Assembly: GCA_945877115.1 (NCBI GenBank)
Contig: CAMCQR010000013.1
Location: 1-40,426, forward strand
Direction: 5' to 3'
From: Synechococcus sp. UW140
GTDB lineage: Bacteria; Cyanobacteriota; Cyanobacteriia; PCC-6307; Cyanobiaceae
Length of the DNA stretch: 40,426 nucleotides
The notes beneath the pieces were generated by a model. It searched no databases, was not told the DNA's origin, and was given only the letters and a program-made list of their open reading frames with translations. The translations under genes were made by a program, and so were the position numbers. This document shows positions 1 through 40,426 of this stretch, in pieces (the first letter of the stretch is position 1; every line of letters starts with the position of its first letter).

Positions 1-537
1 CTCGATCAGACCTTCACCACCCGTTCGGAGGTGAATGAGGTGTTGTTGCGCGAATTGGACCAGGCCACCGACCCCTGGGGGGTCAAGGTGACGCGGGTGG
101 AACTGCGGGACATCCGGCCGACCGTGGGGGTGCAGCAGGCCATGGAGCAGCAGATGACCGCCGAGCGGGAAAAGCGGGCGGCGGTGTTGCGCTCCGAAGG
201 CGAACGGGAATCCCAGGTGAATGCGGCCCGGGGGCGGGCTGAGGCCCTGGTGCTGGATGCTCGGGCCCGCCAGGAGGCCCTGTTGCTCGAAGCTGACGCC
301 CAGGCCAAGCAGCAGTTGCTGTTGGCCCGGGCCCGGGCCGAAGCGGCCGCCGAATTGGCCAAGGCCATGGAAGCCCATCCGGCGGCGGCCGAAAGTCTGC
401 GGCTGCTGCTCGCCCGGGACTGGATGGCCATGGGTCAGGAGATGGCCCATGCCAAAGGGGGCAGTGTGTTGATGGTGGACCCCCAGAGTCCCGCCTCCTT
501 GTTGGCGGCCCTTAAGGGCCTGCAGGAGAAGGGCTGA
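1..537 (+). CDS. SPFH/band 7 (stomatin-like) protein, C-terminal part
   Basis: The reading frame is open from base 1 and ends at TGA 535-537, so the gene begins before the window; 178 residues are visible. GTG at 31 is an internal codon, not the start. The visible part begins at the end of an SPFH domain (TTRSEVNEVLLRELDQAT, then WGVKVTRVELRDI), typical of stomatin/prohibitin-like proteins. A long Ala/Glu/Arg-rich heptad-like helix follows (AEREKRAAVLRSEGE, then ARARAEAAAELAKAMEA), which in this family drives oligomerisation at membranes. The tail ends LAALKGLQEKG. Family members form membrane-bound scaffolds, often beside an NfeD-like or protease partner; any such partner would lie upstream, out of view. 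The convergent ATPase gene ends 52 bases downstream. Confidence 0.85.
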   Translation, partial: LDQTFTTRSEVNEVLLRELDQATDPWGVKVTRVELRDIRPTVGVQQAMEQQMTAEREKRAAVLRSEGERESQVNAARGRAEALVLDARARQEALLLEADAQAKQQLLLARARAEAAAELAKAMEAHPAAAESLRLLLARDWMAMGQEMAHAKGGSVLMVDPQSPASLLAALKGLQEKG

Positions 538-588
538 AACGCCCCCTGCGAAGCAGCGACATCCAAGGGGCCATGGCCCTGGGCCGGA

Positions 589-1800
589 TTAGGCCGGCCA
601 CCGCCAGGCGGCCCGCTCCAGCACCGTCTGGCCGGGCAGCACCGTGGCTCCCAGGTCCCGTTCCAGCCGCAGCAGCCGGCAGCCTGGGGTGTCCTCTAGG
701 CCGGTGATCAGGGCCTCGGCGTGGGCCACCACCCACACCTGGGTGCGCTCGGCCACCGCGCTGATCAACCGGGCCAGGGGTGCCAGCAGATCGGGGTGCA
801 GGCTGTTCTCCGGTTCGTTGAGCACCAGCAACGGCGGCAACCGCGGGCTGAACAGGGCCGCCGCCAGCAGCAGGTAGCGCAGCATGCCATCGGAGAGCTC
901 GGTGGCATCGAGCGGCCGCAGCAATCCCGGTTGATGCAGCTGCAGTCGAAACAGCGGCGCATTGGTGTCCACCGTCAGATGGCAGCCGGGGAAGGCATCG
1001 GCGATGGCGGCCTGGAAACCGTCGCGGTCACCGATCTCCAGGATCGTCTGCACGGCGGCGGCCAGGTCGCCCCCGTCGGCGGCCAGGGACGGGGTGCGGG
1101 TGGCGACGCGCCCGCTGCGGGCGGGAGCCTGGCGGTCGGTGCGAAAGCTGTCGTAGAAGCGCCAATCGAGGATCGTGCGCCGCAGCTGGAATACCTCCGG
1201 CGCCTCCATTGGGTCGGAGACAGCGCTGAACAGGCTCTCGTGGGGTGCGACCTGCAGGGCGATGGGTTGGTTGCGGCCGCCCGCGCCCCAGCGCTCCACT
1301 ACGGCGCCGCTGCGTTGCACCAGCAGGCTGCGGGGATGGAAAGGCCCGCCGGCCCAGATCCACTCCCGCTTGATTTCCGGATCCAGCACGAAGGCACTGG
1401 TTTGGTCGTCGGCCCGGTAGCCCAATTCGATGGCATAGGAAAGCGTGGCGCCGGCGATCCCCAGCCGCAGCCTTGTCGCCTCCTGCCGCTGGCTGCTGCC
1501 CTGCACCGGCTGCTCACCCCGTTTCATCGCCGCCGTGGTGCGCTCCGGCCCGGCCCAGAACACCGCCGGTAATCCCCCCTCGGCGGCCAGGGCGGCCACC
1601 AGATCACCCCGGGCCGCGGCGGCGATCAGGCCCAGGGAGCGATAAAGGTTGCTCTTGCCGCAGCCGTTGGCGCCGCACACCAGGGTGAGGCCCCCAAGGG
1701 GCAACCCCCCCAGGGGCACCGTGAGCTGCTGCAGGGAGCGGTAGCCCGCCACCGCCAGGTGGCTGAGGCTTGGAGCCGTGCCGGGGCCCTTCACAGGCAT
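589..1800 (-). CDS. AAA/SMC-like predicted ATPase (AAA_21 type)
   Basis: This encodes a 403-residue ATPase. Its Walker A is GANGCGKS (residues about 43-50). A signature-like ATELSDGMLRYL occurs late in the protein, followed by a Walker B segment LLVLNEPENSLHP and a switch histidine in VWVVAHAEAL. This order is that of ABC/SMC-like AAA_21 ATPases, related to RecF and to the OLD/abortive-infection ATPases. The frame is open further upstream to 2094, but that stretch overlaps the next minus-strand gene and is low-complexity shadow; ATG 1800 begins directly before the beta strand leading to the P-loop. There is no visible partner nuclease or methylase, so a defence role cannot be claimed. It may be the second gene of a minus-strand pair with the PliI-like gene, 100 bases upstream. 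Confidence 0.85.
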   Translation of the reverse strand: MPVKGPGTAPSLSHLAVAGYRSLQQLTVPLGGLPLGGLTLVCGANGCGKSNLYRSLGLIAAAARGDLVAALAAEGGLPAVFWAGPERTTAAMKRGEQPVQGSSQRQEATRLRLGIAGATLSYAIELGYRADDQTSAFVLDPEIKREWIWAGGPFHPRSLLVQRSGAVVERWGAGGRNQPIALQVAPHESLFSAVSDPMEAPEVFQLRRTILDWRFYDSFRTDRQAPARSGRVATRTPSLAADGGDLAAAVQTILEIGDRDGFQAAIADAFPGCHLTVDTNAPLFRLQLHQPGLLRPLDATELSDGMLRYLLLAAALFSPRLPPLLVLNEPENSLHPDLLAPLARLISAVAERTQVWVVAHAEALITGLEDTPGCRLLRLERDLGATVLPGQTVLERAAWRWPA

Positions 1801-1900
1801 GCTCGACGCGGCGCGGTGAAGCGCGACAAGCTGAGGCGCGGCGGCTTGGGGTTCAGGGCAGGGGCAAGCTCTGGGGCTGGGGTCCTGGGGGCTTGTGGGT

Positions 1901-2470
1901 TCAGAACTTGAGCACGCTGGTGGGCCGCAGAATCCAACCGGCTTCACCGGCCGTGAGCTTGTAGCAGATCTGCCTTTGGCCACCGCTGGCCTTGGCGTTG
2001 CTGTCGCCTGGTTTGTAGATCGGGAAGCGGCGCGCCAGGCAGCTCTCCACCAACTGGAACTGGTCGTGGCCCTGGTAGCCCTGGGCGTTGGCACCCGTGA
2101 GTTCCGGCAGGGTGATCGGCGAAAGTTCGCCGCCCTTCATCACGGCGTAGGCCACCACTTCGCCGTAGCTGCCACTGCCGGCCCCCTGCACGTACACGTA
2201 GATCTCGGGCATGCCGTTGCTGTTGAGATCGGCCACCTCGGCCCCCACCACCTGGCCATTCACCGTTTGGCGGATCGGCTTGATCGCTGGCTTGGCGCCG
2301 GTGGTGGTGATCGTCAATTGTTGTTGGGAGCCCTCACCACTGCTCTGCACCTGGAAGCTGGTGCCTTGAAGCTGCAGGGTTTTGTTGAAGGCGGCACCGG
2401 CCCAGGCGCTGCCGGGCAGGGCGGTGGCCAGCAGCAGGGCGGCGGCGGTGAGCTGGGGGAAGAAGCGCAT
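1901..2470 (-). CDS. PliI-like secreted lysozyme inhibitor (probable)
   Basis: This is a 189-residue exported protein. A signal peptide (MRFFPQLTAAALLLATALP, cleavage after GSAWA) is followed by a beta-rich domain. I recognise features of PliI, the periplasmic inhibitor of invertebrate-type lysozyme: DLNSNGMPEIYVY, then GAGSGSYGEVVAYA with the SGSY loop that inserts in the lysozyme active site in known PliI proteins, then GYQGHDQFQLVE, RRFPIYKPGDSNA and GGQRQICYKL. The role would be to protect peptidoglycan from I-type lysozymes of grazers or symbionts. A TTG at 2473 directly precedes ATG 2470; the ATG is preferred. The mature part has only two cysteines (SCLAR and QICYK). Function is inferred from motif memory only. 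Confidence 0.65.
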   Translation of the reverse strand: MRFFPQLTAAALLLATALPGSAWAGAAFNKTLQLQGTSFQVQSSGEGSQQQLTITTTGAKPAIKPIRQTVNGQVVGAEVADLNSNGMPEIYVYVQGAGSGSYGEVVAYAVMKGGELSPITLPELTGANAQGYQGHDQFQLVESCLARRFPIYKPGDSNAKASGGQRQICYKLTAGEAGWILRPTSVLKF

Positions 2471-2601
2471 CAAGAGGAGACCCGATGGGGTGATGGAACC
2501 TTCCCCAGCATGGGGCCCAGCACCGCCTTCAATGAAGGGTGGATGGTCTGAGGCAGGTACAGGTTTCTAACCGCTATCGGGGGCATCATGGCCTGATCGT
2601 C

Positions 2602-3471
2602 TCAGCGTTGGCTCAGCCCCAGGCCAGCGATTTTGCAACGCAGGCGCCGGCTCCAAGCCAGGGCCGCTCCCACTCCCAGCAGCGGCAACGGGGCCGGGGC
2701 GGGCGGCACGTAGGCGAGGCTGAGAAAGCGTCCAGAAGCAACGGTCCCACCGGGGCCCGTCATCATGACAGGGTCACGATAGTTCGCAATATTCGGCGTG
2801 CGGTAGCTCTGGAATTCAACGAGGGTTTCGGGACCGTGTAAAAACAGATCGGCAAACGAGAAGGGATCTCCAGAAGCACTGGTATCCAGTAGCAGCTGGC
2901 GGGATGCATAAATAGGGTCGTAAAAATTACTGTTATATAGATTCAGCCACACCCCGGTCACGGGGGAGCCCGGTGTGTTGTCACGCGCGGAAAGAGTAAT
3001 GTGCTCGCCGATGCATGGATAAACATCGCACGGTGGGGCAGGGGGAGGAGGGGGCTCATTGGCGTCCACAACTCGAGCGTAACTAGAGTTGGGATCAAAA
3101 TTGATTTCCGAAAGTGTCCCAATACTGGTGGGATCCAGGGTGAAGCGAAGTGAGGTCAGGATATTGTCAAACATTCCCATCGTTGTAAGACCGCGAATGC
3201 CGTTGGCATTGTAAATGTCATTCTCAAAAACACTGTGGTCAGTGTCAAGCTTTGTGGCGTCCAGAATGAAATCAACAAAATAGCGACTATGCCTCGGTGC
3301 TCCAACGATGCTGCTGCCGTAATCCAAGTCGATCAGTCCGTGGTACTGATAGGTTTTTGCGCTGGCCGATTGGCTCGCGCTGCCAAAAAAGATAAGGGAA
3401 ATCAGACTTCTCGATGCTATTTTAAATACAGATTTTTGCAACTTTATTTGCATCAGATGGCCTGGTTCCAC
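2602..3471 (-). CDS. Secreted protein with VPxPLP...SRRLR C-terminal tag
   Basis: This encodes a 289-residue protein of unknown function. An N-terminal signal peptide (LISLIFFGSASQSASA) is followed by about 230 residues that look like a beta-sandwich exoprotein. The centre has a proline run (EPPPPPAPP) next to a Cys pair (CDVYPC). The C terminus carries the tag shared by five other proteins in this window: APLPLLGVGAALAWSRRLR, then CKIAGLGLSQR. GTG 3471 has GGAG seven bases upstream. ATG 3453 (MQIKLQKS) is an equally reasonable start and gives a shorter signal peptide. Codon use is more AT-rich than in the flanking housekeeping genes. The tag suggests membrane retention or sorting, by analogy with PEP-CTERM proteins. 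Confidence 0.75.
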   Translation of the reverse strand: MEPGHLMQIKLQKSVFKIASRSLISLIFFGSASQSASAKTYQYHGLIDLDYGSSIVGAPRHSRYFVDFILDATKLDTDHSVFENDIYNANGIRGLTTMGMFDNILTSLRFTLDPTSIGTLSEINFDPNSSYARVVDANEPPPPPAPPCDVYPCIGEHITLSARDNTPGSPVTGVWLNLYNSNFYDPIYASRQLLLDTSASGDPFSFADLFLHGPETLVEFQSYRTPNIANYRDPVMMTGPGGTVASGRFLSLAYVPPAPAPLPLLGVGAALAWSRRLRCKIAGLGLSQR

Positions 3472-3720
3472 TGAATGACTCCAAGAATTGGTTTGGCAAA
3501 ATTTTAATCCTTGGCAAGCTGCAATTCCCCATCCACCGGCCCATGTCAGCTTATTCAGCCAACCTGCGTTCTGGTGACATTCACAAGCAAGAACTTGGCT
3601 TCACGCTCCTCGATAGTTGTAACGATTACTTACTGCAGGGCAACGGCATGACCGGGGAGCCTTGGTGTCTCAGTCGCATGAATACAGAGTCATGCGGACA
3701 TTCGCCTGCAATATCCGCAC
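3472..3720. other. Intergenic region between divergent genes
   Basis: About 250 bases lie between the tagged exoprotein gene (minus) and the AraC-type regulator (plus). Promoters for both should lie here, but I cannot identify convincing -10/-35 pairs. An ORF beginning ATG 3543 is open here but runs on out of frame through the regulator and encodes nothing recognisable. Confidence 0.4.
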
Positions 3721-4710
3721 TTGGCCCGCTCACCCGCCCAGCCCCCTCATCTGGATCCGCTTCATGGGGCTGGGCTGGCCACCGTGCTGAACACCCAGGA
3801 CTTCGGGTGTTGGGAGGCTGCCGTGGCCACCACCCTGGGACACCACCACAGCGAGCTTCTCAGCCCCACAAAGCAGTTCCAGGCCCATTTCCGTGTTGGC
3901 CAGGTCGGGGCCTTCTCCGTGCTGCACATGCGGGGTTCTGGCCGGCTGAGGCTGTGCCGCGAGCAGCGCGAGCAGACCGTGCTCTGGCTGCCGCTGCGGG
4001 GGATCACAGCAGAGCGAATCAACGGACAGAGCTGGCTGGCCGAACCCGGCACCGGACTCCTGTTCCAGCCCGGTGATGTGATGGAGGGCGAAACCAGTGA
4101 GACGATCGAAGGCCTCTCGATCCTGATGCCCCCCGGCCTGCATCGCCGGCCCGCAGGCCCGGCCTCCCCTCTGCTGGCGGCGGGGCCCCTGCACCAGCGC
4201 ATCCTGGCCAGCTCTCGAGCCCTGGCCGTCGCCGCCGCGCTTCAGTTCGCCGGTGTCGAATTCGCGGCCGACCAGCTCACTGAGCTCCTGCGGGAGTGGA
4301 CGGACCGTCAGGAGCAACCCTTTCGCCGGGAACGGATCACCGCCCGGCGGCGCCGCGACACGGTGGAATCGGCGCGACAGTGGATGGCGGCCCGCCTGCC
4401 GGAGCGCTTCTCGCTGGAGGATCTCAGCCAGGCGGTGGGGGTGTCGCCAAGGCAGTTGCAGTACAGCTTCCTGGAGGAACATGGCCGCTCGCCGATGGCG
4501 GAGGCCAAGCGTCTGCGCCTCCACCGCCTGCGGAGCCTGCTGCTCGACCCCAGCCAGGACCAACGCCGGGTGACCGAGCTGATGATGGCGGCCGGCTTGA
4601 TCGCCTCGGGGGTGACCTCCGCGGATTACCGCAACTGGTGCGGCGAATACCCAGCCCAGACCCGCCTGCGTCGCCTTGGTCGCGATCGGGATCCCGCCGA
4701 TGAAGCGTGA
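3721..4710 (+). CDS. AraC-family transcriptional regulator
   Basis: This encodes up to 329 residues. The N-terminal two thirds resembles the AraC_binding_2-type ligand/sensor domain: FGCWEAAVATTLGHHHSEL, then WLPLRGITAERINGQ and a cupin-like GTGLLFQPGDVMEGE. The C-terminal third is an AraC/XylS double helix-turn-helix: ARQWMAARLPERFSLEDLSQ, AVGVSPRQLQYSFLEEHGRS, then the second HTH with DYRNWCGEYPAQT. A Q/A-rich linker (RREQ, RRRRDTVESA) joins them. The start is uncertain: TTG 3721 is the first start codon after an in-frame stop at 3679, and GTG 3784 would still keep the whole sensor domain. The ligand is unknown. It overlaps the following small membrane-protein gene by 11 bases, so the two are probably co-expressed. 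Confidence 0.8.
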   Translation: MARSPAQPPHLDPLHGAGLATVLNTQDFGCWEAAVATTLGHHHSELLSPTKQFQAHFRVGQVGAFSVLHMRGSGRLRLCREQREQTVLWLPLRGITAERINGQSWLAEPGTGLLFQPGDVMEGETSETIEGLSILMPPGLHRRPAGPASPLLAAGPLHQRILASSRALAVAAALQFAGVEFAADQLTELLREWTDRQEQPFRRERITARRRRDTVESARQWMAARLPERFSLEDLSQAVGVSPRQLQYSFLEEHGRSPMAEAKRLRLHRLRSLLLDPSQDQRRVTELMMAAGLIASGVTSADYRNWCGEYPAQTRLRRLGRDRDPADEA

Positions 4711-5065
4711 ACACCTGTGGTTGATCGTGCACCTGGCGCTGGGCTTAGCGTGGATCGTGCTCCTCGCCAGCCGGGCGCCCGGCGACTCCGGGATCGGAGC
4801 AACCGGGCCCCAGGTCTTCGTGATGCTGGTGGCCGCCGGCTGGCTGCCATCGCTGGCCCTGGCCTTTTGGCAGGTGAAACACCGCCGCTGGCGGTCCCTG
4901 ATCGTCAGCGATCTGCTGGCAGCCGCTCTGGTGGTTCTGGTGGCGTTCAGCCTCTACCTGCCCCTGTTCTTTTTCAACGTGGCCTGGTTCCTGCCGCTAG
5001 CCCTGCTGCCCCGGGGGGTGCTCAGCGAGCTGCTGGTGCGGTGGCTGCCTAGCCGCAGGACCTGA
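4700..5065 (+). CDS. Small integral membrane protein, unknown function
   Basis: This encodes a 121-residue protein starting MKREHLWLIVHLALGLAWIV. I see three hydrophobic segments: about residues 5-22, 38-58 and a long one at 72-105 (LLAAALVVLVAFSLYLPLFF...VAWFLPLALLP). Basic residues (KHRRWR) lie between segments two and three, and the tail ends RWLPSRRT. No family is recognised. ATG 4700 overlaps the end of the AraC-type regulator by 11 bases, which suggests translational coupling and a shared regulon. Its last 17 bases overlap the end of the convergent tagged beta-helix gene. Confidence 0.7.
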   Translation: MKREHLWLIVHLALGLAWIVLLASRAPGDSGIGATGPQVFVMLVAAGWLPSLALAFWQVKHRRWRSLIVSDLLAAALVVLVAFSLYLPLFFFNVAWFLPLALLPRGVLSELLVRWLPSRRT

Positions 5066-6636
5066 GACGTCGCCGCAAACGGCGGCTCCAGCCATAAGCG
5101 GCACCAATGCCCAAAAGGGGTAGGGGACCTGGAACCGGTGCAGCCAGCTGTACGGCGCCAACATCGCGCAGGCCGTAGGTGGTGCGCGGATTGCCGAATA
5201 CATCGGAAGTGATCACGCTGCCATTAATCGGATTGATGAGTCGGTTGACGGTATCCGCATCGGGGATCACGCCAACGAGCGGACCAGATGGGTTGGGTGA
5301 GGCACCGCCGGGAAGACCAAAATAGGTAACAAAAGGAGGATTGCTGATCGCGTCGAGCGTGTAGGCAACACCTGCCGTGATCAGGTTGGGCTGCTGAAAG
5401 AGAATCTCTAAATTGGCAGCATTCTGATTGGTAACGGGCTGGATATAGGAGTATTGATCAGCAGTGAAAATACCGGCCAGAGGAGCCCTGTTTGCGTGTC
5501 GTACGCACCAGAATAAGGAAACTGAATTCCGGCCAAGGTTTCATTGATAACAGAAACGGCACTTGACTGAAGGTTAATCATTCCGTCAGCGAAAACTTGC
5601 AGCGGAGCGCCATTGCATCGATAAAGACCGGGGCACAATCTGGAATTAGGAATTGTTGAATCAAGGGCATCAAACTGGACCGTGGAAGCTATTACGTTGG
5701 CCACGCCACCCGCAAAAGCTTGTATGCGAGCATATGAGGTACTCCCGGCTGGCCTCACAATGCTGTTAACGAGATTGAGAACCCCCGTATCAATTCCACC
5801 TCCTGAATTAGGTGCACCTGAAATGGAAAGGCTCGGGCCGGCAATGGTGGAAGAAACAATATTGGCGATTCCACCTGCCCATTTCAACGCACCTCCAACT
5901 TGCGATGTACCATAAAGATCAAAGATTGTTTTGTAAGCATTAAGCCTGGCATTAGTACCACTGATGGCCGGCACATCCCAATTGTATTCAGATCCAAATG
6001 AGGAATCCGGAAAAGGACTGAGCTTGTTAAACACAACTTCTGTCAAGTTGACAACAGAACCGGCTCCGGCGGTGATTGCCGATAGAGCCGTGTAGCCAAA
6101 GGGGACTAATTTTCTGATGGTTGAATTCGTAATCGAAACAACTGAGTCCTTGCCAACATCTAGAACGGCAATCAATCCATCAAACACATATGATCAATTG
6201 TGACATTAGAGACGTTATCGGCAATCCTTGCGAACGAATAAGCCGGTGCAAGAAGCACATCTCCGGAAATAGGATCGTACGCCCGTGATGGTATGTCCTT
6301 GCCAACATAGTCTCCGTTGATTGTTAGGAAACCCGGAATACCTGTCAAGGCGTGGCCGTTGCCTTGGATGCTGAGCCCAGAGGTATCGGTAATTTGCGCA
6401 AGATACCCTGATGACGCTTGATAAGGGGTGGCCGAATCATTGTTGATGTCGTTGAACAGCCTGATGGTGTCAGCACCGGGCGTGATGTTGGCTTGATGAA
6501 TGGCCCAAGCAAAGGAATTCGCTGTAGTAGTAGTACCCCAAGCCGCCTCGTTGACATCAAAGATCGCTGCCAAGGCGGGTGTGGCAGAGACTGAGGTTGC
6601 AAGCAGGGCAAGAAGGGCTGTGGATGCCTTGAACAT
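5049..6636 (-). pseudogene. Frameshifted beta-helix exoprotein with C-terminal tag
   Basis: This is one gene split over three frames. Part 1, from ATG 6636, has a signal peptide (MFKASTALLALLATSVSA, then TPALAA) and reads FDVNEAAWGTTTTANSFAWAI to a stop at 6172. Part 2 resumes about 6187 (FDGLIAVLDVGKDS) and runs to TAG 5408. Part 3 is open from about 5490 (APLAGIFTADQYSYIQPV) to TAG 5049 and ends PVPGPLPLLGIGAAYGWSR, then RLRRRLRSCG. Restoring one base near 6186 and one G in the GGG run near 5488-5490 gives one continuous product of about 529 residues. The centre has repeated turns such as VVSITNSTIRKL, VVNLTEVVFNKL and VVNVIASTVQF-like segments, typical of right-handed parallel beta-helix surface proteins. 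Either a genuine decaying or phase-variable gene, or two sequencing errors. Confidence 0.8.
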
Positions 6637-6650
6637 GCAGAATTTCTTTA

Positions 6651-6677
6651 TAACATTTATAACATTTATAACATTTA
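6651..6677 (-). repeat. Three tandem 9-bp repeats before the beta-helix gene
   Basis: The plus strand has taacattta three times in a row (6651-6659, 6660-6668, 6669-6677), plus a partial unit at 6646-6650. Read in the direction of the downstream gene, each unit contributes a TATAAA hexamer resembling a sigma-70 -10 box. The array ends 14 bases before ATG 6636. Confidence 0.85.
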
Positions 6678-6831
6678 TCACGTGCCATCCTGCGAATAGC
6701 TCAAGCATGTCATCATAACGCAGGTTTTCTGAACATCGAGACAGCAGTTGCCTGCCGCCACACGATGGCCGTGATGATGCCGCCTCCGATTCCCTGATCC
6801 AGACTCGATCAAGCAGGAGCAGAAACACGCC

Positions 6832-7173
6832 ATGACCTACCGAGCCATTGCTCAGCACTTTGGGGATTTGATTACCAGAAAGGACTATTCAGCGGCCTGG
6901 AAACTCCTCGCGAAAGCAGCGCAAACATCGATCACCCCCGAGCTCATCCAGGCTGCAGTGGCGACCATGATCAAGGGTGCTGCCGGCCCAATTCAGGTGG
7001 CGCAAGTCATGGAGGACTTTATCATTGATGACTGGCCAAGCAAACTGCCGGGTGATCTCGCTGTTGTCTATGTCGCGCTGACTGGTGAAAGCTTCAGCGA
7101 GGCTGTCACCCTGACCCTGGCTCAGTATGGTGAAGACACCTTGATTCGTCACCTTGAATGGGGAAGACCATGA
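6832..7173 (+). CDS. Small conserved-looking protein, unknown function
   Basis: This encodes a 113-residue soluble, mostly helical protein (MTYRAIAQHFGDLITRKDY, then SAAWKLLAKAAQTSITPELI), ending LAQYGEDTLIRHLEWGRP. There is no signal peptide and no membrane segment. The pattern DYSAAWKLL resembles small NTF2-like or immunity-type proteins, but I do not recognise a family. ATG 6832 is used. Its stop TGA (7171-7173) overlaps the ATG (7170) of the following secreted protein, giving an ATGA junction and probable translational coupling. The gap to the divergent beta-helix gene (about 195 bases) should carry both promoters. Confidence 0.65.
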   Translation: MTYRAIAQHFGDLITRKDYSAAWKLLAKAAQTSITPELIQAAVATMIKGAAGPIQVAQVMEDFIIDDWPSKLPGDLAVVYVALTGESFSEAVTLTLAQYGEDTLIRHLEWGRP

Positions 7174-7481
7174 GTCGCTTTTCAGGCATCACTGCAGCCG
7201 TGGTCGCGCTCCTCGCAGCATTGGCTTTTGATGCCCCTGGGCGTGCCCAGTCCGTCTCCGCCGATGCGCTGATGAAAGCCAAGTACAACTGCCTCACATC
7301 TGTTGCCAAGACCGTGGGCATTCCACGCAGCAACTTGAAGGTGATCCAGCAAAGGAGCGATGCATCAGGAATCAGTGTTGATGTAAAGGTCCCTAAAGCC
7401 ACAGCCCCCTGGGGCTGCCTCACGGATCGCCAGGGGAAGGTGGAAGACGTCCATTTCAAAGGTTCAGAAGGTGCTCTTTAA
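7170..7481 (+). CDS. Small secreted two-cysteine protein
   Basis: This encodes 103 residues. A signal peptide (MSRFSGITAAVVALLAALAF, cleavage near GRAQS) is followed by a domain with two cysteines about 45 residues apart: MKAKYNCLTSVAKTVGIPRS, then APWGCLTDRQGKVEDVHFKG. The first-Cys segment (K-x-x-C-x-x-x-V-A-K-x-x-G) resembles the N-terminal domain of the SH3-like protein at 19084-19983, so both may carry the same small extracellular domain. The function is unknown. ATG 7170 overlaps the previous stop as ATGA and has GGGGAAG just upstream; ATG 7158 in the same frame is a less likely start. Confidence 0.75.
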   Translation: MSRFSGITAAVVALLAALAFDAPGRAQSVSADALMKAKYNCLTSVAKTVGIPRSNLKVIQQRSDASGISVDVKVPKATAPWGCLTDRQGKVEDVHFKGSEGAL

Positions 7482-7508
7482 CAATATTTTCTGTCACATT
7501 CCCATCTG

Positions 7509-7595
7509 ATGGATGGCGCCAGCGCCCTCAAGGACAAGGTTCAGCAGGCCGCTGCATCGCTGGGCGATGCCATTGATGATATCGCTGGCAATTAA
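7509..7595 (+). CDS. Possible 28-residue peptide
   Basis: ATG 7509 opens a 28-codon frame ([19 protein letters not shown], then DAIDDIAGN) ending TAA 7593-7595, just after the two-Cys secreted protein gene. The composition is that of a single amphipathic helix, similar to CsbD-like or microprotein segments. It could be a true small protein, the tail of a degraded gene, or chance. There is no clear ribosome-binding site. Confidence 0.35.
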
Positions 7596-7784
7596 TGCTG
7601 ATTCTTAGAAGTGAACTTGATCGTTCAGGCTTCCTTCTATCAGTTCAACGGCGAATCTTCTCGTCAGTCGATTCATGGGTATCGACCAATCTTGTTGGTA
7701 TCAGTTTCAATATCAAGGCTTCAGCGCGTCCAGCAGCCTGCGGTGGTCGGAAGCACCAAGCTTCTGAGACCCAAGCCTGGAAAG

Positions 7785-7869
7785 CGGAGGGGGTGGGATT
7801 CGAACCCACGGTGCCTTTCGGCACGCCGGTTTTCAAGACCGGAGCCATCAACCACTCGACCACCCCTCC
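7785..7869 (-). tRNA. tRNA-Ser (UGA)
   Basis: The minus strand reads GGAGGGG (acceptor) ... CCGGTCTTGAAAACCGG (anticodon arm, loop CTTGAAA, anticodon TGA) ... variable arm TGCCGAAAGGCA ... GTGGGTTCGAATCCCAC (T arm) ... CCCCTCC with discriminator G. The 85-nt length with a long variable arm is class II, as expected for serine. No CCA is encoded. Confidence 0.95.
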
Positions 7870-7938
7870 AAAGCCGCATCGAGCCAACCTCGTATGCCTT
7901 TCCATAATGTCATGACCCTGAGCTGACAGGGTCCCCGT

Positions 7939-8979
7939 TTACAGCGTCATGGCCAGCCACTCCTTGAGGCGATCCAGGTCGACTTGGATGTCTTGGCCAC
8001 CGGCAACGTTCGGACAGAGCAGGAAGCGGTAATCGAGACCATTGATCGCCGCTAGCTGGAAGAACTCTGGCCTTACGCCGTGGTTGGCCTGGAAGAGCTC
8101 CAGCAGATGGCCGCCCCGGGCGTGCATCAGGTTGGTGAGGGCCCCTCCATGGGGAGCGACGATGTGGGAAACGCCGCGGAAAAGGTTGATCTGTTCGGCC
8201 AGTCCAAGACGATCTCCACGGACGGCCACGAAGCCGTAGGGCTCAAGGAGCGCCATGACCGCTGCCTCGTTGACGACGTTGCGGCTGGGGGCTCCACGAC
8301 GGGAGAGGAAAATCCGTTTTGGTGCTGATCCAGCCGCAGGGATCGGCACCGCAGCTGAAAAGCGACTGGCCAGCTGGTGGATCGCCCAGGGGGAGATGGC
8401 ATCAAAGGGGGCCTGGCCGCCTCGATGCCAGCGGTGGGCGACGCCGGCGATCAGACGCCGAACCTCCAATCCACCCCTTCCCGGCGGACGGTGCGGCAGT
8501 CGACGCCCAGCCTCCACCCCCAACAGGGTGAGCGATTCCTCCTGCCAGGGCTGGAGGCTGGAGGGCACGATCACCAGAGTTGTGTCTCCGCTGCGGGCGC
8601 TGTGATCGTCGGCGGCAATCAGTCTCGGCAGGGCATCGAGGAACCAGTGGAAATAGGCCCCGGACCAGCGGCGGATGTCCACCAGGCTGCAGACGGCGGC
8701 GTCAATCCGCTCCACCCTGGGCAGGAGGCTGCGCAGCACAATGCGCCGCCGATGGGCCACCGTCAGTTCCTTGAGATGGAGGGTTTCCTCCACGATGCGG
8801 CGATGCCTGTCCACCCCCACCAGATCGGGGCCCACCAGCCGTGCCTGCTGATGCACCCCGTAGGCCTGGGGGTCGAGGGAGATCGGCTGGAGGTACTGCT
8901 CCAGCCGGCCCAAGGGTTGCTCCCAGGGATCCTCCAGCCGATAAAGACAGCTCTCGGGGCCGCGCAGTTCGATCCACAT
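7939..8979 (-). CDS. GT61 (DUF563) family glycosyltransferase
   Basis: This encodes 346 residues. Family features are RWSGAYFHWFLDALPRL (about 104-120), KRIFLSRRGAPSRNVVNE (221-238) and SHIVAPHGGALTNLMHARGG (271-290), followed by LLELF. This is the signature pattern of the glycosyltransferase family 61/DUF563 proteins found in cyanobacterial cell-surface polysaccharide loci. The donor and acceptor are unknown. The last gene of a tight minus-strand operon, it starts 6 bases after the pentapeptide-repeat gene ends. It may decorate an exopolysaccharide or glycoprotein. Confidence 0.85.
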   Translation of the reverse strand: MWIELRGPESCLYRLEDPWEQPLGRLEQYLQPISLDPQAYGVHQQARLVGPDLVGVDRHRRIVEETLHLKELTVAHRRRIVLRSLLPRVERIDAAVCSLVDIRRWSGAYFHWFLDALPRLIAADDHSARSGDTTLVIVPSSLQPWQEESLTLLGVEAGRRLPHRPPGRGGLEVRRLIAGVAHRWHRGGQAPFDAISPWAIHQLASRFSAAVPIPAAGSAPKRIFLSRRGAPSRNVVNEAAVMALLEPYGFVAVRGDRLGLAEQINLFRGVSHIVAPHGGALTNLMHARGGHLLELFQANHGVRPEFFQLAAINGLDYRFLLCPNVAGGQDIQVDLDRLKEWLAMTL

Positions 8980-8985
8980 GGCGGC

Positions 8986-10260
8986 TCAGGCCTGGCGAAC
9001 TTCGGGGGTCGGCACCAGCTTGTCGGGGATGCCGCGGCAGCCGCCGGGCAGGCTGCGGCGGGAGCGGGGTCCGCTCCAGGAGGCAAGGTATTGGTGGCTC
9101 TGGGCATCGAGCCCCCGCACGGCGGCCAGGTTGAGGTTTTCGACCATGGCGCCGCTGCCGGCACCGCTGCGCAGATCGATGGGGCCGCTTGAGGCGTTGG
9201 GGGAGGCGGTCTGGGCCCGGCCGAAGAAGAAACGGGTGCCCTCCAGCCGGGCCCCTTCCAAGCTGGCGCCAGCCAGGTTCGTGCGGGCCAGATTGGCGTC
9301 GCTGAGGTCGGCCAGGTGGAAATCACAGCCGCGCAGGTCGGCGCCGTTGAAATCAATGCCCCGCAGGTCCGTGCCGCTTAGGTCGGCTCCCTTAAGCATG
9401 TCCTTCAGGCGGATCACAGGAATGCCATTGAGCCGATCTTCCTCGTAATTCCCCTGGCCATCAAGGATCGCCCGGCCTAGTCGGTTGTCACGGCGCAGGG
9501 GGGTCAGCAGGCGGGCATTGGATAGGAAGCGCAGGATGCGGGCCTTGCCGTCCCGGTCGATGCTGGTGATGACAGCCGCCAACCGTCCTTCGGCCAACAT
9601 GCGCTCCAGGGGCCAATCCTCCAGCATTCCCTCTTCATCGCTGATCAATTCCGAAAGACCATGGATGAAGCTGTCGATCGTCTGGGCCTGGGTGATGCGG
9701 TTCTGCTGGGTGGTGAGGCGTTGATCCACCATCACCTGACGCCAGGCAATCAACAGGGCCACGAAGGCCACCAGGATCTGGCCGAAGGCGCCCACAACCC
9801 CCTCTCCGAGGGCACCGATCGCCTCCCAATTGCGGCTGCGAAAGAGGTTCAGGAGGGGATCGAGCCAGCCCAGGCTCAAGGGAATCGTCACCGCCGCGAT
9901 GACCAATCCCAGCACCGCCAGGGCCAGGGCGGTGGGACCGTCATCAAGGCGGCCGCTCAATTGACGCCACAGCGGCGGTAGCAGCTGCACCAGGGCCAAG
10001 GCCACCAGCACCAGCGAGGCCACCAGGGTGAGGGGGGCGAAACCCCCGACCAGGGCCACCAGGGTGACCAGCAGGGTCAGCAGCAGTTGCAGCGAACTGG
10101 ATCGTTGAATGCGCAGCCAGGCATTGCTGGCCCGAAACACCGGCACCTCTTCGCTGCGGCTGGCCTGGAAGGCGGCCGATCGCAGCGGCTGGACCGCCTC
10201 GCCGGGGAGGGGCTCTTCGGGGGGCAAGGCGGAGAGGGGTTGGTCTTCGAAGCGCGTCAT
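8986..10260 (-). CDS. Membrane-anchored pentapeptide-repeat protein
   Basis: This encodes 424 residues from ATG 10260, one base after the stop of the antiporter gene. Two hydrophobic segments near residues 60-100 (LQLLLTLLVTLVALVGGFAP, then LVASLVLVALALVQLL) and two more near 115-175 make a membrane domain. A cytoplasmic or lumenal region with VDQRLTTQQNRITQAQTIDS follows. Around residues 288-346 come about ten A(D/N)LXX pentapeptides (LKGADLSGTDLRGIDFNGAD, LRGCDFHLADLSDANLARTN), which form a right-handed quadrilateral beta-helix. The tail (SRRSLPGGCRGIPDKLVPTP) is unrecognised. This layout of membrane domain plus short pentapeptide run is common in cyanobacteria, with unknown function. Co-transcription with a Ca2+/H+ exchanger suggests a membrane-homeostasis role, but that is inference. 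Confidence 0.85.
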   Translation of the reverse strand: MTRFEDQPLSALPPEEPLPGEAVQPLRSAAFQASRSEEVPVFRASNAWLRIQRSSSLQLLLTLLVTLVALVGGFAPLTLVASLVLVALALVQLLPPLWRQLSGRLDDGPTALALAVLGLVIAAVTIPLSLGWLDPLLNLFRSRNWEAIGALGEGVVGAFGQILVAFVALLIAWRQVMVDQRLTTQQNRITQAQTIDSFIHGLSELISDEEGMLEDWPLERMLAEGRLAAVITSIDRDGKARILRFLSNARLLTPLRRDNRLGRAILDGQGNYEEDRLNGIPVIRLKDMLKGADLSGTDLRGIDFNGADLRGCDFHLADLSDANLARTNLAGASLEGARLEGTRFFFGRAQTASPNASSGPIDLRSGAGSGAMVENLNLAAVRGLDAQSHQYLASWSGPRSRRSLPGGCRGIPDKLVPTPEVRQA

Positions 10261-10261
10261 C

Positions 10262-11356
10262 TCAGGCGGCGCCCAGTGTGGCGGGCTGGAAATAAAATCC
10301 TGCCGCCAGAATGACGTAAGCCGCCAATAGCAACACCCCTTCGAGCCAGTCGGAGCGTCCATCCAGGCTAACCAAGTTGCTCACCACCACGGCGGTGATG
10401 ATGGCAACGAGCTCATAGAGCTCGAAATGCAGGTCGATCGGATGGCCCATCAGGGGCCCGATCAGCACCAGCAGGGGCACCACCAGCAGGGCCACCAGCA
10501 GGGTGGAGCCGAGGGCCACCGACACCGCCAGGTCCATTTTGTCCTTGCGGGCCATGGTCACGGCGGTCAGGTATTCGGCCACCCCTCCCAGCAACGGCAA
10601 CAGCACGACCCCAGTGAAGAGGGGGCTGAGCCCGAAGCTCTCGGTCACCCCCTCCACCACCCCGACGAACATTTCTGATTCGTAGGCGACGCCGGCGGTG
10701 GCCAGGACCAGCACCAGCAACCAGGGCAAGAGCCGCGGGCGCTGGCCCTGTTGGTAGCCCAGCTCCTCCACATCCGCCTCTGCGACTTCAAACAGACCCC
10801 TGTGGGTGCGCAGTGAAAACAGCAGGGTGAGGCCATAAACCAGCAACAGCACCCAGGCCACAAACACCGAAAACGATTCGCTGCCGGCAACGCCGCGCTC
10901 GCCCTCGCCCATCTGGGTGAGGCTGGGGATGACGATGGCCAGCACCGCCAACGTCATGGCGGTGCCGTTGACGCGAGCGACCACTGGCTGGAAGCTCTGT
11001 TCGCGGCGCCCGATGCCTCCCACCAGCATCGACATGCCGAGGGCCAACAACAGATTGGCCACGATGGTGCCGGTGATGCTGGCCTTGACGATGTCGACCA
11101 GGCCAGCCCGCAGGGCTGTCAGGGCGATGATCAATTCGGTGGCGTTACCAAAAAGGGCATTGAGAAGGGCCCCGATGGAGGGACCCAGGGCAACGGCCAG
11201 TTCTTCGGTGGCGGTGCTGAGCCAGATCGCCAGGGGAATGATGGCCAGAATCGAAGTCACGAAGACGGCGCCATCACCCCAGTGCAGGGTTTCGGCGGCG
11301 ATCGAGAGGGGCACGAAGGCCAGCATCCCCAGGGCGATGGTGGTGCGGAGGTTCAT
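10262..11356 (-). CDS. cax: Ca2+/H+ antiporter (CaX family)
   Basis: This encodes a 364-residue, eleven-helix-type exchanger. The two alpha repeats that form the ion path are visible: repeat 1, ALLNALFGNATELIIALTAL (about 63-82); repeat 2, LPLLGGVAEYLTAVTMARKD, then DLAVSVALGSTLLVALLVVP (about 252-290). An acidic loop (EVAEADVEELG) lies between the halves, as in plant and cyanobacterial CAX proteins. It exports Ca2+ against protons at the plasma or thylakoid membrane and is linked to salt and pH tolerance in cyanobacteria. It is the first gene of the operon with the pentapeptide and GT61 genes (gaps 1 and 6 bases). ATG 11356 is the first Met before the first helix. Confidence 0.93.
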   Translation of the reverse strand: MNLRTTIALGMLAFVPLSIAAETLHWGDGAVFVTSILAIIPLAIWLSTATEELAVALGPSIGALLNALFGNATELIIALTALRAGLVDIVKASITGTIVANLLLALGMSMLVGGIGRREQSFQPVVARVNGTAMTLAVLAIVIPSLTQMGEGERGVAGSESFSVFVAWVLLLVYGLTLLFSLRTHRGLFEVAEADVEELGYQQGQRPRLLPWLLVLVLATAGVAYESEMFVGVVEGVTESFGLSPLFTGVVLLPLLGGVAEYLTAVTMARKDKMDLAVSVALGSTLLVALLVVPLLVLIGPLMGHPIDLHFELYELVAIITAVVVSNLVSLDGRSDWLEGVLLLAAYVILAAGFYFQPATLGAA

Positions 11357-11673
11357 GGAGACTCAAAAGTGCATCCATTGTGCAGGGATTGGCGTCCCAA
11401 GCCGTTCAATTTTCTTCAGCAACGGCAATGGGGACGAGGCTGGCACCAACGAGCCAGGAAGGGTTTCTGAAGAAAAAATAAAAAAATGCATCATAAAATC
11501 ATTTGAAAAAAAATAATGTTAGCGACATAAAGGAAAACTATTTGGTGTGATTGGCTACGAAAAGATGCCCTTAAGTGCTGAGATCTAGATCTGGGCAAAT
11601 TTAAGGTCAAATTCGGCACTTTTTGCAATTTCTGCATCGCCAAGCTGCCTGGTGTTAAACATTCGCTCCCACC
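11357..11673. other. AT-rich divergent intergenic region
   Basis: These 317 bases lie between the antiporter operon (minus) and the tagged amidase gene (plus). They are clearly more AT-rich than their flanks, with A-runs at 11473-11514. I find no gene. Promoters for both directions are expected, and no reliable -10/-35 pair or hairpin stands out. Confidence 0.5.
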
Positions 11674-13378
11674 ATGTTGCGTCCTCTCCATCAGCAAATT
11701 GCCGCCGTAGCCCTTGCCACTACTTTTTCTACGGCGATTCTGCCCCGTCCCGCTGCGGCCGCTGACAGCCTCAAGTTGGAAGATGCCACCATCACCAGCA
11801 TTCAAGAAGCCTTCAAGAGTGGGCTGTTGACTTCCCAGAAGCTGGTTCAGCTATATCTGAATCGGATTCAGGCCTACGACCCGCTGCTGAATTCGATCAT
11901 TTCCCTCAACCCCAATGCCCTGGCCGAAGCGGCCGCCCTCGATGCCGAACGGGTCACATCGGGAGCCCGCAGCATGATGATGGGGATTCCGGTCCTGATC
12001 AAGGACAACATCGATTTCAGTTTGCTGCCAAACACCGCTGGTTTCTTAGGGCTCAAGGATTCCGTCCCCCCCGATAACGCCACGATCGTCCAAAAGCTCA
12101 TCGACGCCGGGGCGATCATCCTGGGCAAGACCTCGCCCACCGAATTTGCCAACTACCTCACCAGCGGCATGCCGGCTGGTTACAACTCCCTGAATGGCTA
12201 TACACTAAATCCCTACAATCCAGTCCTCCAACCTAACAGTGATGGTCGCCCACTCCTCTCCCCCGGTGGCTCCAGTGCCGGATCAGGGTCCGCCTGTGCA
12301 GCCAATCTAGCCACCATTTGCATCGGCACCGAAACTTCGGGATCCATCCTTAGCCCTTCCAACCAGAATTCCCTGGTGGGCATCAAACCCACCGTGGGTC
12401 TTTGGAGCCGGGATGGCATCATTCCCATCGCCGCCAGCCAGGACACCGCCGGACCCATGGCCCGGAATGTGACCGATGCGGCCATCCTGCTGGGGGCCCT
12501 CACCGGTGTCGATCCCAAGGATCCCCAGACCGACACCCAGACCGGTTTGGCGAAAACCGATTACACCCCATACCTTAAAAAAGATGCCCTCGTAGGGGCC
12601 AAGTTGGGCTATTACACCAAGCCTAATAGCAACACAGCAAGTGGAGCTGAGCAACTGGGTATTTTCAATGCCGCCATTAATAAAATCCGCTCCCTGGGGG
12701 CCACGGTTACCGAAATTGCCTTTACACCCCCCAGCAATACCTCAACGGTTCTTACCTATGAATTCAAACGCGGCCTGAATCTTTATCTGGCTACTCTTGG
12801 ATCCACTGCCACGATCAAAACCATCGACGATGTCTATAACTTCATCAACCAATATTTAGCCGATAATCCCGATCCCAATGGCCCCTTCAAATACGGCAAG
12901 GTCCGCATCGACACCTCCCGCCTGATCGATCTTTCCCCCACCAGTGCCGACACATTGAGGTATCTGAACGACCGAGCTTTGGATCTTCAAAACTCCCAAA
13001 CCTTTTGGAATTGATAAGTTCTTGGCTGACAATGGACTCGATGCCATTCTCTATTCCGGCACCGCCGGCGCAGGCATTGGCGCTAAAGCGGGCTATCCCA
13101 CGGTGATCGTTCAAGCTGGCTACCAAACACTCAACAACCTCAATCCCCTGGGAGTCTCCTTCCTGGGCAAGGCTTATCAAGAGGATAAGTTGCTTGGTTA
13201 TGCCTATGCCTATGAGCAAGGATCCCTGGTGAGAATGGCACCCAGCAGCACCCCTGCCCTAGCCGGTGAAACGATCATTGCTGTTCCCGGTCCCCTGCCT
13301 GTGATGGGCATCGGTGGAGCTTTCCTTTGGAGCCGCCGTCTCCGTCGTCGCATTGGCAAGGGGTTGGCCTTGAAGTAG
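11674..13378 (+). pseudogene. Frameshifted secreted amidase with C-terminal tag
   Basis: ATG 11674 begins a signal peptide (QIAAVALATTFSTAILP, then RPAAAA), followed by an amidase-signature domain. The Lys-Ser-Ser triad is present: GIPVLIKDNID (K110), LSPGGSSAGSGSACAANL (cis-Ser about 200) and GTETSGSILSPS (Ser about 224). Frame 1 stops at 13012-13014 after LQNSQTFWN. If the TTTT run at 13003-13006 had three Ts the frame would continue TFGIDKFLADNGLDAILY to TAG 13378, a product of about 567 residues. The end is VPGPLPVMGIGGAFLWSRR, then LRRRIGKGLALK, the tag seen in five other proteins here. Without the fix the enzyme loses the last part of its fold and the tag. Substrate unknown; amidase-signature enzymes hydrolyse amides or peptides. 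Confidence 0.8.
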
Positions 13379-13426
13379 ACCATTTCCAAAGGGCGACCCT
13401 GTCTCGCTTTGGCATGGAAAGAAAGC

Positions 13427-13455
13427 AGGCGACGGATTCTCCGCCGCCTTTTTTT
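13427..13455 (+). terminator. Intrinsic terminator after the tagged amidase
   Basis: The stem aggcgacgga (13427-13436) / tccgccgcct (13440-13449) is 10 pairs with one A-C mismatch and a TTC loop, followed by a run of Ts to 13455. It sits about 50 bases after the amidase stop. Confidence 0.8.
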
Positions 13456-13515
13456 GTGATTTCTTTAGGTTGGCTTTAAGTTTTGCTAAGATATAGGAAA
13501 TTTGTCTGCTGGTCC

Positions 13516-14178
13516 GTGGTCAGGTTTGCTTCGGCTTGTTTTCTGAGATTCAACTTTGTTCCTTGTTCCCCTGCTGTTCCAGCGATGGGAACCGCCTTGG
13601 CCTTGGCCCTGGCGCTCAGTGGGACCCTAGCCCCCAAGGCCCATGGGGCCTGTCTCACCACAGTCGCCGAAAATAACTGTGCCACTTTTGATGCCTCGAC
13701 GCCAAGCATGGCCACACAGACCTTTACTTCTGCCAACCTGCAAACAAATCGCTATTTTCAGCTTGCTTTGCTCACCAATGGCGGAGTTTCCTATACTATT
13801 ACTGGCCTATCCTATAGCAATGACAATATAACTTTTACCAACTTCAGCCCCACCTCCTTGAGCCTCAATGCCAATGGCACAAGATCTTACACCAATATTG
13901 TTGACAACGTCATTAACCTCTCATCACCTTTTTATCTTCGCTATACGCTGCCAACGGGCGTGGCCCCTGGAAGTGTTATACAGGGAACATTGATTGCCAA
14001 TAATGATGGAGACAATAATCTTGGAATCCTATCAGACTCTCTCAATAATTACCAATTAATCAACCGTGACTCCGCCTCCGTGTCCGTAAGCTCTGCAGTG
14101 CCTGCGCCACTGCCCGTCTTGGGAGCCGCTGGATTCTTTGCCTACAGTCGTCAACTGCGTCGCCGAATTCGTTTTTGA
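13516..14178 (+). CDS. Small secreted beta-rich protein with C-terminal tag
   Basis: This encodes about 220 residues. A signal peptide (AMGTALALALALSGTLAP, then KAHGA) is followed by a Ser/Thr/Asn-rich domain of beta strands (YFQLALLTNGGVSYTITGLS, NITFTNFSPTSLSLNANG) and an end of AVPAPLPVLGAAGFFAYSR, then QLRRRIRF. The start is uncertain: TTG 13483, GTG 13516 and ATG 13585 are all in frame. GTG 13516 keeps an arginine-containing n-region and lies just after a possible -10 (TATAGG, 13492). The stop TGA (14176-14178) overlaps the ATG of the HpsJ-like gene (TGATG), so the tagged protein and HpsJ-like protein are translationally coupled. The function of the mature domain is unknown. Confidence 0.75.
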   Translation: MVRFASACFLRFNFVPCSPAVPAMGTALALALALSGTLAPKAHGACLTTVAENNCATFDASTPSMATQTFTSANLQTNRYFQLALLTNGGVSYTITGLSYSNDNITFTNFSPTSLSLNANGTRSYTNIVDNVINLSSPFYLRYTLPTGVAPGSVIQGTLIANNDGDNNLGILSDSLNNYQLINRDSASVSVSSAVPAPLPVLGAAGFFAYSRQLRRRIRF

Positions 14179-14990
14179 TGACCCGTGCCTTTCCCCCCCA
14201 GGATCAAGACAATTTGGGTAGCCAAGTTCCGGTTACGTTTTCAGAGCCTGAGGCGCCCCAACAGGAGCAAGATCGAAGCCTCGGACGCCTGATCTATGAG
14301 TGCGGGCTACTGCTGCGGCTCGGTGGGCTGGGCCTGATTGGCGTCTATTTGGTTTTGGTGCTCAGCCAGTTATTTCCCCTGCAGCTGCTGAAACCCCAAT
14401 GGCAGCTGGATGTCATTGCCAGTCTCTGTGGTGCCGGCAGTTTTGCCCTAGAGGGGGCGCTGTTCATCCTGGTGGCAGAACGCCTTGATGTCATCTCTCC
14501 CGCCAACTTCCAGTGGAGCAGCCGCATCCGCCACCTGGCCCTGCCCGCTGGTCTGGGTTTCTTGCTGCTGATTCCCTTGCATATGAGCGCAACGCAACGA
14601 CTGATTGGCCAACAGAAACTTCAAGATCAAAAGTTGCTGGTTCATCTGCAGGACACCAAACAGCAAATTGCTGATGCCCAATCCCCAGCAGCCTTGCAGA
14701 ATGCGATTTTACCTCTGCAATTGAATCCGACCCCAACAATTCCCTCCAATCCCGCCAGCTTCCCGCTGATCCGTAATTCCCTGCTGCGGGATTTACAGCC
14801 CCAATTGGTACGGATTCAGGAGTCCATTCAGAACAAGCAAAAAAGTTTTGCCGCATCGGCCAATAAAATCCTTATCAAAAATTCTTTGGTAGCCCTTGTT
14901 TACGCAGCGGTCTTTCTGGCGATCACCGCTACGGCCAGCGGTCGTCGCATGGTTCCCCAAGATGTGGTTTCAGCAGGTCCGACTGACTGA
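14178..14990 (+). CDS. HpsJ-like membrane protein (exosortase-associated type)
   Basis: This encodes 270 residues. A disordered N terminus (to about 35) is followed by four hydrophobic segments: LLLRLGGLGLIGVYLVLVLS, VIASLCGAGSFALEGALFIL, LALPAGLGFLLLIPLHMSAT and, near the C terminus, LVALVYAAVFLAITATASG. Between helices 3 and 4 lies a long Gln-rich periplasmic coiled coil (TQRLIGQQKLQDQKLLVHLQ, DTKQQIADAQ). This order, with the LIPL-x-x-x-xx-RL..Q junction, matches HpsJ proteins, known from hormogonium polysaccharide secretion and from HpsJ-like proteins next to cyanobacterial exosortases. The start ATG 14178 overlaps the previous stop. Its coupling to a tagged exoprotein is the best clue to its job in export or anchoring. 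The HpsJ assignment is from layout and motif memory. Confidence 0.6.
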   Translation: MTRAFPPQDQDNLGSQVPVTFSEPEAPQQEQDRSLGRLIYECGLLLRLGGLGLIGVYLVLVLSQLFPLQLLKPQWQLDVIASLCGAGSFALEGALFILVAERLDVISPANFQWSSRIRHLALPAGLGFLLLIPLHMSATQRLIGQQKLQDQKLLVHLQDTKQQIADAQSPAALQNAILPLQLNPTPTIPSNPASFPLIRNSLLRDLQPQLVRIQESIQNKQKSFAASANKILIKNSLVALVYAAVFLAITATASGRRMVPQDVVSAGPTD

Positions 14991-15062
14991 AACCATCGAT
15001 AGCAATACAGACCTTAAGCAAGTCGATTTTCGCTTCATCTCAGTTTTAATTCGTTTCTGACC

Positions 15063-15088
15063 TGTCAATCGTCCTGGGCTGATTGACA
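15063..15088. repeat. Inverted repeat downstream of the HpsJ-like gene
   Basis: tgtcaatc (15063-15070) and gattgaca (15081-15088) form a perfect 8-bp inverted repeat around a 10-base spacer. No T-run follows, so it is not a standard intrinsic terminator; it could be a protein-binding site or an RNA hairpin. Confidence 0.6.
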
Positions 15089-15171
15089 CGTCGAAGTGCT
15101 GCGTGCGCTTGCCGGGCCCCAGGCTTTGGCCCAATTTTTCGACTGTCACAGTCGTCTTAAAGAATTCGCTT

Positions 15172-15197
15172 AAATACTTAAGACTGCATAAGTATTT
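15172..15197. repeat. AT-rich inverted repeat upstream of the lectin gene
   Basis: aaatactta (15172-15180) and taagtattt (15189-15197) form a perfect 9-bp inverted repeat with an 8-base spacer. With a small bulge the pairing extends outward (cttaa / ttaag). It lies about 65 bases before the likely lectin start. A shorter palindrome, cgactg-tca-cagtcg, sits at 15140-15154. These could be operator sites; no factor can be named. Confidence 0.6.
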
Positions 15198-15260
15198 GTT
15201 AAGCTTCCCTTGGCCTTTCCCGCGCCTATACTGAGTATTTTGGAAAATCCATTTACATTA

Positions 15261-15956
15261 GTGTATTTTGGCATTTCCAGCATTCCCTCGCCAAGGAACT
15301 TTCTACGGCCAACCGTCTCAACCATTGCCCTTGGAATCGCCTTAGCTTTGTCCACCATTCCAGCGGCTCAGGCCTATAGCGAGGTCGTCTCATTCACCTA
15401 CGACGGTCGCACATATAAAGCTTATAACAATACATCGCCAATTACCTGGTCTGAAGCCCGTGACTATGCACTCTCCGTGGGCGGCGATTTAGTGAGTTTG
15501 AATACTCTGGCGGAGAATACGGCTGTTTTCGCTCAAATCGGATATTCGAGTATTCCTAGTTTATGGAATTCAGTCCCCGGTTCTCAATTTGTTGGGCCTT
15601 ATATCGGCCTTTTTCAACCGATTGCAACTGACGTTACAACAGGATGGCGATGGGTTGACGGTTCTTTGCTTGGCAGTGACAGTTGGTATCCCACGCAACC
15701 AGACAATGGTTACGGAGTAGAGAACGTAGCGCTATATTTTAATCAAGTAAGTCAATGGGCTGATATTTACGATTGTTCAACTACCTCTGTTCCATGTTCA
15801 GCCAATAACCAACCGGCTAATGATTATCGATCTCAATCGTTCATTGTCGAATTTGACCCAGTTCCTGTTCCCGCTCCAGTTCCAATGTTTGGTGCTATAG
15901 CAGCCTTAGGCTGGGCTCGCCGCCTTCGCAGTCGCGCCAAATCTATCAATATCTAA
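15261..15956 (+). CDS. Secreted C-type lectin domain protein with C-terminal tag
   Basis: This encodes about 231 residues. The signal peptide is STIALGIALALSTIPAAQA. The domain that follows has C-type lectin-like features: YKAYNNTSPITWSEARDYA, LSVGGDLVSLNTLAEN, then GPYIGLFQP, GWRWVDGSLLGSDSWYPTQP, DNGYGVENVALYF and QWADIYDCS. The usual WxDxxC-like and QPDN elements suggest a Ca2+/sugar-binding fold. The end is PVPAPVPMFGAIAALGWARR, then LRSRAKSINI, a divergent version of the shared tag (A for S, one R lost). GTG 15261 is the likely start; TTG 15210 is in frame. A surface-exposed glycan-binding protein is the simplest reading. Confidence 0.75.
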   Translation: MYFGISSIPSPRNFLRPTVSTIALGIALALSTIPAAQAYSEVVSFTYDGRTYKAYNNTSPITWSEARDYALSVGGDLVSLNTLAENTAVFAQIGYSSIPSLWNSVPGSQFVGPYIGLFQPIATDVTTGWRWVDGSLLGSDSWYPTQPDNGYGVENVALYFNQVSQWADIYDCSTTSVPCSANNQPANDYRSQSFIVEFDPVPVPAPVPMFGAIAALGWARRLRSRAKSINI

Positions 15957-16031
15957 TCATTTTCTTCTCAATTGCAACTATCTTCGGGAGTACGCCAGTT
16001 TTGGTTGGCGAAACCCCTGAGTTGCTGCCAT

Positions 16032-16205
16032 TCAGGGGCAGTCGAGCAATCCAGAAGCCGAATCTCCTGTGCCCATCGGCATCCATAAATGTTGAATGGA
16101 TCCAATAGTTGTCAGGGGACTTTGTTGCAAGGTGGCCGGGGAGGCAACCGCCACACCGGTCAGAAACAACGTGACCAGTCCAGTCATCAGCCCTTCGCGC
16201 ACCAT
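16032..16205 (-). CDS. Possible small exported protein
   Basis: ATG 16205 gives 57 residues, MVREGLMTGLVTLFLTGVAV, then ASPATLQQSPLTTIG and so on, ending LLDCP. The first 25 residues are a good signal peptide with an A-S-P cleavage region. The rest is short and unlike anything I recognise. The frame is open further upstream to 16364 but without a better start. It could be a gene remnant. Confidence 0.35.
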   Translation of the reverse strand: MVREGLMTGLVTLFLTGVAVASPATLQQSPLTTIGSIQHLWMPMGTGDSASGLLDCP

Positions 16206-16447
16206 TTGCGCCCGCCTTCCAAGCCGATCGGATGTCAGCTTGGGGCAGTGATGGTTCGGGGGTATCACCCGAGTTTGAACCACCAAACGAAAACCTTGCT
16301 TGCCGCCCCTGCTGCGGGGCCGATGCAAGGTTGCTGTTGCTGTGTTTTGGACAATTGGGATCATGGCAGTGGCCGGAACGGGGATGAACTTTTGGTCAGA
16401 GTAAATCAGGATCCTGTGGTGTCAAAGAGTAACCTTTGACTCTTCCA

Positions 16448-16519
16448 TGGGTCGCCTGAGATTCGAACTCAGGACCAATCGGTTAAAAGCCGAATGCTCT
16501 ACCGCTGAGCTAGCGACCC
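16448..16519 (-). tRNA. tRNA-Lys (UUU)
   Basis: The minus strand reads GGGTCGC ... TAGCTCAGCGGTAGAGCA (D arm) ... TCGGCTTTTAACCGA (anticodon TTT) ... CTGAGTTCGAATCTCAG (T arm) ... GCGACCC with discriminator A. Length is 72 nt; no CCA is encoded. Confidence 0.95.
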
Positions 16520-16627
16520 GTTTGCCGCCGATTGCCGACCACTGGGGTCTGGAACCAACGAACCAAGCGACGGTATCACCCGGCCTGAACACCCACAATG
16601 GCCAAGGCCCAGTGCACCTCCTTGTTC

Positions 16628-17221
16628 ATGTCCGAAACTGCTGGCGACGCGGTGCCGGTGCGGGCGGCCCATCCGCAAACCCCCTCCCTCCATTCCCAAA
16701 CTGCCTCCAAAAAGCCCCCCTGGCCCGCCTCTCGTATTCACCCTGAGGCCTGGGTGGCGGAGTCGGCCGTGGTGATTGGCGACGTTTGCCTCGCTGCCGG
16801 TGCCAGTCTCTGGCCCACCGCTGTCGCCCGGGGTGATGTCTCGCCCATCGTCATTGGTGAGGGCAGCAATGTTCAAGATGGGGCCATTCTCCATGGCGAT
16901 CCGGGTAAGCCCGTCACGATCGGCAGCGACGTCACCATCGGCCATCGGGCGGTGATCCATGGCGCCACCTTGGGCGATGGCTGTTTGATCGGCATCGGCG
17001 CCATCGTGCTCAACGGCGTTTGCGTGGGTGCTGGCGCCTTGGTGGGGGCAGGCTCGGTCGTGACCCGGGACGTGCCCGAAGGTGCTTTGGTGATGGGGGC
17101 CCCTGCCGAGCTGCGACGCCAGTTGAGTGCTGAGGCCATTGAGCAGCAGCGCCAGCATGCCCGTCGCTATTGCCAGCTGGCTCGTGCCCACGCAGGCTTC
17201 GGTGGTGGCACCGGCTTTTGA
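16628..17221 (+). CDS. Gamma carbonic anhydrase family protein
   Basis: This encodes 197 residues from ATG 16628 (ATG 16598 would add ten). After a Pro/Ser-rich N terminus the left-handed beta-helix begins at IHPEAWVAESAVVIGDVCL and runs through hexapeptide turns (VVIGDV, PIVIGEGSNV, VTIGSDVTIG). The three zinc-ligand histidines of gamma-CAs are present: H89 (GAILHGD), H106 (IGHRA) and H111 (VIHGA). The C-terminal helix (AEAIEQQRQHARRYCQLA) is typical of the YrdA/CaiE-like group rather than CcmM, because there are no RuBisCO-SSU-like repeats. It may hydrate CO2 or be a catalytically weak scaffold. It follows tRNA-Lys in the opposite orientation. Confidence 0.88.
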   Translation: MSETAGDAVPVRAAHPQTPSLHSQTASKKPPWPASRIHPEAWVAESAVVIGDVCLAAGASLWPTAVARGDVSPIVIGEGSNVQDGAILHGDPGKPVTIGSDVTIGHRAVIHGATLGDGCLIGIGAIVLNGVCVGAGALVGAGSVVTRDVPEGALVMGAPAELRRQLSAEAIEQQRQHARRYCQLARAHAGFGGGTGF

Positions 17222-17365
17222 AAAGCCTCTTCAAGGCAGTCGTTCCTAGCCATCACCCCCGGGGGCCAGCCTCCCATTGCTGCAAATGACCGGGCTTGGG
17301 GCGGATCGGAGCAGGGGGTGCCTCGGACTTGGATAGACTCACAACAGACGAATCTTTTTGCTGTC

Positions 17366-17488
17366 ATGGACCTGCGGCTGCTTCTGGTTGTTGCTCCGAT
17401 CCTTCTGGCTGCCTCCTGGGCCGTTTTTCACATCGGCCGGGCTGCCGTGGGTCAGCTCCAGCTGTTCATCAAACGCGCCCAAGCTTGA
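17366..17488 (+). CDS. psbY: Photosystem II protein PsbY
   Basis: This encodes a 40-residue single-helix protein, [20 protein letters not shown], then [20 protein letters not shown]. This is the PsbY pattern: a short N terminus, one thylakoid transmembrane helix (about residues 4-22) and a conserved N/H-IGRAA-x-x-QLQ tail. PsbY is a peripheral low-molecular-mass subunit near cytochrome b559 of photosystem II. Its TGA (17486-17488) overlaps the ATG of trmFO (TGATG), so the tRNA-modification gene is probably translated by re-initiation from psbY mRNA. The gene is short enough to be missed by automatic callers. Confidence 0.88.
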
Positions 17489-18858
17489 TGGTCCATGTGC
17501 TCGGTGCTGGCTTGGCCGGCACCGAAGCGGCCTGGCAGATTGCCTCGGCTGGCATTCCGGTGCGTTTGGTGGAAATGCGGCCCGTGCGCCGCTCTCCAGC
17601 CCACCACAGCGAGGAGTTTGCTGAGCTGGTCTGCAGTAACAGTTTTGGGGCCCTTTCCTCTGATCGGGCCGCTGGGCTACTTCAGGAAGAGTTGCGCCGA
17701 CTTGGGTCTGTGGTGATCGGCATGGCCGATCACCACGCTGTCCCAGCGGGGGGGGCTTTGGCAGTTGACCGTGGCCGTTTCAGTGCTGCCCTGACCGCTG
17801 CCCTAGAAGACCATCCCTTGGTGACAGTCGAGCGGCGCGAGCAGACGGAGCTACCGCCGGCCGATTCGATCACGGTGTTGGCTACGGGTCCCCTGACTTC
17901 AGAGCCATTGGCCGAGCAGCTGCGGGCCTTCACCGGTCGTGACGAGTGCCATTTTTTTGATGCCGCCAGTCCGATTGTGTCTGGAGAAAGCATCGATCTC
18001 AATCTGGCCTTTCGTGCCAGTCGGTATGACAAGGGTGATGCCGATTACATCAATTGCCCCATGGATCGTGAGCAATACCTCGCTTTTCGGGAGGGGTTGC
18101 TGACGGCTGAGCAAGCATCACTCAAGGATTTCGAACAGGAATCGGCTTGTTTTTTTGAGGGATGCCTCCCCATCGAGGAACTGGCCAGGCGAGGCGAAGA
18201 TACGATGCGCTATGGCCCCCTGAAGCCCATCGGTCTCTGGGATCCCCGTTGGGGTGACGTGACCGACAGGGAAGTGAGGCGTGCCAATAGGGCCTATGCC
18301 GTGGTCCAGTTGCGCCAGGAAGATCGGGAGGGTCGGCTTTGGAACCTGGTGGGATTCCAGACCAACCTCAAGTGGTCGGAACAGAAACGGGTGTTGCGCA
18401 TGATCCCTGGATTGGCCGAGGCCGAATTCGTGCGTTTCGGGGTCATGCACCGCAACACCTTCCTTGAATCACCCCAGCTCCTTGACGCCACCTTGCAGTT
18501 TCGCCGCCGTCCCAGCCTGTTGGCGGCCGGCCAGATCACGGGTACCGAAGGCTATGCGGCTGCGGTGGCAGGGGGGTGGTTGGCGGGAACCAATGCGGCG
18601 CGCCTGGCCCAGGGTAAGGAGCCTTTAACCCTTCCTTCGACCACCATGGTCGGTGCGTTGGTGGATTTCATCAGCACCCCACCGATGGGCGATGCTCCTG
18701 CTGCGAAGGGACGTTTTCAGCCGATGCCCCCAAATTTCGGATTGTTGCCGGAGTTGTCCTGCCGGATCCGCGACAAGCGCCAGCGTTATGGCGCCTATCG
18801 CGACCGTGCCTTGGCGGATTTGGCCGAGCGACTGGGAATCGAGCCCCTTGCGGCCTGA
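17488..18858 (+). CDS. trmFO: Folate-dependent tRNA uracil-54 methyltransferase TrmFO
   Basis: This encodes a 456-residue flavoprotein that makes ribothymidine at tRNA position 54 from methylene-tetrahydrofolate and FADH2. The FAD-binding GAGLAG motif is at residues 6-11. Family motifs follow: [20 protein letters not shown] with the conserved Cys (about 49), [19 protein letters not shown] with the second conserved Cys, [28 protein letters not shown] and [17 protein letters not shown]. The C terminus, [14 protein letters not shown], is complete. The frame is open upstream to 17296, but ATG 17488 is supported by the FAD motif and the TGATG overlap with psbY. Confidence 0.95.
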
Positions 18859-19083
18859 TCTGTCTTGCCGGCTGGAATGCTGGAATAGAGATTTCGTAAA
18901 TTCTGATAATTTTCAGATGGTAATATTCGTGAAGTCTGGCTAAAAAGCGAACAACTAAATGTGAAGACTTGGACCGTTCTGGCCATATCCCCGATAAAAA
19001 TCCATTGAAGGCTTGACTCCTCCCCAAGGGTGCCTGTTCTTCTCCACACCATTTTTTTTGAAACGGGCTGTTTTCCAACAGGC

Positions 19084-19983
19084 ATGAAAAACCACTTTCT
19101 CCCGGTTCTGGCCACCGGCCGAACTTTCCGAACGGCTTCGAGAACGGTTCTCGCTGCCGTTGCCGCCTTGGTCTTCTCCTGCGGTTTGCTGTTTCACGCC
19201 CCTTTGGTTTCGGCAGCCACCTTGGCTGAAGACATGGTTCAGGTGACTAAGGATGCCTGTGTCAATGTTGCCAAAAAGCGTGGCTACGCTGTCGAAGAAG
19301 TCACTTCTGCCGTTCCCGCAGATGGGGATAGCTCCAGTGTCGTGTTGCGACTGAGCAAGGGCGGCGAACGCTTCGAATTCAATTGCGGTTTCTCCCAAAA
19401 CATTCAGGCTTACGTGGCCCCAGCCCCGGCTCGCGAGACGGCAGCCGTAGCTCAGCGCAATGATCGTGCTGCTGTCCAGCAGCCTGCGCGCGTCGCGGTT
19501 CAACAACCGGCTCGGGTGGCCGTGCAGCAACCTGAACGGGTTGCCGTTCAACGGGACCGGGTTCGTGATCGCGACAAGGTCGTCGAGACAACCGAGCGCA
19601 AAGGTGGTTTCAACCCCCTGCTGCTGCTGCCTCTGCTGCTACTGCCCCTTCTGTTCTTCCTCCGTCCTAAGGAGGCTGCAGATGTCAGCGCCACCAAGAT
19701 GGGCAGTTATGGGAACCCCACTCCCGTGGCTAAGACCACTGCGACGACTACCACCACCACTCCGGTTCAGACGGTTGTAGCCAAAGTTGTTGATGCCATC
19801 CTGCGTACCCAGGATTCCGCCATTGAGGTTCGCTCCGGAGCCGGCATCAGCAACGCAGTTACCCGCAGCCTCGCTGCCGGTAGCAGCGTCAAGCTGAGTG
19901 GTCGTTATCTCAACGACTGGGCCGAGCTGGCCGATGGCGGCTGGATCGACATCAAGTCCTTGGCTGTGGACCCTCGGGTCTGA
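19084..19983 (+). CDS. Exported SH3-like protein with Pro/Val repeats
   Basis: This encodes 299 residues. The signal or anchor segment is RTVLAAVAALVFSCGLLFHA. A small domain with two Cys follows (VTKDACVNVAKKRGYAVEEV, then RFEFNCGFSQNIQAYV), resembling the two-Cys protein at 7170-7481. Next comes a linker with three copies of QQP(A/E)RVAV (about residues 139-162), a hydrophobic stretch NPLLLLPLLLLPLLFFLRP (about 179-197) that is probably a transmembrane helix, a Thr-rich segment, and a C-terminal SH3b-like domain (AIEVRSGAGISNAVTRSL, KLSGRYLNDWAELADGGWI). SH3b domains usually bind cell wall or peptides. The protein probably spans the membrane with domains on both sides. ATG 19084 is the first Met before the signal. 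Confidence 0.75.
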   Translation: MKNHFLPVLATGRTFRTASRTVLAAVAALVFSCGLLFHAPLVSAATLAEDMVQVTKDACVNVAKKRGYAVEEVTSAVPADGDSSSVVLRLSKGGERFEFNCGFSQNIQAYVAPAPARETAAVAQRNDRAAVQQPARVAVQQPARVAVQQPERVAVQRDRVRDRDKVVETTERKGGFNPLLLLPLLLLPLLFFLRPKEAADVSATKMGSYGNPTPVAKTTATTTTTTPVQTVVAKVVDAILRTQDSAIEVRSGAGISNAVTRSLAAGSSVKLSGRYLNDWAELADGGWIDIKSLAVDPRV

Positions 19984-20033
19984 GTTCGGTCCGTCGCGAT
20001 TTCGCAAAGGACCCCACGGATACTCACCTTCGA

Positions 20034-20063
20034 GATGTCGGCATATCCGGCATCTTTTTTTTT
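20034..20063 (+). terminator. Intrinsic terminator after the SH3-like gene
   Basis: gatgtcgg (20034-20041) / ccggcatc (20047-20054) is an 8-bp stem with one G-U pair and loop catat, followed by nine Ts (20055-20063). An extra A-T pair extends the stem. Confidence 0.88.
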
Positions 20064-20461
20064 ACCCTTTTTTTATCGATCGTTGTTATGTTCAGGCTGC
20101 TACAAATCAAGCCCTTGGCCAGATGTGATCCTTGGCACACAGCAATAAACGCAGGGAACTGGACAGCTTGCGCAACACCTGTTTGTTTGAGGCAAAAACC
20201 AGTCTGCAACTTCAATCATGCTTGATTGACTCAGCTGGTTCAGGTCGAAACAATCCTGAATTGTGATCTGACTTACTTGACCATTTTTGTCTCAGGCCCC
20301 TAAGCTTGGAACAAGGATGCCGCCTAGGCGTTCAGGCTGCTTCCCCAAATACGAAGAACGAGCTCCGACTCGATTGAGGGTTCGGGAAGCTTTTGTGGAT
20401 GTTTTTCAGGATCCACAAAAGTGTATTTGGCGCAGTCATTTTCTCTTACTCCCAACACCAA
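20064..20461. other. Non-coding gap upstream of the first DUF2382 gene
   Basis: About 400 bases without a supportable gene. It should contain the promoter of the stress-protein gene at 20462. A short frame upstream of ATG 20462 (MWMFFRIHKSVFGAVIFSYS) is in frame with that gene but does not resemble family N termini. No clear promoter hexamers or small RNA could be established by eye. Confidence 0.4.
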
Positions 20462-21214
20462 ATGTCAACCCGCACCGTTATCGGTCTGTTTGCCGAAAAC
20501 GCCCATGCCGCCAAGGCCTTGGAAGATCTCGTGGCCGCAGGCCTGCATCGCGATGCCCTCGACCTGCTGACCGCTGACGACGCTTCCGATGCTCCCAAGC
20601 TGCGGGCCCTTTCCGACCTGGTTCCCGAGCCCGACCTGGGTGTTTACATCGCAGGCGTCAAGGATGGCGGCACCCTGCTGACCGCCCAGGTGCCCCTGAA
20701 TGCCGAGGCCCGTGCCGCCGAAATCATCGGTGGTTACAACCCCGTCAACATCCGCGAGCACGCTGTCGCTCTGGCCGCCAAGCATCCCCATGTCAAGGCC
20801 GAACTGATCGACGCCGCCAAGGACCCCAACGTCCTGGAAGTGGTTGAAGAAGTGGTTGAGCTGGGCAAGGAGAAGGTCGAAACCGGCCGTATGCGCATCT
20901 ACAACGTGGTCTCCGAGGCCAAGGTCTCCAAGTCCATCGACCTGGTGGACGAAACCGTCCACGTTCAGCGCCGCGCCGTTAACCGCGCTGCCCTGGAAGA
21001 CGCTTTCAAAGAGCGCGTGTTCGAACTCTCCGAGTTCGACGAGCGTGCCCTTGTTAGCAAGCGTGCCCAGGTTGTTGAGGAAGTCAACCTCGCCAAGCAG
21101 GCCGAAACCAAGGGTAAAACCGTCACCGAAACCGTGCGTCGTTCCGACGTGCGCGCCGAGCGCGTTGATGCCGATGGCAAGGTGATCGATACCGTTCACA
21201 CCACCGAACGCTGA
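20462..21214 (+). CDS. DUF2382 (YsnF/AvaK) stress protein
   Basis: This encodes 250 residues from ATG 20462. The N-terminal domain (TVIGLFAENAHAAKALEDLV, AAGLHRDALDLLTADD) resembles the general-stress-protein 17M-like domain found before DUF2382. The C-terminal DUF2382 domain covers about residues 135-245: ELGKEKVETGRMRIYNVVSE, then VQRRAVNRAALEDAFKERVF and ERALVSKRAQVVEEVNLAK, ending RAERVDADGKVID. Proteins of this type are stress-induced in cyanobacteria and other bacteria (YsnF, AvaK); the biochemical role is unknown. A strong terminator (21274-21310) separates it from a second DUF2382 gene downstream. Codon use is strongly biased, consistent with high expression. Confidence 0.85.
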   Translation: MSTRTVIGLFAENAHAAKALEDLVAAGLHRDALDLLTADDASDAPKLRALSDLVPEPDLGVYIAGVKDGGTLLTAQVPLNAEARAAEIIGGYNPVNIREHAVALAAKHPHVKAELIDAAKDPNVLEVVEEVVELGKEKVETGRMRIYNVVSEAKVSKSIDLVDETVHVQRRAVNRAALEDAFKERVFELSEFDERALVSKRAQVVEEVNLAKQAETKGKTVTETVRRSDVRAERVDADGKVIDTVHTTER

Positions 21215-21229
21215 TCCAGCCAAAAAGAT

Positions 21230-21253
21230 TCCCCTGTTCCTTGGGACAGGGGA
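21230..21253. repeat. Inverted repeat between the two DUF2382 genes
   Basis: tcccctgt (21230-21237) pairs with acagggga (21246-21253) around an 8-base loop. No T-run follows. It may be part of the 3' end structure of the first gene's mRNA, just before the stronger terminator. Confidence 0.6.
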
Positions 21254-21273
21254 CCTAATTTGTGCCAGTCTGG

Positions 21274-21310
21274 GACCCATGCAGCGGGATCTCCCGTAAT
21301 GGGTCTTTTT
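21274..21310 (+). terminator. Intrinsic terminator between DUF2382 genes
   Basis: The outer stem gacccat (21274-21280) / atgggtc (21299-21305) encloses an inner hairpin (cgggatctcccg), followed by TTTTT (21306-21310). The DUF2382 genes therefore probably form two transcription units. Confidence 0.82.
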
Positions 21311-21354
21311 CTCTGGGCTGAATTCCGTACTGAACTTGATTGGTTGTGAATGGA

Positions 21355-22170
21355 ATGTTGAGAGAGTTGCTATCCATGTTCGGCTGGATTCGCTCTGGCG
21401 ATAGCGCAGATCGTCCGCCGACCTCTCCTTCATCTCCCCCGAGACCTAGGTCTACTTCCCAAGGTCCATCTCCTTCTACGGTTGAGCCGTCCCGGGTGCC
21501 CTCTTCTGGCACGACGGTCCAGCCTTCCCCTTCTCCCCTGCCTGCCCTCTCCCGTCCTCGGAGTTCCGAAGTGAATGCCCCTGACAACCCTGTGACCTCT
21601 TCCTCCCTTGTCGTCGTTGGCGAACAGGGTGAGACCTACCGGCTTTTGCAACAAACGACCGATGGCATGGTCGAGACCGTTGTGTTGGGTCGGGACGATG
21701 GCTCCCAAATCACCCTCCCCCGCCACAAACTCTCTTTGCAGGGGGCTGGAACCTGGCTCCTCAGCGACTCCGTTCGTGATGAGTACGGAATGGTGATTCC
21801 GGTTGTTGAAGAACAGCTGGAGTTGTCTAAAGAGCGGGTGGAAACCGGAAAGGTGCGCATCACCAAATCCGTGGAATCCCGAGAAGTCGTTGTTGATGAC
21901 CCCCTCAGCCGCGAACGGGTGAGTGTGGAGCATGTTCCCATCAACCAGGTGGTGACCGGTGATGTTCCCCAGGTCCGCGAAGAAGGCGATGTCACCGTGA
22001 TTCCCATCCTTGAGGAAAGGGTGGTGACCCATAAGGAACTCGTGCTGGTCGAGGAGGTGCGCATTCGCCGTGATCGCAGCCAATACCACGATCCCCAGTC
22101 CGTCACCTTGCGTAAGGAAGTTGTGTCTGTAGAGCGGTTTGGCGAAGACGGCCGCCCCACAGCCTCCTAG
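21355..22170 (+). CDS. Second DUF2382 (YsnF/AvaK) protein
   Basis: This encodes 271 residues from ATG 21355 (ATG 21376 is also possible). A Ser/Pro/Thr-rich disordered N terminus (about 1-90, PPTSPSSPPRPRSTSQ and similar) is followed by a PRC-barrel-like segment (VVVGEQGETYRLLQQTTDG, MVETVVLGRDDGSQITLPRH). A DUF2382 domain of about 110 residues comes next: VVEEQLELSKERVETGKVRI, TKSVESREVVVDDP, VSVEHVPINQVV and VIPILEERVVTHKELVLVEE. It is a divergent tandem partner of the gene at 20462 and lacks that gene's 17M-like domain. Probable stress-related; the exact role is unknown. Confidence 0.83.
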   Translation: MLRELLSMFGWIRSGDSADRPPTSPSSPPRPRSTSQGPSPSTVEPSRVPSSGTTVQPSPSPLPALSRPRSSEVNAPDNPVTSSSLVVVGEQGETYRLLQQTTDGMVETVVLGRDDGSQITLPRHKLSLQGAGTWLLSDSVRDEYGMVIPVVEEQLELSKERVETGKVRITKSVESREVVVDDPLSRERVSVEHVPINQVVTGDVPQVREEGDVTVIPILEERVVTHKELVLVEEVRIRRDRSQYHDPQSVTLRKEVVSVERFGEDGRPTAS

Positions 22171-22262
22171 GCCGAACTTGCCCACGGCTTCTACACCAAT
22201 GATGCTTGATCGGCTTTGTCAGATGCTTCCCCCCTAGGGTCGGGATCATTCCTACCGCCCCA

Positions 22263-23897
22263 GTGACAGCCAGCCCTATCCCCACCCAGGCCCCCACCTG
22301 GGATGTGATCGTGATCGGCTCCGGCATCGGCGGCCTGGTCACCGCCAGCCAGCTGGCCGCGAAGGGGGCGAAAGTGTTGGTGCTGGAGCGCTACCTGATT
22401 CCAGGGGGCTCGGGCGGCAGCTTCAAGCGAGAGGGTTACACCTTTGATGTGGGCGCTTCGATGATCTTTGGCTTCGGCCAGAAGGGTCATACCAACCTGC
22501 TCACCCGCGCCCTGGCCGATGTGGGTGAGCAGTGCATCACCATCCCCGATCCCGCCCAGCTCGAATATCATTTGCCCGGTGGTCTCACCGTGGCGGTAGA
22601 CCGGGACTACGAACGTTTCATCGCCGATCTCACCGCCCGCTTCCCCCATGAAGCCAAGGGCATTCGCGCCTTTTACGACACCTGTTGGCAGGTTTTTCGC
22701 TGCCTTGATGCGATGCCGTTGTTGTCGCTCGAGGATCCGGCTTACCTGGCCAAGGTGTTTTTCAAGGCGCCGTTGGCTTGTCTGGGCCTGGCCCGCTGGT
22801 TGCCGATGAACGTGGGCTCGGTAGCCCGTGCCCACATCAAAGACCCCGACCTGCTGCGCTTTATCGACATGGAGTGCTTCTGCTGGAGCGTGATGCCCGC
22901 CGATCGCACGCCGATGATCAATGCGGGCATGGTTTTTTCCGATCGCCACGCTGGCGGTATCAACTACCCCAAGGGAGGCGTGGGGGTGATCGCCGAGAGG
23001 TTGGTGGCGGGGCTGGAGCGCCACGCCGGCGCGATTCGCTACAGGGCCCGGGTGGTGAAGGTACTGCTGGAGCACGGCAGGGCGGTGGGGGTGCGACTGG
23101 CCGGTGGCGAGGAGCTCAGCGCCCGCCTGGTGGTGAGCAATGCCACCCGCTGGGACACCTTCGCGGATCCGGATGGCAGCGCCGAACGTGCCAGAGATGC
23201 TGTTCAGAGCGGTGACGGCGGCGGCCAACACCGCTCCGATCAAGGGATGCCAAGCCAGACCCTGGTTGATGGAGTCGACACCCCCGCCGCCGAGCGCACC
23301 TGGCGGCGCCGCTACAAACCCTCCCCCTCCTTCCTCTCCCTCCACCTCGGCGTGCGGGCCGATCTGATCCCCACCGGCACCCACGTGCACCACCTGCTGC
23401 TGGAGCGCTGGGAGGAGATCGAAGCCGAGCAGGGCACCGTATTTGTCTCCATGCCCTCGCTGCTCGATCCCTCCCTCGCCCCGGCCGGCCACCACATCGT
23501 GCACACCTTTACCCCCTCCTCCATGGAGGTCTGGCAAGGGCTATCGCCGTCGGCCTATGCCGCTAAAAAGAAAACCGATGCCGACCGCCTGATCAACCGC
23601 CTCGAGGCGATCCTGCCCGGCCTGGCCAGCGCCATCACCCACCGGGAGGTAGGCACCCCCCGCAGCCACCGCCGCTTCTTGGGCCGCAGCGGCGGTAGCT
23701 ACGGCCCCATTCCGGCGATGCGACTGCCGGGCCTGCTGCCGATGCCTTTCAACCGCACCGGCATCAACGGCCTCTATTGCGTGGGCGATTCCTGTTTCCC
23801 CGGCCAGGGACTTAACGCCGTGGCCTTCAGCGGCTTCGCCTGTGCCCACCGAATCGGCGCCGATTTGGGCCTCAATCCCTGGGCGTTGCCAGCCTGA
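22263..23897 (+). CDS. crtH: Carotenoid isomerase CrtISO-type (carotene cis-trans isomerase)
   Basis: This encodes 544 residues from GTG 22263; TTG 22206 is in frame. An FAD-binding fold begins WDVIVIGSGIGGLVTASQLA (GxGxxG about 19-24), followed by VLVLERYLIPGGSGGSFKRE. Family regions include FDVGASMIFGFG, CFCWSVMPADRTPMINAGMV and the C-terminal GINGLYCVGDSCFPGQGLNA. The enzyme converts poly-cis lycopene and other carotenes to all-trans in the thylakoid or plasma membrane, using reduced FAD. It is about 40 residues longer than I expect for the family. Most of the excess is at about 300-335 (DPDGSAERARDAVQSGDGGG, QHRSDQGMPSQ), between the conserved NATRWDTF and TPAAERTWRRRYKPSPSF segments. Confidence 0.9.
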   Translation: MTASPIPTQAPTWDVIVIGSGIGGLVTASQLAAKGAKVLVLERYLIPGGSGGSFKREGYTFDVGASMIFGFGQKGHTNLLTRALADVGEQCITIPDPAQLEYHLPGGLTVAVDRDYERFIADLTARFPHEAKGIRAFYDTCWQVFRCLDAMPLLSLEDPAYLAKVFFKAPLACLGLARWLPMNVGSVARAHIKDPDLLRFIDMECFCWSVMPADRTPMINAGMVFSDRHAGGINYPKGGVGVIAERLVAGLERHAGAIRYRARVVKVLLEHGRAVGVRLAGGEELSARLVVSNATRWDTFADPDGSAERARDAVQSGDGGGQHRSDQGMPSQTLVDGVDTPAAERTWRRRYKPSPSFLSLHLGVRADLIPTGTHVHHLLLERWEEIEAEQGTVFVSMPSLLDPSLAPAGHHIVHTFTPSSMEVWQGLSPSAYAAKKKTDADRLINRLEAILPGLASAITHREVGTPRSHRRFLGRSGGSYGPIPAMRLPGLLPMPFNRTGINGLYCVGDSCFPGQGLNAVAFSGFACAHRIGADLGLNPWALPA

Positions 23898-24114
23898 CAG
23901 GTGGAGATGAGAAGGGGTGTTGGCTTAGTTGCTAACCGTAAATGATCAAAAGACATGCCCCCTGCCTGTGATCGGCCATAAATGGCGGCGGATTCAAACC
24001 GATCCCCTTTTATTGGGACCAGTGAACTGGAGGATCTCCGCCCTGATTTAGACGCCACTCCGGCCACGACCAAACTCCTGGCTTCATAGCCTGGATCCAT
24101 AGGAACCCCAGGTC

Positions 24115-24399
24115 ATGAGTTCAGCTCCGTTGCCCAGCTCCGCCGATCTGGCCCAGTATCTGGAGGCCCGAGGTGAGTTGGGGAAGCCCTGGATGTGGCA
24201 TCTTTTGCGTCTGGTCAAGATCAAGGAGGAACGGGATTCCATGACTCCCGAGGACTATGTGGCCCATCTCGCCGATGCCCATGCCGACCTGATGCGTCTG
24301 GGGACGTTCTGGAAGGGTCGTGAGCAGGAAGTGTTTGGCGGCCAATACCAACCGGCTGCTGTGATCGAGCCCCTGCCCGGTTCTGCGGAGGACCGATGA
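24115..24399 (+). CDS. Conserved cyanobacterial small protein, unknown function
   Basis: This encodes a 94-residue soluble protein: LAQYLEARGELGKPWMWHLL, RLVKIKEERDSMTPEDYVAH, LADAHADLMRLGTFWKGREQ. Charged helices and the conserved-looking TPEDYVAHLADAHADLM suggest a small helical protein found in picocyanobacteria, without a function I can name. Its stop (TGA 24397-24399) overlaps the ATG of the next membrane-protein gene (ATGA), so the two are coupled. Confidence 0.7.
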   Translation: MSSAPLPSSADLAQYLEARGELGKPWMWHLLRLVKIKEERDSMTPEDYVAHLADAHADLMRLGTFWKGREQEVFGGQYQPAAVIEPLPGSAEDR

Positions 24400-24962
24400 A
24401 AGGGGTTCCCGTAGCTGATGTGCACCGTTACCCGATGGCACCCCTGATTCGTTATGGCTTGCTGGCCCTCTATGGCGCGCTGGTGTTGCCGTTGCCCGTG
24501 TTGGCTCCATCCGATTGGCGTTGGTTTGGTTGGGCTGCCGTGCTGCTGGGTTTTTTGCTAGTGCTGGCGGCAACCAGTGAGCAGGTGGAGGTGGGTGCAA
24601 CCGGACTGCGGGTGGGCCATCCTGCTTGGTGCCACTGGCTTCTACGTCGGGGCTGGAATCTGGCTTGGGGAGATATTCAGGCGCTTAGTTCTGTGGCAAC
24701 CAGCCAGGGGGGCAGGGTGTTCTATGTGCGCAGTACGCGCCAAGACGACTCAGGCAGGAGTCAGTCTTGGCTGTTGCCCCAGCGCATCGCCCATTTTGAG
24801 GATTTTCTGGTCCGGTTCTCGGAGGCGACGGGCCTGGATGTCGGTGATGTCAAACGACTCACGCCCCCTTGGACTTATCAATTACTGGCTATATTAAGTG
24901 GGATTTTGCTTCTCTTTGAAACCCTTTTTTTCCTTGGAATACTCCAACCCGTCAGTCCCTAA
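24396..24962 (+). CDS. Membrane protein with PH-like domain
   Basis: This encodes 188 residues. Two hydrophobic segments near the N terminus (LIRYGLLALYGALVLPLPVL, WFGWAAVLLGFLLVLAATSE) are followed by a soluble region that resembles bacterial PH-like (bPH) domains: VEVGATGLRVGHP, WGDIQALSSVATSQGGRVFY, LLPQRIAHFEDFLVRFSEAT. A third hydrophobic segment ends the protein (LLAILSGILLLFETLFFLG). The ATG overlaps the preceding stop. Function unknown; the coupling to the 94-residue protein suggests a joint role. It ends one base before the stop of the convergent response-regulator gene. Confidence 0.65.
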   Translation: MKGVPVADVHRYPMAPLIRYGLLALYGALVLPLPVLAPSDWRWFGWAAVLLGFLLVLAATSEQVEVGATGLRVGHPAWCHWLLRRGWNLAWGDIQALSSVATSQGGRVFYVRSTRQDDSGRSQSWLLPQRIAHFEDFLVRFSEATGLDVGDVKRLTPPWTYQLLAILSGILLLFETLFFLGILQPVSP

Positions 24963-25754
24963 TTAATAACGGAGGAGAGGTGGATCGGCTTGACCGGCTA
25001 ATGCAGTCGCCATGGAGATGGGGGCATTGGGTGAGATATCTCCTGGTTCCGGCAGGGTGTCGAGGCTGAAGCGGTATCCCTGTTGGCGCATGGTTTCGAT
25101 GCCACCCCCTTCTCCTAATCCAGCCTGCTCAAGCTTGCGTCGCAGGGTAAGCACCTGGGTATCGACCGAGCGGGGGCCGCCACTGAAGGGAGGCCAAGCC
25201 ATGCGAAGGAGTTCCTGGCGGGAACGAACCACTCCGGGGGGCATCAGCAAGGCGCAGAGCAGGGCAAATTCCCTCGGACTGAGTTCGACAGGTTGATCCC
25301 GCAGGGTTACCTGTCTCAGCAGCAGATGGACCTCCAGGGGGCCAACACAAACCCGTTCCTGCAGACCGGTGCCACTGCGTCGCAACAGGGTGCGGCACCG
25401 GGCTGCCAGTTCTTCCAGGCCAAACGTTTTGCGCAAAACTTCATCGGCCCCGGCATCCAGGAGCGAGACCATCGGTTCGGATCCGGAGCGGGCTGTGAGC
25501 ACCATCACTGGACAATGCAATTGGCTGGCCAGCTTCAGGGCCGACGTTTCTTCCAGCAACTCGGCGCTTACCAACAGGTCGGGGGAGAGTTCCTGGCAGA
25601 TCTCAATGGCTTCGGTAGCCGTGGCTACAGCTGCCGCCATGTGACCATCCTGGCGAAGTCGCTGGGCCAGAACAGTTCGCAAAGTGGCGTGGGGATCGAC
25701 TACCAAAACCCGCTTGGGATGGCCGCCGTTGTCGTAGGCATTCGGCTCAGCCAT
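24963..25754 (-). CDS. OmpR-type response regulator with degenerate receiver
   Basis: This encodes 263 residues. The receiver domain (about 14-125) begins RVLVVDPHATLRTVLAQRLR and the C-terminal winged helix is of the OmpR/PhoB type (VELSPREFALLCALL, GGPRSVDTQVLTLRRKLEQA, IETMRQQGYRF). The receiver is atypical. The second acidic residue of the usual Asp pair is replaced by Pro (VVDP), and the phospho-acceptor Asp position, expected in P-D-L-x-x-x-D, reads SPDLLVSAEL with Ala (or Ser) there. The conserved Thr (VLTARS) and Lys (VLRKTF) remain. It should therefore not be controlled by ordinary Asp phosphorylation. No histidine kinase neighbour is seen. Its targets are unknown; atypical regulators such as NblR are known in cyanobacteria, but I do not claim identity. 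Confidence 0.85.
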   Translation of the reverse strand: MAEPNAYDNGGHPKRVLVVDPHATLRTVLAQRLRQDGHMAAAVATATEAIEICQELSPDLLVSAELLEETSALKLASQLHCPVMVLTARSGSEPMVSLLDAGADEVLRKTFGLEELAARCRTLLRRSGTGLQERVCVGPLEVHLLLRQVTLRDQPVELSPREFALLCALLMPPGVVRSRQELLRMAWPPFSGGPRSVDTQVLTLRRKLEQAGLGEGGGIETMRQQGYRFSLDTLPEPGDISPNAPISMATALAGQADPPLLRY

Positions 25755-25938
25755 GATAAGACTTGGCGGCTCCTAGGACAAAGTAAATCCACCTTACAAT
25801 ATCCTAAACAAATAGGTGAAATGAGTATCAGGCGATGCCTTTCACACAAAAAGCGCCCCACGCCGCCGTTTTGCTGCTGGTCCAATTCGCGGCAGGGCTG
25901 CCTGGGCAGCAGAATGGGACCAAGGGCTTGCCCATGTC

Positions 25939-26205
25939 ATGACCGCGCTGCAACACCCCGACGCCATCCGTCAGTTCCAATCCCTCTGCGATGCACTCCA
26001 GGGTCTGGCTGACAGGTACCACAGCCCATCGGAACTCAGGCTCTATGCCGATGGCTACCTCCATGCCCTGCGTCGCACATCAGTGCTCGACCACCAGTCT
26101 CAGCGGCGGCTGGAGGAGTTGATCGAACGTTGGATCCTTGATCCATCGGCCTTTGTCAGTCCCGACGGCAATCCCCGTACCCTTTTTGAAAGCGGCCGGT
26201 ATTGA
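25939..26205 (+). CDS. Conserved cyanobacterial protein resembling DUF6761
   Basis: This encodes an 88-residue soluble protein. The centre, ELRLYADGYLHALRRTSVLD, followed by QRRLEELIERWILDPSAF, matches the pattern I recall for the small cyanobacterial DUF6761 family (LYxDGYLxxLR...RLEEE...FLYDPSNF). It is helical, has no signal peptide, and its function is unknown. It has its own upstream space from the divergent response regulator and is convergent with grxD, with a hairpin between them. Confidence 0.65.
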   Translation: MTALQHPDAIRQFQSLCDALQGLADRYHSPSELRLYADGYLHALRRTSVLDHQSQRRLEELIERWILDPSAFVSPDGNPRTLFESGRY

Positions 26206-26263
26206 GGGTTTCCGCAGATGGGGCCTTGACGTGAATGGTCATGTTTTGGGTTTCGTCTTGAAG

Positions 26264-26287
26264 GCCGGGCGGAGTTTCCCGCCCGGC
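26264..26287. terminator. Likely bidirectional hairpin between convergent genes
   Basis: gccgggcgg (26264-26272) / ccgcccggc (26279-26287) is a perfect 9-bp GC stem with a 6-base loop. No T-run follows directly on either strand, so termination would be weak or depend on other factors. Its place between two convergent gene ends supports the call. Confidence 0.6.
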
Positions 26288-26319
26288 TGACCGCTTTTGA
26301 TGCTGCGCTGCCTGCGGGG

Positions 26320-26643
26320 TCAGGAGGCCAGGGCGACGGTGAGGTTTTCCCGTAGTTCGCCGCTGTTGTACATCTCGATCAGGATGTCAGAGCCACCCAT
26401 GAATTCACCCTTGACGTACACCTGGGGAATGGTGGGCCATTCTGAGTAGTCCTTAATGCCCTGACGGATCTCACCGTCGGAGAGCACATCAAAGGTTTCA
26501 AAAGGCACCCCTAGGGAATGCAGGATTTGAACGACGTTGTTGGAAAAGCCGCACTGGGGCATCAATTTGTTGCCTTTCATAAATACAAACACCGGACTGC
26601 TGGCAATCAGCTCTTCGATGCGTTGCTTGACACGGTCTTCCAT
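26320..26643 (-). CDS. grxD: Monothiol glutaredoxin (Grx4/GrxD type)
   Basis: This encodes 107 residues from ATG 26643. The CGFS active-site motif is at residues 31-34 (LMPQCGFSNNVVQIL), after the typical FVFMKGNK. TIPQVYVKGEFMGGSDI supplies the glutathione-binding TVP-like loop and GG-D element. Such glutaredoxins hold [2Fe-2S] clusters with glutathione and pair with BolA proteins in iron-sulphur trafficking. The gene starts 19 bases after the bolA stop on the same strand, so they form an operon. A longer frame to 26712 would overlap bolA and adds only a Pro-rich stretch. Confidence 0.95.
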   Translation of the reverse strand: MEDRVKQRIEELIASSPVFVFMKGNKLMPQCGFSNNVVQILHSLGVPFETFDVLSDGEIRQGIKDYSEWPTIPQVYVKGEFMGGSDILIEMYNSGELRENLTVALAS

Positions 26644-26662
26644 GGCTTTGGTGGCTCGTGGG

Positions 26663-26911
26663 TCAGGGGTTGAGAGGGGTGGAGGGAAGGGAGGTGTGCA
26701 GGGCGAGGGCATGGATGGCCTCGCTGGCCAGTTCGCCCTTCAGGGCGCTGAACACCAGTTGGTGCTGGCGAATGCGGTTGAGACCCGCAAAGGCACCGCT
26801 GACCACCTTCACTTGAAAATGGTCGCCGCCACCGGTGAGGTCCTCCACCTCAACGGCGGCATCGGGAAGGGCGTGGCGGATCGCGTCCTTCACCTGATCC
26901 GGATGAACCAT
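26663..26911 (-). CDS. bolA: BolA-family protein
   Basis: This encodes 82 residues with the BolA fold: [17 protein letters not shown] (helix), [20 protein letters not shown] (beta, with His-31) and [20 protein letters not shown] (His-50 in the R-H motif), then [11 protein letters not shown]. BolA proteins pair with CGFS glutaredoxins to form Fe-S-bridged heterodimers and act in Fe-S maturation. The next gene downstream is grxD, which supports this. The start ATG 26911 is clear. Confidence 0.92.
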
Positions 26912-27010
26912 GGTGGGGGCTGAATGGGTCGGCTGGAATCTAGAAGCTATGGCTGTCGACGGCGCAGCCGGAAGATCCAGGCTTAGCCAAGGGCCCAGGG
27001 TTCCAGTGCC

Positions 27011-27526
27011 TCAGTTACCTGGATTTGGAACGTTGTAGGGGGTGGTGACAAAGCCCATCTCACGAAGCTGTTGATAAGCTTTTCGACCCGCTTCGCTCGA
27101 GGGGGTCATGGTGGTGATCACTTCCACCAGCAGGGGCACCGCCACTTCGGGTTGGCCTTGGCGCCTGAACAGGCCCGCCAAGCGCATGTTGGCCTCCACC
27201 AGCACATCCAGGGTCTGGCGGCCCTTGTCATCCATTTCGCGGGGGATGCGGGCGTCAAGGCCCCGAAACGCCCCGCTCAGATCCCTGTAGAAGATCAACA
27301 GACGCTTGGCGGCGTCCCGGGCCTGGTCGTAAAGACGGCGGGCTTCCTGGCTATTGCCGGCGGCGGCGGCGGCGTCTCCCCGCGAGATCAGGGAGCGGAC
27401 AGCGTTGGCATCGAACACCCCGGCCACCATGGGTCGGCGGTCCTCCTGGGCCTGGACAACGCTGGGTTGGGCCAGGGGCACCACCAGGGCCAGAATCGCC
27501 GCGGCACGGCCACAGGCCCCAAGCAT
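27011..27526 (-). CDS. Exported helical protein, unknown function
   Basis: This encodes 171 residues from ATG 27526 (a TTG at 27553 is in frame and would add nine). The signal peptide MLGACGRAAAILALVVPLAQ, then PSVVQAQ, is followed by helical repeats: NAVRSLISRGDAAAAAGNS, QEARRLYDQARDAAKRLLIF, LAGLFRRQGQPEVAVPLLVE. These look like tetratricopeptide-like helix pairs. The C terminus is MGFVTTPYNVPNPGN. I do not recognise the family, though similar proteins seem usual in Synechococcus/Cyanobium. It follows plsC on the same strand after about 53 bases, probably the same transcript. Confidence 0.7.
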   Translation of the reverse strand: MLGACGRAAAILALVVPLAQPSVVQAQEDRRPMVAGVFDANAVRSLISRGDAAAAAGNSQEARRLYDQARDAAKRLLIFYRDLSGAFRGLDARIPREMDDKGRQTLDVLVEANMRLAGLFRRQGQPEVAVPLLVEVITTMTPSSEAGRKAYQQLREMGFVTTPYNVPNPGN

Positions 27527-27579
27527 CCGGGCGGCGACAGAGTGGCTGATCAAGGGGGCTTGTTCGACGAGGCTGAACT

Positions 27580-28296
27580 TTACGGGGGGTCCATGGGCCG
27601 ACCGACCAGGGTCCGGGCCGCTTGCTCGGCCGACCGCATGGCCCGTGCCAGGGCTTCGGTGAAATCGCGGGCCCCCTGACGACCCTGTCCTTCGGCCCTG
27701 AGGGGGGCGCCCACGCTGACAGCCGCCTGCTGGCCGGCTTGAGGCACCTCCTTGGCATAGGCGATGCCGATGGGCACCACAGGTACATCCAATCCCTGCG
27801 TGCGGGCCATCTGGGCCAGTCGGGCCAGTCCCTGTTGGAGGGTGATCGGGCCGTCCTGCCGCTGAATGCGCCCCTCCGGGAAGACCACCACATGTTCGCC
27901 CCTGCCGAGCAGGTCAAGGGCCAGTCTCAAACTGGCGGTGCCTGGATGGTCCTGGTTGACCGGGAAGCAGCCGAGGCGATGCAGAAACCAGCCCTGGACA
28001 CCGGCCATTTCGTCGATGGTCACCATGTAGTGACAGTCCTGGCCGGTGACGCGGCGGCCTGCCGCCAGTGGCACCAGCAGGCCATCCCAGCGGGCCCGGT
28101 GGGTGGGGGCCAACAGCATGGGACCACTGCTGGGCAGGTGCTCACGCCCGACCACCCTGATGCCACTGAAGAAGGCCGGCAGGACCAGGTCCTGGGTGAT
28201 GGCCATGGCCAAGGGCCCTAACCAGGGGCTGATGCCATGGGAGAGACCGTCTTCCCGGCCCCGAATTGCTTGTCCCGTTGCCTCCGCCGCCAACAC
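27580..28296 (-). CDS. plsC: 1-acylglycerol-3-phosphate acyltransferase family (PlsC)
   Basis: This encodes 238 residues from GTG 28296. The acyltransferase motif HX4D is H66-RARW-D71 (APTHRARWDGLL), followed by motif II-like GWFLHRLGCFPVN (102-114) and motif III VVVFPEGRI (136-144), then VPVVPIGIAY. It acylates lysophosphatidic acid or a similar lyso-lipid in the membrane during phospholipid or galactolipid synthesis. The N-terminal 30 residues are weakly conserved, and the true start could be later. Divergent from pdxJ (114-base gap, promoters expected between them). Confidence 0.87.
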   Translation of the reverse strand: MLAAEATGQAIRGREDGLSHGISPWLGPLAMAITQDLVLPAFFSGIRVVGREHLPSSGPMLLAPTHRARWDGLLVPLAAGRRVTGQDCHYMVTIDEMAGVQGWFLHRLGCFPVNQDHPGTASLRLALDLLGRGEHVVVFPEGRIQRQDGPITLQQGLARLAQMARTQGLDVPVVPIGIAYAKEVPQAGQQAAVSVGAPLRAEGQGRQGARDFTEALARAMRSAEQAARTLVGRPMDPP

Positions 28297-28409
28297 CCGC
28301 AGTGACCTTCAAAGAATCCACTTGAAGGTAGGTTCCACTTCCAGCCGATCGGGATCGTGACGGGCAGTTAAACCTGCGGCCGATACGGTGATCTCCCCTT
28401 TGCATCACC

Positions 28410-29177
28410 ATGGCCAGTCTTGGGGTCAACATCGATCACATCGCCAATGTCCGTCAGGCGCGACGCACCGTTGAGCCGGATCCGGTCACCTATGCCCTGC
28501 TGGCTGAGTTGGGGGGGGCAGACGGTATCACCGTTCACCTGCGGGAGGACCGCCGCCACATCCAAGATCGGGATGTTGAATTGCTGCGCTCCACCGTGCG
28601 CACCCGCCTCAACCTGGAGATGGCTGCCACGGAAGCCATGGAGAGCATCGCCCTGCGGATCCGGCCCGACATGGTGACTCTGGTGCCCGAACGCCGCGAG
28701 GAGGTGACAACCGAAGGGGGCCTGGATGTGGGCTCCCAGATCGGCAGTCTCGGCGCCATGGTGGGTCGGTTCCAGGCCCAAGGCATTGGCGTGAGCCTGT
28801 TTGTCGACCCCGACCCGGTGCAGCTGGATGCCTGCTGCGCCTGTGGAGCCCGTTGGGTTGAACTCCATACCGGTCGCTATGCCGAGGCGGGCTGGGGCGA
28901 CCAGGCCACAGAATTGGCACGCCTCGGCGAAGCCACGGTTTTGTCCCGCCAGCTTGGGTTAAGGGTCAACGCCGGCCACGGTCTGAATTATCAGAACGTC
29001 GAGCCGGTGGCGGCTATCCCAGGCCTGGAAGAACTCAACATCGGCCATTCAATTGTGGCCCGGGCCCTGGCGGTCGGTCTGACCCAGGCGGTGCGGGAAA
29101 TGCGGGTCCTGATTCAGAATCCGCGACGGGATGCGCTTTTCGGCGGTCCTGCTGACGGCTTGACGCCGTCCTCCTGA
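28410..29177 (+). CDS. pdxJ: Pyridoxine 5'-phosphate synthase
   Basis: This encodes 255 residues. It catalyses ring closure of 1-deoxy-D-xylulose 5-phosphate with amino-acetone phosphate to pyridoxine 5'-phosphate (DXP-dependent vitamin B6 pathway). The TIM-barrel starts [18 protein letters not shown]. Conserved elements include [29 protein letters not shown] with the catalytic Glu, [39 protein letters not shown] and [13 protein letters not shown]. The length is normal. It is followed by ycf54 after 16 bases, a likely operon. Confidence 0.95.
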
Positions 29178-29193
29178 CTTCTGCCCTGCCTCC

Positions 29194-29523
29194 ATGACCC
29201 GTTATCACTACGTTGCTGCCAGTGAAGCCTTCCTCACCGTGGAGGAGCCCCTGGAGGAAGTGCTGCGTGAACGGGTGCGCCATTACGGCGAACAGCAGCA
29301 AGCCATCGACTTCTGGTTGGTGCGGCGACCCCAGTTTTTAGAGGCGCCCGAACTGACCGCCCAGTCCAATTCAGTACCCAGGCCTGCCGCTGCCGTGATC
29401 TCGACGGATGAACGCTTCATCACCTTTCTGAAGCTGCGCCTCGAGTTCGTGCGTCAAGGTTCGTTTGAAGCCCCCTCAGCTTCGATCCCCGACCCCCTGG
29501 CCAGCCAGGTGTTGCCGGTCTGA
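29194..29523 (+). CDS. ycf54: Ycf54, Mg-protoporphyrin ester cyclase accessory subunit
   Basis: This encodes 109 residues. MTRYHYVAASEAFLTVEEPL, then EEVLRERVRHYGEQQQAIDF and WLVRRPQFLEAPEL, followed by AAVISTDERFITFLKLRLEF and GSFEAPSASIPDPLASQVLP, is the Ycf54/DUF2488 pattern. Ycf54 binds the aerobic cyclase (AcsF/ChlE) of chlorophyll synthesis and is needed for its stability; it is found in cyanobacteria, algae and plants. It probably shares a transcript with pdxJ. Confidence 0.92.
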   Translation: MTRYHYVAASEAFLTVEEPLEEVLRERVRHYGEQQQAIDFWLVRRPQFLEAPELTAQSNSVPRPAAAVISTDERFITFLKLRLEFVRQGSFEAPSASIPDPLASQVLPV

Positions 29524-29535
29524 GCACCTCAAGGT

Positions 29536-29907
29536 TCAGAAAAGTCCCAGGAACCGCTTTCGTTCCCCTGGTCCATCGCTGGCAGCTTGACCCTTTCCAT
29601 GGCTGCCATCCTGATGGTAACGCGGTTTGTTATCCCCAATCGTCAGCACGGCTTCTTTATTTTTCCACCAGATCCAATCACGGATCGGTGGGGTATGGCG
29701 CAGATCCTCCCGGTCCAGGCCCAGGCCCAGCTTGGCAGAGGCATCCACCAACACATCCAGCATTTCCTCGCCATCGCGGCAGCGGGCCAGGGCTTCGTTG
29801 GTGCGGCGGGCGCCGTTCAGGGCTTTGACCAGGAGGGCGATGCGACGGCCAGTCGGAAGGCTGCGGGGATCCAGGGAGCCGGCCTCAACTTTGTCGTCTG
29901 ACCCCAT
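29536..29907 (-). CDS. Small conserved protein, possibly Nif11-like
   Basis: This encodes 123 residues from ATG 29907 (TTG 29928 is in frame). The middle, LVKALNGARRTNEALARCR, then DGEEMLDVLVDASAKLGLGL and DREDL, recalls the Nif11 pattern (helix, then a KxxGxxLsxxDL turn). The rest, RHTPPIRDWIWWKNKEAVLT, then IGDNKPRYHQDG, is basic and unlike known leader-peptide cores. Nothing around it suggests a lanthipeptide system: there is no modification enzyme or Gly-Gly cleavage site. Role unknown. Confidence 0.5.
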   Translation of the reverse strand: MGSDDKVEAGSLDPRSLPTGRRIALLVKALNGARRTNEALARCRDGEEMLDVLVDASAKLGLGLDREDLRHTPPIRDWIWWKNKEAVLTIGDNKPRYHQDGSHGKGQAASDGPGERKRFLGLF

Positions 29908-30081
29908 CCTGATCCCTTTTTTTAACAATTAAATTAAAGGTATCAGTGCTGTCCAGTTCTTGCAGCCCAGGGTCAAATCTTGCAAAAGTTCGCGGCTGCG
30001 GCCCCTGCTGGGGCTGACAGAGGGAGGGGGCGCGCGCGAGAATGTTGGGGCAAGACCTTCCTGCCTTCGCTTCCCAAACCG

Positions 30082-30717
30082 ATGCGTCACTGGGTCATTG
30101 CGGACGTCCATGGTTGTCATGCTGCTTTGCAGGGTCTGCTGGCGCTTGTGCCTGAGGACGATCGGTTGATCTTCTGTGGTGATGTGATCAATCGGGGTCC
30201 CGCCGTCGCCGCGACCATGGAAACGGTCTGGACCCTGGTCGAACGGGGACGGGCGGTCTGGTTGATGGGGAACCATGAGAATGCCTTGGTCAGGTCCCTG
30301 AATCGCCCCGATCTGATGTCCAGGAAGACTCTGGAAGCTTGTGAGACATACCGCCAGCTGGGGGATTCCCTCTGCCGGCTCTGGAAGTCGCGGCTGGCGG
30401 CCCTGCCCCTGGCGTACTGGGGCCAGGGCTGGGTGGCGACCCACGCTGGGTTTGATCCCCAGACCTGGCAGCCGGACCTGACCATTCGTCTGCCGTTTTG
30501 GAACGCTTACGACCTCCGTTTCGGCGAGGTGATCGTGGGTCACACCCCTGGTCCTGGCATCCGACGCCTCGGTTCCATCGTCTTGATTGACACGGGAGCC
30601 TGCTACGGCGGCCAGCTCACCGCCTATTGCCCCGAAAATGGATTGAGCCTGAGCGTTCCGGGGGAAACCGTTTCCAGCCCGCGGCGCTCCCTCACCTCGG
30701 GTTTGGCGGCACGATGA
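30082..30717 (+). CDS. Metallophosphoesterase (Ser/Thr phosphatase-like)
   Basis: This encodes 211 residues from ATG 30082. The binuclear metal motifs are in order: IADVHGCHAAL (DxH), IFCGDVINRGP (GDxxxRG), WLMGNHENAL (GNHE), WVATHAGFDP and VIVGHTPGPG (GHTP). This is the bis(5'-nucleosyl)-tetraphosphatase/PPP-like phosphatase layout. Its natural substrate could be diadenosine tetraphosphate or a phosphoprotein. ORFs beginning at 29980 are upstream extensions without family support. recC begins 16 bases downstream, possibly co-transcribed. Confidence 0.88.
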   Translation: MRHWVIADVHGCHAALQGLLALVPEDDRLIFCGDVINRGPAVAATMETVWTLVERGRAVWLMGNHENALVRSLNRPDLMSRKTLEACETYRQLGDSLCRLWKSRLAALPLAYWGQGWVATHAGFDPQTWQPDLTIRLPFWNAYDLRFGEVIVGHTPGPGIRRLGSIVLIDTGACYGGQLTAYCPENGLSLSVPGETVSSPRRSLTSGLAAR

Positions 30718-30733
30718 GGGGACTGGGCTCGCC

Positions 30734-33700
30734 TTGCTAACGATTTACCGAGGCAATCGGGCCGACCAACTGGCCCAATTGCTGGCGGCCCAGTTGCGCC
30801 TGACGCCCCCGCCCCCCCTTGAGACCGTCCGGGTGGTGGTGAACACCTGGCCCACCAGCCGCTGGCTGGGCGAACAATTGGCCACCCACCTGGGCGGGGT
30901 GGTGGCCAATGTGCGTTTTCCTTTTCCCGCCAGCACCCTGCGCCAGCTGGTTGACCTGGTGCTGGAGGAAACGGCGGGGGCCGGCGAGCCGTCTGGACCC
31001 CTACCGAGCGGCGGCCAGGACCCCTGGCGCGCCGACCAGTTGGTCTGGGCCGTGCTCGAGGTCTGGCCGGCCCTCGCCAGCGATGCGGTGGCCGCCCCCC
31101 TCAACCGCTGGCTGGGGGAGCGGGACCTGGGCGAGCGCTTGGATCTGGCCAGCTGGCAGCTGGCCCGTTCGATTGCCGATGCGTTCGATGACTATGCCCT
31201 TTATCGCCCGGAGATGCTGCTGGCCTGGGACCAGGGTCTGGATGTCGATGGCCGCCGTCGCCCCTTGGGCGCCAGCCAGTCATGGCAGCCCCATCTCTTT
31301 CGCCTGCTGCGCCGCAAGCTGGCGCGGCAGCCCTTTGCCCTCAGGGCCCTGGCGGCGATCGATCGACTGCGTCAGCCCCCATCGGCGGCCCTGAGCGCCC
31401 GCCTGGCCCCCTACGCCGGGGGGCTGCGATTGTTTGGCCTCAGCAGTCTGGCGCCGGTTCAGGTGCAGTTGCTACAGGCCCTGAGTGCTGTCCTGCCGGT
31501 GGATCTGTTTTTGCTGACCCCCTGCCAGGACCTCTGGCAACGCTGCGTTGATCGCCGCCAGCAATTAACCGATGCCCTGGCCCTGAAGGAACCCCTCGAT
31601 CTGGATTGGTTGCTGCAGGCCCCTGGACTGGAGGCCCGTTTCGGGCGCCTCGGCGCCGAATTTCAGCAATTGCTGGAGGGTACGGGCGAGGCCCTGCTGG
31701 CCCGTCAGCAGGAGTTGGATCTGTTTTTTTTGCCGGTCACTGCCCAGGCCCAGGGCGATTCGGCCGAGGGGGATTCAGCGGAGGCTGCACCGCCCTTGCT
31801 GCTTCAGCTGCAGCAGCAGTTGGCCGATGCCGCCCAACCCCCTCTGGTGCGTTCGCCGCTGGACATCTCCCTCGAATTTCATGCCTGTCCTGGGATGCTG
31901 CGCCAAGTGCAGATCGTGCGGGATCGGCTGTTGCAGTTGTTAGCGGCAGACCCCAGCCTTGAGCCCCGCGACATCCTGGTGATGACCCCGGCGGTGGACG
32001 GCTTCGCGCCATTGCTGGCCTCGGTGTTCGGCGATCGGGAGGCGACGGGGGTGGATCTGCCCTGGCGCCTCACCGATCGCAGCCAGCAGAGTGAGGCGGG
32101 CATCGCCCGTACCCTCCTGGGCCTGCTGCGGGTGGCCGGGGATCGCTTCACCGCCACCGCCCTGGAGGGGTTGCTGGAAGCCCAGCCCCTCCAGGGCCGC
32201 TTTGGCCTGACGGCCCCGGAGGTGACGGAGCTCAACCAGCTTCTGCAGCGCAGTGGCTTCCGCTGGGGTCTCGATGGCCATGAGCGGGGCGGCGACCCGA
32301 CCCACAGCCTCGCCTGGGTCATCGACCGCCTGTTGCTCGCCCTGGTGTTGCCGCAAACCCCCGGCCTGGCCCCCGGCGGTGTCGCCCCCGCCGCCAGTGG
32401 TGCCGACCTGGAACGGACCGGCCGCTGGTTGCATCTGCTGACCCGGTTGCGCCACTGGCTAGGCCAGCTGCGGCAGCCCGGAACCAGCGCCGTCTGGGCG
32501 ACTCGGCTGCAGGAACTGCTGCTTGATCTGTTCGGCGACGGCGGCGAAGCGGCCTGGGAATTGCCGGTGCTGCAGGCCGCCATCCATGTCTGGCAGGAGG
32601 CCGCTGGCCAGGCCAATCCCTTGGTGCTGGAGGCTCCCGTGGTGGCGGCCCTGCTGGATGAACAGTTGGCCATCGACAGCGGCCGCTTCGGCCACCGCAG
32701 CGGCACGCTCACCATCAGCGCCCTCGAGCCGATGCGTGCCATCCCTCACCGCGTCATCGTGCTGATGGGCCTCGACGCCGATCTGTTCCCCCGCCAGCGC
32801 AACCGGCCGGCCTTTCACCTGATGGAGCAGCAGCGCCTGCTGGGGGATCCCCACCCGGCTGACCAGGATCGATACGTCCTGATGGAAGCCCTGCTGTCGG
32901 CCCGGGACCATCTGCTGATCACCTGGAGCTGCCGGGATGAGCGCAAGGGCGAGGAACGGCCGCCCTCGGCTCCGGTGCGCCAGTGGTTGCAATGGCTCCA
33001 GGCCCAATTAGGGGCCCAGGCCGAGGGCCTTGAGATCGTCCACGCCGCCAGCCCCCTCGATCGGCGTAATTTCCTGCCCCAGGGCGATCTTCCCCCCGCC
33101 AGCTGCGACCGTCGCCTGCTGGCCGCCCGCCAGATGCTTGAGCAGCAGCCCCCGCCGATCCAACCCTGGGCGGCCGGACCCATGCCCGAGACCCCTCCCC
33201 AGGCCGCCCCGCCGCCGGGCCGGCCGGCCCAGGGCCCCTACCGCCCGGAAACCAAGCCGCGAGAAGGACCCCAGGAGCGTTTTGAGGCCCTGCGCCAGTG
33301 GCTGATGGCCCCCCAGAAAACCTGGCTGCGCGAACTGGGCCTGCGGCCGGCGGAGTGGGCGCGACCCATCGAGGACCTGGAACCCCTGACCCTGCCGGAG
33401 CGGCAGCGCTCCGCCTTGCTGCGTCAGGGGCTGGCGGCGGCAGGCCCCATGGCGGGGGGGCCCGGGGCGACGGAGGATTGGCTGCTCTGGTGCCGCGGCA
33501 CCGGCCAGCTGCCCCCCCACGGCGGCGGAGAACTGGAAGCGCGCACCTTGCACCGGCGCTGGCAGACCCTGCAGGACGCCAGGGCGACCTTCGGCCCCCC
33601 CCATTGCGAACAGCTGGTCTGGGGGGATTGGCAGGCGGCGCCCCAGTGGCAGGGCGACACTTTGGTGGTTTGCCAGGCTGCCAAGGCCACCACGGCCCAA

Positions 33701-34138
33701 TTTGTCGATCTTTGGCTGCAGCTGATCTTGGCCGCCGCCTGCGCCGCTTCGCCGCGCCAGGGGGTGGTCATCGCCCGCGACAGCCACGATGGATTTGCCG
33801 CCGTACGGACCCTTCGGCCCCCGGATTGCGACGCCGCCAGGCAGGAGCTGGAGCGGTTGGAGGCCCTTGCCCTAAGGGGAAGGCAGAAGTGCTGGCCTGT
33901 GCCGCCGGATACGGGTTGGGCCTGGGTCAGCCACGAGCAGACCAGGGCCGGCAGTGGTGAAGCCCATGGGGCGGTGGCCTGGGAGGGCCATGTCCGATTG
34001 AGGGGGGAACGGCTGAGGGAAGAGATGGTGGTGTGTTTTGGCGCCGATCTGCCCGCCGCCCGCTTGATCGATGGGGCCTTTGGCCCCTTGGCCACCGAGC
34101 TCTACGGCCCGATCCTGGCCGCCACGGTGACGCCATGA
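30734..34138 (+). CDS. recC: Exodeoxyribonuclease V subunit gamma (RecC)
   Basis: This encodes 1134 residues from TTG 30734 (MLTIYRGNRADQLAQLLAAQ, the usual RecC N terminus), close to the E. coli RecC length. Landmarks are TWPTSRWLGEQLA, FPFPASTLRQLVD, LRLFGLSSLAPVQVQLLQAL, LFLLTPCQDLW, LEFHACPGMLRQVQIVRDRL, DILVMTPAVDGFAPLL, VIVLMGLDADLFPRQRNRPA and LLITWSCRDERKGEERPPSA. RecC lacks helicase activity but recognises the recombination hotspot and splits DNA strands for RecB and RecD. It ends TGA 34136-34138, overlapping the recB ATG by four bases. Confidence 0.94.
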   Translation: MLTIYRGNRADQLAQLLAAQLRLTPPPPLETVRVVVNTWPTSRWLGEQLATHLGGVVANVRFPFPASTLRQLVDLVLEETAGAGEPSGPLPSGGQDPWRADQLVWAVLEVWPALASDAVAAPLNRWLGERDLGERLDLASWQLARSIADAFDDYALYRPEMLLAWDQGLDVDGRRRPLGASQSWQPHLFRLLRRKLARQPFALRALAAIDRLRQPPSAALSARLAPYAGGLRLFGLSSLAPVQVQLLQALSAVLPVDLFLLTPCQDLWQRCVDRRQQLTDALALKEPLDLDWLLQAPGLEARFGRLGAEFQQLLEGTGEALLARQQELDLFFLPVTAQAQGDSAEGDSAEAAPPLLLQLQQQLADAAQPPLVRSPLDISLEFHACPGMLRQVQIVRDRLLQLLAADPSLEPRDILVMTPAVDGFAPLLASVFGDREATGVDLPWRLTDRSQQSEAGIARTLLGLLRVAGDRFTATALEGLLEAQPLQGRFGLTAPEVTELNQLLQRSGFRWGLDGHERGGDPTHSLAWVIDRLLLALVLPQTPGLAPGGVAPAASGADLERTGRWLHLLTRLRHWLGQLRQPGTSAVWATRLQELLLDLFGDGGEAAWELPVLQAAIHVWQEAAGQANPLVLEAPVVAALLDEQLAIDSGRFGHRSGTLTISALEPMRAIPHRVIVLMGLDADLFPRQRNRPAFHLMEQQRLLGDPHPADQDRYVLMEALLSARDHLLITWSCRDERKGEERPPSAPVRQWLQWLQAQLGAQAEGLEIVHAASPLDRRNFLPQGDLPPASCDRRLLAARQMLEQQPPPIQPWAAGPMPETPPQAAPPPGRPAQGPYRPETKPREGPQERFEALRQWLMAPQKTWLRELGLRPAEWARPIEDLEPLTLPERQRSALLRQGLAAAGPMAGGPGATEDWLLWCRGTGQLPPHGGGELEARTLHRRWQTLQDARATFGPPHCEQLVWGDWQAAPQWQGDTLVVCQAAKATTAQFVDLWLQLILAAACAASPRQGVVIARDSHDGFAAVRTLRPPDCDAARQELERLEALALRGRQKCWPVPPDTGWAWVSHEQTRAGSGEAHGAVAWEGHVRLRGERLREEMVVCFGADLPAARLIDGAFGPLATELYGPILAATVTP

Positions 34139-37100
34139 GTCCCCGCTTGCAGGCTTTTGAGGCCAACAGCTTTCCCCTCGATTGCGGCATTCGCCTGCTG
34201 GAGGCCAGTGCCGGCACCGGCAAGACCTTTGCCCTGGCCCACCTGGTGCTGCGCCTGGTGACGGAGGAGGCCCTGAGCCTGCGCCGCTTGTTGGTGGTCA
34301 CCTACACGGATGCGGCCGCCGCGGAGCTGCGCGATCGCATCGGTCGGCGGCTGCAGGAGGCCTTGGCCGCCCTGGAAGGGGGCCAGCGGGGCTCCCAGAC
34401 CCCGGAAGACCCGGATCCCGATCCGGCTGGCGTCGATCCCGTGCTGCGGGAGTGGCTGGAGCGGTGGCCCCAGCAGGGTGCCTGGCCCGTGGATCGCCTG
34501 CGGGGCATGCTGCTGTTGGCCCTCGAAGAGCTCGATGGGGCCGACATCACCACCATCCATGGTTTCTGCCGCCGCACCCTGGAGCGCCAGTCGTTGGAGG
34601 CCGGCTGCTCTCCCCAGCAACGGCTGGAGGTCGATGCCAGCCGCCTGATCGAAGAGGTGGTGCATGACTACTGGCAGCGGCAGGTGTTGCCCCTGCCCGC
34701 CCCTGGTCTGGCGGGTCTGGGGGCCTGCGGGGTCAGCCCCGAAGCCCTCGCCTCCCTGCTGATGCGCCTCGACGGCGATCCGGCCCTGGCGCTGGATCCC
34801 CTGCCCACCGGTCTCGACCTGGAGGTGCCCTTCGCCGACCAGTGGTCCGCCCTCTGGCAACGCAGCTGGAGCCGGTTTCGCCAGGAGTGGGAGCGGGCGA
34901 GTGAGGCCCTGCAGAATGATTTTGAGGCTGCCGCCGAGCAGTGGCACAGTGCAACCGGTGCCAAAACCGGGGGGTATTCACGGCGATTCCGCAATGGCGG
35001 ACCCAGGGCCAAGGTTGAGGCCTGGTTGGCCCAGGCCGAAGCGGCGGTCGCCGCAGGTGATTACGAGGCGGTGCTGCAGCAGAAGCAGCTCATCGACATC
35101 TTCCATCCCGGGGCCTTCAGCCGACAGGCCCGCAAGGCCGAGGGCCATGGTCGGATTCCCAGCCTGCCCCAGCGCCCCCTGATGGAGGCGGTGGCGGCCC
35201 TGGTGGATGGCCCGGCGGAGGCGTTGCTGGCCCATGCCTGCCATTGGGGTCGGCGGGAGCTGCGCCAGCGCCGGGAGCGGGGCGGGGCCACCAGCTTTGC
35301 CGGTTTGTTGGAGGCCCTCGATCCGGGGGAGGGGACCCCTGGGGAGCGCACCCCGCTGCTGGCCGCGGTGGCGGCCCGCTACGACGCGGCCCTGATCGAC
35401 GAATTTCAGGACACCGATCCGATCCAGTGGCGCATCCTGCGCCAGGCCTTTGGGGCAGGGGCCCACCGTCTTGTGATGGTGGGGGATCCGAAGCAGGCGA
35501 TCTACCGCTTTCGCGGGGGCGACCTGGCCACCTATCTGGCGGCCCGGGGCGAAGCGGGGGCGTTATATGAACTCGATGAGAATCGCCGTTCGACCGCGGC
35601 CTTGATCGACGGGCTCAACCGCCTTATGGCGCCCGGACTGGTGCGCTCGGGCTTGGAGGTGCCACCGGTTCTGGCCCGGGCCGATCGTTCCGGCCCGCCG
35701 GGGCCGGCGATCGAGTTGCTCTGGCTCGGGCCTCGGACGGAAGAGCCGGAGGGCAAGGAGCCCGGGGTCCATCAGCCCAAGGGCAAGGAGCCAAGCCGCA
35801 CCGAATGGGAAGGGCTTTTGCCCAGCCTGATCGCCGGGGCCACCGCCGATCTGCTGGCCCGCCAACCCCTGTTGTGCCAGGGCGGCCAATCACGCCCCTT
35901 GGGCCCGGAGGATCTCTGTCTCCTCGTCAGCCGGCACCGCCAGGCCGAAGCCCTGCGGGAGGCCCTGCAGCGCCAGGGTATTGCCTCGCGACTGGTCAGC
36001 CAGGCGGATGTGTTCGCCACGGCGGGCGCCACCTTGTTGCAGCGCTTCCTGGATGCCCTGGCCGATCCGGCCGATCCCAATGCCCTGCGTCTGCTGGCGG
36101 CCTCGCCCCTGATGGGCTGGAGTGCCCGCACCGTTCAGGCGGCGGATCCCGGCCGTTGGAGTGCCCTGGCGGGCCGGCTGCAGGCCCTCGCCGCCGGGCT
36201 GGAGAGGCGCGGCCTGCTGGGGGTGCTGGCGGACCTGCTCGGCAGTGACAACCTGGCCCGATTGTCGGGGGGGGGAGGCCGTTTCCTGGCGGATCTGGAA
36301 CAGGTGGCGGGGCTGGTGGAATGCCAGCGCCATGCCGAGGGCCTGGGGCCCGCGGCCCTGGCCGATTGGCTGCGGCGGCTCCGCCACAGCGAAGATCGCC
36401 CCTTGCCGGACGACCATCAGGCCAACAGCGATCGCATCGACGGCGCCGTGGCTGTCGTCACGATCCACCGCAGCAAGGGCCTGCAGTTTCCAGTGGTGAT
36501 CTGCCCCTATCTCTGGCAGGCCCCCGGCAGCACCCGCGGCGGCGGGGCGCCCCAGGGCTGCCGTTGGCTGCCCCCGAATGCGGTCCAACCCCACCTGGAT
36601 CTGCACCTGGATCCCCACTGGGGCGTGGGATATGTCGCCCGCACCCAGGAGCGCGCCGCCGACCAGGCCGAGGCGGAGCGCCTGGCCTATGTGGCCATGA
36701 CCCGGGCCGAACATCTGCTGGTGCTGGCCTGGGGGCCGGTGGCCCAGCAGGGGGCCAGTCCCCTGGTGCCCTGGTTGTTCCCCGCGGAGCGCCTGGCGGA
36801 CCCCGACCACGACCCCTTTGAGGGGGTGTCCGCCCTGGAGTGGCGGCAGCGACTGGAACAGCAACTGGCCCAAAGGGCCCTGCCCGTCCGCCTGATCGAT
36901 CCGCCCCCTGCCCCAGGCGAGGTCCGTTCTGGGGGGGACCAGGGGGCGCCCCCCCTGGCCCTCGGTCCCGTGCCGTTGCGCCCCTTCGATCGCCGCTGGG
37001 GGCGGGCCAGCTACAGCGCCTGGACCCACGGGGCCCCCGAACCGGGTCGGCCCCTCCTGGCGGCCGGGGTAGCCCTGCCCCCCCAATCCCTCGACGAGGG

Positions 37101-38028
37101 TCGCGACACCCTGGACCCCAGCGCCGAGCTGGAGGAGGCCCAGGCCGGCGGGCTGCCCCCAACTGCGCTACTGGTTCCTGGCCCCCAGTGGCCGGACCAC
37201 GGCCCCCTGGCGGACTTTCCCCGGGGGGCCGCCGCCGGTGATTGCCTGCACCGCATCCTGGAGGGCCTGGACTACAGCATCCCTTGGCAGCTGGACGCGG
37301 TGGGGGACCAGGTGCAGGCGGAACTGCGCCGGGCGGGGCTGGCCTCCCAACCCCTGGAGCCCCTGCTGGCGGGGTTGGAGCAGGTGCGTCTTACCCCGTT
37401 TGGGGGGCCGCTGGGGGGCCTGCGCTTGGCGGATCTGGCGGCGGGCCAGTGGCTCAACGAGATGAATTTCGATCTCACCCTGGGTTCGGTGCGGGCCGAG
37501 GCCCTGGCCGCCGCCTTCGCCGACCACCCCGGTGGGCCCTTTGGGGCCGAATACGCCAGTCGGGTGGCGGAGTTACCGATTGCCAGCCGCGGTTTCCTCA
37601 CCGGCTCCATCGACCTGCTCTTCCAGGCTCCGGATCCGGCCGGAAGGGGTCGCTGGTGGGTGCTCGACTGGAAGAGCAATTGGTTGGGACGCCGGGACAG
37701 CACCGGCCGGCCCTTGGCCTGTGGGCCCAGCCATTACGACAGCGCAGCGATGGCCACCTTGATGGCCGCCAACCACTATCCGCTGCAGGCCCATCTCTAT
37801 CTGGTGGCCCTGCATCGCTACCTGGGCTGGCGCTGTCCCGACTATCAGCCCGAGCGGGATCTGGGGGGTTACGCCTATGTCTTCCTGCGCGGTGCCCCTG
37901 GGCCCGTGGCGCTGCAGGATTGGGATGCCGGCAGCCCCGATATCCCTGGGATGGTTATCGAGTGCCCCCCCTTGGGGCGCCTGCTGGCCCTCGATGGGGC
38001 CCTGTCTGCGCCGGAGCGAAGGCCATGA
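34135..38028 (+). CDS. recB: Exodeoxyribonuclease V subunit beta (RecB)
   Basis: This encodes 1297 residues. Walker A is LLEASAGTGKTF (about 21-32). Motif Ia is LLVVTYTDAAAAELRDRI. Walker B/motif II is ALIDEFQDTDPIQWRILR (about 419-436), with motif III LVMVGDPKQAIYRFRGGD. Motif V is VVTIHRSKGLQFPVVICPYL and motif VI is AYVAMTRAEHLLVLAWG. The C-terminal nuclease domain has GSIDLLFQ and VLDWKSNWLG, the D-x-K catalytic core (about 1177). RecB is the 3'-5' helicase/nuclease of the RecBCD complex in double-strand break repair. A charged low-complexity insertion (EEPEGKEPGVHQPKGKEP) lies between motifs III and IV. ATG 34135 is inside the recC stop. Confidence 0.95.
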   Translation: MSPRLQAFEANSFPLDCGIRLLEASAGTGKTFALAHLVLRLVTEEALSLRRLLVVTYTDAAAAELRDRIGRRLQEALAALEGGQRGSQTPEDPDPDPAGVDPVLREWLERWPQQGAWPVDRLRGMLLLALEELDGADITTIHGFCRRTLERQSLEAGCSPQQRLEVDASRLIEEVVHDYWQRQVLPLPAPGLAGLGACGVSPEALASLLMRLDGDPALALDPLPTGLDLEVPFADQWSALWQRSWSRFRQEWERASEALQNDFEAAAEQWHSATGAKTGGYSRRFRNGGPRAKVEAWLAQAEAAVAAGDYEAVLQQKQLIDIFHPGAFSRQARKAEGHGRIPSLPQRPLMEAVAALVDGPAEALLAHACHWGRRELRQRRERGGATSFAGLLEALDPGEGTPGERTPLLAAVAARYDAALIDEFQDTDPIQWRILRQAFGAGAHRLVMVGDPKQAIYRFRGGDLATYLAARGEAGALYELDENRRSTAALIDGLNRLMAPGLVRSGLEVPPVLARADRSGPPGPAIELLWLGPRTEEPEGKEPGVHQPKGKEPSRTEWEGLLPSLIAGATADLLARQPLLCQGGQSRPLGPEDLCLLVSRHRQAEALREALQRQGIASRLVSQADVFATAGATLLQRFLDALADPADPNALRLLAASPLMGWSARTVQAADPGRWSALAGRLQALAAGLERRGLLGVLADLLGSDNLARLSGGGGRFLADLEQVAGLVECQRHAEGLGPAALADWLRRLRHSEDRPLPDDHQANSDRIDGAVAVVTIHRSKGLQFPVVICPYLWQAPGSTRGGGAPQGCRWLPPNAVQPHLDLHLDPHWGVGYVARTQERAADQAEAERLAYVAMTRAEHLLVLAWGPVAQQGASPLVPWLFPAERLADPDHDPFEGVSALEWRQRLEQQLAQRALPVRLIDPPPAPGEVRSGGDQGAPPLALGPVPLRPFDRRWGRASYSAWTHGAPEPGRPLLAAGVALPPQSLDEGRDTLDPSAELEEAQAGGLPPTALLVPGPQWPDHGPLADFPRGAAAGDCLHRILEGLDYSIPWQLDAVGDQVQAELRRAGLASQPLEPLLAGLEQVRLTPFGGPLGGLRLADLAAGQWLNEMNFDLTLGSVRAEALAAAFADHPGGPFGAEYASRVAELPIASRGFLTGSIDLLFQAPDPAGRGRWWVLDWKSNWLGRRDSTGRPLACGPSHYDSAAMATLMAANHYPLQAHLYLVALHRYLGWRCPDYQPERDLGGYAYVFLRGAPGPVALQDWDAGSPDIPGMVIECPPLGRLLALDGALSAPERRP

Positions 38029-39899
38029 TTTCCAGCCCATCTCCCTTTAATGCAGACCCCGTTTCAGACCCCACCAGTCCAGACCCCACCAGTCCAGACT
38101 CCGCCAGTCCAGACCCCAGCCCAGGCACTCCAGGCGAGGTCGATGACGCCCTGCTGGGCCAGAACCCACCCTGGCTAACCGCCCTGCAGGAGTCCCTGAT
38201 CGAAGCCCTGCCAAGGCTCTATGGGGTACAGGCGGATCCGGTGGTCAGCGAAGCCATTGCCGCCTTGACCCTCGCCTTGGCGGCCGGGGACCTGGAGTGC
38301 CCCCTCCCCCTTTCACTGCAGCAGGGCCAGGGAACAGCCGGCGCCGATGGGCCCGATTCCCTGGCCCGCCTGCAGTGCGCTGCCCTGGTCCAGGCCAGAG
38401 ACAGCCCCCTTGTGCTGGAGGGCCAGCGGCTGGCTTGGCGCCGCTGGCAGCAGCGCTTGCAGCAGGTGCTCGCTGCCCTGGTGGACAGGGCCCAGAGCCC
38501 CCCCCAGCCCTGGCCGGCAGCGGCAGGGGCCTCGATCGCAACGGCTTCGGCGCCAGCACCGACGCCCCAGGCCGCGGCAACTCCTGCTGCCCCCCTCGAC
38601 GACCAACAGCGACGGGCGGTTGGGGCGGTGTTGGCCAGGGGCTTGGTGCTGCTGGAGGGGGGCCCAGGAACGGGCAAGACGAGCACCGTCGCCGCCATGA
38701 TCAGCGCGGTGCAGGAGCATTGCCCCCAGGCCCGCATCCACCTGGCGGCCCCGACGGGCAAGGCGGCCGGTCGCCTGGGCCAGGCCACTGGCGGTCGCCA
38801 TCCCTGTTCGACCCTGCACCGCTTGCTGGAGCAACGGGGCGACCGTTTTCTGCGCAACCGAAACCATCCCCTGCAGCTCGATCTACTGATTGTCGATGAG
38901 GTGTCGATGGTGGATCTGGAGTTGATGGCGGCCCTGGTGGAGGCCCTGCCCGCCAGCTGCCGATTGGTGTTGGTAGGTGATCCGGCCCAATTGCCGCCGG
39001 TGGCCCCCGGCGCCGTGCTGGCGGCCCTGCAGCGCCCCGCGCCCCGCTCGGCCTTCGGCGATGCCGTCGTGCGCCTGGAGACCACCTATCGCCATGCCGG
39101 TGCCATCGCCGCGGTGGCGGCGACCCTGCGCCAGTGGGGTGAAGCCCATGGGCTGGATCGCTCCTCCCCCGCAGGCGCCGAGACCCTGCTGGAGGTGTTG
39201 CGTCCCCAGCTGCAGCGCCTAGGGGAGGGCGACAACCTGCACTGGCTGGAAGTCCCCTGGACCGGTTGGGCTCCTTCCCTGCCTGAACCGGTGCTGCAAC
39301 GGCTGCAGGAGCACCGGATCAGGCTGGCCGAGCTCGCCAGGACCCACGGTGCCGTGACCCAGGGGGTCGGCACCCAGGGAGCCGAGGATCAGGCGGCGGC
39401 CGTGGAGGCGTTGCTGGCCCAACGCGATCGGTTGTTGCTGCTCACCCCCCAGCGACGGGGACCCTGGGGGGTGGAGACCCTGCATCGGCTGCTGCTGGGA
39501 GAGGCCGCGGCGGATCCGGCTCGCTGGCCCGTCGGCACCCCCGTTCTGTGCCTGCGCAACCGCGACGACCTGGGCCTGGCCAACGGCGATCTGGGAGTGG
39601 TGGTGGGCGATTCACCCGCTACCGGCCCTGGCTCCAGCTTGGATGCCAACCGAGATTTTCGACGCTGGTTGGTCTTCGGCCCCCACCCCAGCCAGCGACT
39701 CCATCCGGCCCAGTTGGCGGGCGCCGTCGAACCGGCCTTCGCCCTCACGGTGCACAAGGCCCAGGGCAGTGAGGCGGAGGAGGTGATCGTGCTGGTGCCC
39801 CCCGGCGAACCCCGCGATCCGCGCTTGCTCTACACGGCGTTGACCCGGGCGCGCCAGAGGGTTCTGTTGGTGACGGGCCGGGCTATCGGTCTGGCTTGA
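38025..39899 (+). CDS. recD: Exodeoxyribonuclease V subunit alpha (RecD)
   Basis: This encodes 624 residues. After a disordered Ser/Pro/Asp-rich N terminus (about 1-45) and an N-terminal domain, the SF1 helicase core starts DDQQRRAVGAVLARGLVLL. Walker A is GGPGTGKTS (about 212-220), motif II LLIVDEVSMVDLEL, motif III LVLVGDPAQLPPVAPGA, and the C-terminal motifs AFALTVHKAQGSEAEEVIVL and LLYTALTRARQRVLLV. RecD is the fast 5'-3' helicase of RecBCD. ATG 38025 overlaps the recB stop (ATGA), so recC-recB-recD is one tightly coupled operon. Confidence 0.95.
   Translation: MISSPSPFNADPVSDPTSPDPTSPDSASPDPSPGTPGEVDDALLGQNPPWLTALQESLIEALPRLYGVQADPVVSEAIAALTLALAAGDLECPLPLSLQQGQGTAGADGPDSLARLQCAALVQARDSPLVLEGQRLAWRRWQQRLQQVLAALVDRAQSPPQPWPAAAGASIATASAPAPTPQAAATPAAPLDDQQRRAVGAVLARGLVLLEGGPGTGKTSTVAAMISAVQEHCPQARIHLAAPTGKAAGRLGQATGGRHPCSTLHRLLEQRGDRFLRNRNHPLQLDLLIVDEVSMVDLELMAALVEALPASCRLVLVGDPAQLPPVAPGAVLAALQRPAPRSAFGDAVVRLETTYRHAGAIAAVAATLRQWGEAHGLDRSSPAGAETLLEVLRPQLQRLGEGDNLHWLEVPWTGWAPSLPEPVLQRLQEHRIRLAELARTHGAVTQGVGTQGAEDQAAAVEALLAQRDRLLLLTPQRRGPWGVETLHRLLLGEAAADPARWPVGTPVLCLRNRDDLGLANGDLGVVVGDSPATGPGSSLDANRDFRRWLVFGPHPSQRLHPAQLAGAVEPAFALTVHKAQGSEAEEVIVLVPPGEPRDPRLLYTALTRARQRVLLVTGRAIGLA
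38066..38110 (+). repeat. Three tandem 15-bp repeats in the recD N terminus
   Basis: agaccccaccagtcc occurs at 38066-38080 and 38081-38095, and a copy with two changes (agactccgccagtcc) at 38096-38110. A partial fourth unit follows. Each unit encodes five residues of the disordered S-P-D-P-T type linker, so copy-number changes would keep the frame. Confidence 0.9.
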
Positions 39900-39930
39900 A
39901 ACGCCTACCGCCGCCATCAGTGACGGCAGT

Positions 39931-39966
39931 AAAAGGCCCAGGATCTGCCTTCGCCGATCCTGGGCC
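39931..39966 (-). terminator. Intrinsic terminator of the last tagged gene
   Basis: ggcccaggatc (39935-39945) and gatcctgggcc (39956-39966) form a perfect 11-bp stem with a 10-base loop. In the minus-strand direction it is followed by TTTT (complement of aaaa 39931-39934), just past the stop at 39989. It also sits after the convergent recD gene and may stop both. Confidence 0.82.
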
Positions 39967-39988
39967 CGAGATCTGGAGGTGCCCCAGC

Positions 39989-40330
39989 TCAAGCCTTGCG
40001 GGGGTTGGCTTGGGCGACTCGGCGCCGCAACTGGCGGCTCCAGCCGAAGGCGGCACCGATGCCGACTATGGGTAGGGGACCGGGGACAGGATTAGAGCCT
40101 CGAATTCCCGAATCAAATGAGAAGATGGCCCCAAGATCATTGGCACCGCCGAAGGTGGTAGAGCCGTAATAGAGGCCATTCCCCGCTGCGGTCAGTGCTG
40201 CATCGGGATAAGCGCCATTGGACCCAGTGAAGCTGTCTTGAAGGGTGATCCCTGGGGACGCGATGCCCGCAAGGGGCGTGAAACAAGTTGCTACCAGAAT
40301 GGATGCTGCAGTAAGAGTGGAGAAATGCAT
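39989..40330 (-). CDS. Mini secreted protein with one Gloeo_Verruco-like repeat and tag
   Basis: This encodes 113 residues from ATG 40330. The signal peptide is MHFSTLTAASILVATCFTPL, then AGIASP. A single short repeat DAALTAAGNGLYYGSTTFGG, then ANDLGAIFSFDSG, matches the pattern of the Gloeo/Verruco beta-propeller-type repeat (LxxGxDGxxYGTTxxGGxxxxGTVFxL), of which full proteins have many copies. The tail is the shared tag: NPVPGPLPIVGIGAAFGWSR, then QLRRRVAQANPRKA. The tag DNA is close to that of the beta-helix pseudogene (for example ggtccccta at both). A complete but stripped-down member, perhaps formed by internal deletion. The upstream 96 bases are AT-rich. Confidence 0.75.
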   Translation of the reverse strand: MHFSTLTAASILVATCFTPLAGIASPGITLQDSFTGSNGAYPDAALTAAGNGLYYGSTTFGGANDLGAIFSFDSGIRGSNPVPGPLPIVGIGAAFGWSRQLRRRVAQANPRKA

Positions 40331-40426
40331 CGACTTTAATGAGTATCAATATAACTATGTTGCCATTATTTTGTTGGGCCCTAATGGTATAGGTTGCTTT
40401 TATTTTGAGTATTTTTTGTTTACGAA

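Follow-up and report, generated by a model that had tools for sequence, protein, structure and literature searches.

A C-terminal tag of picocyanobacterial proteins as a probable clade-restricted variant of the exosortase/PEP-CTERM kind

Several described sorting systems resemble the one reported here. The PEP-CTERM/EpsH system (TIGR02595) shares with it a tripartite C-terminal module, many substrates for one enzyme, a linkage to exopolysaccharide (EPS) and the enzyme motifs Cys, N-x-x-R and H-x-x-x-G, according to the accessible part of the source from which our exosortase motif definition is taken (PMC1569441). In cyanobacteria, cyanoexosortase B of Nostoc punctiforme is likewise an exosortase with nearby EPS genes and a downstream associated gene, and occurs alongside 35 putative PEP-CTERM proteins (PMC12188702, accessible part). 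Cyanoexosortase A (CrtA, TIGR03763), with the tail model TIGR04155, falls in the same superfamily, has an HpsJ-like association according to NCBIfam and is the best-scoring enzyme family here. VPLPA-CTERM/XrtD (TIGR03370, TIGR04152) shares a V-P-x-P-type proline-rich motif, going by the model name. Also, the evidence for GlyGly-CTERM/rhombosortase follows a comparable logic of modular tail, co-distribution and adjacency in single-target genomes (PMC3237569, accessible part).

The window, a stretch of 40,426 nucleotides analysed as a whole, had been proposed to encode six unrelated secreted proteins sharing one C-terminal tail. All six tails were recovered, each ending at a stop codon, and their alignment holds seven invariant columns (P-x-P-x-P, one G and R-x-L-R). 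The pattern goes beyond chance, because a profile built from these tails retrieves 37 matches besides them from the genome (E <= 3e-5). The features are as follows.

2602..3471, minus strand: tagged protein 1, an open reading frame of 289 aa (tag 2614-2712)
5049..6636, minus strand: tagged protein 2, spread over three frames, with the upper limit taken from the preliminary description (tag 5052-5141)
11674..13014, plus strand: amidase body (PF01425, E 1.1e-67), first frame of a broken tagged gene
13022..13378, plus strand: C-terminal piece of the same amidase with the tag (13274-13363)
13483..14178, plus strand: open reading frame of tagged protein 4 (tag 14089-14175; stop TGA 14176-14178); start uncertain, ATG 13585 being the script's choice
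14178..14990, plus strand: HpsJ-like membrane protein (NF050013, 77.8 bits) with about four hydrophobic segments
15210..15956, plus strand: open reading frame of tagged protein 5, C-type-lectin-like below cut-off (tag 15855-15953); start uncertain, 15261 being the script's choice
39989..40330, minus strand: tagged protein 6, 113 aa, GloVer-repeat-like below cut-off (tag 40001-40096)

Two of the six tagged genes are broken across frames and had been taken for single genes. The stretch 11674-13378 consists of two frames, the amidase body and the tagged end, and 5049-6636 consists of three, with the start and the tag of protein 2 in different frames and no single open frame holding both. Elsewhere in the genome, position C10:34470 marks the end of an intact-looking tagged gene whose start resembles that of tagged protein 2. 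Signal peptides were scored by a crude hydropathy script that takes the best-scoring start codon, so these calls are biased and indicative.

Across the 2.71-Mb genome, the six-tail profile gave 43 matches (the six in the window and the 37 others), of which 42 are C-terminal tags and one (C30:20733) is not C-terminal. An SRxLR-like motif lies 5-18 residues upstream of the stop in all 42 tags, while the full PxPLP is missing in a few (e.g. C44:10396 and C55:1249); the tail consensus is PVPGPLPxxGAxAAFGWSRRLRRRI. Pro-Glu-Pro occurs in none of the 29 tag cores of alignment A2, which sets the tail apart from PEP-CTERM. This departure of the motif from PEP was counted against an exosortase reading. 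The hydrophobic stretch had been called short, but by our own count the distance from the first P to the first R is smaller than in PEP-CTERM by only about two residues. Seven tags, including those of the two broken window genes, lie in open frames too short for body comparison (interrupted or truncated frames, or frames at contig ends). The remaining 35 bodies form 28 clusters (blastp E <= 1e-3), and therefore the tail is a module. Their description as unrelated holds for most, with the exception of paralogues elsewhere in the genome (clusters of 3, 3, 3 and 2). Most of the approximately forty tagged proteins have no domain match. Thus, a tripartite C-terminal module is present on 42 otherwise mostly unrelated proteins, for which export is indicated by crude hydropathy only.

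Existing NCBIfam models mostly miss this tail, with one exception in the window, where TIGR02595 passes its cut-off of 16 on one of the six isolated tails (18.4 bits). A six-frame genome search at E <= 0.05 likewise matched 1 of 42 tags (17.6 bits), so that TIGR02595 misses nearly all members. Among 35 full-length tagged proteins (E <= 0.016), TIGR02595 matched none and TIGR04155 two; full-length filters may lose some matches, because the 17.6-bit tag went unreported there. With 29 isolated cores and a permissive E <= 10, matches rose to 16 for TIGR02595, five for TIGR04155 and five for TIGR03382 (MYXO-CTERM). TIGR03370 touched one of the six window tails, at 6.5 bits against 25.35. Standard CTERM models were accordingly rejected as a full explanation, their matches being mostly below usable thresholds.

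One exosortase was found in the tagged genome (PF09721, E 4.8e-23, 81.9 bits against a cut-off of 25.7; TIGR04178, 42.5 bits, passing a cut-off of 23). It sits in an exopolysaccharide locus, as named from a reading of the translations. The culturable strain Synechococcus sp. CCY 9618 is also among the carriers of the enzyme. The Cys, N-x-x-R and H-x-x-x-G motifs are invariant over the 14 rows of alignment A3 and the 30 rows of alignment A5 (C196, N239, R242, H266 and G270 in the latter). The predicted structure is mainly helical (pLDDT 84.5, pTM 0.79), and a search for solved relatives returned none by sequence at E <= 1 and none by fold at E <= 0.001. Of the named families, cyanoexosortase A scores best for every one of the 15 picocyanobacterial exosortases scanned, yet the own enzyme reaches 103.5 bits and those of 14 relatives 61 to 132, all 15 below the 150-bit cut-off. 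The XrtD model scores 22 to 43 bits where matched (cut-off 400), and the cyanoexosortase B model 24 to 43 bits (cut-off 300), the latter system differing also in signal and lineage.

The tag could simply belong to the canonical cyanoexosortase A or cyanobacterial PEP-CTERM system, with nothing distinct about it, as suggested by the nearest NCBIfam models (TIGR03763 for the enzyme, TIGR02595 or TIGR04155 for the tail) and by the name of NF050013, an HpsJ-like protein already termed cyanoexosortase A-associated. The sub-threshold enzyme scores and the full-length counts given above make this unlikely, as does a phylum sample (292 genomes, the same for the tag and the CrtA search going by the listed handles, with up to 29 tag candidates scored per genome) in which the 35 genomes with an above-cut-off CrtA gave no tag match at E <= 1e-5. 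The signal also differs, being PxPLP plus SRxLR instead of PEP. Canonical CrtA was therefore rejected as a sufficient label, the enzyme lying below cut-off and the tag not having been found in sampled genomes with canonical CrtA.

The co-occurrence of tag and exosortase was surveyed in 251 Cyanobiaceae genomes, with up to 33 tag candidates scored per genome. The tag occurs in 34 of the 46 genomes with an exosortase and in 2 of the 205 without one (Fisher p 1.7e-29). Further, it follows exosortase type, with 33 of 34 genomes with a non-CTG-clade exosortase carrying it against 1 of 12 with CTG-clade enzymes only (p 1.1e-8). These p values overstate independence, because the clades were split with prior knowledge of the tail counts and the genomes are related to each other. 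A consistent processing enzyme accompanies the tag with few exceptions: an exosortase was found in 34 of 36 tag genomes, and the other two, G096 and G103, are less than 90% complete (85% and 88%). Individual genomes depart from the rule in other ways. G037 has one tag, away from its only exosortase, a CTG-clade one; G168 has a non-CTG-clade exosortase and no tag even at E <= 0.01; and G113 has at least 17 tags and an exosortase with an in-frame TAG. Of the 46 exosortase-positive genomes, five show a second exosortase match. For the CTG-clade exosortases themselves, a rough search for hydrophobic-plus-basic C-termini at 15 of 16 clade loci gave no convincing candidate tag, and TIGR02595 gave one weak match each in G142 and G155 among the 12 CTG-only genomes. 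Within the family the tag is patchy (36 of 251 genomes, 10 of 59 genera); as a clade-wide tail it holds for the own genus, with 17 of 17 listed genomes.

These distributions bear on two other readings. The tail could do no more than anchor the protein in the membrane, as a short helix at the C-terminus whose positive charges face inward, and not be processed. The architecture alone is compatible with this, but conservation of P-x-P-L-P and S-R-x-L-R across 28 body clusters and the tracking of particular exosortases are unexpected for a plain anchor, which makes this reading very improbable. Processing by a rhomboid-type protease (rhombosortase or myxosortase-like), with the exosortase incidental, is likewise very improbable. 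The tripartite plan is common to GlyGly-CTERM and MYXO-CTERM (PMC3237569 and PMC11980579, accessible parts), and the five cores touching TIGR03382 point the same way; against this, none of the 251 genomes has a match above the cut-off of the rhombosortase model, which covers rhombosortase and not myxosortase. Rhomboid matches below that cut-off are near-ubiquitous (209 of 251 genomes and 14 of 14 controls), so rhombosortase, which is unrelated to exosortase, does not track the tag, and it was rejected as the partner enzyme.

Gene adjacency extends the association between tag and exosortase. In G048, G108, G032 and G074, no more than about 3 kb separates tags from an exosortase, and in G067 and G102, two of the three single-tag genomes, the tag gene, an HpsJ-like gene and the exosortase gene stand in a row on one strand. 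In the window, the ATG of the HpsJ-like gene (14178-14180) overlaps the stop of the gene for tagged protein 4 as TGATG. Its 77.8 bits are below the 140-bit cut-off of NF050013 (HpsJ_like_A), which is exceeded in none of the 251 genomes. Of the 48 HpsJ-like genes in five genomes, 31 have a tag within 2.5 kb, compared with about 1.8 expected. The HpsJ-tag pairing is also new in this analysis. A separate sorting class with a third part is conceivable, though doubtful, in which some substrates have an HpsJ-like membrane partner of their own that delivers them either to the common exosortase or to a specific site at the surface or on a polysaccharide; the G067/G102 cassette would be the basic unit, and the tag-HpsJ pair, not the enzyme, would have multiplied in Cyanobium-like genomes. 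The pairing is not universal, and the odds of this reading are lowered by several genomes that hold 6 to 10 tags but only two HpsJ-like genes.

The tail very probably serves an exosortase sorting system as its C-terminal recognition signal. Among relatives the tag is almost confined to genomes with a membrane sorting enzyme that is distantly cyanoexosortase-A-like, so that a local dialect of the known PEP-CTERM signal, mostly missed by current annotation models, is the most likely reading. What has been observed is the tag, its modular use, its joint occurrence with particular exosortases and the proximity of the genes. From these, we propose that a tagged protein would be exported via Sec through its N-terminal signal peptide. 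The short hydrophobic part of the tag would then keep the protein in the inner membrane, the Arg cluster staying on the inner side. There the cyanoexosortase-A-like enzyme, with its Cys-Arg-His triad, would cut at or near P-x-P-L-P and transfer the protein, probably onto an acceptor at the surface or in exopolysaccharide. The small protein encoded directly after the exosortase probably assists, as probably do the HpsJ-like membrane proteins encoded beside some substrates. The distinct PEP-CTERM-like class proposed for picocyanobacteria is thus supported by the own exosortase, co-occurrence and adjacency, and we read it as a variant within the exosortase type, not as a wholly separate class: new, clade-restricted and poorly covered by NCBIfam.

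The PxPLP tag was not found in the titles and abstract openings of open-access literature on exosortase/PEP-CTERM in cyanobacteria and on sorting signals, and no open-access work pairing PEP-CTERM with Cyanobium was found. None of the papers listed in a broader search around picocyanobacteria contained exosortase, and those listed for HpsJ employ the abbreviation medically. Given this coverage of open-access titles and abstract starts, we do not claim the tag to be unpublished.

Many waters are rich in picocyanobacteria, and little is known of how their surface is dressed. The present analysis provides about forty candidate surface or extracellular proteins from one genome, together with a likely enzyme and two likely helpers, and a tag profile that annotation pipelines can use. 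The system is mostly one of a single enzyme and many substrates, with a natural minimal cassette of one substrate and one enzyme. In addition, the HpsJ pairing gives a little-known protein family a testable role.

The tag on the window proteins most likely acts as the PEP-CTERM signal does and would be cut by an exosortase resembling cyanoexosortase A. In an alignment of all six window tails, each read in its own frame, P-x-P-x-P, one G and R-x-L-R are invariant. All six tails of the preliminary description are present. Two of the tagged genes are broken: that of the amidase, at 11674-13378, lies in two frames, with a switch between 13014 and 13022, and the gene at 5049-6636 is spread across three. 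Decay of tagged genes or an assembly fault are possible causes.

A profile of the six tails, as the preliminary description had proposed, returned 43 matches at E ≤ 3e-5 in the UW140 genome (2.71 Mb, 185 contigs, 95.3% complete), whose contig C13 is the window; 37 of them are besides the six. The match at C30:20733 (C30, a contig of this genome) was dropped because it is not C-terminal. The remaining 42 tags each have, 5 to 18 residues ahead of the stop, a motif resembling SRxLR, and a few do not have the full PxPLP. Tagged proteins in frames >100 aa (35), trimmed of 30 N-terminal and 45 C-terminal residues, formed 28 clusters (E ≤ 1e-3), the biggest with three members. Few known domains were found among these 35 proteins, with one protein for each:

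GDSL lipase (Pfam, E ≤ 0.01)
DUF4082 (Pfam, E ≤ 0.01)
NHL (Pfam, E ≤ 0.01)
ScyE (NCBIfam, E 4.8e-60)
Npun_F0296 (NCBIfam, E 4.6e-5)
PepA (NCBIfam, E 0.0034)
XDP1 (NCBIfam, E 0.012)

Npun_F0296, PepA and XDP1 are families named exosortase-dependent or PEP-CTERM, and ScyE and Npun_F0296 are counted as PEP-CTERM proteins in PMC12188702. Among 29 isolated tag cores, 16 matched the PEP-CTERM model TIGR02595 (best E 0.0021) and five the cyanobacterial model TIGR04155 (best E 0.00033) at E ≤ 10, so that a kinship in design is visible. TIGR02595 recovered one of the 42 tags in a six-frame search (E ≤ 0.05). By cut-off the tag is not a TIGR02595 member, with one exception in the window.

The UW140 genome has a single exosortase (PF09721), whose best named family is CrtA (cyanoexosortase A, TIGR03763) at 103.5 bits, under the 150-bit cut-off for membership; the same family was best, and also under 150 bits, for 14 further picocyanobacterial exosortases. 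Its predicted structure is confident (pLDDT 84.5), and no solved relative was found. It is surrounded by glycosyltransferases and a polymerase-like protein; a WbpM-like epimerase immediately precedes it and a Wzc-like protein follows (names in this locus, L112, were assigned by reading translations). Asparagine synthase-like and carbamoyltransferase-like genes, also named from translations, occur at 5103-8653 of this exopolysaccharide locus. The next gene after the exosortase encodes a 217-aa product with no NCBIfam match at E ≤ 10; its relatives (21 to 64% identity; tblastn, E ≤ 1e-3) occur in 35 of 38 named exosortase loci, for the most part immediately downstream of the exosortase. Close exosortase relatives are carried by Cyanobium, Synechococcus, Aphanothece and Microcystis elabens records, among others (38 loci). 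Locus L149, on a contig titled uncultured Thiodictyon MAG, encodes a relative of this exosortase at 36% identity.

Across 251 Cyanobiaceae genomes, an exosortase was found in 46 and the tag (E ≤ 1e-4) in 36, the two occurring together in 34. Of the two enzyme types named for testing in the preliminary description, exosortase tracks the tag; rhombosortase (the enzyme of GlyGly-CTERM), over its cut-off in none of the 251 genomes, does not and was rejected. Genomes G096 and G103 (85% and 88% complete) have the tag with no exosortase found, and 12 exosortase genomes were without the tag. In a quick tree of 50 exosortases, 16 rows formed a clade (100% SH-aLRT) named CTG from its active-site letters (CTG in 14 rows, CLG in two), CTG being shared by some rows outside it; in the clade holding the UW140 enzyme, 20/20 rows came from tag genomes. 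With this division, drawn once the tail counts were already known, the tag was present in 33/34 genomes having at least one exosortase that does not belong to the CTG clade (the miss being G168) and in 1/12 with a CTG-clade exosortase only (G037). It still tracked with the UW140 genus left out (16/17 versus 3/217). The same contrast recurs within genera. In g35, G102 alone has a non-CTG exosortase and alone has the tag; in g30, tags occur in 3/4 non-CTG and 0/4 CTG-only genomes; in g48, the CTG-only genome G083 is without the tag. The exosortase of G113 (L042) contains an in-frame TAG within the match, though this genome has at least 17 tags. Beyond Cyanobiaceae the tag is rare: phylum-wide, it was found (E ≤ 1e-5) in 3/292 genomes, all of the UW140 genus, and CrtA-family matches (E ≤ 1e-10) in 76, over cut-off in 35.

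Just one tag was found in each of three genomes, G067, G102 and G037. In G067 (1.7 Mb; locus L103, 2212-4292), the tag, an HpsJ-like gene (NF050013, a weak 27 bits, E 2.6e-6) and the genome's sole exosortase are consecutive and share a strand; no other genome of its genus, g17, was among the exosortase or tag matches in the 251 genomes. The row in G102 is tag, HpsJ-like gene, exosortase and a gene matching the 217-aa protein. In G037, tag and exosortase are on separate contigs. The adjacency in G067 and G102 resembles that by which, in PMC3237569, rhombosortase was linked to its own tag in single-target genomes.

The start of the window HpsJ-like gene overlaps the stop of the preceding tagged gene (TGATG). 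By cut-off this partner is not an HpsJ_like_A (NF050013) member; matches at E ≤ 1e-5 occur in 140/251 Cyanobiaceae genomes, over cut-off in none. The 17 genomes of the UW140 genus have from 5 to at least 11 matches each. Outside it, three or more were found only in exosortase genomes (G032, G037, G048, G074, G077, G108, G140, G180 and G230), and exosortase-negative genomes with matches have one each, except G059 with two. In five genomes chosen after this survey, 31/48 HpsJ-like hits have a tag no more than 2.5 kb away versus about 1.8 expected (binomial p 2.5e-32, under a model of even and independent placement that tandem clusters violate), and for 21 of the 31 the closest tag is on the same strand, upstream:

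G198, 13/14
UW140, 6/11 among the matches listed, the other five on contigs without a tag
G090, 5/7
G062, 5/8
G140, 2/8

The UW140 genome has 42 tags versus at least 11 HpsJ-like matches, and in G047, G082, G118, G137 and G205 6 to 10 tags (per-genome tag counts over the 251 genomes being lower bounds) go with just two matches, which counts against strict pairing. By coordinates, a CTG-clade exosortase adjoins an HpsJ-like gene in at least 10 genomes (loci L091, L096, L097, L099, L100, L105, L107, L108, L110 and L111). One is G037, whose tag lies elsewhere; no tag was found in the other nine, so the HpsJ association is broader than the tag. We file the tag system, with putative cleavage, destination and HpsJ role, as a probable variant of exosortase/PEP-CTERM sorting for which NCBIfam coverage is poor.
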